Origin: Amycolatopsis coloradensis
Lineage (GTDB): Bacteria; Actinomycetota; Actinomycetes; Mycobacteriales; Pseudonocardiaceae
Direction of reading: 5' to 3'
DNA: 64,000 nt
Assembly: GCF_037997115.1 (NCBI RefSeq)
Contig: NZ_CP150484.1
Coordinates: 7,263,589 to 7,327,588, forward strand
In this document: positions 1-64,000 of the stretch, piece by piece
Numbering within the stretch: position 1 is the first letter of the stretch
Layout of the letters: each line of letters begins with the position of its first letter
Made by a program: the position numbers and the translations under genes
The notes under the pieces: generated by a model
The model's input: the letters and a program-made list of their open reading frames with translations, nothing else
Told to the model about the DNA's origin: nothing
Database searches by the model: none

Positions 1-47
1 ATGAAGGGGCCTTTCACAGCAAATTTTGCTATGAAAGGCCCCTTCAT
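1..47. repeat. GAAGGGGCC-family palindrome, copy 1
   Basis: Two perfect 16-bp arms (1-16 and 32-47, ATGAAGGGGCCTTTCA and its complement) enclose a loop that can itself pair (AGCAAA/TTTGCT). The same element recurs at 1529-1563, 31069-31121, 31148-31198 and, degenerate, at 46331-46358. It may extend left of the window. The hairpin has no U-tract; a terminator or mRNA-end role is inferred from where the other copies sit. Confidence 0.8.
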
Positions 48-152
48 CGCACGAACCAGCACTTGCGCCGTCAGCGAGGCTGTCCCGATCCTGACGCCTC
101 CTGGCCCGCCTGAACCTCGCCCAAAGTACGACACTCGCCGAACAATGGACCC

Positions 153-1154
153 ATGCGAGCGATCAGTCAAAACCGCCTCGGCGGCCCCGAAGTCCTCGAA
201 CTCGTCGACATCGAGAGACCCACCCCCGGCCCGACCCAGATCCTGGTCCGGGTGCACGCCGCCGGTGTCAACCCGGTCGACTGGAAGACCCGCGAGACCG
301 GCGGCATCGGCCCGATGGGCGATCCGCCGTTCATCCTCGGCTGGGACGTGTCCGGCGTGGTCGAGGAGGTCGGCGCGGGCGCGTCCCTGTTCTCCCCCGG
401 CGACGAGGTCTTCGGCATGCCGTCGTTCCCGTTCCAGGCCGGCGCGTATTCCGAGTACGTCGCCGCGCCGAGCCGCCACTTCGCACGCAAACCGTCCACT
501 TTGGACCACGTGCACGCGGCCGCGGTCCCGCTCGCCGGGCTGACCGTCTGGCAGAGCCTCGTCGACACGGCGGACATCCAGCCGGGGCAACGGGTTCTGG
601 TCCACGCGGCGGCGGGCGGGGTCGGGCATCTCGCGGTCCAGATCGCCAAGGCGCGCGGCGCGTACGTGATCGGGACGGCCAGCGCGGCCAAGCACGAGTT
701 CCTCCGCGGTCTCGGCGCGGACGAGCTCATCGACTACCGCACGACGGATTTCGCCGAGGAGGTCCGCGACGTCGACGTCGTCCTCGACACGATCGGTCAG
801 GAGTACGGGCCGCGGTCGCTCAAGACGCTTCGCCGCGGCGGCAGGCTCGTCCAGCTCACCCGCACGAACGACGAGCGGCTGCCGGAACTGGCCGATGCCG
901 CAGGAGTCACCGCAGGGTTCACCCTCGCCGAGCCGGACCGCGCCGGGCTGCTCGCCCTGGCCGAACTCGTCGACAGCGGGCACCTCAAACCGACCATCGA
1001 CACGGTGTTTCTTCTGGAAGAAGCCGCGAAGGCCCAAGAACTGGTCGCCGCGGGGAAGACCACGGGAAAGGTCGTGCTGTCCGTCGCGGACCGAGGGCCG
1101 CGAAACGCTCCGGGGCCCAGCGTCGAGCCCTCTATGACTCAAAGGCTCCTTTGA
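153..1154 (+). CDS. NADP-dependent quinone-oxidoreductase-like protein (MDR family)
   Basis: A medium-chain dehydrogenase/reductase of the zinc-independent quinone oxidoreductase type. The N-terminal GroES-like fold carries the typical AAGVNPVDWK segment (about residues 37-46). The nucleotide-binding motif AAAGGVGHLA lies near residue 152, and no zinc-ligand set is visible. Such enzymes reduce quinones or enones with NADPH; the substrate cannot be told. The ATG at 153 gives the conserved MRAI start. The last 20 or so residues (PRNAPGPSVEPSMTQRLL) look like a species-specific tail. It is a paralogue of the gene at 30153. It converges on the DUF397 gene, with a hairpin in between. Confidence 0.85.
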   Translation: MRAISQNRLGGPEVLELVDIERPTPGPTQILVRVHAAGVNPVDWKTRETGGIGPMGDPPFILGWDVSGVVEEVGAGASLFSPGDEVFGMPSFPFQAGAYSEYVAAPSRHFARKPSTLDHVHAAAVPLAGLTVWQSLVDTADIQPGQRVLVHAAAGGVGHLAVQIAKARGAYVIGTASAAKHEFLRGLGADELIDYRTTDFAEEVRDVDVVLDTIGQEYGPRSLKTLRRGGRLVQLTRTNDERLPELADAAGVTAGFTLAEPDRAGLLALAELVDSGHLKPTIDTVFLLEEAAKAQELVAAGKTTGKVVLSVADRGPRNAPGPSVEPSMTQRLL

Positions 1155-1170
1155 AGACCTGCAATAGAGA

Positions 1171-1226
1171 GGTAAGGCAAGGTGACGCGGCCGAGCTTGT
1201 GCCGTGAAGGCCACCTTTGCCTTACC
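1171..1226. terminator. Hairpin between convergent genes
   Basis: GGTAAGGCAAGGTG (1171-1184) pairs with CACCTTTGCCTTACC (1212-1226), leaving one bulged base. It sits between the converging genes ending at 1154 and 1233, so it could end transcription from both sides. There is no U-tract, so its terminator role is inferred. Confidence 0.5.
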
Positions 1227-1232
1227 CCTCAC

Positions 1233-1496
1233 TCAGGCGGGAAGGTCGAATTCGCCGTCCCGCACGCCTTTCAGGAACGCGTCCCACTCCGTCGGCGTGA
1301 ACACGAGCAGGTGGCCGTCCGGTTCGACGGCCCGGCGCATCGCCGTGTAGGTGACACCGTCGGTGTGGGGCACCAGCGCGTACTCGACGGCATCCTCGAG
1401 ATTCGCGCCCTCCGGTTCCGCCCGGATCCACACCGCGTCGCTCAAGTCCAGGTCCGGCCGGATATGGGCCTTGTCGTCCACCGGCTGCTCACTCAT
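1233..1496 (-). CDS. DUF397 domain protein
   Basis: A small protein of 87 residues ending in the DUF397 signature: PDGHLLVFTPTEWDAFLKGVRDGEFD near the C-terminus and a 'DAVWIRAEP' strand early on. DUF397 proteins are actinobacterial, usually encoded beside an XRE-type regulator, and act in morphology or antibiotic regulation in Streptomyces. No XRE partner is adjacent here. I start it at ATG 1496 (MSEQPVDD); the longer open frame to 1571 would read through the palindrome at 1529-1563 and is unlikely to be translated. Confidence 0.8.
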   Translation of the reverse strand: MSEQPVDDKAHIRPDLDLSDAVWIRAEPEGANLEDAVEYALVPHTDGVTYTAMRRAVEPDGHLLVFTPTEWDAFLKGVRDGEFDLPA

Positions 1497-1528
1497 GGTG
1501 CCCACGCTATCGCTTTCCGATACGCAAA

Positions 1529-1563
1529 ACGAAGGGGCCCTTCGTGATGAAGGGCCCCTTCGT
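1529..1563. repeat. GAAGGGGCC-family palindrome, copy 2 (3' of ilvC)
   Basis: Perfect 15-bp arms (1529-1543 and 1549-1563, ACGAAGGGGCCCTTC and complement) surround a 5-nt loop. It lies 8 bp beyond the ilvC stop codon and before the DUF397 start, so it is placed to end the ilvBNC transcript. There is no U-tract on either strand. Confidence 0.75.
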
Positions 1564-1571
1564 GGTGACAA

Positions 1572-2618
<1,047 letters not shown>

Positions 2619-3125
2619 TTATCGAGCGGAGGTGGCGGTGATGGACCGGGCGCCCCGGCCGACCGCGACCATTCCGGACTGGACCAGTTCGCGGATGCCA
2701 TAGGGCTCCAGCATCCGCAGCAGGGCACCGATCTTGTCCGAGGTGCCGGTGGCTTCGACGGTGAGCGCCTCGGGCGACACGTCCACCACTTTCGCGCGGA
2801 ACAACTGCACTGTCTCGAGGACCTGGCTGCGCACGGTGTTGTCGGCCCGGACCTTGACGAGCAGCAGTTCGCGCTGCACGGCTGTGGACTTTTCCAATTC
2901 CACGATCTTGATGACGTTGACCAGCTTGTTGAGCTGTTTGGTCACCTGTTCGAGCGGTAGCTCTTCGACGGCGACCACGATCGTCATCCGGGACACCTCG
3001 GGATTCTCCGTGGGCCCGACGGCGAGGGATTCGATGTTGAAACCACGCCGGGAGAACAGTCCGGAAACCCGCGCGAGGACACCGGGCTTGTTCTCGACCA
3101 GAACGCTCAGGGTGTGCACGCTCAT
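2619..3125 (-). CDS. ilvN: Acetolactate synthase regulatory small subunit
   Basis: The 168-residue regulatory subunit binds valine and stimulates IlvB. An ACT domain fills the N-terminal half ([31 protein letters not shown], residues 4-34). The second half matches the ALS small-subunit C-terminal domain ([11 protein letters not shown], then EVTG-like strands). Its start overlaps the ilvB stop by 4 bp (ATGA), so translation is probably coupled and the subunits made in proportion. Confidence 0.97.
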
Positions 3126-4996
3126 CGGGCGTCTCCTTCTGTGGCGGCGTTCAGCTCCGCCTCGGCGGCGACCTCGTCGTCGTCGAAGAGCGGGCGGATC
3201 CCGCGCACGGCCATGATTTCGTCGTTACCGGTGCCCGCGGCCACCATGGGCCACACCTGGGCATCCTTCCCCACCACGAAATCGATCACGACGGGGCGGT
3301 CGTTGATCTCCATGGCACGCCGGATGGTGGCGTCGACGTCCTCCTTGGTCTCGCAGCGGAGCCCGGCGCAGCCGAGCGCCTCCGCGAGCAGGGTGAAGTC
3401 GGGGATGCGGTGCTTGTGCGTACCGAGATCGGTGTTGGAGTACCGCTCGGAGTAGAAGAGGTTCTGCCACTGGCGGACCATGCCGAGGTTGCCGTTGTTG
3501 ATGACGGCGACCTTGATCGGCGCGCCTTCGATGGCGCAGGTGGCCAGTTCCTGGTTCGTCATCTGGAAACAGCCGTCGCCGTCGATGGCCCAGACCTGCT
3601 TGTCCGGCACGCCGAACTTGGCGCCCATCGCGGCGGGGACGGCGAAGCCCATCGTGCCGAGACCGCCGGAGTTGATCCAGGTGCGCGGGTTCTCGTACTT
3701 CACGAACTGCGCCGCCCACATCTGGTGCTGGCCGACGCCCGCGGTGTAGACCGCGTCCGGGCCGACGAGGGAACCGATGCGCTCGATGACGTACTGCGGG
3801 GAAAGCGTCCCGTCTTCGGGCCACTCGTAACCGGCCGGGTAGTCGTCACGCCAGGCGCTCGCCTGCGTCCACCAATCCTTCAGATCCGGCTTCGCGGACT
3901 TGTCGGTCTCGGCGCGGACGGCCTCGATCAGCTCGGTGATGATCTCCGCGCAGTCGCCCACGATCGGCACGTCCGCCTTGCGATTCTTGGAGATCTCGGC
4001 CGGGTCGATGTCGGCGTGGACGATGGCGGCGTCCGGCGCGAACGAGGACAGCTGCCCGGTGACGCGGTCGTCGAAGCGGGCGCCGAGGGCGATCAGCAGA
4101 TCCGCCCGCTGCATCGCGGCGACCGCGGCGACCGAACCGTGCATGCCCGGCATACCGAGGTGCTGCGGGTGCGAGTCGGGGAAGGCGCCGCGGGCCATCA
4201 GCGTGGTGACGACCGGGATCCCGGTCAGCTCGGCCAGTTCCATCAGCTGGCGCGAGGCGTCGGCCTTGATCACGCCACCGCCGACGTAGAGGACCGGGCG
4301 ACGCGACTTGCCGATCAGCCGGGCGGCCTCGCGAACCTGTTTGCCGTGCGGGCGCAGCGTGGGCCGGTAGCCCGGCAGCCGCAGCTCCGTCGGCCAGGAG
4401 AAGGAGGTCATCTCCTGCAGGACGTCCTTGGGGATGTCCACGAGGACCGGGCCGGGCCGGCCGGTCGAGGCGAGGTGGAAGGCCTCGGCGATGGTGCGCG
4501 GGATGTCGGCCGGATCGGTGACCAGGAAGTTGTGCTTGGTGATCGGCATCGTGATGCCGCAGATGTCGGCTTCCTGGAAGGCGTCCGTGCCGATCAGCGC
4601 GCGGGACTGCTGGCCGGTGATGGCGACGACCGGGACCGAGTCCATGTTCGCGTCGGCCAGCGGGGTGACCAGGTTGGTCGCGCCGGGACCCGAGGTGGCC
4701 ATGCACACCCCGACCTTGCCGGTGGCCTGCGCGTACCCGGTGGCGGCGTGGCCTGCCCCCTGTTCGTGGCGGACCAGGACGTGGCGGACCTTCGTCGAGT
4801 CGAGCAGCGGGTCGTACGCCGGGAGAATGGTGCCGCCCGGAATACCGAACACGACCTCCGCGCCCACCGACTCGAGCGAGCGGACGAGCGACTGCGCGCC
4901 CGTGACCCGCACCGGGGTCCCGGCGGGCGGCGCCGGCTTGGGTCGGGCACCGGTGGTACCGGAGTTCGCTTCAGCTCGCGAGGTGGCACTAGTCAT
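3122..4996 (-). CDS. ilvB: Acetolactate synthase catalytic large subunit
   Basis: A thiamine-diphosphate enzyme that condenses two pyruvates, or pyruvate with 2-oxobutyrate, in the first shared step of branched-chain synthesis. The catalytic glutamate lies in [15 protein letters not shown]. The ThDP/Mg motif runs from [12 protein letters not shown] to [12 protein letters not shown]. The central FAD-associated domain is intact. Its 624 residues include about 25 extra N-terminal residues rich in Ser/Thr/Pro, as in other actinobacterial IlvB. It is the first gene of ilvBNC, preceded by a 78-nt stretch after the attenuator; a purine-rich ACGAGG lies upstream of ATG 4996. Confidence 0.97.
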
Positions 4997-5075
4997 CGCT
5001 GTTTGCCTCGTCTTGTCTAGTCACTCGTTCGGGTATTCATTGGCTGGTCGGGCAAGTGAAATTGTTCCAGGCAAC

Positions 5076-5111
5076 AAAAAACCCCCGCCGACCGGAGTGG
5101 TCGCACGAGGG
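5076..5111 (-). terminator. ilvBNC attenuator terminator
   Basis: On the minus strand, CCCTCG (5106-5111) pairs with CGGGGG (5082-5087, one G-U). An inner stem CGACC/GGTCG (5099-5103 with 5089-5093) extends it, and a run of six Us (5076-5081) follows. This intrinsic terminator lies between the leader peptide and ilvB, where an attenuator should be. It is the clearest U-tract terminator in the window. Confidence 0.85.
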
Positions 5112-5113
5112 TC

Positions 5114-5163
5114 GCGCGTCGACGCAGCGGAGACTTCCCTAAGCGTCGACGCGCTTGGGAAGT
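5114..5163 (-). promoter_or_regulatory. Competing leader hairpins upstream of ilvB
   Basis: Two mutually exclusive pairings share the segment 5141-5154. Pairing one joins 5143-5154 to 5114-5125 (12 bp, perfect, around GTCGAC). Pairing two joins 5157-5163 (GGGAAGT) to 5133-5139 and AAGCG 5141-5145 to CGCTT 5152-5156. The stop codon of the leader peptide lies inside this region, so ribosome position should decide which forms. The alternatives are visible in the sequence; which one favours read-through is inferred. Confidence 0.65.
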
Positions 5164-5186
5164 ACGAGGCCGGTCTGCGTTGTCAC
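5139..5186 (-). CDS. ilv leader peptide (attenuation)
   Basis: A 15-codon open frame starting with GTG encodes MTTQTGLVLPKRVDA. Its Leu-Val-Leu run and later Val are regulatory codons for end products of this pathway. It lies between a good promoter and a U-tract terminator, upstream of ilvB. Corynebacterium ilvBNC has a comparable leader of similar length, and actinobacterial ilvB attenuators are known. GTG is 7 nt from the -10 box, so the mRNA probably starts at or next to the start codon (leaderless). Starvation for leucine or valine should stall the ribosome in the LVL run and relieve termination. Confidence 0.8.
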   Translation of the reverse strand: MTTQTGLVLPKRVDA

Positions 5187-5193
5187 GAGAGTG

Positions 5194-5223
5194 AAGCTAG
5201 CCGGTCGCCGTCAAGAGTGTCAA
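5194..5223 (-). promoter_or_regulatory. ilvBNC promoter
   Basis: Minus-strand -35 TTGACA (5218-5223) and -10 TAGCTT (5194-5199) are separated by 18 bp. Transcription should start near 5187, at the leader-peptide GTG. The -35 is a perfect vegetative consensus. Confidence 0.75.
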
Positions 5224-5317
5224 CTCTGCGGGACGGCGATTCCGCATGCTGGACACCTCCGGTGCGTCGCGCGACCCGCGTTCGGGGCCTTCGAGGCGGC
5301 GGTGCACCATCTTTGAC

Positions 5318-5776
5318 GTGGCAGAAGAAAAGCAGCGGGAACAGGCGAACGAGGACCGCAAGGCCGTCTTCAAAATCCCGAACACGGCATTGCTGGCGAT
5401 CGCTTTCCTCGTCGTTTGTGTGACGCCTGTCGCGTTCGGCGACGTGCCGTATCTCCAGTGGCTCTACCTCTTCCCGATCGCGCTGGCGGTGTTCGTCATC
5501 CGGACCCGCACGACGGCGACGGCCAAGGGGCTGGAGGTCCGCACGATGTTCGGGCGGCGGGACCTGCCGTGGACCTCACTCAAGGGCCTCGCCATCACCG
5601 ACAAGGCGAAGGTGCAGGCGGTGCTGAAGGACGAGACCAAGATCCCCCTTCCCGCCGTACGCACCCGTCACCTGCCGGTGATTTCGCTGGTCAGCGCGGG
5701 CCGCATGGCCGATCCCTCGGGGCTGACCGACGACGTGGCCAAGGCTCCGGAAAAGAGCGACGATTCCGGGGAGTAG
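5318..5776 (+). CDS. PH domain membrane protein (CFP6-like)
   Basis: A 152-residue protein with two adjacent membrane segments (NTALLAIAFLVVCVTPVAF and WLYLFPIALAVFVI, about residues 22-58). A cytosolic low-molecular-weight PH-like domain follows (LEVRTMFGRRDLPWTSLKGLAI..., ending LPAVRTRHLPVIS). It resembles M. tuberculosis CFP6 (Rv3004), which also lies divergent from ilvB. Its function is not known. I chose GTG 5318 (VAEEKQREQ); the open frame to 5246 would overlap the ilv promoter region with atypical Arg/Ser-rich sequence. Confidence 0.8.
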   Translation: MAEEKQREQANEDRKAVFKIPNTALLAIAFLVVCVTPVAFGDVPYLQWLYLFPIALAVFVIRTRTTATAKGLEVRTMFGRRDLPWTSLKGLAITDKAKVQAVLKDETKIPLPAVRTRHLPVISLVSAGRMADPSGLTDDVAKAPEKSDDSGE

Positions 5777-5784
5777 GATTGGTA

Positions 5785-5815
5785 GGACCAGTTTGGCGTT
5801 CGTTCGCCCTGGTCC
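5785..5815. other. Hairpin upstream of ilvD
   Basis: GGACCAG (5785-5791) pairs with CTGGTCC (5809-5815), with GGCG/CGCC inside. It lies in the 63-bp gap between the PH gene and ilvD. It may end the PH transcript or attenuate ilvD; there is no U-tract and no leader peptide that I can see. Confidence 0.35.
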
Positions 5816-5839
5816 CCATCCCGAACCTTGGAGTCAGCC

Positions 5840-7684
5840 GTGCCTCAACTCCGTTCCCGGACCACCACCCACGGCCGCAACGCGGCGGGCGCCCGCTCGC
5901 TCTGGCGCGCCACCGGAATGACCGACAGCGACTTCGGCAAGCCGATCGTCGCCATCGCGAACTCCTACACCCAGTTCGTGCCGGGGCACGTGCACCTCAA
6001 GGACCTCGGCGAGATCGTGGCAGGCGCGGTCAAGGAGGCGGGCGGGGTCGCCCGCGAGTTCCACACGATCGCCGTCGACGACGGGATCGCCATGGGGCAC
6101 AGCGGAATGCTCTACTCGCTGCCCTCGCGCGAGATCATCGCCGACTCCGTCGAGTACATGGTGAACGCGCACCAGGCCGACGCGCTCGTCTGCATCTCCA
6201 ACTGCGACAAGATCACCCCGGGCATGCTGAACGCCGCCATGCGGCTGAACATCCCGGTGGTGTTCGTCTCCGGCGGTCCGATGGAGGCCGGGAAGGCCGT
6301 GGTCGTCGGCGGCGTCGCGCAGGCGCCGACCGACCTGATCACCGCGATCGCCGCGTCGGCCAGCAGCGAGGTCGACGAGGACGGGCTGTCCATTGTGGAG
6401 CGCTCCGCCTGCCCGACCTGTGGTTCGTGCTCGGGTATGTTCACCGCGAACTCGATGAACTGTCTCACCGAGGCGCTCGGGCTCTCCCTGCCGGGCAACG
6501 GTTCCACCCTCGCCACGCACGCCGCCCGCAAGGCGCTTTTCGAGGACGCCGGGCGCACGGTCGTCGAACTGTGCAAGCGCTGGTATGAGCAGGATGACGA
6601 ATCCGCGCTCCCGCGCTCGATCGCGTCGAAGAAGGCGTTCGAGAACGCGATGGCCCTCGACATGGCGATGGGCGGCTCGACCAACACGGTGCTGCACATC
6701 CTCGCCGCCGCGCAGGAGGGCGAGGTCGACTTCACCATCGACGACATCGACGCCATCGGCCGCCGCGTGCCGTGCCTGTCGAAGGTCGCGCCGAACTCGG
6801 ACTACCACATGGAGGACGTCCACCGCGCCGGCGGCATCCCCGCCATCCTGGGCGAACTGCACCGCGGCGGGCTGCTGAACACCGACGTCCACTCCGTGCA
6901 CTCGCCGGATCTCGAGTCGTGGCTGTCCACTTGGGACATCCGCGCGAAGGAACCGTCGGAGCGGGCGATCGAGCTGTTCCACGCGGCGCCGGGCGGGGTC
7001 CGCACCACGGAGGCGTTCTCCACCGAGAATCGGTGGTCCTCTTTGGACACCGACGCCGCGAACGGCTGCATCCACGACGTCGAACACGCGTACACCCAGG
7101 ACGGCGGGCTCGCGATCCTGCGCGGCAACCTCGCCGAGAACGGCGCCGTCATCAAGTCCGCGGGCATCGACGAGGAACTCTGGCACTTCGAGGGCCCGGC
7201 GCGGGTGCTGGAAAGCCAGGAGGAGGCGGTTTCGGCCATCCTCAAGAAGGAGATCCAGCCCGGTGAGGTGCTGGTGATCCGCTACGAAGGCCCGGCGGGC
7301 GGCCCCGGCATGCAGGAGATGCTGCACCCGACGGCGTTCCTCAAGGGATCGGGACTGGGCAAGAAGTGCGCACTGATCACCGACGGCCGGTTCTCCGGCG
7401 GCTCGTCGGGTATCTCGGTCGGGCACATCTCGCCCGAGGCCGCCGCGGGCGGGACGATCGGCTTGGTCCAGAACGGCGACCGGATCCTGCTCGACGTCCA
7501 CGAGCGCCGTCTCGAACTGCTCGTCGACGAGGACGTCCTCGCCGAGCGGCGCGCGAAGATGGAGGCGAGCGAGCGGCCGTGGCAGCCGGTCTCGCGGGAC
7601 CGGAAGATCACCGCCGCGCTGCGGGCCTACGCGCGGATGGCGACTTCGGCCGACACCGGCGCCGTCCGGGACCCGAGCAAGTAG
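5840..7684 (+). CDS. ilvD: Dihydroxy-acid dehydratase
   Basis: Dehydrates the dihydroxy acids made by IlvC to the 2-oxo acids of valine and isoleucine. At 614 residues it is the long, enterobacterial-like form and aligns by eye with E. coli IlvD throughout. Iron-sulfur and active-site segments are intact: [12 protein letters not shown] (about residue 119) and [19 protein letters not shown] (about 190). GTG 5840 is preceded by GGAG at 5830-5833, giving [14 protein letters not shown]; the TTG at 5828 is less likely. In M. tuberculosis ilvD lies elsewhere, so its position next to ilvBNC is a lineage-specific arrangement. Confidence 0.96.
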
Positions 7685-7685
7685 C

Positions 7686-7760
7686 ACGCATTCAGAGGAC
7701 TAAATGCGCCCTTCGCTCACTCCACGAGGGCGGAACGAGCGCATTCAGTCCTCTGAACGC
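7686..7760. repeat. CAGAGGAC-family palindrome between ilvD and doxX
   Basis: Two copies of a 22-24 bp unit face each other (7686-7707 and 7739-7760). Each has ends CGCATT/AATGCG around CAGAGGAC. They flank about 31 nt and form a long imperfect hairpin. It fills the gap between converging genes that stop at 7684 and 7767. Relatives lie at 17754-17819, 24973-24996 and 46263-46285. Confidence 0.75.
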
Positions 7761-7766
7761 GGGCGG

Positions 7767-8333
7767 TCAGCGGCAGAGGACGAGCACCACGACCGAAGCG
7801 GCCGCCGCCAGCAGCAGCCCGATCAGCCCGAACGAGAGCGGCCGCTTCCGCCACGGGGTGTTGACGTCCAGCGCGATCCGCCCGGAGCCCGCGAGCAGCA
7901 CGGTCAGCGAGGCCGCGCCCAGCAGGAGTTCGAACTCGAAGCCCTGCCCCTGCTGCTGGAAGAATCCGCCGCCGAACTTGACGTAGACGATGTTCGCACA
8001 GACCCCGAGGAGCGCCGCGGCACCGATCGGGGTGAACAGGCCCACCAGCACGAGCGCGCCGCCGACCACCTCGCTGATCCCGGTGATCCACGAAAGCAGC
8101 GTGGTCTGGCTGGTGTAACCGAAGCCGCCGAGCACCTTGGCGAACCCGCCGACCCCGGGCCCGCCGAAAGCGCCGAAGAGATGCTGGAGCCCGTGCGCGC
8201 CCATGGTCACGCCGAGCACCACTCGCAGGACGAGCAGACCGAGGTCGATCCCGCCCCTGGTCTCCACCGGGGCCGGGCCGTTGTCGGGCTCGGCCACGTC
8301 CGAGATCATGCTGGTCTGGTAGTCATCGCTCAC
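7767..8333 (-). CDS. DoxX family membrane protein
   Basis: A 188-residue protein with four to five membrane segments. The DoxX signature runs from LLVLRVVLGVTMGAHGLQHLFGAFGG (about residues 33-58), through a conserved PTPIG-like loop, to FELLLGAASLTVLLAGSGRIALD. It matches the position and strand of M. tuberculosis Rv3005c, the DoxX that joins SodA and SseA in a membrane oxidoreductase complex against oxidative stress. No sodA or sseA lies in this window, so that partnership is an inference. Confidence 0.85.
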   Translation of the reverse strand: MSDDYQTSMISDVAEPDNGPAPVETRGGIDLGLLVLRVVLGVTMGAHGLQHLFGAFGGPGVGGFAKVLGGFGYTSQTTLLSWITGISEVVGGALVLVGLFTPIGAAALLGVCANIVYVKFGGGFFQQQGQGFEFELLLGAASLTVLLAGSGRIALDVNTPWRKRPLSFGLIGLLLAAAASVVVLVLCR

Positions 8334-8397
8334 GCGCGAAGGGTAGGCGAAACCAGCCCGTCAGGCGACCGAACCGCCGGACCGGTGGCCGAGCGGC

Positions 8398-9249
8398 TCA
8401 GAACAGGGTCGCCGGCTCGACCGGTTCGGGCTCGGGCAGCGGGTCGAGGCCGGGCACCAGGGCGCGCACGTCGTCGTGGAACCGGCGGGCGAGCGCCGGG
8501 GCGTCGTCGTTGTCGGGCGTGTGCACGAAGACCGTCGGCGACCGGCCGTCACGCAGCCACCCGGCGACCACCTCGGTCCACGGCTCCCATCCCCGCGCGG
8601 TCTCCTCGGCCGAATCCCGGCCCAGATAACGGACGATCGGCCGGTCGGTCAGCGCCCGCGTCCGCCGCGGCAGCCGGGGTTTCTTGGCCCAGGCGTCCTG
8701 CTCGGCCTCGCTGACCGGCGGGCTCCCGAAGAAGACCGTGGTGTCGAACGGCACCCACTCGGCGTCCGCGTCGGCGAGGGTCCTCTCCAGCAGCGACGTC
8801 GCACCGGGATCGGTGTAGAACGCCGGGTGACGCACCTCCACGGCGCGCCGGAGCCCGGCGGGGAGACGGCGGAGGAAGCGGCCGAGGGCGTCGGCGTCCG
8901 GCGGGCCGAACGAGCCGGGCAGCTGAGTCCACAGGACCGCCCGGTCGCCGAGGGGTTCGATCGCGTCCAGGAACGCCCGCATCTCGGTCTCGACACCGGC
9001 GAGCCGTCGCTCGTGCGTGACGACCTTGGGCAGCTTGACCACGAACCGGAAGCCGGGGCCGGTCTGCCGCGCCCACGCCGCGACGGTGTCCCTGGCGGGC
9101 GTCGCGTAGAAGGTGGTGTTGCCCTCGACCGCGTTGCACCAGCCGGCGTACGCCCGCAGTCGCTCCCCGGCGGTCAGCGACCGCGGGACGAACCGCCCGG
9201 CCCACGCCTTGTGCGTCCACATCGCACAGCCGACATGAAGATTCGCCAC
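8398..9249 (-). CDS. DUF72 (YecE-like) family protein
   Basis: A TIM-barrel protein of 283 residues with the DUF72 hallmarks: the opening HVGCAMWTHKAWAGRFVP, the EGNTTFYATPARDTVAAWARQTGPGFRFVVKLPKVVTH block, and QLPGSFGPPD. DUF72 function is unknown. GTG 9249 (MANLHVGCAM) is the likely start; no strong ribosome site precedes it. It follows the dehydrogenase gene after 5 bp, so the two are probably cotranscribed. Confidence 0.85.
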   Translation of the reverse strand: MANLHVGCAMWTHKAWAGRFVPRSLTAGERLRAYAGWCNAVEGNTTFYATPARDTVAAWARQTGPGFRFVVKLPKVVTHERRLAGVETEMRAFLDAIEPLGDRAVLWTQLPGSFGPPDADALGRFLRRLPAGLRRAVEVRHPAFYTDPGATSLLERTLADADAEWVPFDTTVFFGSPPVSEAEQDAWAKKPRLPRRTRALTDRPIVRYLGRDSAEETARGWEPWTEVVAGWLRDGRSPTVFVHTPDNDDAPALARRFHDDVRALVPGLDPLPEPEPVEPATLF

Positions 9250-9254
9250 GCTGC

Positions 9255-10160
9255 TCAGTATTCGCCGTGGACCAGGTTCTTTGGCAACTCTCCGCCCAGA
9301 TAGTGGCTCAATTCCCGGACCACCACCGCGTAGGCGCGCTGCCGCCTCCCGCTCACGGAGCCCGCGACGTGCGGTGTCAGCAGCAGTCCCGGACAGTCCC
9401 ACAGCAGGTGCCCGGCGGGCAGCGGCTCCGGGTCGGTCACGTCGAGCGCGGCGCGCAGCCGTCCCGACGCGAGTTCCGCGACGAGCGCGTCGGTGACCAC
9501 GACCGCGCCCCGCGAGACGTTCACGAGGATCGCGTCGTCCGGCATCGCCGCCAGGAACTCCGCGTCGACCATGCCCCGCGTGTGCGGGGTGAGCGGCACC
9601 ATGAGCACCGTGACGTCGTGGTGGGGCAGCAGGACGGGGAGTTCGTCGGCGCCGTGGACACCTTCGCGAGCGTTCGCGCCCACCATCGTGCAGCGCACGT
9701 CGAACGTCTCCAGCCGACGGCGCAGATGCCTGCCGAGGTCGCCCGCGCCGATGATGAGGACCCGCTTGCCCTGCAGGGTGTCGGTGGTCCGGCGTTCCCA
9801 GTGCTTCCGCCGCAGGCCTTCGGCGAAGCCGTCGAGACCGCGGTAGATCGCCAGCAGTACCGCGACGACCCACTCGGCCGAGCTTCCGCCGTGCGCGCCG
9901 CGGCAGGTCGAGAGCAGGACACCGTCCGGCACCTTGCCGACCCAGTCCTCGGCACCCGCCACCAGCAGCTGCACGAGTTTGACGTTCGGCAGTGCGCGCC
10001 AGAGCTCGTCGCTGGGCCGGTCACCGGTCACGAGGACCTCGGCCTCGGCGGCTTCGGGAGGCACCGGCTCGCCGTGGCGGTACCTCACGGGACGCACGCC
10101 GTCGATCTCCGAAAGCGCGGCCACTCCCTCTTCGTCGGGCACGAGAACGGTCACAGTCAT
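9255..10160 (-). CDS. D-isomer-specific 2-hydroxyacid dehydrogenase
   Basis: A 301-residue NAD(P)-dependent dehydrogenase of the phosphoglycerate-dehydrogenase fold. The nucleotide motif GAGDLGRHLRRRL lies mid-protein. The catalytic Arg is in NVSRGAVV, the Glu in DVTDPEPLP and the His in LLTPHVAGS. Substrate is not evident; there is no ACT domain, so it is not a typical SerA. I start it at ATG 10160 (MTVTVLVPDEEG); the 52 extra codons upstream are Arg-rich and unlike the family. Confidence 0.87.
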   Translation of the reverse strand: MTVTVLVPDEEGVAALSEIDGVRPVRYRHGEPVPPEAAEAEVLVTGDRPSDELWRALPNVKLVQLLVAGAEDWVGKVPDGVLLSTCRGAHGGSSAEWVVAVLLAIYRGLDGFAEGLRRKHWERRTTDTLQGKRVLIIGAGDLGRHLRRRLETFDVRCTMVGANAREGVHGADELPVLLPHHDVTVLMVPLTPHTRGMVDAEFLAAMPDDAILVNVSRGAVVVTDALVAELASGRLRAALDVTDPEPLPAGHLLWDCPGLLLTPHVAGSVSGRRQRAYAVVVRELSHYLGGELPKNLVHGEY

Positions 10161-10329
10161 GATCACCACGGTATCCAGTACCTCCGTGTCTCTGCCGGTG
10201 AACCCACGTCCGCGATAGCGGGGCCTTCGGCCATGGCGGGTTTCACGCTTATGCCACTTTTTCGAGGACATCTCAGCTCCGCCAGTACCTCTTACCCGTG
10301 GCTCACGTACGCCCACCTAGGCTTGCCCC

Positions 10330-11553
10330 GTGCGTACCCGGTACCGGCGGAAATGGACCGCGCCGCTGGCCATGCTGGCCTGCGGCGCGCTGATGCTCTC
10401 CGGGTGTGCCGAATTCGACAACACCGCCGCCGGGCAGAAGTTCACCCCGGTCAACCCGCCGTCCCCCGAGGTCCCGCCGCACGTCGGGCCCGGCGGTGAA
10501 GCGGGCGACTCCGGTCCCGGGCGCGGCGGCGGGCGGAACCAGACGCCGACGCCGGTCCCGCCGCCACAGGGGTGCAAGGACTTCGACAAGGCCGTCATCG
10601 CGACCTGCCTGGACACCGTCGCCGCCGTCGCCGCGATCCCCGGTGACGGTACCGCGCCCAGCGCGCTCGCGGGCGAACGCAAGAGCGGCCGGATCCTGCT
10701 CGCCGCCGCGGAGAAGGACCCGGCCGGCTGGGCGACCGTCCCCGTGGACGGCTCCGGCGACGGCGGCCTCACCTCGCTCGCCCTCTCCCCGGGCTTCGCC
10801 GAAGACCAGCTCGTCTTCGCCTACATCACCACCCCGAACGACAACCGGGTCGTCCGGCTGGCGAAGGGCCAGGCGCCGAAACCGGTGCTGACCGGCATCC
10901 CGAAGGGCGCCACCGGCAACCGCGGCGCGATCAGCACCGACGCCAAGGGCGCGCTCCTGGTCGCCACCGGCGACGCGGGCAATCCCGGACTCGCCGCGGA
11001 TCCCGCGTCACTCGCCGGGAAAGTGCTGCGCATCGACACGTCCGGCAAACCAGCCGCGGGGAACCCCACACCGGGTTCGGCGGTCTTCTCGACCGGCGTG
11101 CACTCCCCCGGCGGGATCTGCCGCGACCAGACCGGTTCCCGCGTGTGGCTGACCGACAGGCTGGCCGACAAGGACGTCCTGTACCGGCTTCGTGGCGGCC
11201 AGCCGCTGACCACCCCGGCCTGGAGCTGGACCGACAAGCCCGGGGTGGCGGGCTGCGCCGATTTCGTCGGCGCCACCGGCTATCTCTCGATCACCACGTC
11301 GATCGCGGGCAACCTGCAGAACCTGCCGGTCACCCCGGACGGAGCGGTGACCGGCAAGCCCAACGTCTTCATGGACGGCAAGGTCGGCAAGCCGCCGAAG
11401 ACCTTCGGCAAGTTGTCCGCGATGAGCATGGTCAACCCGCAGATCGCGCTCGCCGGGACGGTCAACAAGGACGGCGGCACCCCGGTTTCGAGCGACGACC
11501 GCGTCGTCATCATCACGCCGTCGGCCAGCTCCGGCGGGGGCGGCAAGGACTGA
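10330..11553 (+). CDS. lppZ: LppZ-like lipoprotein, sorbosone/glucose dehydrogenase fold
   Basis: A 407-residue exported lipoprotein: Arg-rich N-terminus, hydrophobic stretch, lipobox LSGC (Cys26), a Pro/Gly linker, then a beta-propeller like PQQ-type sugar dehydrogenases (LTSLALSPGFAEDQLVFAYIT, GNRGAISTDAKGALLVATGDAG, VFSTGVHSPGGICRD). It matches LppZ (Rv3006) in place and strand. GTG 10330 follows a TAGGCT box (10318-10323) by 6 nt, suggesting a leaderless mRNA. Whether it binds PQQ or is enzymatic is unknown. Confidence 0.82.
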   Translation: MRTRYRRKWTAPLAMLACGALMLSGCAEFDNTAAGQKFTPVNPPSPEVPPHVGPGGEAGDSGPGRGGGRNQTPTPVPPPQGCKDFDKAVIATCLDTVAAVAAIPGDGTAPSALAGERKSGRILLAAAEKDPAGWATVPVDGSGDGGLTSLALSPGFAEDQLVFAYITTPNDNRVVRLAKGQAPKPVLTGIPKGATGNRGAISTDAKGALLVATGDAGNPGLAADPASLAGKVLRIDTSGKPAAGNPTPGSAVFSTGVHSPGGICRDQTGSRVWLTDRLADKDVLYRLRGGQPLTTPAWSWTDKPGVAGCADFVGATGYLSITTSIAGNLQNLPVTPDGAVTGKPNVFMDGKVGKPPKTFGKLSAMSMVNPQIALAGTVNKDGGTPVSSDDRVVIITPSASSGGGGKD

Positions 11554-11559
11554 GCGGCC

Positions 11560-12960
11560 TCACCTGGACGGCCTCGGATGGGCAGGCGGCGTGAACCGGG
11601 TGAACAACGGCGCCATCTCCTTCTCCTTGCCCTGCGGGTCGAACAGCTCCCGCACGAGCCGATACGCGGGGCCGAGCGCGGTCGCGGCGGCGGTGAGCCG
11701 GCGCGGATCGGTGGACGGCCAGTGGCCGGAGTCCACTCGGGACAGCAGGGTGCGCAGCAGGACGATCTCCTCGGCCGCGTTGAACGAGCAGTGACCGCCC
11801 CGGCTGACGTAGGTCTGCCGCAGCAGACCGGGATCGCCGTTGCGCCGTACCTGGTCGCCGTACCATCGGGCCTGCCCCGCGATGGCGCCGCCGTCTCCGG
11901 TGGTGTGCGCGGTCAGCACGGGTGACGGCGTGGTGCCGCGCGCCACCATGTAGCGGTGCATGTAGGCCTGCGCCTTCGGATCCGCCGAGATCCGCGGGGC
12001 CGCGGCGAGCCGGTCGAGATCGGCTTCCAGATCCACGCCTCCGGCGCGGTAGGCGTGCCGGACCAGGTCGAGCCCGCTGGAACGGGCGAGCTGACGCCGA
12101 TAGTCGATCCCGGCGTTCGAGGACGGGTTCCCGCCTGCCCGGTGCTCGATTTCGGGACGTGCGGACGGTCCGTAGCCGTACACGTAGGCCCCGGTGACCC
12201 ACAACGCCTGCTGCGCGAGACGGTCGGCGGGGTCCGTCGGCTCCGGTTCATGCGCGAGCGCCCAGCCCGGGACGGTGCCCAGTGCCCCGGCCAGCGCGAT
12301 CCGGGCCCGTCCGGCCTCGGTCTTTTGGGCTTCGGCCACGACGGCTTCGAGCGCCGCCTGCGCGCCCTGCGGGTCGCGAGGCCGGACGAGGTCGATGTCC
12401 GCGTCCGGTGCCAGCAGGGTCTTGAGCGCGAAAAGCATGTCCAGAGCGCTGTTCCACGTGCCGTTCGCGTCGTACTCGCCGCACTGCGTCAGGACGCCGT
12501 CGAACCGGCCCGGGTTGTTCTCGGCCAGCTTCAGGGAGATCACGGCGCCCATGGACATCCCGCTGGTGATGGTCCGCCGCGGTTTCCCCACCTTGGCCTC
12601 GAACCAGTCGAGCAAGGCGATCTGATCGGTCAGGGCCTCCTCGATCGCGTGCCCGTAAACGCCCTTGTAGTTCGACGCGGCCAGCGCGTAGCCCTGATCG
12701 AGCAGCCAAGACTCGGTCTCGGGTCTGGTGGCCAGCATGATCTGCTCCGGCTTTCCCCATTCCTCCACGTAGAGCCCGTGGCTGTAGAGCACCAGCGTGC
12801 CGTTCCAGCGTTTCGGCACTTTGACCAGGTAGTCCGCTCCGTCGATCGTCCCTTCATGGACGCGCGAGCGCTCTTCGGCGGCCGCCGGTGTGGCGGTGAA
12901 CAGTGCCCCGAAGAGGAGCGCGACGAGCACGGTGATCAGCGTCCTGCGTGTGTGAGTCAT
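11560..12960 (-). CDS. Secreted alpha/beta-hydrolase
   Basis: A 466-residue protein with a Sec signal peptide (RRTLITVLVALLFGALFTATPAAAEE, cleavage after about residue 27). The alpha/beta-hydrolase core has a HGLY oxyanion loop, nucleophile elbow GMSMGA (Ser near 122) and a late HCSFN His. It resembles poorly described actinobacterial secreted hydrolases; the substrate is unknown. ATG 12960 begins 7 nt after a -10 box, so the transcript is leaderless or nearly so. A perfect palindrome fills the promoter spacer (12973-12992), so strong repression is expected. It converges on LppZ with 6 bp between stops. Confidence 0.8.
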   Translation of the reverse strand: MTHTRRTLITVLVALLFGALFTATPAAAEERSRVHEGTIDGADYLVKVPKRWNGTLVLYSHGLYVEEWGKPEQIMLATRPETESWLLDQGYALAASNYKGVYGHAIEEALTDQIALLDWFEAKVGKPRRTITSGMSMGAVISLKLAENNPGRFDGVLTQCGEYDANGTWNSALDMLFALKTLLAPDADIDLVRPRDPQGAQAALEAVVAEAQKTEAGRARIALAGALGTVPGWALAHEPEPTDPADRLAQQALWVTGAYVYGYGPSARPEIEHRAGGNPSSNAGIDYRRQLARSSGLDLVRHAYRAGGVDLEADLDRLAAAPRISADPKAQAYMHRYMVARGTTPSPVLTAHTTGDGGAIAGQARWYGDQVRRNGDPGLLRQTYVSRGGHCSFNAAEEIVLLRTLLSRVDSGHWPSTDPRRLTAAATALGPAYRLVRELFDPQGKEKEMAPLFTRFTPPAHPRPSR

Positions 12961-12967
12961 ACGGGAA

Positions 12968-12997
12968 AAATTAGGTGACCAAATGGTCACCTGTCAA
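12968..12997 (-). promoter_or_regulatory. Esterase promoter with operator in its spacer
   Basis: Minus-strand -35 TTGACA (12992-12997) and -10 TAATTT (12968-12973) are 18 bp apart. The spacer is almost exactly a palindrome, AGGTGACC-AAAT-GGTCACCT (12973-12992, perfect 8-bp arms). A dimeric repressor bound there would block RNA polymerase. No regulator gene is adjacent, so it is probably controlled from elsewhere. Confidence 0.75.
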
Positions 12998-13034
12998 CGC
13001 CGTATGAGGCTCTCCGCACGACCGAAGAGATCGA

Positions 13035-13544
13035 TCAGGGGCGGCGAGTACGGGTCTCGGCACGAAGGAGGCGGACGTCGAAGAACGCGACGACCGCGGA
13101 GACGACAGCGGCGAGCAGGCCGAGGTAGCGGCCGAGCCCGGTCCCGATCTCGATGCCGGCGGCGGAGAAGATCCCGCGCTGATCGGCGTCGAACTGCCAG
13201 TCGAGGGTGGTCCAGCCGAGCAGCATCAGCAGCAGCGCGCCGATGGCCGCCATCAGCCACAGATGCGGCAGGCCCGCGCGTCGGACGGCGTCGGCTCGGC
13301 CGAACAGCACGACGGCCACGCCGGGCAAGAACAGGAGGAAGAGCGGCGCCCAGGCGAGGAAGCCCGAGCGCCACGCGTCGCGCGTGACGTCGTCGGCGGG
13401 CAACGTCGTCAGCGCGTCCTCGATTTCCGGGCGTGAGGCGGTCAGCGTCGTCCACGGAAGGAACAAGGCCACCAGCGCGAGCAGCCCGGCCGCGAGGCCG
13501 AGCCACTCACGCCAGGTGACCTTCTTCAAAGCGAGATCAGGCAC
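13035..13544 (-). CDS. Four-segment membrane protein of unknown function
   Basis: A 169-residue protein with four predicted membrane segments ([70 protein letters not shown]) and an Arg-rich end. I do not recognise a family beyond actinobacterial proteins near gatB. Its start overlaps the gatB stop by 8 bp, so it is probably the last gene of gatCAB. Confidence 0.7.
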
Positions 13545-15042
13545 CGACTCGCTCGACGATCAGTTCGCGCACGCGCTTGGCGTCGGCCTGGCCCTTGGTG
13601 GCCTTCATGACCGCGCCGACGATCGCCCCGGCCGCGGCCACCTTGCCACCGCGGATCTTCTCGGCGACATCGGGCTGCGCGGCCAGCGCCTCGTCGACCG
13701 CCGCGATGAGCGCGGAGTCGTCGGAGACGACCTTCAGGCCACGCTTCTCGACGACCTCGGACGGCGAACCCTCGCCGGCGAGCACGCCCTGCACGACCTC
13801 CTTGGCCAGCTTGTTGGTCAGCTCACCGGCGTTCACCAGCGCGATGACCTCGGCCAGCTGCGCCGGGGTGATCGCCAGCTCCGCCAGTTCGATCTCGCGG
13901 GAGTTGGCTTCCTGCGCCAGCGTGTTGACCCACCAGCTGCGGGCCTCGTCCGGGGTCGCGCCCGCCTCGACGGTGGCGGCGACCAGGTCGACCGCGCCGA
14001 CGTTGAGCAGGTCGCGCAGTGCCTCGTCGGTCAGGTTCCACTCGCGCTGGATGCGCTTGCGGCGTTCCGACGGCATCTCCGGCAGCGTCTTGCGCAGCTC
14101 CTCGACCCATTCGCGCGACGGCGCGATCGGGACCAGGTCGGGCTCCGGGAAGTACCGGTAGTCCTCGGCGGTCTCCTTGGTGCGGCCCGGCGACGTGGTG
14201 CCGTCGGCCTCCTGGAAGTGCCGCGTCTCCTGCTTGATCGACCCGCCCTCGGCGAGGATCGCCGCCTGGCGCGTCATCTCGTAGCGCACGGCGCGCTCGA
14301 CGCTGCGCAGCGAGTTGACGTTCTTGGTCTCGGTGCGCGTGCCGAACTCGGTCGCGTCCTTGGCCATCAGCGAGACGTTCGCGTCGCAGCGCAGGGAACC
14401 CTGGTCCATGCGGACGTCGGAGACGTCCAGCGCGCGCAGCAGATCCCGCAGGGCGCTCACGTACGCGCGGGCGACCTCGGGGGCACGGCCGCCGGTGTGC
14501 TCGATCGTCTTGGTGACGATCTCGATCAGCGGCACGCCGGCGCGGTTGTAGTCGAGCAGCGAGTGCTCGGCGCCATGAATACGACCCGTCCGGCCGCCCA
14601 CATGGAGCGACTTGCCGGTGTCCTCCTCCATGTGCGCGCGCTCGATCTCCACGCGCACGACCTCGCCGTCGTCCAGCGTCACGTCGAGGTAGCCGTTGAA
14701 GGCGATCGGCTCGTCGTACTGCGAGGTCTGGAAGTTCTTCGGCATGTCCGGGTAGAAGTAGTTCTTCCGGGCGAACCGGCACCATTCGGCGATCTCGCAG
14801 TTGAGCGCCAGGCCGATGCGGATCGCGCCCTCGACCGCCTTGCCGTTCACGACCGGCAGCGAACCGGGCAGGCCGAGACAGGTCGGGCACACCTTGGTGT
14901 TCGGCTCGCCGCCGAACTCGTTGGCGCAGCCGCAGAACATCTTGGTGTTCGTGTTCAGCTCGACGTGCACCTCGAGGCCCAGCACCGGGTCGAACCGCTC
15001 GATGACGTCGGCGTAGTCCATGAGTTCCACCACGGCGGTCAC
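13537..15042 (-). CDS. gatB: Asp-tRNA(Asn)/Glu-tRNA(Gln) amidotransferase subunit B
   Basis: The tRNA-binding and kinase-like subunit of GatCAB, which amidates misacylated Glu-tRNA(Gln) and Asp-tRNA(Asn). It has [11 protein letters not shown] at the N-terminus, the zinc cysteines (FCGC...CPTC, about residues 37-60), and the tail/YqeY domain ending [12 protein letters not shown]. The 501-residue length is normal. GTG 15042 overlaps the gatA stop by 4 bp (GTGA). An internal ATG at 15021 ([12 protein letters not shown]) is a possible alternative. Confidence 0.96.
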
Positions 15043-16556
15043 TTCTTTCCTCCCAGCTCCGGAACCTCGTGCACCAGCGAGCCACCGTTGGCGGCGTCGC
15101 GTGCGACCTCGTAGGCGGCGCCGACGCGGTACAGCCGGTCGTCGGCCATCGCGGGGGCCATGATCTGGAGGCCGACCGGCAGGCCGTCCTCGTGCGACAG
15201 TCCACTCGGGACACTCATCGCGGCGTTGCCGGCGAGGTTCGACGGAATGGTGCAGAGGTCCGCCAGGTACATCGCCATCGGGTCGTCGACGCGTTCGCCG
15301 ATCTTGAACGCCGTGGTCGGCGTGGTCGGCGAGACCAGCACGTCCACCTTTTCGTAGGCGGCTTCGAAGTCCCGCGTGATGAGCGTGCGGACCTTCTGCG
15401 CCGAGCCGTAGTAGGCGTCGTAGTAGCCCGAGGACAGCGCGTACGTGCCGAGCATGATGCGGCGCTTGACCTCGGGGCCGAAGCCCTTCTCACGGGTCAG
15501 CGACATGACCTCTTCGGCGCTGTGCTCGCCGTCGTCGGACACGCGCAGGCCGTAGCGCATGGCGTCGAACCGGGCGAGGTTCGACGAGCACTCGCTCGGC
15601 GCGATCAGGTAGTACGCGGGCAGCGCGTAGGTGAAGTTCGGGCACGAGACCTCGACGACCTCGGCACCGAGCGCGCGCAGCTGCTCGACTGCGGCCTCGA
15701 AGGACCGCAACACGCCCGGCTGGTAGCCGTCGCCGGCGAATTCCTTGACTACGCCGACGCGGACGCCCTTGAGGTCACCGGTCAGGCCCTGGCGGGCCGC
15801 GGCGACCACCGGCGGGACCGGCGCGTCGATCGAGGTCGAGTCCATCGGGTCGTACCCGGCGATGACCTCGTGCAGCAGAGCGGCGTCGAGCACCGTCCGC
15901 GCGCAGGGACCGGCCTGGTCGAGCGACGACGAGAAGGCGACGAGACCGTAGCGGGAGACACCGCCGTACGTCGGCTTCACGCCGACGGTGCCGGTGACCG
16001 CGCCGGGCTGGCGGATCGAGCCACCGGTGTCGGTGCCGATCGCGATCGCGGCCTCGAACGCCGCGATGGAGGCCGAGGAGCCACCGCCGGACCCGCCGGG
16101 GATACGGGCGTGGTCCCACGGGTTGTGCGTCGGGCCGAACGCGGAGTTCTCCGTGGAGGAGCCCATCGCGAACTCGTCCATGTTGGTCTTGCCGAGCACC
16201 ACGACACCGGCCTCGCGCAGCTTGCGCGTCACGGTGGCGTCGTACGGCGGGAGCCAGTTCTCCAGGGTCTTCGAACCGACCGTGGTCGGGATGCCCTTGG
16301 TGGTCAGCACGTCCTTGAGCGCCAGCGGGACACCGGCGAGCGCCGACTTCGGCGCCTTGCCCTCGGCGACGTCGGCGTCCACCGCGCGGGCGGCTTCGAG
16401 CGCGCCCTCGGTGTCGACGTGCAGGAAGGCGTGGATGTGGTCGTCGACCTCGGCGATCCGGTCCAGGTGGGCCTGGGTGACCTCGACGGCCGAGACCTCT
16501 CGGGACTGGATCTTCTCCGCCAGCTCGGCGGCGGTCAGCTTGATGAGTTCGGTCAC
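15039..16556 (-). CDS. gatA: Asp/Glu-tRNA amidotransferase subunit A
   Basis: The amidase subunit that releases ammonia from glutamine for GatB. The catalytic Ser-cisSer-Lys triad is visible: Lys in GVPLALKDV (about 80), the [11 protein letters not shown] loop, and the nucleophile in [13 protein letters not shown] (about 178). At 505 residues it is full length. GTG 16556 overlaps the gatC stop by 4 bp. M. tuberculosis has pfkA between gatA and gatB; here they are fused into one overlapping unit without it. Confidence 0.97.
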
Positions 16557-16852
16557 TGTTCTTCTCCCAGAATCCGCGGCACCCGGAAACGACCCTCTTC
16601 GCTGGCAGGCGCACCGGCCAGCGCCTGCTGCTGGGTCAGCCCCGGTCGGACCGTGTCCTCACGGAACACGTTGGTCAGCGGCACGGCGTGCGACGTGGGC
16701 GGGACATCCTCGCCTGCGACCTCGCTCACCTTGGCCACCGAGTCCAGGATCTGGTCGAGCTGGCCCGCGAAGACGTCCAGCTCCTCTTCGGTGACGGCAA
16801 GCCTGGCCAGCTTGGCGAGGTGTGCGACCTCGTCGCGGGAAATGTTGGGCAC
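16553..16852 (-). CDS. gatC: Asp/Glu-tRNA amidotransferase subunit C
   Basis: A 99-residue subunit that clamps GatA and GatB. It has the typical start [24 protein letters not shown] and the [24 protein letters not shown] belt. I chose GTG 16852, preceded by GGGAG at about 10 nt and giving the usual GatC length; the ATG at 16900 would add 16 unconserved residues. First gene of gatC-gatA-gatB. Confidence 0.93.
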
Positions 16853-17096
16853 GCGGGTGACTCCCGGGGTGTGCTGTGCGGGTTCTGTCGGAAGCTGCAA
16901 GTCTATGGTGGCGGCGTCGGCGGACTCGACTGGGTTATGCCGCGGCCTGCGCTCCCATGTCGGGTAAGGAGTGCCTGGTTCGTTATCCCGCGCCCCGGAC
17001 GTCGGGTCCCATTACCTCGTCCGGTCTGTCACAATCGGCGCCCGGCGTAGCGCGTTCCACGGCGAGGCTGGGACGCCTGAGGCGAGAGGGGCGCGT

Positions 17097-17750
17097 GTGT
17101 CGTTCCTGATCCGGGTCCAATTACCGGACACCCCGGGGACCCTCGGCGCGGTCGCCACCGCGCTCGGCACCGTCGGCGCCGACATCCTGAGCGTGGACGT
17201 GGTCGAACGCGGCGGCGGTGTCGCCGTCGACGACCTCGTCGTCGAAATCCCGTCCGGCAGGCTGCCGGACGCGCTCATCACCGCCGCCGAAAGCGTCGAC
17301 GGGGTCGAGGTCGACGCGGTCCGCCCGTACGCCGGGGTCCTGGACACCCATCGCGAGCTCGAACTGGTCGAGGAGATCGCCGCGAAGCCCGCCGCGGGGC
17401 TGGAGATCCTCGCCGAAGGGGTGCCGCGGATCATCCGGGCGGGCTGGGCCGTGGTCGTCGAGCACGCCGAGTCCGGCGCGATCCGGCTCGCGTCGTCCAA
17501 CGCCGCGCCCGAGACGCCGATCACCGACCTGCCGTGGCTGCCGCTGGAACGCGCCACCATCCTCGACGCCGAGGAGGCCTGGGTGCCGGAGACGTGGAAG
17601 GAACTGGGGACCGAACTCGCGGCGACGCCGCTGGGGAAGCCCGGGAAGGCGCTGCTGGTCGCCCGGCCGGGCGGGCCGAACTTCCGGGCCGCCGAGGTGG
17701 CGCGGCTGACGCACTTCGCGGGCATCGTCGCCGTCGTGCTGGACAGCTGA
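17097..17750 (+). CDS. ACT-domain protein (Rv3013-like)
   Basis: A 217-residue protein. The N-terminal ACT domain (SFLIRVQLPDTPGTLGAVATALGTVGADILSVDVVER) suggests small-molecule, probably amino acid, sensing. The rest resembles a conserved actinobacterial region divergent from gatC, as Rv3013 is. GTG 17097 has GAGAGGGG at 17083-17090 as ribosome site; the longer frame to 16971 runs through the promoter region. It converges on the acetyltransferase at 17823 with a palindrome between. Confidence 0.8.
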   Translation: MSFLIRVQLPDTPGTLGAVATALGTVGADILSVDVVERGGGVAVDDLVVEIPSGRLPDALITAAESVDGVEVDAVRPYAGVLDTHRELELVEEIAAKPAAGLEILAEGVPRIIRAGWAVVVEHAESGAIRLASSNAAPETPITDLPWLPLERATILDAEEAWVPETWKELGTELAATPLGKPGKALLVARPGGPNFRAAEVARLTHFAGIVAVVLDS

Positions 17751-17753
17751 ACT

Positions 17754-17819
17754 CCGCGTTTCGTCCTCTGAATGCGGTAGTTGCACGCGCAAGTACCGCA
17801 TTCAGAGGACTAAATGCGG
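17754..17819. repeat. CAGAGGAC-family palindrome (long hairpin)
   Basis: Two inverted units (17754-17784 and 17789-17819) form 31-bp arms with three mismatches and a 4-nt loop, each containing CAGAGGAC or its complement. It fills the gap between converging stops at 17750 and 17823. It is the longest near-perfect hairpin of this family here. Confidence 0.8.
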
Positions 17820-17822
17820 GGG

Positions 17823-21148
<3,326 letters not shown>

Positions 21149-21170
21149 GACGGGCACGCTACCGCGCCGC

Positions 21171-22208
21171 TCACCAGCCTTCAGGCGGTTCGGTGAAAGC
21201 CTTGCCCGCCTCCCGGCTGAGTGTGAGCGCGCGGCGCATCCAGTCGGGGGTGGCGCCCGCCAGACCGCACGCCGGGGTCGGCACGACCCGTTCGGCGAGG
21301 ATCTCGCGGCGGAAACCCAGCCGGTCGACGAGGTTGAACACGGGCGTGACCACGTCGCGCAGCTCCACCGGGACACCGGGATCGGTCGTGGGGACGAGTC
21401 CGAGCATCAGCGTCGTCCCGGAGTCCAGCGTCTCGCCGATCTCGTCGAGCTGCGCGGGCGAAGCGCCCCTCAGCAAGGTGAAATCGAAGGCGACCGCCTG
21501 CGCCCCCGCCGCGCGCAGCAACGAGATCGGCGGCTTTTCGGCGCAGCAGTGCACCGCGACCGGCTGACCGGTGACACGCTCCGCCCCGGAGATCACCGTC
21601 GACAGCAGTTCGCGCGCCTCCGCCGCGGGCACGGCGGGAACCGTGCCGTAGCCGGACGCCGTCGGGAGATCACCGGCGAGGACCTCGGGCAGCGACGGTT
21701 CGTCGAACTGGATCACCACCGGCGCGCCGATCCGCGACTTCAGTTCCGCGACGTGCTCGGCCAGCCCGTCGAGCAGCGACGCGGCGAAATCGCGCAGCGC
21801 GCCCTTGTCGGTGAGGATCCGGTGCCCGCGCGGAAGCTCGATGTTCGCGGCGAGCGTCCACGGCCCGGCGACCTGGATCTTGAAGGCGGGCGGCGCGGCG
21901 CCTGCCTTTTCCCGCGCCTCCTGAACGGCGTCGAGGTCCCAGTTCATCAGGTCGACGGCCCGGCGGTGGTCGTGCCCGGGACGGGCGGCGACCCGATAAC
22001 CGCTCGGCACGACCTCGACCGCGAGGTCGACCAGCAGCGCCGCCGTCCGGCCGATCATGTCGGCCCCGACGCCGCGGGCGGGAAGTTCGGGCATACAGGG
22101 GAATTCGGGCAGTTCGCCGAACACGATCGAAGCGGCCTCGACCGGATCGGTACCGGGCAGGGAACCGATCGCGGTGGCCGCGCCAAGGGGCCAAGGTCGT
22201 TCGTTCAC
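21171..22208 (-). CDS. MetE-like (vitamin B12-independent methionine synthase) domain protein
   Basis: A 345-residue TIM-barrel protein matching the C-terminal catalytic domain of MetE, as in Rv3015c. Visible features are GAATAIGSLPG, VQVAGPWTLA-like FKIQVAGPWTLAANI, QFDEPSLP, and zinc-type ligands in HCCAEKP and TPACGLAG. At half the MetE length, it lacks the N-terminal domain. These short homologues may use other methyl donors; the reaction is unknown. GTG 22208 gives MNERPWPLGAATAIG. Confidence 0.8.
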   Translation of the reverse strand: MNERPWPLGAATAIGSLPGTDPVEAASIVFGELPEFPCMPELPARGVGADMIGRTAALLVDLAVEVVPSGYRVAARPGHDHRRAVDLMNWDLDAVQEAREKAGAAPPAFKIQVAGPWTLAANIELPRGHRILTDKGALRDFAASLLDGLAEHVAELKSRIGAPVVIQFDEPSLPEVLAGDLPTASGYGTVPAVPAAEARELLSTVISGAERVTGQPVAVHCCAEKPPISLLRAAGAQAVAFDFTLLRGASPAQLDEIGETLDSGTTLMLGLVPTTDPGVPVELRDVVTPVFNLVDRLGFRREILAERVVPTPACGLAGATPDWMRRALTLSREAGKAFTEPPEGW

Positions 22209-22328
22209 ACCCGGATTCTCCCCTTGGTCCGACCCGGCGGGGCGGCGGGGCAGGGGAGGACACGGACATTCGACGCAATTGCCGTCGACGAGCCCGATCC
22301 GGCGCCCGGCGCATTACGCTGACCTGCC

Positions 22329-23138
22329 ATGACGAGCTCCCCACAGCCCGCCGGCTGGTATCCCGACCGGCAGAACCCCCGGCTGTACCGGTGGTGGGAC
22401 GGGCAGGCCTGGACCGCGAACACGCGGCCGTCGCACGACGCCGAGATGATCGAGCTGGACATCGAAGGCGCGCACGACCCGGACAAGATCCGCGCGCAGG
22501 CGGCGAGGGGCACCCAAGGCCGCGGCAGTGGTGTCGCCGGCGGCGGGACGCTGTTCTCCGAACCCGTGCTGGTGGTCAACCAGCGCGCGAAACTCATCGA
22601 GATGGCCAACGAGTTCGGGGTGTTCGACCAGCACGGCAACCGCCTCGGCGGCGTCGTCCAGGTCGGGCAGAGCACGTTGAAGAAGGCCATCCGGCTGCTC
22701 ACGAACTACGACCAGTTCCTGACCCACCGCTTCGAGATCCGCGACGCGAACCACAGCACCGTGCTGAAGGTGACGAGGCCGGCGAAAGTGTTCAAATCCC
22801 GGTTCCTGGTGACGAAGGCCGATGACTCCCCGATCGGCGAGATCGTGCAGGAGAACGTCTTCGGCAAGACCCGGCTGGGTTTCGTGGTCGACGGGCAGAA
22901 GGTCGGCGGGATCTTCGCGGAGAACTGGCGGGCGTGGAACTTCGCGATCAAGGACCACGCGGACGTCGAGATCGCGCGGATCACCAAGACCTGGGGCGGT
23001 TTCGTGAAGGCCGCGTTCACCACCGCCGACAACTACGTCGTCGAGATCCACCGGCCGCTGCGGGATCCGCTGGCGTCGATGGTGGTGGCCTCGGCGCTGA
23101 CCATCGACACCGCGCTGAAGCAGGACGACAAGGGCTGA
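22329..23138 (+). CDS. DUF2510 plus LURP/scramblase-like domain protein
   Basis: A 269-residue two-part protein. Residues 7-33 (AGWYPDRQNPRLYRWWDGQAWTAN) are a DUF2510 motif. From about 78 onward it is a phospholipid-scramblase/LURP1-like beta-barrel (EPVLVVNQRAKLIEMANEFGVFDQHGNRLG, FEIRDANHSTVLKVTRP). DUF2510 is common in actinobacterial membrane or secreted proteins, but no membrane helix is obvious here. The role is unknown. Confidence 0.78.
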   Translation: MTSSPQPAGWYPDRQNPRLYRWWDGQAWTANTRPSHDAEMIELDIEGAHDPDKIRAQAARGTQGRGSGVAGGGTLFSEPVLVVNQRAKLIEMANEFGVFDQHGNRLGGVVQVGQSTLKKAIRLLTNYDQFLTHRFEIRDANHSTVLKVTRPAKVFKSRFLVTKADDSPIGEIVQENVFGKTRLGFVVDGQKVGGIFAENWRAWNFAIKDHADVEIARITKTWGGFVKAAFTTADNYVVEIHRPLRDPLASMVVASALTIDTALKQDDKG

Positions 23139-23162
23139 CGAGGCCCAGTATCGGCGATTTTC

Positions 23163-23309
23163 CGTGACTGGATGGACGACACGCGTGATCCGACGGACGG
23201 CACGCGTGACTGGACGGACGACACGAGCGGCCGAGGATTTCCGCCGCGTGTCGTCCATCCAGTCACGCGTGTCGTCCATCCAGTCACGCGTGTCGTCCAT
23301 CCAGTCACG
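23163..23309. repeat. 21-bp unit array, 3 direct plus 3 inverted (locus 1)
   Basis: Three direct 21-bp units (23163-23183, 23184-23204, 23205-23225; core GGACGAC, ends CGTGA and ACACG) are followed by a 21-nt spacer. Three inverted units follow without gaps (23247-23267, 23268-23288, 23289-23309). The arms make a 63-bp inverted repeat. It lies in the 350-bp gap before the metallo-hydrolase. The rest of that gap holds a small GGTTGGG/CCCAACC hairpin near 23353-23375. A second locus lies at 56005-56180. Confidence 0.9.
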
Positions 23310-23488
23310 CGTGACCGCCACCCGCACGTCGACAGTAGGTACCCGAGACACGGTTGGGCCTGACGACCCCAACCACTCTCGACAAGTGATCGGGGTCTCA
23401 CCCCACTCAAGTGGACACTCGGCTTCCGGCGGCACAAAGTGGAGGGACTGGGGCGGCACGCTGGAGTGCGTCCGGGACGGAGGTCACC

Positions 23489-24526
23489 ATGGAGCCGTTG
23501 CCCGAGAACGGCGAACGGGACTGGGCCGAGCCAGGTGTCTACACGGTTTCGCCCGGGGTCCACCGCATCCCGCTGCCCCTGCCGCACGACGCGTTGCGCG
23601 CGGTCAATGTCTACGTCGTCACCGACGGAACCCGCCTGGTCCTCGTGGATTCCGGCTGGGCGCTGGAGTCGGCGCGCGAACGGCTTTCGCGCGGGCTGAA
23701 GGCGCTCGGCGCCGATCTCGGCGACATCGACGAATTCCTGATCACCCACGTGCATCGCGATCACTACACCCTCGCCGTGGAACTGCGCCGCGAATTCGGC
23801 GGCAGGCTCGGGCTCGGGAAGCGGGAGGAGCCGTCACTGGTCCGCTCCGGCGACCCGGACCGGTTCCCGATGGAGGCGCAGGTCAGCCTGCTCGAACGGT
23901 GCGGCGCGGGGCCGGTCGTCGAGGAACTCGCCAAGGCCTTCGGCGGTGTCCGGCACACCGAAGCGCATCTGTGGGAACAGCCCGACGAATGGCTCGTTCC
24001 CGGCAAACGCCCGGTCGTGCCCGGCCGGGAGTTCGACATCGTGCACACGCCCGGCCACACGGACGGGCACGTCGTGTTCGTCGACGACGCGGCCGGGCTG
24101 GTGTTCTCCGGCGACCATGTGCTGCCTCACATCACGCCGTCCATCGGCTTCCAGCCGGTGCCGGCCGAACTGCCCCTGCACGACTATCTCGACTCCCTGC
24201 GCCTGGTCCGCGAGATGCCGGACCGGCGCATGCTCCCCGCGCACGGGCCGGTCACCGGCAGCGTCCACGCCCGCGTCGACGAACTGCTGGAACACCACCG
24301 GGACCGGCTCGAGGTCATGGGCGCCGAGATCACCGCGGACGTCACGACCGCGTACGAGGTCGCGCTGCGGCTGGGCTGGACGCGCAAGCAGCGCAAGCTT
24401 CCCGACATGGACCCGTTCAACCAGATGCTCGCCGTGCTCGAGACCGGCTCGCATCTGGATCTGCTGGTGGCCCAAGGGAAACTCACCGCGGCCGAGACCG
24501 ACGGGGTGCGACACTACGCCTCATGA
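23489..24526 (+). CDS. MBL-fold metallo-hydrolase
   Basis: A 345-residue metallo-beta-lactamase-fold hydrolase with metal ligands THVHRDHYTL (HxHxDH), HTPGHTDGH and FSGDHVL. A C-terminal winged-helix-like extension (ELLEHHRDRLEVM...KQRKLPDMDPFNQML) resembles LACTB2-type proteins, some of which are nucleases or thioesterases. ATG 23489 has GGAGG at about 7 nt. The GNAT gene overlaps its stop by 4 bp. Confidence 0.85.
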   Translation: MEPLPENGERDWAEPGVYTVSPGVHRIPLPLPHDALRAVNVYVVTDGTRLVLVDSGWALESARERLSRGLKALGADLGDIDEFLITHVHRDHYTLAVELRREFGGRLGLGKREEPSLVRSGDPDRFPMEAQVSLLERCGAGPVVEELAKAFGGVRHTEAHLWEQPDEWLVPGKRPVVPGREFDIVHTPGHTDGHVVFVDDAAGLVFSGDHVLPHITPSIGFQPVPAELPLHDYLDSLRLVREMPDRRMLPAHGPVTGSVHARVDELLEHHRDRLEVMGAEITADVTTAYEVALRLGWTRKQRKLPDMDPFNQMLAVLETGSHLDLLVAQGKLTAAETDGVRHYAS

Positions 24527-24966
24527 TCATCCGTGAAGCGCGCCGGGAAGACGTCGCGGCGATCGTCGGGATGCTCGCCGACGACCAGATCGGCAGCACC
24601 CGTGACTCCGCCGACGACCTCACGCCGTACCTCGTGGCCTTCGAGCAGATCGACGCCGATCCGGCGCACCTGCTGATCGTCGCCGACGACGGCGGGGAGG
24701 CAGTCGGCACACTCCAGCTGTCGATCATTCCCGGCCTGGCGAGGAAAGGCGCGCTGCGCGGGCAGATCGAGGCCGTCCGGGTGCGGACGAGCCATCGCGG
24801 CTCCGGCCTCGGCGACGAGCTGATGCGGTGGGCGATCGACGAATCACGGCGGCGGGGCTGCGCCCTCGTGCAGCTGACGTCGGACGTGAAACGCGAGGAC
24901 GCGCACCGGTTCTACGAGCGCCTCGGTTTCGAGGCCACGCACACCGGCTTCAAGCTGAAGTTCTGA
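24523..24966 (+). CDS. GNAT family N-acetyltransferase
   Basis: A 147-residue acetyltransferase: IEAVRVRTSHRGSGLGDELMRWAIDESRRRGCALVQLT (acetyl-CoA motif) and HRFYERLGFEATHTGFKLKF at the C-terminus. ATG 24523 overlaps the TGA of the metallo-hydrolase (ATGA), so translation is coupled. The substrate is unknown. Confidence 0.85.
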   Translation: MIIREARREDVAAIVGMLADDQIGSTRDSADDLTPYLVAFEQIDADPAHLLIVADDGGEAVGTLQLSIIPGLARKGALRGQIEAVRVRTSHRGSGLGDELMRWAIDESRRRGCALVQLTSDVKREDAHRFYERLGFEATHTGFKLKF

Positions 24967-24972
24967 CCCCAG

Positions 24973-24996
24973 CCGCATTCAGAGGACGAAATGCGG
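24973..24996. repeat. CAGAGGAC-family unit, single copy
   Basis: One unit with palindromic ends CCGCATT (24973-24979) and AATGCGG (24990-24996) around CAGAGGAC. It lies between converging genes that stop at 24966 and 25003. It shows that the basic unit is itself a short hairpin. Confidence 0.7.
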
Positions 24997-25002
24997 GAGG
25001 GG

Positions 25003-26094
25003 TCAGCGGGTCCCCGAGATCTTCGCGCTGCCGAGCACGAGGTCGCCTCCGGCGGCGTCGGTGCGGTACAGCACGACGACCTGCCCCGGCGCGACGCCGC
25101 GCAGCGGCTCACGGAGCTGGATGGTCACCTCGTCGCCGGAGACCTCCGCGACGGCTTCGACGATCCCGCCGTGCGCGCGCACCTGCACGACGCATTCGGT
25201 GGGGCCGTCCAGCGGCCGCTCGCTCGGCCAGATCGGGCGGTCCGCCTCGATCACGTTCACGCCGAGATCCCGCGCGGAACCGACCTTCACGGTGCCCGAG
25301 ACCGGCTCCAGCGACAGCACGTAGCGCGGCCGCCCGTCCGGCGCCGGCGCCTCGATGCCGAGGCCCTTGCGCTGGCCGACGGTGAAGCCGTGCACGCCGG
25401 TGTGCTCACCGAGCACGGCGCCGGTCTCCGCGTCGACGAGCTGGCCCGGACGCTGGCCGAGCCGCTTCTCCAGGAAGCTCTTCGTGTCCCCGTCCGGGAT
25501 GAAGCAGATGTCGTGACTGTCCGGCTTCTTCGCCACCGACAGGCCACGGCTCGCGGCCTCGGCGCGGACGTCGGTCTTCCACGAATCACCCAGCGGGAAC
25601 AGCGAATGCCGCAGCTGCTCCGGGGTGAGCGAAGCCAGCACGTAGGACTGGTCCTTGCCCGTGTCGACGCTGCGCCGCAGCTCCGGCACACCGTCCACAA
25701 GGGACAGACGGGCGTAGTGTCCGGTGGCGACGGCGTCGAAGCCGAGCGCCATCGCCTTGTCCAGCAACGCCTCGAACTTGATCTTCTCGTTGCAGGTGAC
25801 GCACGGGTTCGGCGTCCGGCCCGCGGCGTACTCGCCGACGAAGGTCTCGATGACCTCTTCGGTGAACCGCTCGGCGAAGTCCCAGATGTAGAAGGGGATG
25901 CCGAGGATGTCCGCGGCGCGCCGCGCGTCACCGGAGTCCTCGATCGTGCAGCAGCCACGGGATCCGGTGCGCAGCGTGCCGGGCTTCGCCGACAGCGCCA
26001 GGTGCACCCCGACGACCTCGTGCCCGGCGTCCACGGCGCGCGCGGCGGCCACCGCCGAGTCCACTCCCCCGCTCATCGCGGCCAGTACGCGCAT
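25003..26094 (-). CDS. mnmA: tRNA-specific 2-thiouridylase
   Basis: Adds sulfur to U34 of tRNAs for Lys, Glu and Gln. The PP-loop SGGVDS lies at residues 8-13. The catalytic cysteines are in NPCVTCN and HDICFIP, and the C-terminal beta-barrel (QVRAHGG...[14 protein letters not shown]) is intact. 363 residues. ATG 26094 ([13 protein letters not shown]) matches the family start; a GTG at 26103 overlaps the cysteine desulfurase stop. The upstream cysteine desulfurase should supply the sulfur. Confidence 0.95.
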
Positions 26095-26099
26095 CTTCC

Positions 26100-27296
26100 T
26101 CACACCTCTTGCTTCTGCGTCTGCTTGCGCATTCCGGCGAGCCCCGCCTGCCTCGCCCTGTCGACGACGCCCGCGATCTCCCTCGAAACCGCTTCAACGT
26201 CTTCCGGCTCCGAGGTATGCCCGAACGAGAACCGCAGCGACCCGCGCGCGGCCGCGGGTTCGGCACCCATGGCCAGCAGCACGTGGCTCGGCTGCGCGAC
26301 ACCCGCCGTGCACGCCGAACCGGTGGAACATTCGATGCCCTTGGCGTCCAAGAGCATCAACAGGCTGTCACCCGCGCAACCGGGGAAGGTGAAATGGGCG
26401 TGCGTGGGCAGTCGCTCACCCTCGCCACCGTTGAGCACCGCGTCCGGCACCTCGCGCCGGACGGCCTCGATCAGGTCGTCCCGCAGCTCGGCGACGCGTT
26501 TGGCGTACTCCTCGCGGCCTTCGACCGAGGCCTTCACCGCCGTCGCGAACGCGATCACCGCGGGGACGTCGAGCGTGCCCGAACGCACGGCGCGCTCCTG
26601 GCCGCCGCCGTGCAGGACCGGCACGCACGCGGTGTCGCGGCCGAGCAGCAGCGCGCCGACACCGTACGGGCCGCCCAGCTTGTGCGCGGTGAGGGTCAGC
26701 GCCGCGGCGCCGCTCTCGGCGAAGTCGACCGGCACCGCGCCGACGGCCTGGACGGCGTCGGTGTGCAGCGGGATCTCGTGCTCGGCGCAGACGGCGGCGA
26801 GTTCGGCGATCGGGTTGACCGTGCCGACCTCGTTGTTCGCCCACATCACGGTGACCAGCGCGACCGTCTCGGGGCTGTCGCCGATGGCGGTGCGCAGCGA
26901 CTCGGGAGTGACCCGGCCCGCCTGGTCGACCTCGACCCAGACGATCTCGGCGCCCGCGTGCTGCTCCAGCCACTCGACGGACTCGAGGACGGCGTGGTGC
27001 TCGACTGTGCTGCACAGCACCCGGCGGCGCTCGGCGTCCTCGCCGTTGCGGGCCCAGAAGATGCCCTTGACCGCGAGATTGTCGCTCTCCGTGCCACCGG
27101 CGGTGAAGATCACCTCGGACGGCCGGGCACCCAGCGCCTCCGCGATCACCTCTCGGGCTTCTTCGACCCGGCGGCGCGCCCGGCGCCCCGAGGAATGCAG
27201 CGCGGAGGCGTTGCCCACTGTGGACAGCGCCTCGGACATCGCCGCTACGGCTTCGGGCAACATCGGGGTGGTCGCCGCGTGGTCGAGATAGGTCAT
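26100..27296 (-). CDS. Cysteine desulfurase
   Basis: A PLP enzyme, 398 residues, that takes sulfur from cysteine. Visible sites: YLDHAATTP at the start, PLP Lys in [15 protein letters not shown] (about 199), and the sulfur-carrying Cys in [10 protein letters not shown] (about 322). It is like Rv3025c (IscS). No iscU or sufU is adjacent; it stops 6 bp before mnmA, so tRNA thiolation is the likely main duty. Confidence 0.93.
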
Positions 27297-27344
27297 CGCT
27301 ACACCAGGGTAGACCGCTCCGGGGCGTGACCAAGCCCACCCTGC

Positions 27345-28724
27345 TCAGCGGGTGGCGGCGCTCATACCCGACGGCCACCGGCCGGTCAGCCGCACCCCCA
27401 GCAGCGCGATGCCGGTCAGCACCACCGAAAGCACCAAGATCGCCGCCGACGGCTCCGTCGCCGACGCCAGTGAAGCGAGCAGAACCCCGCCCAAACCGAT
27501 GGTCAGAGCCGATCCGACCCAGTCCCCGAGCTGCAGCGCCGAGGTGTTGAACCCGCGTTCGGCCTCCGGCGAGTAGCGGAGCAGCAACACCGAAATCGCG
27601 GGCATCGCGATCCCCATCCCGGAGCCGCCGACAGCAGACGCCACGAACGCCATCCAGCTGGGGAAAGACGGCAGCGGGACGAAGACGAAGATCGCCAGAC
27701 CGGCCGCGACCAGCGCGAACCCGGTCCGCAGCGACGCTTCACGCGACCAGTCGAGCATGCGGCCCTGCAGCATCGACCCCGCCGACCAGCCCAGCGCGGT
27801 CACCGTCAGCGGCAGCCCGGCCAGCGCGGGGCTGTAGCCGTGGACCTCCGTCATCGTGAGCGGCAGATAGGCCTCCATCCCGGCGTACGCGCCCGCGATC
27901 AGCGCGCGCGAGGCGATCACTGTCGGCAACCCCGGCCGCGATGTCAGCGTCCCGGCGGGCAGGAGTTTGCGGAGCGCGTAGGCGAGGGCGACCAGGCCGG
28001 CGCCGCCGTAGGCCAGCGCCGCGAAAGAGGGGTGCTGCGCCGCCCAGGTGAGCGCGGCGACGCCGAGGGCCGCGACCACCGCGGGCACGACACCGGCGCG
28101 GACGGCGGATTCGCCGGGTATGTGGGCCGGCAGTTTGCGCGTGACGACGACCAGCAGCGCGAGCCCGATCCCGGTCAGCGGGATCAGCCCGAGGAACACC
28201 CAGCGCCAGCCGACGCTCACGGTCACCACGCCCGCGATCGAAGGCCCGATCACCGCCGGCAGCACCCACGCGGCGGCGTTGGCGGCGTAGATCACCGGGC
28301 GTTCGCGGTCGCTGAAGGTGAGCGCGATCAGCAGCGACACGGAAACCAGCAGGAGGCCGGAACCGAAGCCCTGCAATCCCCTGCCGAGCAGGAGCAGCGG
28401 CATGTCGTGCGCGAGCCCCGCGACCAGGAGCCCGGCGGCGAACAACGCGGTACCGGCGAGCAGCGCGGGCGCCGGGCCCTTGCGGTCGCCGAGGCGTCCG
28501 GAAAGGACGGTCGCGACCACGCTGGCGACCAGGAACGTGGTGAACGGCCAGGCGTAAAGGGCGAGACCGTCGAGGTCGGCCACCATCGTCGGCATCGCGG
28601 TGGCCACGCCCATGCTCTCGAACGCGATGAGCGTGACCATGAGCAGCAGCCCGACGGTGGTCACGCGGTGCTCAGGTGTCCAGAGCACACCCTTCGGTTC
28701 GGCCTCGTCCCCAGTGATCGTCAT
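27345..28724 (-). CDS. MFS transporter, drug-exporter-like
   Basis: A 459-residue integral membrane protein with 12-14 hydrophobic segments. It carries the MFS motif between segments 2 and 3 (LSGRLGDRKGPAP) and a motif-C-like AAWVLPAVIGPSIAG, which is typical of drug/proton antiporters. Substrate is unknown. ATG 28724 (MTITGDEAE) is preferred over the TTG at 28739. It is separated from the LuxR gene by 39 bp. Confidence 0.85.
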   Translation of the reverse strand: MTITGDEAEPKGVLWTPEHRVTTVGLLLMVTLIAFESMGVATAMPTMVADLDGLALYAWPFTTFLVASVVATVLSGRLGDRKGPAPALLAGTALFAAGLLVAGLAHDMPLLLLGRGLQGFGSGLLLVSVSLLIALTFSDRERPVIYAANAAAWVLPAVIGPSIAGVVTVSVGWRWVFLGLIPLTGIGLALLVVVTRKLPAHIPGESAVRAGVVPAVVAALGVAALTWAAQHPSFAALAYGGAGLVALAYALRKLLPAGTLTSRPGLPTVIASRALIAGAYAGMEAYLPLTMTEVHGYSPALAGLPLTVTALGWSAGSMLQGRMLDWSREASLRTGFALVAAGLAIFVFVPLPSFPSWMAFVASAVGGSGMGIAMPAISVLLLRYSPEAERGFNTSALQLGDWVGSALTIGLGGVLLASLASATEPSAAILVLSVVLTGIALLGVRLTGRWPSGMSAATR

Positions 28725-28763
28725 ACGACGAGACTGCAACCTCCAGCTCGGTGGAGGTCAAGC

Positions 28764-30017
28764 TCACGACACCGACTCCAGGCGCAGCTCACGCGCCAGC
28801 ACGGCGGCCTCGCCGCGCGACGTGACTTCCAGCTTTCCCAAGATCTTCCGCACGTGGAACTTCACCGTGTGCTCGGTCAGCGCCAGCTCTTCGGCGATCT
28901 GCCGGTTGCGCTTCCCCCGCGCGATCCCGGCGAGGACTTCGAGTTCACGCGGGTTCAGCCGGTCGAGCGGGCGCAGTTCCGGCGTTTCCTGGACGCCGAG
29001 CGGCAGGACCGCGGTGATCGTGGCGCCCCAGCCGGGGACGGCGTCGACCTCCCAGCGGCCGCCGAGCGGGGTGATCCGCTCGGTGAGGCCGGTGGCGGGC
29101 ACGGCGCGGGCGACGTCGGGGCCGTCGTCGCGCACGGTGACCCGGAGGTGCTGCCCGTCGATCCGCCAGGACGCCCGGACCCGGCTGCTGTCCCGCTCCA
29201 GCGCGGCGAGCACGAGGCCGCGCGAGACCGTGCGCGCGGTGTGCGCGATGTCCTGCGGGAGCGGCCGTTCGTCGTCCGGCCCGGCGAGATCGACGGTCAC
29301 GTCGTTGTGGCGCACCAAAGGAGCCAGCTGCGTGACGAGGGTGCCGAACGCCTCCGACGCGGGCTCCGCCGAGAGCTCCTGATCGCGGTCCGCGATCGAG
29401 CGCAGTTCGACCAGTGCGGCCGCGGCGAGGTCGGTCGCGGTCTGCCGGGCGGCGGCGTCGCCGAGCCGCCGTGATCGCAGCACCGAAAGCAACGACGTCA
29501 ACGTGGTCGCGTGGGTCTGCCCCAGATCGGTGATCGCCCGCGCCCGCGCGGTGGCCGCCGCGATGTTGCTCTCCAGGACGGCGGGCTCGGGGTCGGTGGC
29601 GCGCTGGGCGGCGTTCACGCTGACGATGTCCCACAGCTTGGCCACGAATTCGAGCGCGCTGTCCGCAGGCTCCTCTTCGGTGGGGACGAGCGCGATCATC
29701 GCGCCCTTGCCGATCACCGGCGCCGAGGTCAGCACGACGAGTTTCCGGCGCTTCCCGCCGAGCGTCTCTTCGGCCACCACCGCCCGGCCCGGGACGCCGA
29801 GCGCGGCGAGCCGCTGGAGCTCGGCGCTCGTGACCGCGCCGGTGATCTCCGGATCGCCGTGGACCTTGATCGGCAGGCGGGAGCAGTCACCGGTCTCCAT
29901 GGCGGCGGCGCGGTGCGGCAGCACGGCCGCGGCCGTCTCGGAAAAGCGCGGCAGGAGTTCGGGGCGCGGAGCGGCGAGCATGTACTCGACCTGGCTCAGC
30001 ACGTGCAGCGGGTCCAT
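28764..30017 (-). CDS. LuxR-type regulator with a histidine-kinase-like ATPase domain
   Basis: A 417-residue cytosolic protein with three parts: an N-terminal half with GAF-like character, a degenerate HATPase (TVRDDGPDVAR...LGGRWEVDAVPGWGATITAVLPLG, about 300-345), and a C-terminal LuxR HTH (LNPRELEVLAGIARGKRNRQIAEELALTEHTVKFHVRKILGKL). No receiver domain and no clear phospho-acceptor His. ATG 30017 lies 6 nt after a TACTGT box, with GGAG in between. It is divergent from the oxidoreductase at 30153, its most likely target. Confidence 0.78.
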   Translation of the reverse strand: MDPLHVLSQVEYMLAAPRPELLPRFSETAAAVLPHRAAAMETGDCSRLPIKVHGDPEITGAVTSAELQRLAALGVPGRAVVAEETLGGKRRKLVVLTSAPVIGKGAMIALVPTEEEPADSALEFVAKLWDIVSVNAAQRATDPEPAVLESNIAAATARARAITDLGQTHATTLTSLLSVLRSRRLGDAAARQTATDLAAAALVELRSIADRDQELSAEPASEAFGTLVTQLAPLVRHNDVTVDLAGPDDERPLPQDIAHTARTVSRGLVLAALERDSSRVRASWRIDGQHLRVTVRDDGPDVARAVPATGLTERITPLGGRWEVDAVPGWGATITAVLPLGVQETPELRPLDRLNPRELEVLAGIARGKRNRQIAEELALTEHTVKFHVRKILGKLEVTSRGEAAVLARELRLESVS

Positions 30018-30152
30018 GACTCCACAGTAAGCGTGTCCCGGCGTGGGGACGCTGCTCTCCCGGCTAGTGAACACTGCTCGTCCGGCTGGTTCGGGCGGGG
30101 TACGGGCGCCGGTTGACTGATCGCAGCGAAGAAAATCCGAACAGGAGTGAAC

Positions 30153-31043
30153 ATGCGAGCGATCACCATCACCCAGTACGGCGAACCGGACGTCCTGCGG
30201 CTCGACGAGGCCCCGCTGCCGGAGCCCGGCCCGGGTCAGGTGCGGGTCGCGGTCAAGGCCGCGGGCGTCAACCCGATCGACTGGAAGATCCGGTCCGGCG
30301 CCATGGCGGAGGTCCGCCCGGTCGAATTCCCGCACATCCTCGGCCTGGAGCTGGCGGGCGTCGTGGACGCGGTGGGCGAAGGCGCCGATTTCGCCGTCGG
30401 TGACGAGGTCTTCGGCTGGTCCGACACCGGCACGTACGCGGAGTACGCGCTGGCGAGCAAGGTCATCCGCAAACCCGCCGGGCTTTCTTGGGCCGAGGCC
30501 GCCGCGCTCCCCATCGCCGGGGAGACGGCGTTGCGGGTGCTGGGCGAGCTCGAGGTCAAACCGGGCGAGACGGTGGTGATCCACGGCGCGAGCGGCCAGG
30601 TCGGCCGGATCGCGACGCAGGCCGCAGTCGCGCTGGGCGCCACGGTCGTCGGGCTGGCGGGGGCTTCGTCACTCGACGAGGTGAAGGAACTCGGCGCGGT
30701 GCCGGTTCAGTACGGCGACGGCTGGGTTTCGCGGGTCCGCTCGGTCGCGCCGGACGGCGTGGACTCGGTGTTCGACGCGGCGGGCTTCGGTGTCTTGGGT
30801 GAGTCCGTCGAACTGCTCGGATCACCCGACCGGCTGATCACGATCGCGGACCCGGCGGCGTACGCCCAGGGGTTGAAGTTCTCGGCCGGCGGAGAAGAAA
30901 GCGCGGCGGTGCTTGAGGATCTGGTCGCGCGCGGGTTGAAGCTGAAGCTGGGCTCCAGCTACGCGCTCGCCGATGCCGCGGAGGCGCACCGGGAGAGCGC
31001 GACCGGTCACGCGGGCGGGAAGATCACGCTGGTCTTCGACTGA
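30153..31043 (+). CDS. NADP-dependent quinone-oxidoreductase-like protein (MDR family)
   Basis: A 296-residue zinc-independent MDR enzyme: AAGVNPIDWKIRSG in the catalytic domain, then the nucleotide site IHGASGQVGRIATQAAVALGATVVG. ATG 30153 has AGGAG 5 nt upstream. A paralogue of the gene at 153. It is divergent from the LuxR regulator, with 135 bp between starts. Substrate is unknown. Confidence 0.87.
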   Translation: MRAITITQYGEPDVLRLDEAPLPEPGPGQVRVAVKAAGVNPIDWKIRSGAMAEVRPVEFPHILGLELAGVVDAVGEGADFAVGDEVFGWSDTGTYAEYALASKVIRKPAGLSWAEAAALPIAGETALRVLGELEVKPGETVVIHGASGQVGRIATQAAVALGATVVGLAGASSLDEVKELGAVPVQYGDGWVSRVRSVAPDGVDSVFDAAGFGVLGESVELLGSPDRLITIADPAAYAQGLKFSAGGEESAAVLEDLVARGLKLKLGSSYALADAAEAHRESATGHAGGKITLVFD

Positions 31044-31068
31044 CAGTCGCGCGAGCCCACCGGTTGCT

Positions 31069-31121
31069 GCGATGAAGGGGCCTTTCATAGCAAAATTCGC
31101 GATGAAAGGCCCCTTCATCGC
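31069..31121. repeat. GAAGGGGCC-family palindrome, copy 3
   Basis: Perfect 20-bp arms (31069-31088 and 31102-31121) around a 13-nt loop. It is nearly identical to the copy at 1-47 in arms and loop, and lies between converging genes ending at 31043 and 31207. Confidence 0.85.
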
Positions 31122-31147
31122 ACGCGGGTCGCCACACCGGCCAGGTG

Positions 31148-31198
31148 TCGTGAAAGGGTCGTTCAGGACGAAAAAGGTCCTGAACGGCCCTTTCACGA
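31148..31198. repeat. Variant palindrome adjacent to copy 3
   Basis: 22-bp arms (31148-31169 and 31177-31198; TCGTGAAAGGG.CGTTCAGGAC) with one mismatch and a 7-nt A-rich loop. It is related in its GAAAGGG/CCCTTTC portion but has a different inner half. It stands in tandem with copy 3 in the same convergent gap. Confidence 0.8.
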
Positions 31199-31206
31199 CA
31201 TACGCG

Positions 31207-32109
31207 TTACGGAGAGACCGTCTCGGAAGCCGCGGGCACAGAAGGAGCGACCGGGGAAACAGCCGCGACGCGACGCCGCCGCTGCACCGGGATCTGCACC
31301 CGGCCGAGCGCCGCCTGCACCGCGGATTCCGCCAGCGCGGCCAGCTCCCGCCGGTCCGCGGCGCGCCCTGGCGCGATCTCCGGGCACACGTGCACCTCCA
31401 GCACCAGACCACGCAGCGCCGCGACCCGCCGCAGCGAGGCGATGAGCGACTCCGGCCCGATGAACGCCGGCTGGGTCGTCTCCCGTCCGTCGGCGAGCCG
31501 GAAGCGCAGCGCGAGCGGCCGCACCGGGACACCGCCGTCGATCGCGGCCTGGAAGGTCGCGGGACGGAATCGGCCCGAACCGAGACCGCACCAGGTAGTG
31601 CCTTCCGGCGTCACGTTCACGAGTGATCCGCCGCGCATCGCGTCGGCGAGTTCGTCCATCGTCGCGGGCAGGCTCCGCAGGTTCTCCCGGTCGAGGAAGA
31701 TGCTGCCGCCGCGGCGCACCAGCAGGCCGAGCACCGGCCAGGCGCCGACCTCCTTCTTGGCGAGCGCTCGCATCGGCTGGACGGCGTTCACCGCGATGAT
31801 GTCCAGCCACGAGATGTGGTTGTTCACCACGAGCGCGCCACGGCCCGGCACGGCGCGGAAACGCTCGTCGCCGAGTACGCGCAGCTTCACCCCGAAGGAT
31901 TTCAAGATCCCCGCGAAAAGCAGGCGCACCAACCGTTCCCGGGGCATGCCGCGCAGCACGAGCACCAGCGGCGCCGACAGGAAAGCGCCGAAGATGACGC
32001 CGATCGCCGCGGTGAACCGCAGGACGCGCCGCGGGAACGCCACCGTCGGCGCCCCTTCGCTCAGGCAGCCGTCGCCGCACGGCGACTTCGGCATCCAGGC
32101 GTGAGTCAT
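31207..32109 (-). CDS. Lysophospholipid-type acyltransferase (PlsC/OlsA-like)
   Basis: A 300-residue membrane-associated acyltransferase. Motif I is NNHISWLDIIAVN (HX4D variant), then GGSIFLDRE and VTPEGTTWCG. A hydrophobic segment lies near residues 32-52. It resembles Rv3026c. Its start overlaps the stop of the upstream N-acyltransferase by 4 bp, the pairing seen in ornithine-lipid synthesis (OlsB then OlsA). The lipid product is inferred, not shown. Confidence 0.82.
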   Translation of the reverse strand: MTHAWMPKSPCGDGCLSEGAPTVAFPRRVLRFTAAIGVIFGAFLSAPLVLVLRGMPRERLVRLLFAGILKSFGVKLRVLGDERFRAVPGRGALVVNNHISWLDIIAVNAVQPMRALAKKEVGAWPVLGLLVRRGGSIFLDRENLRSLPATMDELADAMRGGSLVNVTPEGTTWCGLGSGRFRPATFQAAIDGGVPVRPLALRFRLADGRETTQPAFIGPESLIASLRRVAALRGLVLEVHVCPEIAPGRAADRRELAALAESAVQAALGRVQIPVQRRRRVAAVSPVAPSVPAASETVSP

Positions 32110-32888
32110 CCCTGCACTCCCAGGAAGAACTTGAGGTACCGCTCGTCGACGTTGTGCAGATCCAGCAGGACGAAGAAGTCCGCGACACCGAAATCCGCGT
32201 CGAGCGCGGGCGGGCCGTAGATTTTCGCACCCAGTCGGGTGTAGCCCTTGATGAGCGGCGGGAGGATCGCGCGGGCGGGCCGCTCGACACCCTCGGTCCG
32301 CCACGGGTTCAGCGGCGTCACCCGAAAGGATTCCTCCGCGTAGTGCTTGGCGCGCAGGACATCCCAGACGCCCGCCGCGTAGACCCCGCCGTCGGTCAGC
32401 GGTACGGAAGCACAGCCCGCGAGATACCGGTGGCCGGCCAGCAGCATGTAGCGCCCGATGCCCGCCCAGACGAGGCTCACCACGGCGCCGCTGCGGTGGT
32501 CGGGATGCACGCACGACCGCCCCGTCTCGACCAGCGAAGGGCGCAGCGCATCGAGCGCGGTGAGATCGAATTCGCTGTCGGAGTACAGCTTCCCCGCCCG
32601 CGCGGCCCGATCGGGCGGCAGCATCCGGTAAGTGCCCACGATCTCGCCGGTGTTGTCGTCCCGCACCACGAGGTGATCGCAGAACTCGTCGAAGTAGTCG
32701 ACGTCGAGACCTGGTTCGAGGGAATTGAGCGTCGCCCCCATTTCCTCGGCGAACACCTGATGGCGAAGGCGTTGCGCGGCAATGACTTCTTCGTTCCCGT
32801 TCGCCACAAGGAGGGAGTAACGCGGCGCATCGGCCGGGAGTTCGACACCTGCCTGGTCAGTACTGACGAGGAGCTGTGACGTCGTCAT
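32106..32888 (-). CDS. GNAT-fold N-acyltransferase (OlsB-like)
   Basis: A 260-residue protein like Rv3027c. It has the family's RLRHQVFAEEMGA, YFDEFCDHLVVRD, ETGRSCVHPDHRSGAVVSLVWAGIGRYM and a SVPLTDGG segment. OlsB enzymes acylate the alpha-amino group of ornithine; homologues may use other amines. ATG 32888 lies 6 nt after TAGACC, so the mRNA is probably leaderless. Coupled to the downstream acyltransferase. Confidence 0.8.
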   Translation of the reverse strand: MTTSQLLVSTDQAGVELPADAPRYSLLVANGNEEVIAAQRLRHQVFAEEMGATLNSLEPGLDVDYFDEFCDHLVVRDDNTGEIVGTYRMLPPDRAARAGKLYSDSEFDLTALDALRPSLVETGRSCVHPDHRSGAVVSLVWAGIGRYMLLAGHRYLAGCASVPLTDGGVYAAGVWDVLRAKHYAEESFRVTPLNPWRTEGVERPARAILPPLIKGYTRLGAKIYGPPALDADFGVADFFVLLDLHNVDERYLKFFLGVQG

Positions 32889-32894
32889 AACCCA

Positions 32895-32924
32895 GGTCTA
32901 CCCCTCGGGGGGTACCAACGACAA
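32895..32924 (-). promoter_or_regulatory. Promoter of the acyltransferase pair
   Basis: Minus-strand -35 TTGTCG (32919-32924) and -10 TAGACC (32895-32900) lie 18 bp apart. Only 6 nt separate the -10 from ATG 32888. Confidence 0.5.
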
Positions 32925-33013
32925 TGCGCCTGATGGCCGATTAGTGCACGTTCAGTTAATTGCGGGTTCTCAGGGTTCTCTCAGGCTGGAAGATCACTTT
33001 CGGATCACAGAAA

Positions 33014-33049
33014 AGGGGCCGCCCGGGAAAGAAATCCCGGACGGCCCCT
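33014..33049 (-). terminator. Terminator after etfBA
   Basis: A 15-bp stem (33014-33028 with 33035-33049, one mismatch) is followed on the minus strand by TTTT. It lies 15 bp after the etfA stop. It may also shield the acyltransferase promoter. Confidence 0.8.
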
Positions 33050-33064
33050 CTTCGAACGAGGGTC

Positions 33065-34024
33065 TCAGCCCTTGCGCTTCTGGACCTCTTCGGTCAGCTG
33101 CGGCGCGACGTTGAACAGGTCGCCCACCACACCGAAGTCGGCGATCTCGAAGATCGGCGCCTCGGCGTCCTTGTTGACCGCGATGATGGTCTTCGAGGTC
33201 TGCATACCCGCGCGGTGCTGGATCGCGCCGGAGATGCCCAGCGCGATGTACAGCTGCGGCGAGACCGTCTTACCGGTCTGGCCGACCTGGAACTGCGCCG
33301 GGTAGTAGCCCGAGTCGACGGCGGCGCGGGAGGCACCGACGGCGGCACCGAGCGAGTCGGCGAGCGCCTCGACGACGTCGAACTTGTCGGCCGAGCCGAC
33401 ACCGCGGCCACCGGAGACGACGACCGAGGCCTCGGTCAGCTCCGGCCGGTCGCCGCCGACGATCGGCTCGACACCGGTGATCCTGGCGGACTTCGCCGGG
33501 TCGCCCGCGGGGACCTCGACGGTCTCCTCGGCGGCCGCGCCTTCGGCCGGGGCCGCCTCGACCGCGCCGGGGCGGACCGAGATGACCGGGACACCCTTGG
33601 TGGACTTGGACTTCACGGAGAACGCGCCACCGAAGATGGACTGGTCCACGGTGCCGTCGCCGTTCACGCCGACGGCGTCGTACAGCAGACCGGAGCCGAG
33701 GCGGACCGCGACCCGGGCGGACACCTCCTTGCCCTCGGCGCTGGCCGCGACGAGCACGGCGGCCGGGGAGGTCCGCTCCGCGAGAGCGGTGAGGACGTCC
33801 ACCTTCGGGGTGACCAGGAAGCCGGTGGCGTTGTCGCCCTCGGCGACGTACACCTTGGCGGCGCCGTGCGCGGCGAGGGCTTCCTTCGCCTTGGCGGCGG
33901 TGCCGGTCGGGCCGACGACGACCGCGGACGGCTCACCCAGTTCCCGAGCGGCGGTCAGCAGCTCGAGCGTGACCTTCTTGACTTCACCGTCGACGTGGTC
34001 GACGAGGACGAGTACTTCAGCCAT
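33065..34024 (-). CDS. etfA: Electron transfer flavoprotein alpha subunit
   Basis: A 319-residue FAD-binding subunit (FixB type). The C-terminal FAD domain is intact: [73 protein letters not shown], then [21 protein letters not shown]. With EtfB it passes electrons from acyl-CoA and other dehydrogenases to the quinone pool. It lies 26 bp after etfB. Confidence 0.96.
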
Positions 34025-34050
34025 TTCCCTATTCCTCCTCGAAACCTGTC

Positions 34051-34836
34051 TCAGATGAGCTTCTGCGCGACCAGGTAGGCGGCCACCTTGCTGCCGCCGT
34101 CACCCTCGTCCTCGACGCGCTCGCCGGCGGTGCGCGGCGGCTTCGGAGAGGCTTCGAGCACGGACGACCAGGCGTTGCCGAGGCCGACCTCGGCGGCGTC
34201 GACGCCAAGGTCCGCGACGGTCAGCGTCTCGACCGGCTTCTTCTTCGCGGCCATGATGCCCTTGAAGGAGGGGTAGCGCGGCTCGTTGATCTTCTCGCCG
34301 ACGCTCACCACCGCGGGCAGGTTCGCCTCGAGGTGCGTGACGCCGTCCTCGGTGTAGCGGTCGGCCTTGATCGAGGTGCCGTCGACGGTCAGCTCGTTCA
34401 CGTGGGTCAGCTGCGGCAGGCCGAGCAGCTCGGCGATGATCGCCGGCACGGCGCCACCGCGGCCGTCGGAGGCCTCGTTACCGGTGATGACCAGGTCGAA
34501 GCCTTCGACCTTCGAGATCGCGGCGGCCAGCACCTTGGCGGTGGCGATGGCGTCGGAGCCGTGAAGAGCCTCGTCGGAGACGTGGATGGCCTTGTCGGCG
34601 CCCATGGACAGTGCCTTGCGGATCGCGTCGGTCGCGCGGTCGGGACCCACCGAGACGACGGTGACCTCGCCCTCGCCCGCTTCCTTGATCTTCAGGGCTT
34701 CTTCGACGGCCTTCTCGTTGATCTCGTCGAGCACGGCGTCGGCGGATTCGCGGTCAAGAGTGTTGTCGGCACCGGAGAGCTTCCGCTCCGAGTAGGTGTC
34801 CGGTACCTGCTTGACCAGGACAACGATGTTCGTCAT
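34051..34836 (-). CDS. etfB: Electron transfer flavoprotein beta subunit
   Basis: A 261-residue AMP-binding subunit (FixA type). It begins MTNIVVLVKQVPDTYSERKLSG and carries the ETF-beta signature region VVTGNEASDGRGGAVPAIIAELLGLPQ. ATG 34836 has GGGAGG upstream; the ORF continuing to 34992 is promoter DNA. A TAATCT box at 34902-34907 (minus strand) may be its -10. Confidence 0.95.
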   Translation of the reverse strand: MTNIVVLVKQVPDTYSERKLSGADNTLDRESADAVLDEINEKAVEEALKIKEAGEGEVTVVSVGPDRATDAIRKALSMGADKAIHVSDEALHGSDAIATAKVLAAAISKVEGFDLVITGNEASDGRGGAVPAIIAELLGLPQLTHVNELTVDGTSIKADRYTEDGVTHLEANLPAVVSVGEKINEPRYPSFKGIMAAKKKPVETLTVADLGVDAAEVGLGNAWSSVLEASPKPPRTAGERVEDEGDGGSKVAAYLVAQKLI

Positions 34837-35079
34837 GGGTCTACTTCGACCTCCCGTTGGTGGCCGGCGTCGGCCACGGGGCAACAGCTCTACTGGCCGG
34901 TAGATTAGGGCCATTTCAGTGCCGCGGCCCGCCGAGGTGACCTCATTCACCTGGATGCACGTTTTAGTGGGACCATCGTCCAGGTAATTCACCCGGAAGT
35001 GAGTGTTACCGGGCGACTAACCCGAACGGCCGTATTCCGGGGTACTCGTGGCGGGGGTGAGGCGATAGCCTGCCCGACC

Positions 35080-35931
35080 ATGCGTTCCTTGCCCGGCCCC
35101 GTCGCCGTGATCACGGACTCGACCGCCTGCCTCCCCGCCCCGGTCGCCGAACGCTGGGGAATCGGCGTCGTTCAGGTCCAACTGCAGGTCGGAGAGCAGT
35201 TCGACGAAGAGAACCGCTACGACCGCGAGGACATCATCGGCCATCTGCGCGCCGGGACCCCGGTGAAGACGGCGCCGCCCGAGGTCGCCGCGTTCTTCTG
35301 GGCGTTCCAGGACGCCGCGAGCAAGGGTGCCTCGGCGATCGTCAGCATCCACATCTCGGGCCGGATGTCGGAGACGGTGAACGCCGCCCGCGAGGCCGCT
35401 CAGCAGGTGAGCGTTCCCGTCCACGTTCTCGACAGCGGGACCACCGGGATGAGCCTCGGTTTCGCGGCGACCTCGGCGGCCAAGGTCGCCGCCGCCGGCG
35501 GGCAGGCGCCCCGGGTGATCGACGCCGCCGAACGCCGGTTCCGCGGCAGCCGGGAGATCCTTTACGTCGACACGCTGGAGTTCCTGCGCCGCGGCGGCCG
35601 GATCGGCGCCGCGCAGGCCTTCCTCGGCTCGGCGTTCTCGATCAAACCCCTGCTGACGGTGAAGAACGGCGAGGTCGCCCCGCTGACCCGGGTCCCGGGC
35701 CAGCGGCGGGCGCTCAACAAACTCGTCGACCTCGCGGTGGACTGCGCGGGCGATCAGGACGTGGAGGTCGCCATCACCCGGTTCGGCCCGGACGAACGCG
35801 ATCTCGAGATCGGCGGGCGGCTGCGGGCGCGGCTGCCGCAGATGGTCGACAGCACCCTGGTGGACGCCAGCATGATCCTCGGCGCCCACCTCGGTCCCGG
35901 CGCCATCGGCATCACGGTGTCGCCGGTGTAG
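35080..35931 (+). CDS. DegV family fatty-acid-binding protein
   Basis: A 283-residue DegV protein: VAVITDSTACLP at the start, SIHISGRMSETVNAAREAA, VLDSGTTGMSLGF and DTLEFLRRGGRIG. These proteins bind a fatty acid and, in Firmicutes, feed fatty-acid kinase; no fakA is visible here. ATG 35080 gives the conserved start; the ORF from 34999 runs through the etf promoter region. Its 3' end overlaps the next convergent gene by 20 bp. Confidence 0.88.
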   Translation: MRSLPGPVAVITDSTACLPAPVAERWGIGVVQVQLQVGEQFDEENRYDREDIIGHLRAGTPVKTAPPEVAAFFWAFQDAASKGASAIVSIHISGRMSETVNAAREAAQQVSVPVHVLDSGTTGMSLGFAATSAAKVAAAGGQAPRVIDAAERRFRGSREILYVDTLEFLRRGGRIGAAQAFLGSAFSIKPLLTVKNGEVAPLTRVPGQRRALNKLVDLAVDCAGDQDVEVAITRFGPDERDLEIGGRLRARLPQMVDSTLVDASMILGAHLGPGAIGITVSPV

Positions 35932-36334
35932 CCCGCTTCGAGGGGATCAGCGCCAGCACCACCGGGAGCACCGCGCCCAGCGCCGTCGTCACGACGATCA
36001 GCACCTGGTCCACCGGCTCGAAATGCGAGACGTGGCCGAGGTGGTAGAGGAAGTGCGGCAGTCCGAAGAGGAAGGTCGCGAGCGCCGCGAGCCTGGCCAC
36101 GGCGGTCGTCCCGATCACGGCGGCGCCGATCAGGATCACGGAAAGCGCCAGGTTGAGGCCGCCGAAGTCGCGGATCAGGTGTTCGTTGAAGGGGCCGTCC
36201 ATCGCCACCCAGCCGGTGCGGAACCCCGGGAAGTCCCGGTAGAAGCCGTCCGGGCCGAACAGCGGCCACAGCCCGACGGGCAGTTCGATGAGACCGAAGA
36301 CGACGAGCAGTACGCGCGTGAATGTCCGTTGCAT
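35912..36334 (-). CDS. Small four-segment membrane protein
   Basis: A 140-residue protein with four membrane segments (TRVLLVVFGLIELPVGLWPLF, LNLALSVILIGAAVIG, LAALATFLFGLPHFLYHLGHV, VLIVVTTALGAVLPVVLALI). No family recognised with confidence. The start is uncertain: ATG 36334 has AGGAGG only 1 nt upstream, too close for normal use. TTG 36370 is an alternative. It overlaps the degV 3' end by 20 bp, on the opposite strand. Confidence 0.6.
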   Translation of the reverse strand: MQRTFTRVLLVVFGLIELPVGLWPLFGPDGFYRDFPGFRTGWVAMDGPFNEHLIRDFGGLNLALSVILIGAAVIGTTAVARLAALATFLFGLPHFLYHLGHVSHFEPVDQVLIVVTTALGAVLPVVLALIPSKRATPATP

Positions 36335-36420
36335 ACCTCCTGGACTGGACAGCGCCGCGAAACGTGACAAGCCGGTACGGCACGCGCGCTTCGAACACCT
36401 GGTCTGCGATTATGTTGATT

Positions 36421-37600
36421 ATGACCAAAGATCTCGCCGAACTGCTGGGTACCCAGGAGACCGTCAACCTGGAGTTCAAGCAGTCCGGCAAGGATCGGGA
36501 CGTGCTTCGCAAGGCGATCTGCGCGCTGGCCAACGACCTGGCGCAGAAGGGCGTCGGACACCTGCTCATCGGGGTCGACAAGCACGGAGCTCCTTGTTGA
36601 AGACGTCGATACCAGTGATGACGAACTACTTCGCTACACGGACCTTCGCGAGGACGGTCAGATTCTGGATCGGCCGTCGATGACCGTCGAGGCGGCCGAG
36701 TACCGGGGCAAGCCGATCGTGCACATCGAGGTCCGGACGTCCTCGACGCCTCCGGTCAGGTACAAGGGGATCACCTGGGTTCGCCCGGGACCCACCACCC
36801 GCAAGGCCAGTCGCGATGACGAAAGGGTCCTGAGCGAACGCCGGAGAGCGGCAGATCTGCCGTACGACAGCCGTCCAGTGGAGATCGCCACAATCGACGA
36901 CCTCGACCTGGCTCTGTTCAGGTCCGACTACCTCCCCTCCTTTGTGGCGCCCGAGGTGATCGAAGAAAACGGTCGCTCGGCCGCTCAACAGCTCACCTCA
37001 CTGCGCCTCGCCGGCCCCGAAGGAAAACCCACAGTTTTAGGCTTGCTCGTTCTAGGCTTGGATCCGAGCGCGCATCTGCCTGGCGCCTATGTACAGTTCA
37101 TCCGTTACCGAGGAAAGGACTTGGACGCACCGATCGCCGACGATCAGGAAATGCGTTCGAATCTCATCGGCACCGCAACCCGACTGGCCGCAGTGCTTCG
37201 CGGCCACCTCCACACGAGTCTGACGGAGGTCCAGGGGTTTCGTGAAGAACAGGCGCCTGACTACCCCTTCGAGGCCCTCCGAGAGGCCTGCATGAACGCG
37301 ATCATGCATCGGAACTATGAGAACTCGAACGCCCCGGTGCGGATCGCTTGGTTCGATGACCGGATTGAGATCACCAATCCGGGCGGGCCTTTCGGCCAGG
37401 TCCGAGCCGACAACTTCGACCGCGTGAACGACTACCGGAACCCATCATTGGCAGCCGCTATGAAGTCGCTCGGGTATGTGAACCGATTCGGCAGGGGAAT
37501 CGGAAGAATTCGCGCAGCTCTTGAACGCAATGGAAACCCCGAACCCGAATTCGTCGTGGACGCATCCTCATGGTCTGTCACTATCAGGAGGACCAAGTGA
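36421..37600 (+). pseudogene. Frameshifted AlbA_2 (Schlafen-like) / HATPase_c_4 gene
   Basis: The gene is open in two frames. 36421-36597 encodes MTKDLAELLGTQETVNLEFKQSGKDRDVLRKAICALANDLAQKGVGHLLIGVD, an AlbA_2 N-terminus, and stops at TGA 36595. One base out of frame, the reading resumes around 36585 (ELLVEDVDTSDDELL) and runs to 37600. It ends with an HATPase_c_4 module (EALREACMNAIMHRNYENS, DDRIEITNPGG, RFGRGIGRI), as in COG2865 proteins. A single extra base near AAGCACGGAGCTCC explains it: mutation, sequencing error or programmed shift. It contains a TTA codon at 37037-37039. Base composition and codon use look unlike the neighbours. Confidence 0.8.
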
Positions 37601-38646
37601 CCTCGGTCGCCATGTTCAACAATAAGGGCGGCGTAGGCAAGACGACGCTAACTTACCATCTCGCTCACATGCTTCAGCGACTGGGAAAACGGGTACTCGC
37701 CGTCGACCTCGATCCTCAGTCCAATCTCACCGCGCAATTTCTGGACGAGGACGAACTCGCGATTCTGTGGCACGAGCCGCAGAGCCCGGCGTGGTCCGCG
37801 GAAACACCGAAGTATCGGGTCTGGAGTCCTGTCACCGAAGACACAGGAACGATCGCGACCGCTCTCACTCCGATCCGAGAGGGCCTGGGCGATATTGCAC
37901 CTTCGCAGCCGGTGCGGATCACCGACGGGCTGTGGTTGCTCCCAGGCGACCTGGAGCTGAGTTCCTATGAAGACCGACTCTCGGAGGCTTGGGGCAAGTG
38001 CTTCACCGGTGATCCAGCCGCTCTCCGGGCTACGACGGCGTTCCATCGACTGATCGCCCATGCACAACGCGAGGTCGATGCCGAGATCGTACTCATCGAC
38101 GTAGGCCCGAACCTGGGAGCCATCAACAGGGCGGCACTCCTCTCCGCGGACACCGTTCTCACTCCGCTGGCCGCAGACCTGTTCTCGCTACGCGGGCTCC
38201 ACAATCTCGGCCCCACCCTGCGGAGTTGGCGAAAGACTTGGCAGCAAACCGTACTTCCGAACGCGCCGTCCTCGATATCCACCCCGCCTGGCGCCATGCG
38301 CCCACTCGGCTACGTGATCAGGCAACCCGTCATGCACCTAGACCGGCCGGTCAAGGCCTATCAGCGTTGGCTGGATCGCATTCCCGCCGTCTATCGCGAC
38401 GCCGTGCTAGACAATGACACGTCCGCAGATAGCGACTTCGAGATCGCCACGATGCGGAACTACCAGAGCCTCATGCCGCTGGCACACGATGCCCGTAAGC
38501 CGATGTTCGAGTTGCGTTCAGCGGACGGCGCCCTGGGCAGCACGCAGACCCTCGTACAACGCTGTCATCAGGAGTTCAAGGCGCTGTCGGAAACCCTGTT
38601 GGACCGCCTGGCAGCACCTGAGACGTCGACCCCGAGGCCCCGGTAG
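37597..38646 (+). CDS. ParA-family ATPase
   Basis: A 349-residue ParA/MinD-type ATPase. The deviant Walker A is FNNKGGVGKTTLTYHLA (residues about 6-22), the A' motif VLAVDLDPQSNLTAQFL, and Walker B VLIDVGPNLGAINRAAL. The insert between them is longer than in plasmid ParA, and the C-terminus (DRPVKAYQRWLDRIPAVYRDAV...) is extended. GTG 37597 overlaps the upstream stop (GTGA) and has a strong AGGAGG at 37586-37591. No parB or centromere repeats are adjacent, so plasmid partition is unlikely; it probably works with the AlbA_2 protein. Confidence 0.85.
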   Translation: MTSVAMFNNKGGVGKTTLTYHLAHMLQRLGKRVLAVDLDPQSNLTAQFLDEDELAILWHEPQSPAWSAETPKYRVWSPVTEDTGTIATALTPIREGLGDIAPSQPVRITDGLWLLPGDLELSSYEDRLSEAWGKCFTGDPAALRATTAFHRLIAHAQREVDAEIVLIDVGPNLGAINRAALLSADTVLTPLAADLFSLRGLHNLGPTLRSWRKTWQQTVLPNAPSSISTPPGAMRPLGYVIRQPVMHLDRPVKAYQRWLDRIPAVYRDAVLDNDTSADSDFEIATMRNYQSLMPLAHDARKPMFELRSADGALGSTQTLVQRCHQEFKALSETLLDRLAAPETSTPRPR

Positions 38647-38707
38647 GCGAAGCTCGCAAACCGAGAGTGACACGCGGGTCGAAGTGACCGGCCGGTAGGG
38701 TCGCGGC

Positions 38708-39481
38708 GTGACCACCCCAGCCACCAGGGCCGAAGCGCTGCACCTCACCGGTGAACGCACCGTGCCGGGCATCGCCGAGGAAAACTATTGGTACCGCCGC
38801 CACGAGGCCGCGTATCAAAAGCTCCTGCCCCTGTGCGAAGGCAGGACCGTCCTGGAAGCCGGGTGCGGTGAGGGCTACGGCGCCGGGCTCATCGCCACGG
38901 TCGCCGAGCGGGTGCTCGCGCTCGACTACGACATCCCCACCACCGAGCACGTCGCCCGCCGCTACCCCGGCATCGGCGTGGCCAGGGCGAACCTGGTGTT
39001 CCTGCCGCTGCGGGACGCGTCGGTCGACGTCGTCGCCAACTTCCAGGTGATCGAGCACCTCTGGGACCAGGGTGCCTTCCTCGCCGAATGCCGCCGCGTG
39101 CTCTCCCCCGGCGGACGGCTGATCGTCACCACACCCAACCGGCTGACCTTCACCCCGGACAGCGACACTCCGCTCAACCCGTTCCACACCAGGGAACTCG
39201 CACCGTCCGAATTGGACGAACTGCTGCGTGAAGCCGGTTTCGAGGTCGAGACGCTGCACGGCCTCCACCACGGCGAGGGCGTCGCGAAGCTCGACGCCAA
39301 GTACAACGGCTCGATCATCGACGCGCAGCTCGACGTCGTCATGGGGCAGCTGCCCGGGCAGGCGACCTGGCCGGCGGAACTGCTCGCCGATGTCGAAGCC
39401 ATCCAGGCCGCGGATTTCGCCATCCACGGTGAGGACCTCGACGCCAGCCTCGACCTCGTGGCCGTGGCGGTGCGCCCATGA
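38708..39481 (+). CDS. SAM-dependent methyltransferase (Rv3030-like)
   Basis: A 257-residue class I methyltransferase: VLEAGCGEGYGAGLIA (SAM motif I), VLALDYD, then VVANFQVIEHLWDQGAFLAECRRVLSPGGRLIVTTPN. It matches Rv3030 in place and in having GH57 and GT4 genes downstream; in mycobacteria this locus serves methylglucose lipopolysaccharide. GTG 38708 lies 6 nt after TAGGGT (38696-38701), so the transcript is probably leaderless. Confidence 0.87.
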   Translation: MTTPATRAEALHLTGERTVPGIAEENYWYRRHEAAYQKLLPLCEGRTVLEAGCGEGYGAGLIATVAERVLALDYDIPTTEHVARRYPGIGVARANLVFLPLRDASVDVVANFQVIEHLWDQGAFLAECRRVLSPGGRLIVTTPNRLTFTPDSDTPLNPFHTRELAPSELDELLREAGFEVETLHGLHHGEGVAKLDAKYNGSIIDAQLDVVMGQLPGQATWPAELLADVEAIQAADFAIHGEDLDASLDLVAVAVRP

Positions 39482-39557
39482 GGGAGCTTGCGAGCGAATC
39501 ATTCAACACAGTGCGCCTGCTCATGCGACGCAAAGCGACCCACTACGAGGAGCAGGC

Positions 39558-41069
39558 ATGAGCGAGTACGAAGGCACGTTCTGCCTCGTCGTGCACAGCC
39601 ATCTGCCGTGGCTGCCGCATCACGGCTCCTGGCCGGTCGGCGAGGAATGGCTTTACCAGGCGTGGGCGCATTCCTACCTGCCGATGGTCGACCTCTTGCG
39701 CCGCTTCGCCGACGAGGGCCGCGAGGACGTCCTCACTCTCGGCATGACGCCGATCCTCGCCGCCCAGCTCGACGACCCCTACTGCATCGACGCCTTCCAC
39801 GACTGGCTCGGGCATTGGCAGCTGCGCGCCTGGCACGCGTCCACGCTCTGGCGCGGCGACCCGCTGCTGCGCGACCTCGCGGCGAGCGAGTACCGGACGG
39901 CGCTGAAGGCATCGGAAGAATTCGAAACGCGCTGGCGTCACGGTTTCTCGCCGATCCTCCGGTCCTTTGTGGACAACGGGACGATCGAGCTGCTCGGCGG
40001 CCCGCTGGCGCACCCGTTCCAGCCGCTGCTCGACCCGGCGGTGCGCGACTTCATGCTGCGCGGCGGGCTGGCCGACACCGCACTGCGGATCGGACAACGT
40101 CCCGAAGGCATTTGGGCACCCGAATGCGGTTACGCGCCCGGAATGGAGGCCGGGTACGCCGCCGCGGGCGTCCGGCGGTTCATGGTCGACGGGCCCTCCC
40201 TGCACGGTGACACGTCGGCGGCGCGGACCGTCGGCGATTCCGACGTCGTCTGCTTCGGCCGCGACCTCGAAGTCACGTACCGCGTCTGGTCGCCGAAGGC
40301 CGGCTATCCCGGCCACGCCGCCTACCGCGATTTCCACACCTGGGCGCACGAAGTCGGGCTCAAACCCTCGCGGGTGACCGGCAAGACCGTCGAGCCGCCG
40401 GACAAGGCACCGTACGACCCGGCGATGGCGACGGCCACTCTCGGCGGCCACGTCCAGGACTTCGTCGACACCGTCGTCGCCCGGTTGCGCTCGCTCAAGG
40501 CCGAGCACGGCCGCGAATCGCTCGTCGTCGCCGCGTACGACACCGAACTGTTCGGGCACTGGTGGCACGAGGGCCCGGCCTGGCTCGAAGGTGTCCTGCG
40601 CGCCCTGCCCGAGGCGGGCGTCCGCGTCACCACGCTCAAGGGCGCGCTCGAAGCGGGCCACCTCGGCGGGAAGGTCGATCTCCCGGCGTCGTCGTGGGGC
40701 TCGGGCAAGGACTGGCGGGTCTGGGACGGCGAGCAGGTCGCCGACATGGTGCGGGACAACACCGCGCTGCAGCACCGGATGCTCGACCTGGTCGCCGGGA
40801 TGGACACGACGACGCGTGACGCCGTCCGCGACCAGGCCGTCGCCGAGGCGATGCTGGCGCTGTCGAGCGACTGGGCGTTCATGGTCACCAAGGATTCCGC
40901 CGCCGACTACGCGCGGCGGCGGGCGAGGGTGCACACCGAACGGTTCGACACGCTCGCCGGGCTGCTCCGCGAGGGAGCGCTCGACCGCGCGCGGGAGACC
41001 GCGGAAGCGTTCCGGCGCGACGACGGGCCCTTCGGCCATGTCGACGCCCGTGACCTGCTGAGGAAATGA
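39558..41069 (+). CDS. GH57 1,4-alpha-glucan branching enzyme
   Basis: A 503-residue GH57 protein like Rv3031. The opening FCLVVHSHLPWLPHHGSWPVGEEW, the nucleophile Glu189 in GIWAPECGYAPG and acid Asp328 in AAYDTELFGHWWHEGP are all present. It makes alpha-1,6 branches in alpha-1,4-glucans. ATG 39558 is preceded by GAGGAG. Its mycobacterial partner GT (Rv3032) is here displaced 3.9 kb downstream by inserted genes. Confidence 0.92.
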   Translation: MSEYEGTFCLVVHSHLPWLPHHGSWPVGEEWLYQAWAHSYLPMVDLLRRFADEGREDVLTLGMTPILAAQLDDPYCIDAFHDWLGHWQLRAWHASTLWRGDPLLRDLAASEYRTALKASEEFETRWRHGFSPILRSFVDNGTIELLGGPLAHPFQPLLDPAVRDFMLRGGLADTALRIGQRPEGIWAPECGYAPGMEAGYAAAGVRRFMVDGPSLHGDTSAARTVGDSDVVCFGRDLEVTYRVWSPKAGYPGHAAYRDFHTWAHEVGLKPSRVTGKTVEPPDKAPYDPAMATATLGGHVQDFVDTVVARLRSLKAEHGRESLVVAAYDTELFGHWWHEGPAWLEGVLRALPEAGVRVTTLKGALEAGHLGGKVDLPASSWGSGKDWRVWDGEQVADMVRDNTALQHRMLDLVAGMDTTTRDAVRDQAVAEAMLALSSDWAFMVTKDSAADYARRRARVHTERFDTLAGLLREGALDRARETAEAFRRDDGPFGHVDARDLLRK

Positions 41070-41082
41070 CGAAAGGGAGAGC

Positions 41083-41568
41083 ATGGGGATCCACGACATT
41101 CCACTGAAGACGCTCGCGGGCGAGGACACGACGCTCGGCGCGCTCGAGGGCAAGACGCTGCTGGTGGTGAACGTGGCGTCGAAATGCGGGCTGACCCCGC
41201 AGTACACCGGGCTGGAGAAGCTGCAGGAACGCTACGCGGACAAGGGTTTCTCCGTCGTCGGGTTCCCGTGCAACCAGTTCGCCGGACAGGAGCCGGGCAC
41301 CGCCGAGGAGATCCAGGCCTTCTGCTCGACGACGTACGGCGTTTCGTTCCCGCTGTTCGAAAAGCTGGACGTGAACGGCGAAACCCGTCACCCGCTCTAC
41401 GCCGAACTGACGAAGGCGGCCGACGCGGAAGGCGCCGCCGGCGACGTGCAGTGGAATTTCGAGAAGTTCCTCGTCGCCCCGTCCGGTGAAGTGGTGGGAC
41501 GATTCCGCCCGCGTACCGAACCCGAAGACGAAGTGATCACCAAGGCGATCGACGCCACGATCGGCTGA
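41083..41568 (+). CDS. Glutathione peroxidase family (thiol peroxidase)
   Basis: A 161-residue peroxidase with the GPx tetrad: Cys35 (ASKCGLTPQY), Gln65 (GFPCNQF), Trp124 and Asn125 (VQWNFEKFLV). A catalytic Cys instead of selenocysteine suggests a thioredoxin- or mycothiol-linked enzyme, since actinobacteria lack glutathione as main thiol. It follows GH57 by 13 bp. Confidence 0.93.
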   Translation: MGIHDIPLKTLAGEDTTLGALEGKTLLVVNVASKCGLTPQYTGLEKLQERYADKGFSVVGFPCNQFAGQEPGTAEEIQAFCSTTYGVSFPLFEKLDVNGETRHPLYAELTKAADAEGAAGDVQWNFEKFLVAPSGEVVGRFRPRTEPEDEVITKAIDATIG

Positions 41569-41585
41569 CGCACGCTTTTCCCGAG

Positions 41586-41630
41586 ACGGGCGGGTTTCCG
41601 GAGCGATCCGGCGAACCCGCCCGTTTCCTT
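41586..41630 (+). terminator. Terminator after the peroxidase gene
   Basis: ACGGGCGGGTTT (41586-41597) pairs with GAACCCGCCCGT (41613-41624), with inner CCGGA/TCCGG. TTTCCTTTCC follows. It ends the methyltransferase-GH57-GPx run. Confidence 0.75.
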
Positions 41631-41762
41631 TCCGGCGATCCGGTGACCAAAGTCCCCGAATATCCCCACCACTCGCACGATGACTGGTTGCTCGATCACA
41701 AACCATTGCCACGCAAGGGAAATACTGACATCGCCGAGTGAAGCGCCGTACCCGATTGCACT

Positions 41763-42911
41763 ATGGCGCCACCCCGCGGACAGGAGAACACTCTTTCGTC
41801 GGGACTCCCGCACTTCGTCAACGCCGACAACCAGAAAAGTGTGGCCGACATGATCGAGAACAATATGATCCCGGACGATTTCCTCTCCCTCGCGAGCGTG
41901 CAGGCGGCCGAGGAGGAGGCGTTGCTGAACCGGCAGAACGTGGTGGGTGTCGCACTCGGTACCAAATGGTCCGGGGGCAGGGACACCGGCGAAAAGGCGA
42001 TCACCGTCCTGGTCGACACGAAACTGCCGCACGAGATGCTGCGCGACGACGACCTCGTCCCGGCGACGCTGGCGGGCGTGCCCACCGACGTCCAGGAGGT
42101 CGGAGTGCTGCAGGCGGGCCGCAGTATCGCGCCACCGAAGGCGAACGGCTCGTCCACCGTGCTCGACGACGTACCGGCGCCGGCACTGAGCCGCCCCGAC
42201 GAACTCGCCCGTGAGCAGGTCGGTCCGTTCACCCTCGCCAAGAAGTTCCGTCCGGCGTTCGGCGGGCTGAGCGTCGGCCACTTCAAGATCACCGCCGGCA
42301 CCTACGGCACCGCGGTCTACGACGCGTCGGCACTGCCGGGCAAACCGCCGAGATATTACATCCTGAGCAACAACCACGTGCTGGCGAACTCCAACGCCGC
42401 CGCCATCGGCGACCCGATCCTGCAGCCCGGCCCGTTCGACGGCGGCGTCGTCCCCACCGACGTCATCGCCAGGCTGAGCCGGTTCGTGCCGATCAAGTTC
42501 ATCCAGCCGGGGCAGCCGGTGCCGTTGAACTTCGTCGACGCCGCGATCGCCGAAGGCCAGTTCCACGACCTCGACCGGCGGATCTTCTGGGTCGGCGAGC
42601 TCAAGGGCACCAACGTGGCGCCCGCGGTCGGCACGCTCGTGCAGAAGACCGGCCGGACCACGAACTGGACGACCGGGCGGATCACGAACATCAACGCCAC
42701 CGTCGACGTGAACTACGGCGGAGGCAGGGTGGCCCGGTTCGCGCAGCAGCTGCTGACCACCGACATGTCGGCCGGTGGCGACTCGGGCAGCCTCGTGGCG
42801 GACCTGAGCGAGAACGCCGTCGGCCTGCTGTTCGCCGGCTCGCCGGTGGTCACCGTGATCAACCGGATCTCGCTGGTCGAAGCGTCGCTCGGGATCCGGG
42901 TGCACCCGTAG
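41763..42911 (+). CDS. Trypsin-like serine protease without signal peptide
   Basis: A 382-residue protein with a trypsin-like triad by motif: His205 (LSNNHVLANS), Asp259 (NFVDAAIAE) and Ser341 (SAGGDSGSLV). Residues 59-114 form an N-terminal module (NVVGVALGTK...ITVLVDTKLP...LAGVPTDVQEVG) that reappears as a separate small protein in the next gene. No signal peptide or membrane segment is seen. The start is uncertain: ATG 41763 lacks a ribosome site, and GTG 41839 is an alternative. Confidence 0.8.
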   Translation: MAPPRGQENTLSSGLPHFVNADNQKSVADMIENNMIPDDFLSLASVQAAEEEALLNRQNVVGVALGTKWSGGRDTGEKAITVLVDTKLPHEMLRDDDLVPATLAGVPTDVQEVGVLQAGRSIAPPKANGSSTVLDDVPAPALSRPDELAREQVGPFTLAKKFRPAFGGLSVGHFKITAGTYGTAVYDASALPGKPPRYYILSNNHVLANSNAAAIGDPILQPGPFDGGVVPTDVIARLSRFVPIKFIQPGQPVPLNFVDAAIAEGQFHDLDRRIFWVGELKGTNVAPAVGTLVQKTGRTTNWTTGRITNINATVDVNYGGGRVARFAQQLLTTDMSAGGDSGSLVADLSENAVGLLFAGSPVVTVINRISLVEASLGIRVHP

Positions 42912-43138
42912 TGGCCGACGAAGTCTCCGACGTCGATGCCGCGCTCGTGGCGGCGTCCCGGTGGCTCGACGACGTCCCCGGAGTGGTCGGCGTCGGGCAG
43001 GGCGAGGCCGAGGGGGCACCCACGATCGACGTGTGGATGACCCCCGGTCACGACCCCGGGCAGCTGCCTTCTCAGCTGCTCGGGGTGCCCGTCCGGGTCC
43101 GGGATTCGGGTGGTCCGGTGGAGGCTCAGCCGGACTGA
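42911..43138 (+). CDS. Small protein resembling the protease N-terminal module
   Basis: A 75-residue protein: ASRWLDDVPGVVGVGQGEAEGAPTIDVWMTPG...LPSQLLGVPVRVRDSG. The order VVGVxxG, I-x-V strand, LPxxLxGVPVxV matches the N-terminal module of the preceding protease. GTG 42911 shares one base with the protease stop (TAGTG), so translation is tightly coupled. It may be a stand-alone inhibitor or chaperone of the protease; this is inferred. It overlaps the GH2 gene 3' end by 13 bp. Confidence 0.7.
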   Translation: MADEVSDVDAALVAASRWLDDVPGVVGVGQGEAEGAPTIDVWMTPGHDPGQLPSQLLGVPVRVRDSGGPVEAQPD

Positions 43139-44892
43139 CCCGCCTCGATGACCGCGCGATTACGGGTGGCGACGGTCGGCGCGTCCGCCTTCACCACCCG
43201 CCGGTCGTAGGTGAGCAGGCCGTTGACCTCGTTCTCGACGTCGGTGGTCTGGGTGTAGATCGCGCCGGAAAGACCGGTTCCGGCGATGATCCGTTCGAGA
43301 TGCTCGCTGACCTCGGCATAGCGCTTCGTCAGCTGTGCCGAGGTCAGCGTCATCTCGTAGGCCTGCGGCTCCCCGGGCCAGCGATGCTCGTCGAGGACCA
43401 GGCCGAGGCCGCCGTACTCGCCGTCGACGATCACCCTGTGGTCCTTCACCGAGGGCTTTCCCGGCCCGACGTAGGTGTGGTCGTCGTAGATGTCGCCCGC
43501 GCCGGTGTCCGGCCGCGAGAAGCAGCAGTTCACTCCGCTGTTCGCGACGACGAGCCTGGTCGGGTCGAGGTCCTTCACCAGGTTCGCGATCCGCGCGGTG
43601 TCGAATTCGCCCCAGCCCTCGTTGAACGGCACCCAGCCGACGATCGAGGTCACCCCGCGCAACTGCTCGACCATCTCGGTCAATTCCTCTTCGAACCGCG
43701 CCTTCGCCTCCGGCACCGGATCGGGCGCCGTCCCGGGCGGGCCGTCGAACGAGACGGTGAGCGACGGCATGTCCTGCCAGACGAGTAGGCCCAGCCGATC
43801 CGTCCAGTGGTACCAGCGCTCCGGCTCGACCTTGACGTGTTTGCGGACGAAGTTGAAGCCGAGTTCCTTGGTCTTCTCCAGGTCGAACCGCAACGCCTCG
43901 TCGGTGGGGGCGGTGTGGATCCCGTCCGGCCAGTAACCCTGGTCGAGCGGGCCGTGGAGGAAGGTGATCCGGCCGTTGAGCGCGATCCGCGGCCTGCCCT
44001 GGGCGTCGGAGACCGTCCCGATCGTGCGGAGCCCGGTGTAGGACTCGACGACGTCGAGCGGGTTGCCGCTCTCGTCGAGCAAACGGACCTGAAGGTCGTA
44101 GAGATACGGATCATCGGGCGTCCAGAGGCGCGGCGAAGGCACCTCCGCACGCAACCGGCGTCCCACGTCCTCCGCGGCACGTGCCACTTCGGGGCCATCG
44201 GGCTCGCTCACGATCAGCTCCACCCGGGCGCCGCCTGTGACCTTGGGCACAACCGTCACCCCTTCGAGGTCTGACGTCACCTGGAGATCCCCGACGCGCT
44301 CGGACGGCACCGGCTCCAGCCAGACGGTCTGCCAGATACCCGACGCGGCGGTGTAGAAGATCCCTTTCGGGTCGTTCCGCTGCTTGCCGACGGGGTGTGT
44401 CGAAGCGTCGGTGCGGTCCGTGGCCCGGACGGTCAGTTCCTGCGATCCCGACGGGCGCAGCACGCCGGTGATGTCCGCGCTGAAGGCCGTGTACCCGCCC
44501 TCGTGGACGGCCACCTCCTGGTTGTTGACCCAGACCGTCGCGGACTGGTCGACGGCGCCGAAGTGGAGCAGCACGCGCTGACCGTCCCAGCCGGACGGGA
44601 CCTCGAAAACCTTGCGGTACCAGAGGGTTTCGTCCCGCCGTCCGATACCGGAGAGCGCCGACTCCGGCGGGAACGGCACCAGGATCCGCTCGCCGTACCC
44701 GTTCCGGCCGGGCGAGCCGCTGCCCGCGTACTCCCAGACGCCGTTGAGGTTCAGCCAGCGTTCGCGGACCAGCCGCGGACGCGGGTACTCCGGCAGCGCG
44801 TTGCCGGGCCCGACCTGCGCGGACCACGGCGTCGAGAGCACCGATTCGACGGTTTCGAAGGCCGGTCCGGCCGCGTTCACCGAGGACGTCAT
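43126..44892 (-). CDS. Glycoside hydrolase family 2 (beta-galactosidase/glucuronidase-like)
   Basis: A 588-residue cytosolic GH2 enzyme: N-terminal sugar-binding domain (LNLNGVWEYAG...WYRKVFEVPSGWDGQRVLLHFGAVDQSATVWVNNQEV), immunoglobulin-like domain, then a TIM barrel with the acid/base Glu in WVPFNEGWGEFD and probable nucleophile in IVDGEYGGLG. Substrate is not determined. ATG 44892 gives MTSSVNAAG. It interrupts the GH57-GT4 order and is divergent from GT4. Confidence 0.87.
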   Translation of the reverse strand: MTSSVNAAGPAFETVESVLSTPWSAQVGPGNALPEYPRPRLVRERWLNLNGVWEYAGSGSPGRNGYGERILVPFPPESALSGIGRRDETLWYRKVFEVPSGWDGQRVLLHFGAVDQSATVWVNNQEVAVHEGGYTAFSADITGVLRPSGSQELTVRATDRTDASTHPVGKQRNDPKGIFYTAASGIWQTVWLEPVPSERVGDLQVTSDLEGVTVVPKVTGGARVELIVSEPDGPEVARAAEDVGRRLRAEVPSPRLWTPDDPYLYDLQVRLLDESGNPLDVVESYTGLRTIGTVSDAQGRPRIALNGRITFLHGPLDQGYWPDGIHTAPTDEALRFDLEKTKELGFNFVRKHVKVEPERWYHWTDRLGLLVWQDMPSLTVSFDGPPGTAPDPVPEAKARFEEELTEMVEQLRGVTSIVGWVPFNEGWGEFDTARIANLVKDLDPTRLVVANSGVNCCFSRPDTGAGDIYDDHTYVGPGKPSVKDHRVIVDGEYGGLGLVLDEHRWPGEPQAYEMTLTSAQLTKRYAEVSEHLERIIAGTGLSGAIYTQTTDVENEVNGLLTYDRRVVKADAPTVATRNRAVIEAGQSG

Positions 44893-45000
44893 CAACCCGA
44901 TGGTGGCAAAGATCGTCGCTCCTGTCGCCCTCGATCGGGTTCACCGGCAGGGGTGATCGCCCCGTCCCGGTGACGACCGACTCACGAGTAACCTCCACCC

Positions 45001-46254
45001 ATGCGCGTGCTGATGTTGTCGTGGGAGTACCCACCCGTGGTCGTCGGCGGACTCGCACGGCACGTCCACGCCCTGGCCCGGCATCTCGCCCGGCAGGGGC
45101 ACGACGTGGTCGTCCTGTGCCGTCACACGGCGGGCACCGACGCCGAGACCCACCCCAGGACCGATCGCGTGGTCGAGGGCGTCCGGATCATCCGGGTCGC
45201 CGAAGACCCGATGCACGTGACCTTCGAACGGGACCTCGTCGCGTGGACGCTGGCCATGGGGCACGCGATGGTCCGCGCCGCCACCGACCTGCTGCGCACC
45301 TGGCAGCCGGACGTGGTGCACGCGCACGACTGGCTGGTCACCCATCCCGCGATCGCGATCGCGGAGGCCGCGCGGGTGCCGCTGGTCGGCACGATCCACG
45401 CCACCGAGGCCGGGCGGCACTCCGGCTGGCTCTCGCATCCGCTGAACCAGCAGGTTCACTCGGTCGAATGGTGGCTCGCGAACCGCTCGGACGCGCTGAT
45501 CACCTGTTCGCAGGCCATGCGCCGCGAGGTGGCGCATCTGTTCGAGGTCGACGGTGACGCGGTCACCGTGATCCACAACGGCATCGAGGAACGCACCTGG
45601 CAGGTGCCCGCGGAGGAGGTCGCGCACGCGCGCGAGGTCTACAGCCCCTCCGGCGCGCCCCTGCTGCTCTACTTCGGACGGTTGGAATGGGAGAAGGGCG
45701 TGCAGGACCTGCTCGCCGCGCTCCCCCGGATCCGCCGCGCCAAACCGGGGACGCGGCTGGTGGTCGCCGGCAAGGGACGGCATCTGGAGGAACTGGTCGA
45801 CCAGGCCCGCAAGCTGCGCGTCCGCCGCGCGGTGGACTTCGTCGGGCACCTGTCCGACCGCGAACTGCGCGCCGTACTGGCCGCGGCCGACGCCGTCGTG
45901 CTGCCCAGCCGCTACGAGCCGTTCGGGATCGTCGCCCTGGAGGCGGCCGCCGCGAAGGCGCCCCTGGTCGCTTCGACCGCGGGCGGGCTCGGCGAGGTCG
46001 TCGTCGACGGCGAGACCGGCCTGGCGTTCAGCCCCGGCGACGTCGACGCCCTCGGGGACGCCGTCGAGGCGGTGCTGGACGACGAGGTCGCGGCCGCCCG
46101 CCGCGCGCTGACCGCGCAGTCGCGCCTGGCCGCGGACTTCGACTGGGGGCGGATCGCCGAAGCGACCGTCGCGGTCTACCGGCGGGCTCGCGCCGGGGAG
46201 CCGGTGGAACTGGGGCGGCCGAAGATCGCGACCGGTAACGCCTTCGAGCCCTGA
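45001..46254 (+). CDS. GT4 glycosyltransferase (Rv3032-like)
   Basis: A 417-residue retaining GT-B enzyme. It opens MRVLMLSWEYPPVVVGGLARHVHALARHLA, has VVHAHDWL, YFGRLEWEKGVQDLL, and the GT4 donor site SRYEPFGIVALEAAAAKAPLVASTAGGLGEVV. Rv3032 elongates alpha-1,4-glucan for methylglucose lipopolysaccharide and glycogen. ATG 45001 lies 6 nt after TAACCT (44989-44994), so the transcript is probably leaderless. Confidence 0.92.
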   Translation: MRVLMLSWEYPPVVVGGLARHVHALARHLARQGHDVVVLCRHTAGTDAETHPRTDRVVEGVRIIRVAEDPMHVTFERDLVAWTLAMGHAMVRAATDLLRTWQPDVVHAHDWLVTHPAIAIAEAARVPLVGTIHATEAGRHSGWLSHPLNQQVHSVEWWLANRSDALITCSQAMRREVAHLFEVDGDAVTVIHNGIEERTWQVPAEEVAHAREVYSPSGAPLLLYFGRLEWEKGVQDLLAALPRIRRAKPGTRLVVAGKGRHLEELVDQARKLRVRRAVDFVGHLSDRELRAVLAAADAVVLPSRYEPFGIVALEAAAAKAPLVASTAGGLGEVVVDGETGLAFSPGDVDALGDAVEAVLDDEVAAARRALTAQSRLAADFDWGRIAEATVAVYRRARAGEPVELGRPKIATGNAFEP

Positions 46255-46262
46255 TCGCTCGA

Positions 46263-46285
46263 CGCATTCAGAGGACCAATCGCGG
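46263..46285. repeat. CAGAGGAC-family unit, degenerate
   Basis: One unit with CGCATTCAGAGGAC followed by a diverged right end (CAATCGCGG). It follows the GT4 stop by 8 bp, in the convergent gap with the small peptide gene. Confidence 0.6.
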
Positions 46286-46330
46286 AGGCGCGTGTGGGTC
46301 GTGCCGTCCTGATGCCCTTCGCGCCGCTCG

Positions 46331-46358
46331 AAGTACGTGAAGGACCCTTCATGTACTT
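46331..46358. repeat. GAAGGGGCC-family relative, compact palindrome
   Basis: 13-bp arms (46331-46343 and 46346-46358; AAGTAC.TGAAGG) with one mismatch and a 2-nt centre. The inner TGAAGG/CCTTCA half resembles the family. The rest of 46286-46518 holds only a GGGTCGCG/CGCGACCC hairpin (46473-46493); no gene is visible. Confidence 0.6.
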
Positions 46359-46518
46359 GGGAAAGGTGTGAAGGGCGAGTTACTTCGGCCGAGCAGCCGC
46401 TTTGCGGCGGTGGCGCGGGGCGAAGGGGAATCCGGGACGTCGGGGGACCCGGATCCCCTTCACGAGCGTCGCGGGTCGCGAGGGGCGCGACCCCCGGGGC
46501 TGCTCTAGGTGACGAAGA

Positions 46519-46650
46519 TCAGAAGTGGCAGGGCCGAACACAGTCCGGCTGCACCGAGACCCCGGCCGAAGCGGACACCGCCGGGGCGGCGAGGGCGACG
46601 GCGAGGACGGCGAAGGTCGCGGCCAAGAGGGTCCTCAACTGCTTCTTCAT
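46519..46650 (-). CDS. Short secreted peptide with a C-x-x-x-C tail
   Basis: A 43-codon gene. ATG 46650 is preceded by GGAG at ideal spacing. The product has a basic start (MKKQLR), a hydrophobic core of about 18 residues (LLAATFAVLAVALAAPAV), an Ala-X-Ala type cleavage region (VSASA), and a mature tail of about 13-16 residues ending QPDCVRPCHF. The two cysteines four apart could form a disulfide. A GC-rich hairpin at 46473-46493 follows the gene. I know no family; it could be a signalling or antimicrobial peptide, or a remnant. Confidence 0.65.
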   Translation of the reverse strand: MKKQLRTLLAATFAVLAVALAAPAVSASAGVSVQPDCVRPCHF

Positions 46651-46769
46651 GGTGGCTCCTCGGGGAAACGGGCGGAATTCTCACCCGGCGCCGAGCATCC
46701 GCGCGACCCGCCGCCGAAACAACGGGGGAATCACTACGTATCCCTACCTATTCGCGGTCCGTGACCGGT

Positions 46770-46997
46770 TCATCCCTTTCTGCCGGTCAGCATCCGTACC
46801 TGGACCGGCTCCACGAACGGCGCGTACGGGGAAATGGCAGCGCTCAGCTGACCGGTGCCGCAGCCGAGGTCCAGTGCCGTGTCCTCGGTGGACAGCCCGA
46901 ATTCCGCCACCAGCTTGTCGAAGACTTCGACGGGGTAGCCGCGGCGGTAGCGCTGATGGAACTCGGCGACCTCGCCGCTGAACTTCAGGATCGTCAT
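46770..46997 (-). pseudogene. Truncated SAM-methyltransferase
   Basis: 75 codons from ATG 46997: FSGEVAEFHQRYRRGYPVEVFDKLVAEFGLSTEDTALDLGCGTGQL is a typical class I methyltransferase N-terminus. After motif I the sequence degenerates and stops at 46770, about 170-200 residues short of the family. The methyltransferase fold cannot be complete, so this is probably a decaying gene. Confidence 0.7.
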
Positions 46998-47061
46998 CCC
47001 GCGATCGCGACCTGCCCGAGGATCCCTCGCCGCCGCTTTCGCGCACGGCGGAAAGCCGCGA

Positions 47062-47216
47062 AGGCCCCGTCCACGGTGGTGTGGTGAGGACGGGGCCTCC
47101 GCGACGGGCGCACGCCCGAAAGGCGCTACCGGAGGGGCGCGCGCGTGAAGCGGGTCCGGTGGCGGGGAGCCGCCGCCACCGGACCCGTTGGGCCACACCG
47201 TCCCAAACCGGTGTGG
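47062..47216. terminator. Three GC-rich hairpins after aceB
   Basis: AGGCCCCGTCC/GGACGGGGCCT (47062-47072 with 47088-47098), a perfect 15-bp stem (47151-47165 with 47173-47187) and CCACACCG/CGGTGTGG (47193-47200 with 47209-47216) lie in the gap of about 260 bp between the broken methyltransferase and the aceB stop. They probably end the aceAB transcript. No U-tracts are seen. Confidence 0.55.
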
Positions 47217-47259
47217 AACCCGGCCGCCCCGCGTCAGGTAGAGGCGGCCGGAGCCTGCG

Positions 47260-48864
47260 TCACCGCGCGGTCAGGTATCGCGCGTACGCGCCGGTGGTGA
47301 GGAAGCTCGGCAGCTTCTCGCCCAGCGCGGTCTCGGTGAAGATCTCGTAGGCGTCGCCGAGCCGGTTGCCCTCGCCCAGCTCGGCCCGCACCGACGCCAG
47401 CTCCTCGTCCAAATAGGACACGGCCAGCTCGCGGGTGAGCGCGGTGCCGTCTTCGAGCTTCGTGCCGTTGCGGATCCACTGCCACACCTGGCAGCGGGCG
47501 ATCTCGGCGGTGGCGGCGTCCTCCATCAGGTTGTGGATCGCCGCCGCGCCCGTACCGCGCAGCCACGCGTCGATGTAGCGCAGCGCGACGTTGATGTTGG
47601 CGCGGACACCGGCTTCGGTGACCTCGCCGCCCGCGCTGGCGACGTCGAGCAGGTCCTCGGCGGTGACGACGACGTCCTCACGGAGCTTGCCGAGCTGGTT
47701 GGGCCAGCCGCCGAGCACCTCGTCGAACACCTCGCGGCAGACCGGGACGAGACCGGGGTGCGCGACCCACGAGCCGTCGAAACCGTCGTTCGCCTCGCGT
47801 TCCTTGTCCTGACGGACCTTCTCGAGCGCGGTCGCGTTGATCTCCGGGTCCTTGCTCGGGATGAACGCGGCCATGCCGCCGATGGCGTGCGCCCCGCGCT
47901 TGTGGCAGGTGCGCACCAGCAGTTCGGTGTAGGCCCGCATGAACGGGACGGTCATCGTCACCTGCGCGCGGTCAGGCAGCACGAAGTCCGCGCCGTGCGA
48001 GGAGAAGTTCTTGATGACGCTGAAGATGTAGTCCCAGCGGCCGGCGTTCAGCCCGGAGACGTGCTCGCGCAGTTCGTAGAGGATCTCCTCCATCTCGAAC
48101 GCGGCGGTGATCGTCTCGATCAGCACGGTGGCCCGGACGGAGCCGCGTGGGATGCCGAGTTCCCGTTGCGCCAGCAGGAAGACGTCGTTCCACAGCCGCG
48201 CTTCGAGGTGGTTCTCGAGCTTCGGCAGGTAGAAGTACGGGCCGCTGCCGCGGGCCAGCAGCTGGCGCGCGTTGTGGAAGAAGTAGAGGCCGAAGTCGAC
48301 CAGGCTCGCCGAGACCGGGCGGCCGTCGATGCGGATGTGCTTCTCCACCAGGTGCCAGCCGCGGGGGCGGGCGACGATCGTCGCGGGCTCTTCGCCGATC
48401 GTGTAGCGCTTGCCCGCCTCGGTGGTGAAGTCGATGTTGCGGCGGATCGCGTCGAACAGGTTGAGCTGGCCGTCGATCACGTTGTGCCAGGTCGGCGAGG
48501 TCGCGTCCTCGAAGTCGGCGAGCCAGACCTTCGCGCCGGAGTTCAGCGCGTTGACCGTCATCTTGCGGTCGGTCGGGCCGGTGATCTCGACGCGGCGGTC
48601 TTCGAGACCGGGCGCGGCCGGGGCGACCGACCAGCTGCTGTCGTCGCGGATGGCACGCGTCCCGGGCAGGAAGCCCAGCGGCTCCTCACCGGACTGGAGC
48701 TTCTCGCGGCGCAGACGGCGGGCGTCGAGCAGCTCGCGGCGGCGGCCGGCGAACGCGTTGTCGAGCTTGGCCACGAAGTCCAGTGCGGCCGGGGTGAGGA
48801 TCTCGTCGAACCGGTCACCGGCAGGTCCGCAGACGTCGATCCGGTAGTTCAGCTTCTCAACCAT
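47260..48864 (-). CDS. aceB: Malate synthase A
   Basis: Condenses glyoxylate with acetyl-CoA in the glyoxylate shunt. 534 residues, the short MSA form. Conserved blocks include [95 protein letters not shown] and [13 protein letters not shown] 48864 ([11 protein letters not shown]) is chosen over an upstream frame. It lies 102 bp after aceA, with a hairpin between. Confidence 0.96.
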
Positions 48865-48908
48865 GGTGTGCCTCCGCTGGGCTTCGCGAGAGATAGAGGG
48901 GGAAGGGC

Positions 48909-48946
48909 GGTGGCGGTCTCCCACTGGGAGACGGGAGACCGCCACC
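48909..48946 (-). other. Perfect hairpin between aceA and aceB
   Basis: Perfect 14-bp arms GGTGGCGGTCTCCC (48909-48922) and complement (48933-48946) surround a 10-nt loop. There is no U-tract, so it may stabilise the aceA 3' end or lower aceB expression rather than stop transcription. Confidence 0.6.
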
Positions 48947-48966
48947 TGGCACCTACTTGCGAGGGA

Positions 48967-50253
48967 TCAGAACTGCTCGGCCTCGGTGGAACCGGCGAGC
49001 GCGGTGGTCGAGCTCTCCGGGTTCAGCGCGGTCGCGACGTTGTCGAACCAGCCGGTGCCGACCTCGCGCTGGTGCTTCGTGGCGGTGTAACCGCGGTCCT
49101 CCGAAGCGAACTCGCGCTCCTGCAGGTCGACGTAGGCGGTCATGCCCTCGCGGGCGTAACCGTGCGCCAGGTCGAACATCGAGTAGTTCAGGGCGTGGAA
49201 GCCCGCCAGGGTGATGAACTGGAACTTGTAGCCCATGTGGCCGAGCTCGCGCTGGAACTTCGCGATCGTCGCGTCGTCCAGGTGCTTCTTCCAGTTGAAC
49301 GACGGCGAGCAGTTGTAGGCCAGCATCTGGTCCGGGTACTTGGCCTTGATCGCCTCGGCGAACTGGCGGGCGACCTCGAGGTCCGGCTTGGAGGTCTCCA
49401 TCCACAGCAGGTCGGCGTACTCGGCGTAGGCGAGACCGCGGTCGATGCAGGGGTCGATGCCGTTGGTGACGTTGTAGAAGCCCTCGGCGGTGCGCTCGCC
49501 GGTGACGTACTTGCGGTCACGCTCGTCGACGTCGCTGGTGATCAGCGTGGCGGCCTGCGCGTCGGTGCGGGCGACGATCAGCGACGGCACGTTCAGCACG
49601 TCCGCGGCGAGGCGGGCGGCGTTCAGCGTGCGCTCGTGCTGCTTGGTCGGGATCAGCACCTTGCCGCCGAGGTGACCACACTTCTTTTCGGACGCGAGCT
49701 GGTCCTCCCAGTGCACACCCGCGGCACCGGCGGCGATCATGCCCTTCATCAGCTCGAAGGCGTTGAGCGGGCCGCCGAAGCCGGCCTCGGCGTCGGCGAC
49801 GATCGGGGCGTACCAGTCGATGTCGGTGTTGCCCTCGGCCCAGTTGATCTGGTCGGCGCGGCCCAGCGCGTTGTTGATGCGGCGGACGACGGCGGGCACC
49901 GAGTTGGCCGGGTAGAGGCTCTGGTCCGGGTAGGTCTGGCCGGAGAGGTTGGCGTCGGCGGCGACCTGCCAGCCCGACAGGTAGATGGCCTTCAGGCCGG
50001 CGCGGACCTGCTGCACCGCCTGGTTACCGGTCAGGGCGCCCAGCGAGTGGACGTAGTCCTCGTTGTGCAGGAGGTCCCACAGCTTCTCGGCGCCGCGGCG
50101 AGCGAGCGTGTGCTCCTCGACCACGCTGCCGCGCAGCTTGACCACGTCAGCCGCGGAGTACGAACGCTTCACGCCCGCCCAGCGGGGGTCGGTCTCCCAC
50201 TGCTTGGCCAGTTCGGCGGCCGCCTGCTCCAGCTGCTGCGCGTGCTGAGTCAT
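48967..50253 (-). CDS. aceA: Isocitrate lyase
   Basis: Splits isocitrate to glyoxylate and succinate, the entry to the glyoxylate shunt. 428 residues, with the catalytic motif KKCGH at 190-194 (Cys192), [12 protein letters not shown] before it and [11 protein letters not shown] after. ATG 50253 is the family start; the upstream ORF to 50415 is promoter DNA. It is divergent from ramB and precedes aceB. Confidence 0.97.
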
Positions 50254-50270
50254 CGGATTCTCCCGGTGTT

Positions 50271-50405
50271 GCGAAGTTTGCGAGTGATCGCCTTTCCTGA
50301 TCCGACCCTGACATGACTGGGGAAAGCCGATCCAGGCCTCCAATTTGCCAATTTCTGCGAAGCTTCCGTAGCATCTTGCAAAGGTTGCGAATCGCAGATT
50401 CGCAA
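50271..50405. promoter_or_regulatory. RamB-type operator region between aceA and ramB
   Basis: The 228-bp divergent gap is rich in TTGC(A/G)AA boxes: 50271-50284, 50342-50353, 50374-50389, and a perfect 9-bp-arm palindrome TTGCGAATC/GATTCGCAA (50385-50405). Corynebacterium RamB binds TTTGCAAA-like sites in ace promoters. Here the sites could serve both aceA control and ramB autoregulation. Exact promoters were not resolved. Confidence 0.65.
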
Positions 50406-50481
50406 GTCGGGGCAAAATCCACGGGCTTGACCGTTCACTGAATCGTTCAGGCCCGGAAACCTTGCGGACAGAGAGGCCTCA

Positions 50482-51909
50482 GTGGACAAAACCTTCGCCG
50501 GAGCGAAGCTGCGGCATCTGCGCGAAAGCCGGTCGATGAGCCAGGCCGATCTCGCTCGTGTGCTGGAGATCTCACCCAGTTACCTCAATCAGATCGAGCA
50601 CAACTCGCGTCCGCTGACCGTCCCGGTGCTCCTTCGCATCACGCAGGCGTTCGGTGTGGACACCGAGTTCTTCGCGAACAACGACACCGCCCGGCTCGTC
50701 GCGGACGTGAAGGAAGCGCTGCTCGACGAGGTCCTCGGCGTGGACGTCACGAACAGCGAGCTCAACGACCTCGCCACGAACCTGCCGACGATCGCCCAGG
50801 CCCTGGTCAAACTGCACCGCAGCTACCGCAACGCCGTGGAGAACACCGCCGCGCTGACCATGGAAAACGGCCTCGGCCTGCACGGCAGCGCCGCGACCGC
50901 CCTGCCGCACGAAGAGGTCCGCGACTTCTTCTACGAACGGGAGAACTACGTCGCCGAGCTGGACGAACGCGCCGAACGGATGGCGCACGACATCCCCCTG
51001 CAGCGTGGCCAGGTGCTCGCGGCGCTGAAGGAGACCCTGATCCAGCGCTACGGCGTCGACGTCACGAACGAGGGCATCGACGAGACCAACGGCGAACAGC
51101 ACCGGTACGAACCGGGGCCGCGAGTGCTGCGGCTGGCGCCCAGCCTGCGCGTCGGGCAGCAGGCGTTCCGGATGGCCTCGCAGATCGCGTTGCTGGAATA
51201 CGACGACCTGATCACCGAGCTCGCCGACTCGTGGGCGTTCTCCGGGCCCGCCGCGCGTTCGCTGGCCCGCGTCGGGCTCGCGAACTACTTCGCGGGCGCG
51301 CTGATCCTCCCCTATGGACCGTTCCTGGCGAGCGCGGAACGCTTCCGCTACGACATCGAGCGGCTGTGCGACCACTTCGGCGTCGGCTTCGAGACCGTCT
51401 GCCACCGGCTCTCGACGTTGCAGCGTCCGAAGAACCGCGGCGTGCCGTTCTCGTTCGTGCGGGTCGACCGGGCGGGGAACATGTCGAAACGCCAGTCCGC
51501 CGCGGGTTTCCACTTCTCCCGCGTCGGCGGCGCGTGTCCTCTGTGGAACATCTACGAGGCGTTCGCCCAGCCCGGCAAGATCCTCACCCAGATCGCGACC
51601 CTTCCCGACGGGAAGAGCTACTTCTGGGTCGCGCGGACGGTGTCCCGCAACATCGGCGGCTACGGCAGCCCCGGCAAGACGTTCACCGTCGGCCTCGGCT
51701 GCGAACTGCGGCACGCGAAACGGCTGATCTACTCGACCGGGCTCGACCTCGACGACCGGGCCGCGGCCACCCCGATCGGCATGGGGTGCAAAGTCTGCGA
51801 ACGCCCGGCCTGCTCGCAGCGCGCGTTCCCGACGATCGGCAAACAGCTGACCGTCGACGAGAACACGAGCACCTTCGTCCCGTACCCGGCGGTGCCCAAG
51901 TCGCCTTGA
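50482..51909 (+). CDS. ramB: RamB, glyoxylate-shunt regulator
   Basis: A 475-residue XRE-type regulator: HTH at residues 5-60 (GAKLRHLRESRSMSQADLARVLEISPSYLNQIEHNSRPLT), a middle IrrE/ImmA-like region (SLARVGLANYFAGALILPYGPFLASAERFRYDIERLCDHFGVGFETVCHRLS) and a C-terminal Cys-containing RamB domain (GMGCKVCERPACSQRAFP). It controls aceA and aceB in Corynebacterium and icl1 in M. tuberculosis. GTG 50482 has GAGAGG upstream. Adjacent and divergent to aceAB. Confidence 0.93.
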   Translation: MDKTFAGAKLRHLRESRSMSQADLARVLEISPSYLNQIEHNSRPLTVPVLLRITQAFGVDTEFFANNDTARLVADVKEALLDEVLGVDVTNSELNDLATNLPTIAQALVKLHRSYRNAVENTAALTMENGLGLHGSAATALPHEEVRDFFYERENYVAELDERAERMAHDIPLQRGQVLAALKETLIQRYGVDVTNEGIDETNGEQHRYEPGPRVLRLAPSLRVGQQAFRMASQIALLEYDDLITELADSWAFSGPAARSLARVGLANYFAGALILPYGPFLASAERFRYDIERLCDHFGVGFETVCHRLSTLQRPKNRGVPFSFVRVDRAGNMSKRQSAAGFHFSRVGGACPLWNIYEAFAQPGKILTQIATLPDGKSYFWVARTVSRNIGGYGSPGKTFTVGLGCELRHAKRLIYSTGLDLDDRAAATPIGMGCKVCERPACSQRAFPTIGKQLTVDENTSTFVPYPAVPKSP

Positions 51910-51987
51910 GCCGCCCTGATCTCCCTGGCAGGGTGACCGACGACGGCCGCGGCCTGTGACGGCGGCCACCGCACTGGGGAGAACTAC

Positions 51988-52812
51988 ATGATCTTGGTGA
52001 CCGGGGCAGGCGGCAACGTCGGCTCGGAACTGACCGGAATCCTGGCGCGTGGCGGGCATCCCGTCAGAGCGCTGGTCCGCACGCCGCGGCCGTTGCCGGA
52101 CGGCGTCGAAGGAGTGACGGGCGATCTCAACGAGCCGGCGAGCCTGAAGCCCGCGTTGGCCGGTGTCCGGGCGGTCTTCCTGCTCGGCGGCTACGAGGAC
52201 ATGCCCGGCGCGCTCGCGGTGATGCGGGACGCGGGCGTCGAACAGGTCACGCTGCTGTCGTCCCGTTCGGTCGTCGGCGGGCACGCCGACAACGCCGTCG
52301 CGGGGATGCACATGGCGGCCGAGGCGGCGGTGCGCGCTTCGAAGCTGGCGTGGACCTTCCTGCGGCCGAGCGGGTTCATGTCGAATTCGCTGCGGTGGGT
52401 CCCCCAGCTTCGCGCCGGGGATGTCGTCCGCGAGCCGTTCGCGAACGTCCCGGTGGCGACGATCGACCCGTACGACATCGCCGCCGTCGCCGCGGAGTCG
52501 CTGACCACACCGGGACACGAGGGGCTCGCGTACGCCATCACCGGGCCGGGTTCGCTCCGGCCCGCCGACCGGCTCCGTGTCCTGAGTGAACTGCTCGGCC
52601 GGGAGCTACGGCTGGAACCGCTTTCGGACGCCGAGGCCCGCGTGACGATGAGCGCGGAGATGCCGGAGAAGTACGTCGACGCCTTCTTCCGTTTCTTCGC
52701 CGAGGGCGAGTTCGACGACTCGGCGGTCACGGGGGCCGTCCAGGACCTCACGGGGCGGGAGCCGCGACCGTTCGCGACCTGGGCACGGACGCATCTGGCC
52801 GCGTTCCACTAG
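51988..52812 (+). CDS. NmrA-like NAD(P)-binding protein
   Basis: A 274-residue atypical SDR with MILVTGAGGNVGSELTGIL at the start and a later SGFMSNSLRWVPQLRAGDVVREPF and GPGSLRPADRLRVLSELL. Like NmrA/quinone-reductase-2-type proteins. A paralogue of 59611-60465. GGGGAG precedes ATG 51988. Substrate is unknown. Confidence 0.85.
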   Translation: MILVTGAGGNVGSELTGILARGGHPVRALVRTPRPLPDGVEGVTGDLNEPASLKPALAGVRAVFLLGGYEDMPGALAVMRDAGVEQVTLLSSRSVVGGHADNAVAGMHMAAEAAVRASKLAWTFLRPSGFMSNSLRWVPQLRAGDVVREPFANVPVATIDPYDIAAVAAESLTTPGHEGLAYAITGPGSLRPADRLRVLSELLGRELRLEPLSDAEARVTMSAEMPEKYVDAFFRFFAEGEFDDSAVTGAVQDLTGREPRPFATWARTHLAAFH

Positions 52813-52815
52813 CGG

Positions 52816-54009
52816 TCACGCCGCCGGGTCGCCGATCCGGCCGAGGAACAGCGGCGACCCGGTGGCCGTGTCGGTGATGACGAAGAGGAACGGGCGATCG
52901 ACGGTCACGGTGCGCATCAGCTCCGCGGACACGGCGCGGGCGTCGACCCCCGTGGCCGCCGCGGCATCGGTGCCCTCCTCGTCGACCTGGACGAAGGTCT
53001 TGTGCTGCACGGAAGCGATCCGCAGCCGGGTTTCTTCGGTGATGCCGCTGAAGTCGGCGCCGGGTTCGAACGCCGAGGGCATGCCCGCCTCCTTGAGCGG
53101 CGCCGTCAGGTCCAGCGCGGACCTGACGGTGAACCTGGGCATGGCCAGTTCCACGGTGGCCGGCCGGATCTCGCCGAGCAGCGCGGCGATTCCCTTGCCG
53201 CGCAAGGCGTCGATCGCCGCGGGCACGATCACGGTGAAGGCCAGCCGCCCGCCGCGGTAAGGCAGTGTGACCGCCTGGTAGCCCGGCCCTTCGGCGTAGC
53301 CCAACCGAACCTCCGGCTCGGTGCGCATCATCGGGACGGTGACCGTCGACCCGTCGGCCCGGGTGAACGGCGCGTCCGCCGTCCGGTCGCGGGGGAACTC
53401 CCGCGCCCAGGGCACTTTCAGGTACAGGGCGTTGGCGAGGACGAGTCTGGTGTCGCCGGTGATCGTCGTCTCCGGGAAGAGGTCGGGGATCCTCCCCTCG
53501 GTCTGGTCCGCCACCGTCCGGTTGATCCGGTCGCGGGCGCCGCCGGGGTCGGCGGCGAAGTCCTCCTCGCTCGTCGCCGCACCGAACCGGTCGCGCAAAA
53601 CGTCCCGGTATCCGGGCTTGATCCCGAGCCCTCGCTGGATCCAGGCGGTGTTCGACACCTTCAGGTCCTCGTGGCCGACGACCGGCGGGACGGGAGGTCC
53701 GTCTCCGGGAAGTCGCAGCACCTTCCGGATCTGCGTGGCGGTGTCGCCCTTCGCGCCCGCGCCGACCATTTGCAGCGCGGTGGACACGCTCGCCGGGGAC
53801 AGCACCAGGTTCGCCCCGCCCGCCAGCGCCGGCGCGGTGAGCAGGTCGAGCCCGAAACCGCCGGCCGCCTTGACCGCCGCTGCCGTGCCGGGCGTCACCT
53901 GCTGGGTGACGGGCAGCGGTGCCGGAAGTTCCTCACGGGTGGGTTCCGCTCCGCAGGCCGTGAGCAGTACGACCAGGCCGAGCGCGAGGGACCGGGTGAA
54001 CGCCGTCAT
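52816..54009 (-). CDS. Lipoprotein serpin
   Basis: A 397-residue serine-protease inhibitor fold, exported as a lipoprotein: MTAFTRSLALGLVVLLTAC (lipobox LTAC, Cys19). Serpin hallmarks are NLVLSPASVSTALQMVGAGAKGDT, LVLANALYLKVPW, the hinge EEGTDAAAATG (about 344-354) and VDRPFLFVITDTATGSPLFLGRIGDP at the end. The reactive loop follows the hinge. The small-residue hinge suggests an inhibitory serpin. Bacterial serpins are uncommon; the target is unknown. Confidence 0.9.
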   Translation of the reverse strand: MTAFTRSLALGLVVLLTACGAEPTREELPAPLPVTQQVTPGTAAAVKAAGGFGLDLLTAPALAGGANLVLSPASVSTALQMVGAGAKGDTATQIRKVLRLPGDGPPVPPVVGHEDLKVSNTAWIQRGLGIKPGYRDVLRDRFGAATSEEDFAADPGGARDRINRTVADQTEGRIPDLFPETTITGDTRLVLANALYLKVPWAREFPRDRTADAPFTRADGSTVTVPMMRTEPEVRLGYAEGPGYQAVTLPYRGGRLAFTVIVPAAIDALRGKGIAALLGEIRPATVELAMPRFTVRSALDLTAPLKEAGMPSAFEPGADFSGITEETRLRIASVQHKTFVQVDEEGTDAAAATGVDARAVSAELMRTVTVDRPFLFVITDTATGSPLFLGRIGDPAA

Positions 54010-54110
54010 GACCGGGAGACGGTCGCCGTGCCCGGTTCGGTTGCACCGGCCCAGGCGGAAAGCGGACGTCTCTCCGTCGTGGCCGGGGCCGGTCAGTACA
54101 TTCAGCATTC

Positions 54111-55367
54111 GTGCGAGGGATCGAAACGGTGAGCGCCCGAACGGTCGAAGAGGCCGCCAAGCGATTGGCCGGGGTGGTGACCCGCACGCCGCTCGAACCG
54201 AACGAGCGGCTCTCGGCGCGGGTCGACGCCCGGGTCTGGCTCAAACGCGAAGACCTGCAGACCGTGCGCTCGTACAAGATCCGCGGCGCCTACAACTTCA
54301 TCGTCCAGCTCGACGCGGAGCACCGGGAGCGCGGCGTCGTCTGCGCGAGCGCGGGCAATCACGCGCAGGGCGTCGCGTACGCGTGCCGCCGGCTCGGCGC
54401 GAACGGCCGCGTCTACGTTCCCGGCACGACTCCCCGGCAGAAGCGCGAGCGGATCGCGACACTGGGCGGCTCGCATATCGAAGTCATAGTCGTCGGAGAG
54501 ACCTACGAAGACGCCTTCACCGCAGCGAAGCAGGACGCGGAGAGCACCGGCGCGACGCTGGTCCCCGCCTTCGACGCGCCGGAGACGGTGGCCGGTCAGG
54601 GCACGGTCGCGATGGAGGTCGTCGCGCAGCTCGGGTTCATCCCGGACGTGATGGTGGTGCCGGTCGGCGGGGGCGGGCTGCTCGCGGGGATCGCCGCGTG
54701 GGCCGCGGAACGGGCGCCGGAGATGCGGATCGTCGGCGTCGAACCGGCGGGCGCGACCTGCATGGCGGCCGCGCTGGCGGCCGGTGAGCCGGTGCGGCTC
54801 GAAAGCGTCGACACCTTCGTGGACGGCGCGGCGGTCGCGCAGGCCGGAGCGGTGACGTACCCGCTGGTCCGTGACGGCGGGGTCGAGCTCACCGACGTCA
54901 CCGAAGGCGCGATCTGCACGGAAATGCTCGCGATGTACCAGTCCGACGGCGTGATCGCCGAGCCCGCGGGCGCGCTCGCGACGGCCGCGCTGGGCACGAC
55001 GGTGAAGATCGATCCCGGGCAGATCGTGGTGTGCGTCGTCTCCGGCGGCAACAACGACGTCAGCCGCTACGGCGAAGTGCTCGAACGGTCGCTGATCCAC
55101 GAAGGGCTGAAGCACTACTTCCTGGTGGGTTTCCCGCAGGAGCCCGGCGCGCTGCGGCGGTTCCTCGACGAGGTCCTCGGGCCGGACGACGACATCACGC
55201 GGTTCGAGTACGTGAAACGCAACAGCCGCGAGACCGGCCCGGCGCTGATCGGCGTCGAACTCGCGCGGCCCGGCGACCTGGAAGGCCTGCTGCACCGGCT
55301 GGAGGCGAGCCCGCTGCAGGTGGAGCGGGTGGAGCCGGGAAGCCCGCTGTTCCATTTCCTGGTCTGA
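54111..55367 (+). CDS. ilvA: Threonine ammonia-lyase (threonine dehydratase)
   Basis: Makes 2-oxobutyrate for isoleucine. A PLP fold-type II enzyme: PLP Lys in VRSYKIRGAYNF, glycine loop PVGGGGLLAG, and SAGNHAQGVAYA. The C-terminal ACT-like domain (HYFLVGFPQEPGALRRFLDEVLGPDDDITRFEYVKRN) is of the single-domain form seen in Corynebacterium and Mycobacterium, which mediates isoleucine feedback. 418 residues from GTG 54111; GTG 54129 is an equally plausible start. Confidence 0.94.
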   Translation: MRGIETVSARTVEEAAKRLAGVVTRTPLEPNERLSARVDARVWLKREDLQTVRSYKIRGAYNFIVQLDAEHRERGVVCASAGNHAQGVAYACRRLGANGRVYVPGTTPRQKRERIATLGGSHIEVIVVGETYEDAFTAAKQDAESTGATLVPAFDAPETVAGQGTVAMEVVAQLGFIPDVMVVPVGGGGLLAGIAAWAAERAPEMRIVGVEPAGATCMAAALAAGEPVRLESVDTFVDGAAVAQAGAVTYPLVRDGGVELTDVTEGAICTEMLAMYQSDGVIAEPAGALATAALGTTVKIDPGQIVVCVVSGGNNDVSRYGEVLERSLIHEGLKHYFLVGFPQEPGALRRFLDEVLGPDDDITRFEYVKRNSRETGPALIGVELARPGDLEGLLHRLEASPLQVERVEPGSPLFHFLV

Positions 55368-55423
55368 ACCTCCGCGGTGGGCCACTGCGGAAGTCGTCGG
55401 TGGCCTGTGGTCCACTGGTCGCC

Positions 55424-55990
55424 ATGGTGAGCAAGGTCGACGGAGTCCGGAGTCTCGATGCGTTGCGCGAGCTGGTCCACAGCGGCGCGGAACCCGAGTA
55501 CCAGCTCTTCTACGGCCACACCCCGCTCAAAAGCGGCCGGATCAACGCGGCCTGCCTGAGCCAGTGGTGGCTGGCGCCGTTCGTGGTGAACGGCGAGCGC
55601 TACCCGACGGCCGAGCACTTCATGATGGCGAGCAAGGCGGAACTGTTCGGCGATCACGCGGCCGCGGCGAACATCCGTCGGGCGCCGGACCCCAAAACCG
55701 CCAAGATCCTCGGCCGCGAGGTCACCGGTTTCGACGCCGAGGTCTGGGAGCGGCACCGCTTCGACATCGTCATCGACGGCAACCTCGAGAAGTTCCGCCA
55801 GCACGCCGAAGAGCGTGAGTTCCTGCTGGCCACGGGCGACAAGGTGATCGTCGAGGCCTCCAGGATGGACCTGGTCTGGGGCAGCGGCCTCGCCCGCGAG
55901 GACAAGAACGCCACGCGCCCCGACTACTGGCGCGGGCAGAACCTCCTGGGCTTCGCGCTCATGGAGGTCCGGGAGCAGCTGCGCGGCTAG
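55424..55990 (+). CDS. NADAR family protein
   Basis: A 188-residue NADAR/YbiA-type protein: FYGHTPLKSGRINAACLSQWWLAPFVVNGERYPTAEHFMMASKAELFGD, then DYWRGQNLLGFALMEVRE. Family members are N-glycosidases acting in riboflavin-intermediate clean-up or on ADP-ribosylated nucleic acid. No DarT-like or toxin gene is adjacent, so housekeeping use is as likely as defence. Confidence 0.88.
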   Translation: MVSKVDGVRSLDALRELVHSGAEPEYQLFYGHTPLKSGRINAACLSQWWLAPFVVNGERYPTAEHFMMASKAELFGDHAAAANIRRAPDPKTAKILGREVTGFDAEVWERHRFDIVIDGNLEKFRQHAEEREFLLATGDKVIVEASRMDLVWGSGLAREDKNATRPDYWRGQNLLGFALMEVREQLRG

Positions 55991-56004
55991 TTCCGTTCGC
56001 TGGG

Positions 56005-56180
56005 CGAGTCGTCCATCTGATCACGCGTGTCGTCCGTTGGATCACGCGAGTCGTCCACCTGGATATCACCGCATCGAGCAGATCCGCCGGACAGCTTCCA
56101 AGCACTGTCCTGGTGGCCGTGATCAGACGGACGACACGCGTGATCGAGCGGACGACACGCGTGATCAGACGGACGACACA
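56005..56180. repeat. 21-bp unit array, 3 inverted plus 3 direct (locus 2)
   Basis: Inverted units at 56005-56025, 56026-56046 and a diverged 56047-56067 are followed by a 50-nt spacer. Direct units lie at 56118-56138, 56139-56159 and 56160-56180. The core GGACGAC and ends CGTGA/ACACG match locus 1 at 23163-23309, but the arms are in the opposite order. It lies between converging genes stopping at 55990 and 56188. Confidence 0.88.
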
Positions 56181-56187
56181 CGGCTGG

Positions 56188-56946
56188 TCAGGAATCGACG
56201 CCCAGGGTTTTCTGCAGTGCCTTGTTCGCCTTGCGCGCCATGTCGGCGACGGCTTCGCGGCGGGCAGCGTCGGCGGCGTAGTCGTCCTGCCGGTTCCGCA
56301 CCACCCGTGCCGGCGAACCGACGGCGATCGAGTAGTCCGGGATCTCGCCCCGCACCACGGCGTGCGCGCCGAGGACGCAGCCGCGGCCGACCCGGGTGCC
56401 CTTGAGCACGGAGACCTTGGTGCCGATCCAGGTGTCCGGCCCGATCCGCACCGGCGACTTCACGATGCCCTGATCCTTGATCGGGACGGTGATGTCGGTG
56501 GTGACGTGGTCGAAGTCGCAGATGTACACCCAGTCCGCGACGAGCGTGGCCGCGCCGAGTTCGATGTCGAGGTAGCCGTTGAGGACGTTCTGCCGCCCGA
56601 ACACCGCCTTGTCGCCGATGCGCAGCGAACCCTCGTGGCAGCGGATCGCGTTGCCGTCGCCGATGTGCACCCAGCGGCCGATCTCCAGCCGCCCGTAGCC
56701 GGGGCGGCAGTGGATCTCGACGTCCTTGCCGAGGAACACCATCCCCCGCAGGATGATGTGCGGGTTCGCGATCCGGAACTTCAGCAGCCGCCAGTAGCGG
56801 ACCAGGTACCAAGGCGTGTACGCGCGGTTTCGCAGCACCCAGCGCAGCGAATCCTTGGTCAGGAACTTCGCCTGACGCGGATCACGACGGGCCTGGCCCC
56901 AAGCGCGGAGCCGCGACAGCGCGGGCGCACCCCACATGGACGTCAT
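56188..56946 (-). CDS. Hexapeptide-repeat acyltransferase (Rv3034c-like)
   Basis: A 252-residue left-handed beta-helix acyltransferase. Hexapeptide turns run through IGRWVHIGDGNAIRC, IGDKAVFGRQNVLNGYLDIELGAATLVADWVYI, and the CoA-site end IGTKVSVLKGTRVGRGCVLGAHAVVRGEIPDYSIAVGSPARVV. It resembles Rv3034c, near the methylglucose-lipopolysaccharide locus, so it could acylate that glycan; this is inferred. ATG 56946 lies 7 nt after TACGGT. Confidence 0.83.
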   Translation of the reverse strand: MTSMWGAPALSRLRAWGQARRDPRQAKFLTKDSLRWVLRNRAYTPWYLVRYWRLLKFRIANPHIILRGMVFLGKDVEIHCRPGYGRLEIGRWVHIGDGNAIRCHEGSLRIGDKAVFGRQNVLNGYLDIELGAATLVADWVYICDFDHVTTDITVPIKDQGIVKSPVRIGPDTWIGTKVSVLKGTRVGRGCVLGAHAVVRGEIPDYSIAVGSPARVVRNRQDDYAADAARREAVADMARKANKALQKTLGVDS

Positions 56947-56999
56947 ACCGGTGACCGTAACCTGTGTTCAGGCCGCCGACCGCAAAGGGGAGCACGCGC

Positions 57000-57959
57000 A
57001 TGGGCACCAAGCTGATCATCGACACCGACCCGGGGGTCGACGACGCCTTCGCGCTGGCGCTGGCCACGCAATCCGAGGACGTCGACCTCCTCGGCGTGAC
57101 CACGGTGTTCGGCAACGTCCCGCTGAGCCACACCACCGCCAACGCCCGCCGCCTGCTGCAGCTCTTCGGCCGCGACGACATCCCGGTCGCCGCCGGCGCC
57201 GCGCGGCCGCTGGTGTACGACAACGCCAAGCCGGCCGGGTACGTCCACGGCCAGGACGGCCTTTCCGGCCACGCCGGGACGCTGCCGGAGGCGAAGCGCC
57301 CGCTCGACGAACGCGGCGCCGTCCGGCTGCTGGTGGATCTGCTGGAAGCCGCCGACGAGCCGGTGACCATCGCCCCGATCGGCCCGCTGACGAATATCGC
57401 GCTGCTGCTGGCGGCCCATCCGGGCATCCGCGAGAAGATCGGCCGGATCGTCGTCATGGGCGGCGGGGTGACCAAGGGGAACTCCACCACGGCGGCCGAG
57501 TTCAACATCTGGAGCGATCCCGAGGCCGCGCGCCGGGTGCTGGTCGAAGAGGACATCCCGACGGTGCTGGTCCCGCTGGACATCACGCACCAATGCTCGG
57601 TCGACACGGACTGGCTGGGCAAACTCGCCGCGTCCGGCCCGCTCGGCGCGGCACTCGAAGCGCTGACCCCGACGTACGTGAAGCACTACACCCCGATCCT
57701 CGGCATGCCGGGGATGGTCATGCACGACGCGGTCGCGGTGGCCGAAGCGATCCGGCCGGGCATCCTCGACCTCGAGTCGTACCCCGTGGACGTCGAGTGC
57801 GGCTTCGGCCCCGCGCGCGGCGCGACACTGGTAGACCGGCGAAGGCTGCGAAGCACCGATCCGCAGGCCGTGCCGGGCCGCACCATCGACGTCGCGCTGA
57901 CCACCGACGTCGACGCCTTCCGCGAGTTCGTCCTCGGCCGGATCACCGGGGGCCGGTGA
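57000..57959 (+). CDS. Nucleoside hydrolase (IunH family)
   Basis: A 319-residue enzyme cleaving purine or pyrimidine ribosides. The metal-binding signature DTDPGVDDAFAL lies at residues 8-19. GPLTNIALLL, MGGGVTKGNSTTAAEFNIWSDPEAA and a late HDAVAVAEA complete the site. ATG 57000 has AAGGGGAG upstream. It overlaps the NlpC/P60 gene by 1 bp. Confidence 0.92.
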   Translation: MGTKLIIDTDPGVDDAFALALATQSEDVDLLGVTTVFGNVPLSHTTANARRLLQLFGRDDIPVAAGAARPLVYDNAKPAGYVHGQDGLSGHAGTLPEAKRPLDERGAVRLLVDLLEAADEPVTIAPIGPLTNIALLLAAHPGIREKIGRIVVMGGGVTKGNSTTAAEFNIWSDPEAARRVLVEEDIPTVLVPLDITHQCSVDTDWLGKLAASGPLGAALEALTPTYVKHYTPILGMPGMVMHDAVAVAEAIRPGILDLESYPVDVECGFGPARGATLVDRRRLRSTDPQAVPGRTIDVALTTDVDAFREFVLGRITGGR

Positions 57960-59086
57960 TGGAACAGGAAACCTCGCGCCGCCGCAGACTCCCGGTGATC
58001 ATCGCCGCCGTCGTCGTCGCGGGCGCCGCACTCGTCGCCGCCATCACCTTCGCACCGAAGGACGCGCCGAAGACGGAGGCCGCCGCCGTCCAGTCCTCGG
58101 CCCCGCCCGCGCCGCCGTCGCCGTCGTCCGCCCCGGCGGAAATGCCGAAGGAACAGCCGAAGGTCCCCCAGCGGATGGGGCAGGAGTTCGACGCCTGGGT
58201 GTCGAAGACCAGCGGCTGGCTCGACATCCCGCTGCGCGCGATGACCGGCTACGCGAAGACCACCGTCGCGCTGAGCAAGGAAACGCCGGGGTGCCGTCTT
58301 TCCTGGGTGACGCTGGCCGCGCTCGGGAAGATCGCCTCCGATCACGGCCGCGCCGCCGGTTCCGGCCTGAACGCGGACGGCGTGATGACCAAGCCGCTCG
58401 GCGCGGTCGAGGTCCGCGACTTCTACAACAAGGTCGTCTCGTCCGCGAACGCCGGCGGCCCGCTGCAGCTGACGCCATCGGTATGGAACCAGTTCCAGGC
58501 TTCGGCCACCGGCGGGAAGCCGGATCCGCAGAACATCGACGACGCCACGCTCACCGCCGGGCGGGCCCTGTGCGCGGGCGGCCGCGACCTCGGTCAGGGG
58601 CAGACGTGGTGGAACGCGGTGAGCACGCTGCAGCCCGCGCCGCTGCTGATGCACCGCACGCTCGCGACGGTGAACGTCTACGGCACGGTCGGCCAGAGCC
58701 CGCAGCCGCCGAACGCGGCGGCCTTGAGCGCGGTCAACTTCGCCATCGACAAGATCGGGCTGCCCTACGTCTGGGGAGGCAACGGCACCGGTGGCAGCGA
58801 CCCCGGTTTCGACTGCTCCGGCCTGACGACGGCCGCGTACGCGAGTGCCGGCGTCAAGCTCATGCGCACCGCCCACACGCAGTATCACAGCGTGAACAAG
58901 GTGACCGATCCTCAGCTGGGCGATCTGATCTTCTATGGCGAGCCGAACACGAAGATCCACCATGTCGGGCTGTACATCGGGAACCAGCAGATGATCGACG
59001 CGCCGCAGACCGGGCAGGCGGTGCAGGTGCACACCTACCGGAAACAGGGCGACGATTACGCCGGAGCGGGCCGTCCGGCGGCCTGA
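57959..59086 (+). CDS. Membrane-anchored NlpC/P60 peptidoglycan hydrolase
   Basis: A 375-residue protein with one N-terminal membrane segment (LPVIIAAVVVAGAALVAAITFA), a Pro/Ala/Ser linker, a lytic-transglycosylase-like region (GYAKTTVALSKETPGCRLSWVTLAALGKIASDHGRAAGSGL, about 97-137) and a C-terminal NlpC/P60 domain. That domain has Cys286 in GFDCSGLT and His335 in HHVGLYIGN. It probably cuts peptide bridges in the cell wall. Coupled to the nucleoside hydrolase (shared base at TGATG). Confidence 0.88.
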   Translation: MEQETSRRRRLPVIIAAVVVAGAALVAAITFAPKDAPKTEAAAVQSSAPPAPPSPSSAPAEMPKEQPKVPQRMGQEFDAWVSKTSGWLDIPLRAMTGYAKTTVALSKETPGCRLSWVTLAALGKIASDHGRAAGSGLNADGVMTKPLGAVEVRDFYNKVVSSANAGGPLQLTPSVWNQFQASATGGKPDPQNIDDATLTAGRALCAGGRDLGQGQTWWNAVSTLQPAPLLMHRTLATVNVYGTVGQSPQPPNAAALSAVNFAIDKIGLPYVWGGNGTGGSDPGFDCSGLTTAAYASAGVKLMRTAHTQYHSVNKVTDPQLGDLIFYGEPNTKIHHVGLYIGNQQMIDAPQTGQAVQVHTYRKQGDDYAGAGRPAA

Positions 59087-59104
59087 CCGGCATAGGGTGA
59101 CCGC

Positions 59105-59635
59105 GTGTGTTCACCGATTCCGGTCCTGAACGAGCTGAAGGACCTTTACGACTCGACGCGCGACTACCTCGCCGACGGTTTCGAGCTGCACGACTACGAC
59201 GACAAAAGCCGCTTCCCCCAGGAGCTGGACGACCCCGAGTTCCTCTCGCGGGTGGTCCCCTTCGCCCAGGCGAACGGGAGCGGCTCGACGTACGCGATCT
59301 GGCGAGCCGATGACGAGACGGACCTCGCCCGGTCGCCTGTCGTGGTCTTCGGCGACGAGGGTGGCGAGCACGTCGTCGCCCGCGACTTCACGGATTTCCT
59401 GCGGCTGCTGGGTTTCGACGCCGAGATCATGGTCGACCATGACTCGGCTTACTACTACCGCGAGGAAGACGACGACCACAGCGGCTCGCACGAGCTGTTC
59501 GTCGAGTGGCTCCGGGAGCGCGGCTTGACGCCGGCCGAGGATCCGGACGGCGTCGTGGCCGCTGCTCAGGAGGCCCACGGGGAACGGTTCAGGGCCTGGA
59601 TCACGCCGTTCTACGAAAAGATCGGCTGGGCCTGA
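59105..59635 (+). CDS. SUKH (SMI1/KNR4)-like protein
   Basis: A 176-residue acidic protein. The segment AQANGSGSTYAIWRADDETDLARSPVVVFGDEGGEHVVARDFTDFLRLL fits the SUKH pattern (W, P-V-hydrophobic, GdeG, then a sheltered helix). SUKH proteins often serve as immunity to polymorphic toxins, but no toxin gene is next to it. GTG 59105 lies 6 nt after TAGGGT (59093-59098), suggesting a leaderless mRNA. Its end overlaps the next convergent gene by 25 bp. Confidence 0.7.
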   Translation: MCSPIPVLNELKDLYDSTRDYLADGFELHDYDDKSRFPQELDDPEFLSRVVPFAQANGSGSTYAIWRADDETDLARSPVVVFGDEGGEHVVARDFTDFLRLLGFDAEIMVDHDSAYYYREEDDDHSGSHELFVEWLRERGLTPAEDPDGVVAAAQEAHGERFRAWITPFYEKIGWA

Positions 59636-60465
59636 AAAGCCGCCGCGTTGTCGCGCGCCCAGCCGGCGAACGTGAGCGCCGGACGGCCGAGGAGTTCTTC
59701 CACCGTGGTGGTCGTCGGCCCGGGGCGCTCGCTGTAGTCGGCCAGTGAGCCGAGCAGGCGCGCGGGGACTTCCTCGGGGAGTCCCTGCGCGAGCATCCCC
59801 TGCCGTACCTGCTCGGGTGGAAGCTCCTGAAAGGACAGTGACCGGTCGATGGCCGCGCCGATGAGCCGCACCTTCTCGTGCTGGTCCACCGATCCCGGGC
59901 CGGTCAGCGTGTACACCGACTCCGCCGGGAGACCGCCGAGAAGGGCGCGCACGGCGACCTCGGCGATGTCGGTTTCGTGGATCGGGGACGTGGCGGCCCG
60001 GCCGTACGCGCCGCGCACCACGTCGCCCGCCTTGACCTGCGGTGCCCAAGCCAGCGCGTTGGCGGCGAAATCCGCCAGGCGCAGCACCGTCCACTCCAGA
60101 CCTGAACGCGTGACGAGGTCTTCGGCGTACTGGAACTGTGCGGCGAAACGGGCTTCCCCTGCCGGGTACTCCACGGTGGTGGCCGACAGCAGCACCACAC
60201 GCCGTACACCTCGCTCGGCCGCGAGCTTCAGCAGCTCTTCGAGGCCGGGACCGGTGGCACGCGGGCTGATCTGGACCGCTTCGACGCCTTCCAGCGACGT
60301 CTCGATCCAGCCGGGGCGGAAGAGGTCCCCGGCAACGACCTCCGCGCCACCGGGGAGCCCTGTCCCGGCGCCACGAGTGACCGCGCCGACGGAGGCGCCC
60401 TGGTCCAGCAGCAGTTTCATCACCCGACGTCCCACGACGCCGTTCGCTCCGGTGATCAGGATCAT
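59611..60465 (-). CDS. NmrA-like NAD(P)-binding protein
   Basis: A 284-residue atypical SDR with MILITGANGVVGRRVMKLL and later LRLADFAANALAWAPQVKAGDVVRGAYG and GPGSVDQHEKVRLIGAAI. A paralogue of 51988-52812, with the same GPGS block. It lies 30 bp after the NDH-2-like gene on the same strand, probably in one operon with it. Confidence 0.85.
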   Translation of the reverse strand: MILITGANGVVGRRVMKLLLDQGASVGAVTRGAGTGLPGGAEVVAGDLFRPGWIETSLEGVEAVQISPRATGPGLEELLKLAAERGVRRVVLLSATTVEYPAGEARFAAQFQYAEDLVTRSGLEWTVLRLADFAANALAWAPQVKAGDVVRGAYGRAATSPIHETDIAEVAVRALLGGLPAESVYTLTGPGSVDQHEKVRLIGAAIDRSLSFQELPPEQVRQGMLAQGLPEEVPARLLGSLADYSERPGPTTTTVEELLGRPALTFAGWARDNAAAFQAQPIFS

Positions 60466-60495
60466 GATCGATTCCTTTGTTCGGCGGGTGGGTCG

Positions 60496-61662
60496 TCAGA
60501 CAGTGACGGGCTGCTCGGCCGGGACGACGCGACGGCGACGGGCCGGGAGCATCGACGTCGGATGCGAGATGCTCCAGGCCGCGGCCTTGCAGATGATCTC
60601 CTTGAGGCGTGCGGCCGTCTTGCCGGTGAGCGCGGAGTCCTTGGGCCGGTCGTCCGGGGTCACCCACTGCACGACGGCGTCGCGGCGGCCGAGGCTGACG
60701 CACTGGCCGGTGTAACCGATCTTGTTCTCGGGGAGCGAGCCTCCGGTCAGGACGGCGACGATGGCGTCGGCCGCGCGGTAGGCCGTGGGCACTCCCGAGG
60801 CGCAGGACATGCGCAGTGGCATGCCGTTCAGGCCCCGCGCGAGCGCGGCGTCGCCGACGGCGTAGACGCCCGCGTGCGAGACCGACCGCATCGTGTCGTC
60901 CACGACGATCTGTCCCGTTTCGGAGACTTCCAGCGTCGTGGCGGCGGCGATGGGGTGGACGGCGAAGCCCGCCGTCCAGACGGTCACCTCGGCCGGGATG
61001 GCGCGGCCGTCCGCGGTCATCGCGCCGGCCCGCCCGACACTCGTGATGTCGGTGTCCTCGTGCACGGTGATGCCGAGCCGGTCGAAGGTCCCGCGCAGAT
61101 GACGCTGGGCCTTCTCGCTCATCCAGGCGCCGAGGCCGCCGCGGACCGCGAAGGAGACTTCGAGATCCGGCCGCGCTTCCGCGATCTCCGTGACGGCTTC
61201 GATGCCGGTAAGGCCTCCGCCGACGACGAGCACGGTCCCGCCCGCCGCCAGGGCGGCGAGACGGTCGCGCAGCCGCAGCGCGGAACCCTTGCCGTCGATG
61301 TGGTGAGCGTGTTCCGCGACGCCGGGAACGCCGCAGTCCGCGGCCGCGCTGCCGAGCGCGTAGACGAGTGTGTCGTAGGCGATCTCGCCGTCGGAGAGAG
61401 CGACGGTCTTGTGTTCCGTGTCGACGGCGGTGACCCGCGCCGTCCGCACCCGCACGCCAGTGCCCGCGAAGACGTCGGTCAGCAGGCGGGGCTTCAGGTC
61501 CTGGCCGGTCGCGAGCTGGTGCATGCGGACCCGCTCGACGAACTCGGGATCGGCGTTGACGAGGGTGATCTCGGTGTCGGCGGGGTGCAGCCGCTTGGCG
61601 AGGCGCCCGGCGGCGTTGGCTCCGGCGTACCCGGCTCCGAGGACGACGATTCGATGCTTCAT
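60496..61662 (-). CDS. FAD-dependent pyridine nucleotide-disulfide oxidoreductase (NDH-2-like)
   Basis: A 388-residue flavoprotein of the type II NADH dehydrogenase superfamily. The FAD motif VVLGAGYAGANAAGRLAKRL lies at residues 5-24 and the NAD motif VLVVGGGLTGIEAVTEIAE mid-protein. GVYAVGDAALARG is the second FAD segment. There is no active-site CxxC. It lies in a same-strand run with SigJ-like sigma and NmrA-like genes, a common actinobacterial arrangement. Confidence 0.87.
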   Translation of the reverse strand: MKHRIVVLGAGYAGANAAGRLAKRLHPADTEITLVNADPEFVERVRMHQLATGQDLKPRLLTDVFAGTGVRVRTARVTAVDTEHKTVALSDGEIAYDTLVYALGSAAADCGVPGVAEHAHHIDGKGSALRLRDRLAALAAGGTVLVVGGGLTGIEAVTEIAEARPDLEVSFAVRGGLGAWMSEKAQRHLRGTFDRLGITVHEDTDITSVGRAGAMTADGRAIPAEVTVWTAGFAVHPIAAATTLEVSETGQIVVDDTMRSVSHAGVYAVGDAALARGLNGMPLRMSCASGVPTAYRAADAIVAVLTGGSLPENKIGYTGQCVSLGRRDAVVQWVTPDDRPKDSALTGKTAARLKEIICKAAAWSISHPTSMLPARRRRVVPAEQPVTV

Positions 61663-61744
61663 GGTCTCGCTCCTGTCCGGTCGGTGTTCGCTTCCTGAAC
61701 CGGACAGCGGCACGAAGCCTGACAGCGGCGGACTGTGATCCGGG

Positions 61745-62689
61745 TCACCAGTCGACGGCGAGCGGTTCCCCGTGCTCGGAGGTGCCCCACTGGCTCGCCG
61801 CGCGGTCGAGTTTCGCGGGGTTCACCTGGGCGTGGACCGCTGTGATGCCGTCGGTGGTGACCTCCAAGGAGACGACGCCGACGAGCCTGCCCTCCACCAT
61901 CAGCACCAGCGCGGGCACGCCGTTGGCGACGGTGGAGAACAGCTCGGGTTTGCCGCCGATCAAGGACCACTTGGCCGCGCTCGGCTTGAAGAGGCCGCGC
62001 AGGAACCTCGCCACCCGCACCGCGCCGGTGACCGGCCGCGGCAGCGAGAAGAGCACGCCGCCGCCGTCGCCCACGCTGATCGCGTCGTCGGCCAGCATCC
62101 GCACCAGCGCGTCTGTCCGGCCGCTGAGCGCCGCGGCGAGGAACTCCTCGACGATCTTGCGAGCCGCGGCCGTGTCGACCTCCACCCGGCGCCGGTCGGC
62201 GGCCAGATGCTGTTTGGCGCGCCGGTAGATCTGCTGGCAGTTCGACTCGGTGACGTCGAGGACCTCGGCGATCTCGGCGTGGGAATACCCGAACGCCTCG
62301 CGCAGCACGTACACGACGCGCTCCTTGGCCGAGAGCCGCTCCATCAGCGTGAGCATCGCGATGGAGACCGATTCACGCTGCTCGACGGTGTCGGACGGGC
62401 CGAGCATCCGGTCCCCCGCGAAGACCGGCTCGGGGAGCCATTGGCCCACATAGGTTTCCCGCCGGGCCCGCGCCGAGGTGAGCCGGTTGAGGCAGAGGTT
62501 GGTGAGCACCTTCGTCAGCCACGCCTCGGGCGTCTCGACGTACTCGCGATCGGCGGACTGCCAGCGCAGGAACGTGTCCTGCACCGCGTCCTCCGCGTCG
62601 CTCGCCGACCCCAGCAAGCGATACGCGATCGCCTCCAACCGGCCACGGGCCGCCTCGAACACCTCGACCTCGCGCGCACCGGTCAGCAT
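61745..62689 (-). CDS. SigJ-like ECF sigma factor with C-terminal SnoaL domain
   Basis: A 314-residue sigma factor of the ECF41 type: region 2 (AYRLLGSASDAEDAVQDTFLRWQ), region 4 (RLSAKERVVYVLREAFGYSHAEIAEVLDVTESNCQQIYRRAKQHL), and a SnoaL/NTF2-like C-terminal domain (about 190-310) that in this group controls the sigma factor in place of a separate anti-sigma. ECF41 genes usually neighbour an oxidoreductase or NmrA-like gene, as here. ATG 62689 lies 6 nt after TAATCT (62696-62701); GTG 62692 is an alternative. Confidence 0.88.
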   Translation of the reverse strand: MLTGAREVEVFEAARGRLEAIAYRLLGSASDAEDAVQDTFLRWQSADREYVETPEAWLTKVLTNLCLNRLTSARARRETYVGQWLPEPVFAGDRMLGPSDTVEQRESVSIAMLTLMERLSAKERVVYVLREAFGYSHAEIAEVLDVTESNCQQIYRRAKQHLAADRRRVEVDTAAARKIVEEFLAAALSGRTDALVRMLADDAISVGDGGGVLFSLPRPVTGAVRVARFLRGLFKPSAAKWSLIGGKPELFSTVANGVPALVLMVEGRLVGVVSLEVTTDGITAVHAQVNPAKLDRAASQWGTSEHGEPLAVDW

Positions 62690-62716
62690 CACTCCAGATT
62701 AGCCATCACACCGGAG

Positions 62717-64000
62717 TCAGGCGGCGGGAATCCAGCTGCCGTGCAGTCCCAGCGGGACACGGGCGGGCAGGTGGACCCTCGCCAGGGGCTCGCCGGTGAA
62801 GTCCTGCGACGCCAGGATCACCAGGTCCGCCGCACCCCGGTCGCGGTCGTGGACGTAGACCAGGTTGTAGCCGTCGTCCTCCGCGGCCGCGCGGGCCGAC
62901 GGGACGAACACGGTCTCCCCCGCGTTCGCGTCGCGACCGAACTCGTGGGCTTCGGTGACGCCGGTCAGGAGGTCGTGTTTGAGGAGAGCGCTGCTGAAGC
63001 CTTCGTCGGGGCGGTCCGGTTCGGTGGCGCTCGGGGTGGCGTACAGCTCGGCCGCCGCCGAATAACCGTAGCGGTAAGGCTTTCCGCCGAACCGGCCGTT
63101 GAGGCGCGGGAAGTCCTGCGGGCGGCCGTGCAGCAGCGTGCGCGTGGTCCGGTCGGCCGTGAGGTCCGCCGTCCACCGTTCGAGCACGGGCTTCGAGGCG
63201 CCGACGTCGGCGAAGTCGATCGGCCGGGGATGCACGACCACGTCCACCACCACGGTTCCGTTGTCCTCGAAGGCGTTCAGGGTGTGCCCGACCATGACGG
63301 GCGCGGTCTCGAACCACCGCACCGTCCCGCCCGCTCTCGGCAGCAGCCCCAGCCGTGACGGCAGTTCCCGGTTCCAGTGGAACGGCACGCCCGTCGCCAG
63401 GCGTTCGGGCTCGAAGACCATCGGGGACTCGTAGAACACCACGTAGTGCTCGGTGAGCGCGAAGTCGTGCATGTACGGCAGCGTCGGCGCCTTGATGTCG
63501 GTGACGCTCCGGTTGCGTCCGTCGGGGCCGATCACGATGTGCTGCACGAAATCCGCGCCGTACCGGAAGGCCAGCGAATGCAGTTCGCCGGTCGCGTGGT
63601 CGTACTTGCTGTGCGCGTTGGCGGAGAAACCTTGTTCCGTCGCACCGAGGGCGGCGGGCCCGACGGTGTCGAGTTCGTCGGTCAGCTCGTACGGGGCCAG
63701 GCCTCCTTCGATGAGCGCGTAGAGGCGGCCGCCGTGGCCCGCGACCTGGACGTTCGGCGCGAAGTCGAGGCGCTCGTCGGCGACCTGCCCGCGCCGCGGT
63801 TCCCCGAGCCGGTCGGCCACGGAGGCCGACCGGACCCAGCGGTTGCGGTACCACTCGGCGCGGCCGTCGCGCAGGCGCACGCCGTGGACCATGCCCTCCC
63901 CGAGGGTCCAGATGTGCGCCGAGGCGTCTTCGAGGCCGAGCGGGTTCGGGCCGATACGCAGGTAGCGGCCGTCGAGGTCGTCCGGGATCTTCCCGGTGAC
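62717..64000 (-). CDS. Carotenoid oxygenase family protein (5' end outside window)
   Basis: A beta-propeller dioxygenase of the RPE65/carotenoid-cleavage family. The visible part starts beyond the right edge and opens with VTGKIPDDLDGRYLRIGPNPLG and the HIWTLGEGMVHGV block. Iron ligand regions include NAHSKYDH, PYMHDFALTEHYVVF, VGHTLNAFEDNG and the C-terminal PLGLHGSWIP His. It cleaves a polyene or a related stilbene-like bond; the substrate is not given. 28 bp separate its stop from the sigma factor start. Confidence 0.88.
   Translation of the reverse strand, partial: VTGKIPDDLDGRYLRIGPNPLGLEDASAHIWTLGEGMVHGVRLRDGRAEWYRNRWVRSASVADRLGEPRRGQVADERLDFAPNVQVAGHGGRLYALIEGGLAPYELTDELDTVGPAALGATEQGFSANAHSKYDHATGELHSLAFRYGADFVQHIVIGPDGRNRSVTDIKAPTLPYMHDFALTEHYVVFYESPMVFEPERLATGVPFHWNRELPSRLGLLPRAGGTVRWFETAPVMVGHTLNAFEDNGTVVVDVVVHPRPIDFADVGASKPVLERWTADLTADRTTRTLLHGRPQDFPRLNGRFGGKPYRYGYSAAAELYATPSATEPDRPDEGFSSALLKHDLLTGVTEAHEFGRDANAGETVFVPSARAAAEDDGYNLVYVHDRDRGAADLVILASQDFTGEPLARVHLPARVPLGLHGSWIPAA

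Follow-up and report, generated by a model that had tools for sequence, protein, structure and literature searches.

Why should a gene for a ParA-like ATPase be coupled to one for an AlbA_2/HATPase protein, and what might the pair do together? The question arises from a stretch of 64,000 nucleotides (the window) of the Amycolatopsis coloradensis genome, which is assembled as a single contig of 9.06 Mb. An earlier note on this DNA had picked out the two genes as a pairing unlike any partition system it knew and as a possible defence or nucleic-acid-sensing module. We followed the pair through its insertion site, its relatives in other genomes and the partner genes of its ATPase family.

A two-gene cassette at a site that is empty in near relatives

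The pair lies on an insert of about 2.30 kb (Table 1) that is bounded by the sequence GTGACA, present at 36364–36369 and repeated at 38667–38672. The flanks join directly, without the insert, in four near relatives (L079, L084, L085, L087), and hairpin-like palindromes, judged by eye, mark the insertion point in five others. Cassette-matching DNA was absent from all 29 other methyltransferase loci compared, each taken with about 1.5 kb on either side; all belong to the same genus and were drawn from the 47 other genomes with a methyltransferase match. The 2.3-kb cassette within a conserved gene order, as the earlier note had it, is thus confirmed. One of the cassette-free loci is that of genome G009, which carries an intact pair elsewhere. 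The left-flank DUF4345-like DNA is common to most of the 29 loci, and the right-flank methyltransferase has a match at E≤1e-60 in 48 of 60 genomes searched. That gene does carry methyltransferase domains in Pfam; "Rv3030-like" is a name given by the earlier note only. No integrase gene was seen in the cassette.

Table 1. Coordinates of the cassette, its genes and the host flanks, numbered within the window
Feature	Position	Strand	Evidence
degV-family gene, left flank (host)	35074..35931	+	DegV 5.1e-64 (Pfam)
DUF4345-like gene, left flank (host)	35912..36370	-	DUF4345 23.4 bits, under Pfam cut-off 26.5
Inserted cassette, ~2.30 kb	36370..38672	.	Empty sites in near relatives; one 6-base direct-repeat copy at end
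Gene 1, AlbA_2/Schlafen piece	36412..36600	+	ATG 36412 or 36421; SLFN_AlbA_2 6.2e-7; homology to intact L063 gene 1
Gene 1, remainder with HATPase_c_4, other frame	36605..37600 (about)	+	HATPase_c_4 6e-21
AGGAGG ribosome-binding site of gene 2	37586..37591	+	Sequence; five bases upstream of GTG start
Gene 2, ParA-like ATPase, 349 aa	37597..38646	+	AAA_31 1.7e-28; full-length family alignments
Methyltransferase gene, right flank (host)	38708..39481	+	Methyltransf_11 5.9e-18 (Pfam)

Gene 1 is laid out as a Schlafen/AlbA_2 domain, a middle region and an HATPase_c_4 domain (Pfam). Both domains expected from the earlier reading are therefore there, at the ends where it had placed them, but they do not share one open frame: a stop at 36600 and a remainder that is open in another frame indicate that the gene is frameshifted within the AlbA_2 (nuclease) domain. 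From 36680 to 37597 the gene is 81% identical to that of L063. Gene 2 has an intact reading frame, and its GTG start overlaps the gene 1 stop as GTGA (37597–37600), behind the AGGAGG, just as the earlier note had described. The foreign codon use claimed there holds for the two long cassette pieces, whose codon adaptation is 0.416 and 0.419 against 0.617–0.870 in 47 other window genes. These reference genes passed a filter of GC3>0.75, which removed three ORFs, two of them from the cassette itself. It does not extend to the short AlbA_2 piece (51 codons), which looks native at 0.785.

The pair recurs in the same order

A contig scan for the ATPase returned at least 580 relatives, and we retained the best 80. 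Among these, a gene-1 homologue lies directly upstream in 74; the six that lack it include two close Frankia relatives. Their host genomes carry 19 phylum labels and are mostly metagenome bins, so single phylum assignments may be wrong. Spacing between the genes is tight: of the 60 intact cases, 30 show an overlap of 4 bases and 16 a gap of 11 bases. Across 60 pairs the two proteins diverge together (r=0.729, with 0 of 2000 permutations as high). The pairing is recurrent, then, in the same order and with close spacing, where the earlier note had named a lack of recurrence as a result that would count against its reading.

Intact gene 1 proteins are as a rule about 395–400 aa long and end after the HATPase domain. 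The ATPase frames of the best 80 are mostly open, with five short. Damage to gene 1 (13 of 74 copies) beside a mostly open ATPase frame fits a toxic arm, if weakly, since the loci were picked by their ATPase and many come from metagenome bins.

The module is sparse and patchy. Both proteins occur at E below 1e-100 in 3 of 100 genomes searched (our own included) and are adjacent in all three, with weaker AlbA_2/HATPase matches in 27 more. Gene 1 is present in 7 of 120 genomes of the family, again counting our own, and three of the seven have a form that lacks AlbA_2. The ATPase reaches E≤1e-40 in at least 5 of the 396 genomes of a phylum sample that includes the host, a lower bound because only five candidates were scored per genome. 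Intact pairs are found in G009, G065, G504, G565 and G574, and another lies in Streptomyces zinciresistens K42 (L109, 4808–7074). Gene 1 relatives also occur in two viral contigs whose available DNA has no ParA match: one (L199, 38% identity) bears a C-terminal extension that we read as a wHTH, and the other (L201, 26%) is more distant.

A putative Schlafen active site, incomplete in the window copy

Three acidic residues are conserved among the 60 intact gene-1 proteins: E16 and E21 in all 60 and D57 in 56. In the available text of PMC5862951, rat SLFN13 is described as requiring E205, E210 and D248. The five-residue spacing of E16 and E21 equals that of E205 and E210; by this spacing the gene-1 E-E-D residues would correspond to the SLFN13 active site. 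The SLFN_AlbA_2 domain (PF04326) is recognised in the window piece and, at 4.1e-18 and 2.4e-15, in intact relatives; solved structures related to gene 1 by sequence are 3lmm and 2kyy. Gene 1 thus has the Schlafen domain, and its family keeps the putative acidic site.

The window copy itself falls short of this. Its AlbA_2 piece retains both conserved glutamates, while position 57 holds K instead of D, a departure from the active site that is distinct from the frameshift, and its E-E-D set is incomplete in a domain that is itself frameshifted. The frameshift may be a real lesion or a sequencing error; ambiguous bases elsewhere in the host genome make an error possible. We consider it probable that the cassette in the window is only a decaying remnant, or that its gene 1 appears broken through such an error. 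Splitting or loss affects gene 1 likewise in L105 and three genomes from a different genus, and the 74 gene-1 copies divide into 60 intact, 13 that do not form one full frame (one cut by a contig end) and one unassigned. Against decay stand the intact gene 2 with its strong ribosome-binding site and the intact pairs of other genomes. Either way, gene 1 is broken as written, which means that the module is probably inactive in this genome. Decay or error bears on the window copy only and is compatible with an effector-and-switch role for the family.

Other copies at the same site

The site is occupied by an intact pair in genome G504, from a different genus of the family, again with degV on one side and the methyltransferase gene on the other. 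In G551, G514 and G598, which belong to a third genus, what stands there is a gene-1 remnant that is still open but lacks both AlbA_2 and an accompanying ParA gene, an arrangement which suggests that the HATPase part may serve some purpose by itself. Counting the window, four of the five copies here have an AlbA_2 part that is severed or missing. The five are not resolved as a clade, and the closest match to the window copy (82.6%) is the G009 copy, which lies elsewhere in that genome. We set aside plain vertical descent at the site; an insertion hotspot and an old locus are both possible. The G551 remnant is native-looking in composition (GC3 0.97), unlike the window copy, and this contrast leans towards repeated use of the site.

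Four enzyme types beside one ATPase family

ATPases that align with gene 2 over its full length, at about 26–38% identity, also adjoin partner genes of other kinds. An HEPN_RiboL-PSP gene lies downstream of the ATPase in G035, G040, G075 and G093, the last two matches being under the Pfam cut-off, and HEPN genes follow the ATPase as well in G050 (profile match) and on a Burkholderia glumae plasmid (named in the record). SIR2_2 lies downstream in G022 (Pfam), and SIR2 genes likewise follow the ATPase on Salmonella, Vibrio and Spirosoma plasmids; the Salmonella ParA-SIR2 DNA had no match in the E. coli genomes searched.

Viral contigs held 111 relatives of the ATPase. From the best 80 of these we classified 60, leaving out 20 weaker or partial ones, and found 21 with a SIR2 partner, 21 with RelA/SpoT, two with Schlafen and one with HEPN; the other 15 have no recognised partner, five of them being cut by a contig end. 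In another set, 9 of 101 ParA relatives lack a recognised partner. Example partners were matched by Pfam (RelA_SpoT, SIR2_2, HEPN_RiboL-PSP) and the others typed by profiles built from such partners. Many of the HEPN, SIR2 and RelA/SpoT pairs are located on plasmids and viral contigs.

Partner type follows the ATPase tree. On a tree of 98 rows, with Schlafen rows thinned to 24 and short rows and four unoriented loci dropped, the five labels (four partners and none) need 10 changes, against a mean of 56.8 after shuffling. Each partner type groups together, with one to three partnerless rows inside each group, and Schlafen, HEPN and SIR2 had grouped likewise on an earlier tree of 95 rows. The partners carry the motifs of their enzymes: RxxxxH in all seven HEPN proteins; GxGxS in 24 and HG in 25 of 25 SIR2 proteins, only 10 of which have the [TS][QTL]N[FIYW]D motif; and an EIQVRT-type motif in 20 of 21 RelA/SpoT proteins, the exception being a fragment of 84 aa. 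One ATPase family is thus tied to four unrelated enzyme types. Schlafen, HEPN, SIR2 and RelA/SpoT enzymes are types that serve as growth-arresting or suicidal effectors.

A proposed effector under the control of an ATPase switch

What the pair does is, we think with slightly better than even confidence, the work of a two-gene toxin/effector module: the enzyme, toxic and exchangeable for others, would be held back and set off by the ParA-like ATPase, probably in abortive defence. The observations behind this are the pairing, its order and close spacing, the co-divergence, the catalytic motifs, the clade-specific partners, the mostly foreign codons and the frameshift. From these sequence features we infer nuclease activity, toxicity, inhibition by the ATPase, a trigger and a role in defence. 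The window cassette would be a decayed version of a module that occurs in many phyla. Gene 1 would encode a Schlafen-type nuclease fused to a GHKL ATPase domain, with tRNA or rRNA as its probable substrate, and gene 2 an ATPase that restrains this nuclease and serves as the switch. A signal could be read through the ATP cycle or the DNA binding of the ParA-like protein; once its nucleotide or DNA-bound state changes, most likely upon phage infection, the nuclease would be freed, translation stopped and the infection aborted. Other branches of the ATPase family would control an HEPN RNase, a SIR2 NADase or a RelA/SpoT-type synthetase likewise. More tentatively, and with some doubt, the family may be a general switch for defence effectors, each clade having captured an unrelated toxic enzyme, and so an unrecognised modular class of immune systems. 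A partition-type ATPase would then decide when the effector fires, perhaps by sensing the state of the nucleoid or nucleotide levels.

The defence role is suggested mainly by the exchangeable effector partners. PADLOC 2.0.0 gave no system covering both proteins and only partial matches, to pAgo-associated models and the P-loop of PDC-M28B. Nor did a place beside defence genes emerge from the flanks: among 130 ORFs, of 133 picked approximately from the 80 loci and without a matched control, the few PADLOC matches at E≤1e-20 fell on 19 models (mad3 six times, mad8 five, SoFic three and the other 16 once each). The mad3 and mad8 matches recurred in only two of nine proteins re-scanned, those of L127 and L133. 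In L127 they hit the ABC portion of a UvrA-like protein; the matches being at least partly ABC cross-matches, we rejected a link to MADS. Flanking genes that can be named are mostly housekeeping genes (uvrA, and gyrA-, mutS- and pdhA-like, from Pfam tallies and by eye), and many are unnamed. Of the earlier suggestion of a defence or nucleic-acid-sensing module, a nuclease acting on nucleic acid with a switch ATPase seems likely; a defence-gene neighbourhood found no support.

An unlikely reading, and still the strongest rival for the family as a whole, is a selfish toxin-antitoxin pair with gene 1 as toxin and the ParA-like protein as antitoxin, kept by addiction and without an anti-phage role. 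It would account for two tightly coupled genes, a patchy distribution, neighbours unlike defence islands and family members on plasmids and viral contigs. However, Schlafen, HEPN, SIR2 and RelA/SpoT partners of a single ATPase family fit conditional effectors at least equally, and an ATPase of 330–350 aa would be a large protein to serve as a plain antitoxin. Carriage by phages, moreover, often points to inter-phage defence.

Less probable again is a regulator of growth or stress, in which the AlbA_2/HATPase protein would respond to a physical or nucleotide signal by arresting growth in the manner of TrlG. In Photorhabdus, growth restriction at 36 °C depends on TrlG, itself an AlbA_2/HATPase_c_4 protein: according to the available text, trlG mutants grow at that temperature and the operon restores restriction (PMC7554251). 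The likeness is close, with AlbA_2 at the N-terminus and HATPase_c_4 at the C-terminus in both proteins. Against it, the partners of TrlG in the Temperature Restricting Locus are given there as TrlF (annotated histidinol phosphatase) and the 79-aa TrlR, with no ParA, whereas gene 1 has neither trlF nor trlR but ParA-like, methyltransferase, DUF4345-like and degV genes as neighbours. The sparse, patchy distribution also speaks against such a regulator.

We give hardly any credence to the view that gene 2 is an orphan ATPase for partition or positioning whose partner binds DNA, and reject the pair as a partition system, despite the ParA-type domain, which matches phrog_164 besides Pfam AAA_31 and is closest, among named solved structures, to segregation proteins and Soj (the first of 24 solved relatives, 3pg5 at E 8.7e-52 over the full length, is uncharacterised). 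No ParB domain was found in the six cassette and flank proteins scanned with Pfam and no centromere-like repeat array in 36000–39000, so the earlier description of a ParA-like ATPase without either was right and nothing points to the remnant of a parB-bearing plasmid. NCBIfam partition models score gene 2 far under their cut-offs (64.9 of 180 bits and 67.5 of 348 bits), and the partners of the family are enzymes with conserved catalytic motifs. Elsewhere in the family, the Vibrio plasmid with a ParA-SIR2 pair has a separate ParA-ParB pair nearby, and an IncX1 plasmid with a relative that is a doubtful long-branch member has a separate ParA-ParG. With ParA/Soj partition ATPases gene 2 shares the P-loop and fold family; unlike them it is longer, is accompanied by no ParB that we saw, has enzymes as partners and belongs to a family whose C-terminal region has invariant residues. 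With its AlbA_2/HATPase partner, the pair does not resemble a ParABS system, in line with what the earlier note had judged.

Relation to known systems

The effector-and-switch module that we favour has several published relatives in part. Among them is the HEPN-ParA pair, the MAE_18760-ParA/Soj dyad, put forward as a toxin-antitoxin system in 2013 in the available text of PMC3710099. In both, an effector gene adjoins a ParA-like ATPase gene, and the HEPN-linked ATPases found here align with gene 2 over its full length (27–30% identity). This likeness rests on our own HEPN-linked ATPases, with Pfam RiboL-PSP partners, and not on the published MAE_18760 examples. The differences are that the window effector is a Schlafen/HATPase protein without HEPN, encoded upstream, whereas the HEPN effector is downstream, and that the P-loop, KGGVGKTT in gene 2, is KGGVSKTT in all four of the HEPN-linked members that we aligned.

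In BREX loci, according to the available text of PMC12839542, there are Schlafen RNases that carry a minimal histidine kinase domain. They share with gene 1 the succession of a Schlafen/AlbA_2 domain and a GHKL-type ATPase domain; gene 1 differs in that its intact copies, as a rule about 395–400 aa long, stop after HATPase, and in its ParA-like partner. No BREX model was among the PADLOC matches to the 130 flanking ORFs. MinD/ParA-like domains also figure in predicted NTP-dependent conflict systems (PMC7159879, available text). A ParA-type domain in a predicted conflict system is thus common to both; theirs is described there as an effector-position domain of larger systems, predicted to be inactive, while gene 2 is a separate protein with an intact P-loop.

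One branch of the ATPase family is partnered by a RelA/SpoT-family enzyme. Here a possible comparison is with toxSAS-type systems, which are alarmone synthetase toxin systems; in our pairs the partner of the putative enzyme is a ParA-like ATPase.

Bacterial Schlafen-type nucleases, the HEPN-ParA dyad, growth arrest by an AlbA_2/HATPase protein and ParA-like domains in conflict systems are therefore already known. A search of published papers, with several narrow queries and preprints outside its scope, showed among the papers listed no account of Schlafen/HATPase-ParA, SIR2-ParA or RelA/SpoT-ParA pairs or of the unity of the family. A preprint on bacterial Schlafens reportedly exists and may cover part of this.

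Implications

If the proposal is true, a protein fold that moves DNA would also serve widely to turn four kinds of toxic enzyme on and off, a role spanning many phyla and phage genomes. It would pose the question of whether one ATPase family governs unrelated effectors by one mechanism. Scattered observations, among them the HEPN-ParA dyad and AlbA_2/HATPase growth arrest, would be united, and a Schlafen-type system would be added on the bacterial side of a vertebrate antiviral family.

The cassette site in relatives, and a short copy of the gene 2 end elsewhere

In two close relatives (L076 and L081), no DNA match to the DUF4345-like gene was found at the cassette site, and degV therefore directly adjoins the methyltransferase gene. 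At the empty intergenic site of other relatives that lack the cassette (L077, L078, L080, L083 and L086), short hairpin-like palindromes could be seen by eye, and these differ among the five loci.

The 3′ end of gene 2, the ParA-like ATPase gene, recurs as an exact 30-base copy (E 4.2e-7) elsewhere in what is apparently the window's own genome. A tRNA-Pro gene lies ~66 bases from the copy, and an ambiguous base adjoins it. The copy may be a remnant, or else an artefact of assembly or finishing.

Relatives of gene 1 and gene 2

Another genus has, in three of its genomes (L286, L287 and L288), an open HATPase gene that lacks AlbA_2 at this chromosomal position, with a native-looking composition in G551, the genome measured; these genes have perhaps been domesticated. 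A second, weaker gene-1-like stretch, covering the HATPase part (5.2e-23), adjoins the intact pair of genome G109. Among viral contigs, one carries a gene-1 relative with a C-terminal extension that looks wHTH-like by eye, preceded by an integrase-like ORF, also noted by eye; no ParA was found around it in the DNA examined.

The ParA-like ATPase is matched by a protein of the filamentous phage Pf1, at 28% identity over 90% of the ATPase (E 1e-17). Directly upstream of ParA-SIR2 pairs lies an ORF of ~375 aa in L241, L244 and L245, and in L187 an annotated DNA methyltransferase gene precedes the pair. In viral contigs (L210-L212, L217-L223, L225-L228, L231, L233, L234, L236 and L246-L248; Pfam was run on two of these loci), the gene after that of the ATPase encodes a RelA/SpoT-family protein, in most cases 218-250 aa long, and the two genes could possibly form a toxSAS-like pair.

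Coordinates of features in the window and in compared sequences
Feature	Location	Remark
tRNA-Sec gene	window 15941-16033	ARAGORN prediction
Gene 2 3′ end	window 38597-38626	
30-base copy of gene 2 3′ end	G000:C1:512289-512318 = L002:1501-1530	also L073
AlbA_2-less HATPase gene	L286:1396-2304	
Second gene-1-like stretch	L196:3025-3825	minus-strand reading
Gene-1 relative, viral contig	L199:4917-6476	519 aa
ParA-SIR2 pair	L187:3905-6919	preceded by the DNA methyltransferase gene
Pf1 'putative regulatory protein'	AY324828.1:1018-1947	match to ParA-like ATPase

What the first reader, a model, noticed from the sequence alone, without database searches (positions are those of the whole stretch)
36421..38646. 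Two-gene island: AlbA_2/HATPase protein coupled to a ParA-like ATPase
A 2.3-kb cassette sits inside an otherwise conserved gene order (between the etf region and the Rv3030-like methyltransferase). Its genes overlap (GTGA) behind a strong AGGAGG. One has an AlbA_2 DNA/RNA-binding-like start and an HATPase_c_4 end; the other is a long ParA-like ATPase without ParB or centromere repeats. Codon use looks foreign. The pairing is not a partition system I know, and could be a defence or nucleic-acid-sensing module.
Basis: partly seen in the sequence, partly recalled or inferred. Interest (0 to 1): 0.72.

Follow-up and report, generated by a model that had tools for sequence, protein, structure and literature searches.

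The report
Mobile Schlafen–ParA two-gene defence cassette
A small two-gene DNA insert pairs a probable RNA-cutting immune protein with a ParA-like switch; the pair recurs in three bacterial phyla, sometimes inside known anti-virus gene clusters, so it is probably a bacterial immune module, although the first gene is broken in this genome.

Summary
A 2.30-kb insert (36370-38672), absent at the exact site in close relatives, carries two genes. Gene A is a Schlafen/AlbA_2 domain plus a GHKL ATPase; it overlaps by GTGA a ParA-family ATPase (349 aa). Gene A carries a net +1 frameshift here; intact copies exist elsewhere. The insert has lower GC than any other window of its length sampled.

The pairing recurs strongly. 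In 394 genomes of the class, 11 have A and 10 of these have ParA, adjacent. In another genus 10 of 10 A genes have ParA next door. A four-base overlap fits 41 of 42 pairs in three phyla. The insert holds no parB. The pair sits inside type 2 BREX operons at two positions, beside McrBC, a type ISP enzyme and cas3. In BREX it is optional (2 of 30 brxD loci).

More distant ParA relatives are followed by PIN, HEPN-like or SIR2 genes instead.

Best reading: a mobile immune (abortive or toxin-antitoxin-like) module, with a Schlafen-type RNase as effector and ParA as restraint or sensor. Function is inferred, not shown. Schlafen genes at BREX loci and a HEPN-ParA dyad are in print; the Schlafen-ParA module was not found in ten searches.

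The parts
36364..36369 (.). GTGACA, left copy of the 6-nt repeat flanking the insert
   Evidence: empty-site comparison
36370..38672 (.). inserted cassette (2303 bp including one copy of the repeat)
   Evidence: absent in L069, L070, L071; GC 61.6% against 69.3%
36421..36600 (+). gene A, N-terminal piece: Schlafen/AlbA_2 domain (59 aa, then stop)
   Evidence: PF04326 E 2e-7; matches residues 1-59 of P0123
36587..37600 (+). gene A, C-terminal piece in another frame (net +1): rest of AlbA_2, middle region, GHKL ATPase (HATPase_c_4); first ATG of this frame at 36680
   Evidence: PF13749 E 7e-21; residues 59-392 of P0123
37586..37591 (+). AGGAGG ribosome-binding-site-like sequence before ParA
   Evidence: sequence
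37597..38646 (+). ParA-family ATPase, 349 aa from the GTG that overlaps A's stop by 4 nt (an upstream in-frame ATG lies at 37570)
   Evidence: PF13614 E 1.2e-28; overlap; ORF
38667..38672 (.). GTGACA, right copy of the repeat

Best explanation
A horizontally moving two-gene immune cassette. Protein A is the effector: its N-terminal Schlafen-type domain probably cuts RNA (tRNA by analogy), and its C-terminal GHKL domain binds ATP and gates that activity. The coupled ParA is an ATP-driven, DNA-binding dimer, not a segregation motor; it holds A inactive or senses an infection cue (such as a change in nucleoid, foreign DNA or ATP state) and then lets A act, stopping translation and phage growth. 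Shown by computation: recurrence, linkage, overlap, precise insertion, predicted folds, conserved candidate catalytic and nucleotide-binding residues, positions in or beside defence loci, partner exchange. Inferred: RNase activity, ParA's DNA binding, the ParA-A interaction, who restrains whom, the trigger, and any anti-phage effect. The window's own copy is likely inactive unless the frameshift is an assembly error.
Confidence: 0.68

Rival explanations
1. A selfish toxin-antitoxin (addiction) pair: A is the toxin, ParA the antitoxin, with no immune role beyond keeping itself.
For: Asymmetric loss of A; overlapping genes; a HEPN-ParA dyad was postulated to be a toxin-antitoxin system in PMC3710099 (passages read).
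Against: Insertion inside BREX operons and beside McrBC, type ISP and cas3; A matched no plasmid record at the threshold used.
Confidence: 0.16
2. A nucleoid-linked regulator or DNA-repair accessory: AlbA_2-HATPase proteins are often annotated RecG-related or as regulators, and ParA would position it on DNA.
For: Source names such as 'ATP-dependent DNA helicase RecG' and 'transcriptional regulator'; match of the C-terminal piece to phrog_12156 'DNA helicase', E 1e-36; one pair lies next to uvrB (L010); eight pairs sit between gyrA and serC.
Against: Sporadic presence (3 of 80, 10 of 295 genomes); Pfam reports no helicase and no wHTH domain in A; partner exchange to PIN, HEPN-like, SIR2.
Confidence: 0.1
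3. Remnant of a plasmid or integrated element's partition system.
For: ParA family membership; phrog_164 'ParA-like partition protein' match E 5e-41; weak ParA matches in 10 plasmid and 6 phage records.
Against: Insert holds two genes only; none of 28 neighbour proteins of Schlafen-type pairs put through Pfam matched ParB or an integrase; the ParA branch is separated from two Soj-like ParA proteins of the own genome, support 99/98.
Confidence: 0.03
4. A dedicated accessory of BREX and other restriction systems that regulates them rather than acting alone.
For: Position within BREX type 2 and beside McrBC and type ISP.
Against: Many pairs stand apart from these, for example the window and the eight gyrA-serC loci.
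Confidence: 0.08

Closest known systems
[quoted passage not shown] abstract, outline and passages read)
   Same: Schlafen-type domain followed by a GHKL/histidine-kinase-like ATPase; found at BREX loci; Schlafen, HEPN and PIN RNases are named there among backup suicidal effectors; at least 1017 taxa
   Different: That text describes a wHTH, which no family scan reported in A here, and has no whole-word 'ParA' in the main text; here the Schlafen protein comes with a coupled ParA and also moves as a stand-alone cassette
HEPN (MAE_18760) - ParA/Soj ATPase dyad, postulated toxin-antitoxin system (PMC3710099; passages read)
   Same: Two-gene unit of an RNase-type protein and a ParA/Soj-like ATPase
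   Different: The effector is HEPN, not Schlafen-GHKL; in the four HEPN-like pairs seen here HEPN follows ParA, whereas A precedes it; whether those four belong to MAE_18760 was not tested
SLFN13/SLFN11/SLFN5 and SAMD9 tRNase domains
   Same: Fold of A residues 1-144 and two invariant glutamates aligned with SLFN13 Glu205/Glu210
   Different: The third acidic residue is replaced in the window subclade; GHKL domain and ParA partner
DIP2311 (3lmm) and DIP2308 (3pg5) of Corynebacterium diphtheriae, solved, uncharacterised
   Different: 20-24% identity; gene order there not examined
Chromosomal or plasmid ParA/Soj partition ATPases
   Same: ParA fold, Walker motifs
   Different: Own branch, no parB in the insert, coupled to effector-like genes

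Membership tests
Schlafen-type RNase | AlbA_2/Schlafen fold | tested here: met
Schlafen-type RNase | Three-carboxylate active site (Glu205, Glu210, Asp248 in SLFN13, PMC5862951) | tested here: inconclusive
   Both Glu in 41 of 41; third position D 33, K 7, N 1 of 41; K in the window subclade
Schlafen-type RNase | tRNA or RNA cleavage | not testable with these tools
   needs an assay
ParA/Soj ATPase fold family | Deviant Walker A with both lysines, Walker A' and B acidic residues | tested here: met
   K10, K15, D37, D39, D168 invariant in 40 of 40; model mean pLDDT 91
ParABS partition system | parB next to parA | tested here: not met
   insert holds only the two genes; none of 28 neighbour proteins of Schlafen-type pairs put through Pfam matched ParB
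ParABS partition system | parS centromere sites | not tested
   only a general repeat search of the insert was run
Type 2 BREX component | Constant member of the BREX operon | tested here: not met
   28 of 30 brxD loci have brxHI next, without the pair; 39 of 48 pair loci showed no BREX match
Toxin-antitoxin pair | A toxic alone, ParA neutralises | not testable with these tools
   only the indirect decay asymmetry
Anti-phage defence system | Protects against phage | not testable with these tools
   only genomic context
PADLOC-DB known or candidate systems | Match of both proteins to one system | tested here: not met
   A's C-terminal piece matches pAgo-linked models (best E 2.5e-14), ParA matches PDC-M28B (E 1.4e-8) over about 40 residues

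The most novel reading that the evidence does not exclude
One branch of the ParA superfamily, distinct from partition ATPases, is a general switch of bacterial immunity: it is coupled with interchangeable effectors (Schlafen-GHKL, PIN or HEPN nucleases, SIR2 NADases), each effector type on its own ParA clade, and at least the Schlafen version hops as a minimal two-gene insert into defence operons and core-gene gaps. ParA's ATP-dependent DNA binding would be the common sensor or safety catch.
Probability: 0.4. Interest if true: 0.82.

Novelty: new variant of a known kind. Interest (0 to 1): 0.66.

Why it matters
A parA gene without parB in a defence region has been read as a sign of plasmid or mobile-element origin (PMC5379612, passages). 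If this branch is an immune switch, such genes gain a testable function, and a DNA-surface ATPase (rather than a cyclic nucleotide or a protein ligand) becomes a candidate trigger for Schlafen, PIN, HEPN and SIR2 effectors. Schlafen proteins are also antiviral in animals (established knowledge), so a bacterial version with a separate control subunit could show how such RNases are held in check.

Tried and rejected
Plasmid or partition remnant: disfavoured. Transposon: no inverted repeats of 10 nt or more in either end region, and the flanking repeats differ in length (6 nt here, 13 nt in L088), which argues against a transposase with a fixed target duplication. RNA element: no Rfam match at gathering score in 35800-39300. 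Promoter and terminator scan: no promoter-like site, 3 terminator-like sites against 1.9 +/- 1.4 in shuffles. PADLOC scan of flanking proteins: I gave 104 of the 145 proteins listed, from 19 loci; 152 families matched and the 25 shown were Cas3, PDC-S05 and one mad3 model, two members each. Ten chosen proteins were then scanned singly, which identified the two cas3 genes; the PDC-S05 and mad3 matches were not traced. The insertion site of G070 could not be tested: the flanking protein chosen matches only G070 among 39 genomes at E 1e-150. For L088, 19 relatives' loci were compared; 3 show both flanks joined, 15 show only the alanine dehydrogenase flank and 1 (L193) that flank plus a short piece.

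Literature: ten searches listed no paper that I could see describing the Schlafen-ParA pair; most subscription papers and bioRxiv preprints are not held, and I read passages of four papers only (PMC12839542, PMC3710099, PMC5379612, PMC5862951). [quoted passage not shown]

My gene calls come from a simple script that missed A or ParA in several loci (for example L087, L090, L117, L150); they served only to choose neighbours. Left out of the 47-locus intactness table: L024 and L103 (contig edges), L037 and L038 (same match pattern as L006 and L007, taken as the same genomes), L105/L125 (A fragment without ParA), and second copies of loci fetched twice. Solo ParA of G190, G277 and G403 and the second ParA places of G151 and G221 (52%) were not fetched; L056 has only about 130 bp upstream of ParA. 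L091 and L119 have 39-41% McrB-like matches some 7-8 kb away, not counted. L127 was left out of the second tree for its long branch; L141 is in neither tree. In one search the start given for the glycoside hydrolase was out of frame, so its GC3 is not used.

Full report
WHAT IS THERE. The window (9.06-Mb single-contig genome; nearest named relatives of both proteins are Amycolatopsis) carries, between a 152-aa gene beside a DegV gene and a methyltransferase gene, an insert of 2303 bp, 36370-38672. In the relatives L069, L070 and L071 the same flanks (92-94% identical) meet directly at GAAACGTGACA|CGCG; in the window GTGACA stands at both ends of the insert. Two other relatives, L067 and L068, carry instead hairpin-forming stretches of roughly 60-70 bp at the same spot (by eye). 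None of the 20 relatives' loci L067-L086 matched the insert. The insert has 61.6% GC, lower than any of 247 windows of its length.

THE GENES. Gene A has an N-terminal SLFN_AlbA_2 domain and a C-terminal HATPase_c_4 domain; the second gene is a ParA-family ATPase. A is split: the first 59 codons (36421-36600) and the rest (to 37600) are in different frames, a net +1. A 392-residue relative (P0123) is intact and 96% identical over the second piece. I cannot tell a true mutation from an assembly error. ParA (37597-38646) is intact.

RECURRENCE. Of 26 genome-contig loci found with ParA, 24 have A directly upstream, whole or damaged: Actinomycetota, Pseudomonadota and Cyanobacteriota. L024 is cut by a contig edge; L025 (Eubacterium, 31%) has another neighbour. 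In 394 genomes of the class, A occurs in 11, ParA in 34, both in 10, adjacent in all 10; Fisher p 6e-11, without correction for kinship. The eleventh A is a fragment of about 255 residues (L105). The 24 genomes with ParA but no A at that threshold comprise one with an A remnant (L038), 20 fetched loci of one family (f20, Frankia-like by its match to named Frankia contigs) without A beside ParA, and three not fetched. In the window's genus the same 3 of 80 genomes have both genes. In genus g28, 10 of 295 have A and all 10 have ParA adjacent. The presence is sporadic, the pairing nearly strict. In 41 of 42 pairs a ParA start overlaps A's stop by exactly four bases, in one by one base (the script chose the start codon nearest to a four-base overlap). 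Distances of A and ParA run in parallel (r 0.90 over 30 pairs; 0.83 over 19 actinobacterial pairs; 0 of 2000 permutations each).

MOBILITY. A second precise insertion was seen in the same genus: in L088 (G068) the pair follows an alanine dehydrogenase gene; L187, L195 and L197 lack it, and CGTTCTCGCCTGA stands at both junctions of the insert. The other 16 of 19 relatives' loci do not keep the right-hand flank there, so they say nothing. The insert is again about 2.3 kb, so the mobile unit is little more than the two genes. The repeat lengths differ (6 and 13 nt), so a fixed target duplication is unlikely; how it moves is unknown. In eight proteobacterial loci the pair lies between gyrA and serC.

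DEFENCE SETTING. In Micromonospora L001 the pair lies between brxD and brxHI of a type 2 BREX operon (PADLOC models for BrxC/PglY, PglZ, BrxD, BrxHI); tblastn finds the same in L002-L005, L008, L145 and L147. In L122 the pair lies between pglX-like and pglY-like genes of another BREX, with one small opposite ORF between pglX and A. L095 and L118 read A-ParA-McrB-McrC; their ParA proteins are almost identical, so they are close to one case, and L120, with a type ISP enzyme just downstream, has a closely related ParA. L021 and L023 (Synechococcus) have a cas3 downstream (best model Cas3e), but A is damaged in both. L089 has a TIR/NB-ARC/TPR gene upstream on the other strand. In all, 15 of 48 loci had such a gene (BREX 9, McrBC 2, cas3 2, type ISP 1, TIR 1); the other 33 matched none of those defence queries. 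No background rate was measured. Within BREX the pair is optional: among 30 brxD loci of one family (30 of 46 hits were held as loci), 28 have brxHI next and 2 have the pair between.

PARTNER EXCHANGE. With a ParA profile in 348 genomes of the order, 15 places were found in 14 genomes. Seven have A upstream. Of the remaining eight, two are followed by a PIN_12 gene (L151, L152), four by a HEPN_RiboL-PSP-like gene (L141, L153, L154, L155), one is a truncated ParA (L142) and one a different ParA (L143). The HEPN match passes the curated cut-off only in L141; all four carry an Rx4H motif by eye (motif recalled). Three further ParA relatives (L025 Eubacterium; L127 and L128 plasmids) are followed by SIR2_2 genes; L128's plasmid has its own ParA-ParB pair nearby. 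In a tree of 32 ParA proteins the Schlafen-linked rows (with three Frankia-like solos), 2 PIN-, 3 HEPN- and 2 SIR2-linked rows each form one group and stand apart from two Soj-like ParA of the own genome (99/98). Several end branches are long and the groups are small. The solos lie inside the Schlafen group, so A was probably lost there.

HOW IT LIKELY WORKS. A Schlafen-type RNase with its own ATPase gate, coupled to a ParA that binds ATP and probably DNA, suits an effector with a restraint or sensor. Damage is one-sided: in 47 loci 38 are intact, 7 have only A damaged (window, L006, L007, L021, L023, L108, L116), 2 have one deletion through both (L008, L026), and none has only ParA damaged (p 0.016). 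This fits A being harmful without ParA, but assembly errors and kinship weaken it. Whether ParA is the antitoxin or the phage sensor is open.

KNOWN AND NEW. PMC12839542 (abstract, outline, passages) reports Schlafen-histidine-kinase-wHTH proteins linked to BREX in at least 1017 taxa and has no whole-word ParA in the main text. PMC3710099 (passages) reports a HEPN-ParA dyad and postulates ParA as antitoxin. In ten searches I saw no account of the Schlafen-ParA module, of its precise insertions, or of the exchange between four effector types on one ParA branch. I therefore call it a new variant of a known kind.

Noticed in passing
L067 and L068, site of window 36370: At the insertion point two close relatives carry different hairpin-forming sequences of roughly 60-70 bp instead of the cassette; the spot may be a hotspot for small insertions.
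   Followed up: no
L088 about 7601-7636: A perfect 16-bp hairpin stem (GTGGCATATCCCGGCG) lies just upstream of gene A in G068; no inverted repeat of 10 nt or more was found at the window's equivalent place.
   Followed up: no
L041-L053, L056, L058, L059, L062-L065: Frankia-like genomes keep this ParA without gene A; in the nine loci whose upstream side I could read a gene that looks like a maleylpyruvate isomerase family member (by eye) lies next to it: perhaps a domesticated switch.
   Followed up: partly
L153, L154: ParA proteins next to HEPN-like genes have KGGVSKTT in place of KGGVGKTT in the Walker A motif.
   Followed up: no
L010, L025: Two distant loci of this ParA branch lie next to or near a uvrB-like gene.
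   Followed up: no
L126: A ParA of this branch (336 aa) on a Vibrio campbellii plasmid stands between a recombinase gene and mobile mystery/type I restriction genes, with no effector identified beside it.
   Followed up: no
window 15941-16033: A selenocysteine tRNA gene was predicted in the window.
   Followed up: no
C. diphtheriae DIP2308 and DIP2311 (PDB 3pg5, 3lmm): The closest solved structures of ParA and of A carry locus tags three apart, suggesting that both halves of a cousin system were solved separately without being linked.
   Followed up: partly
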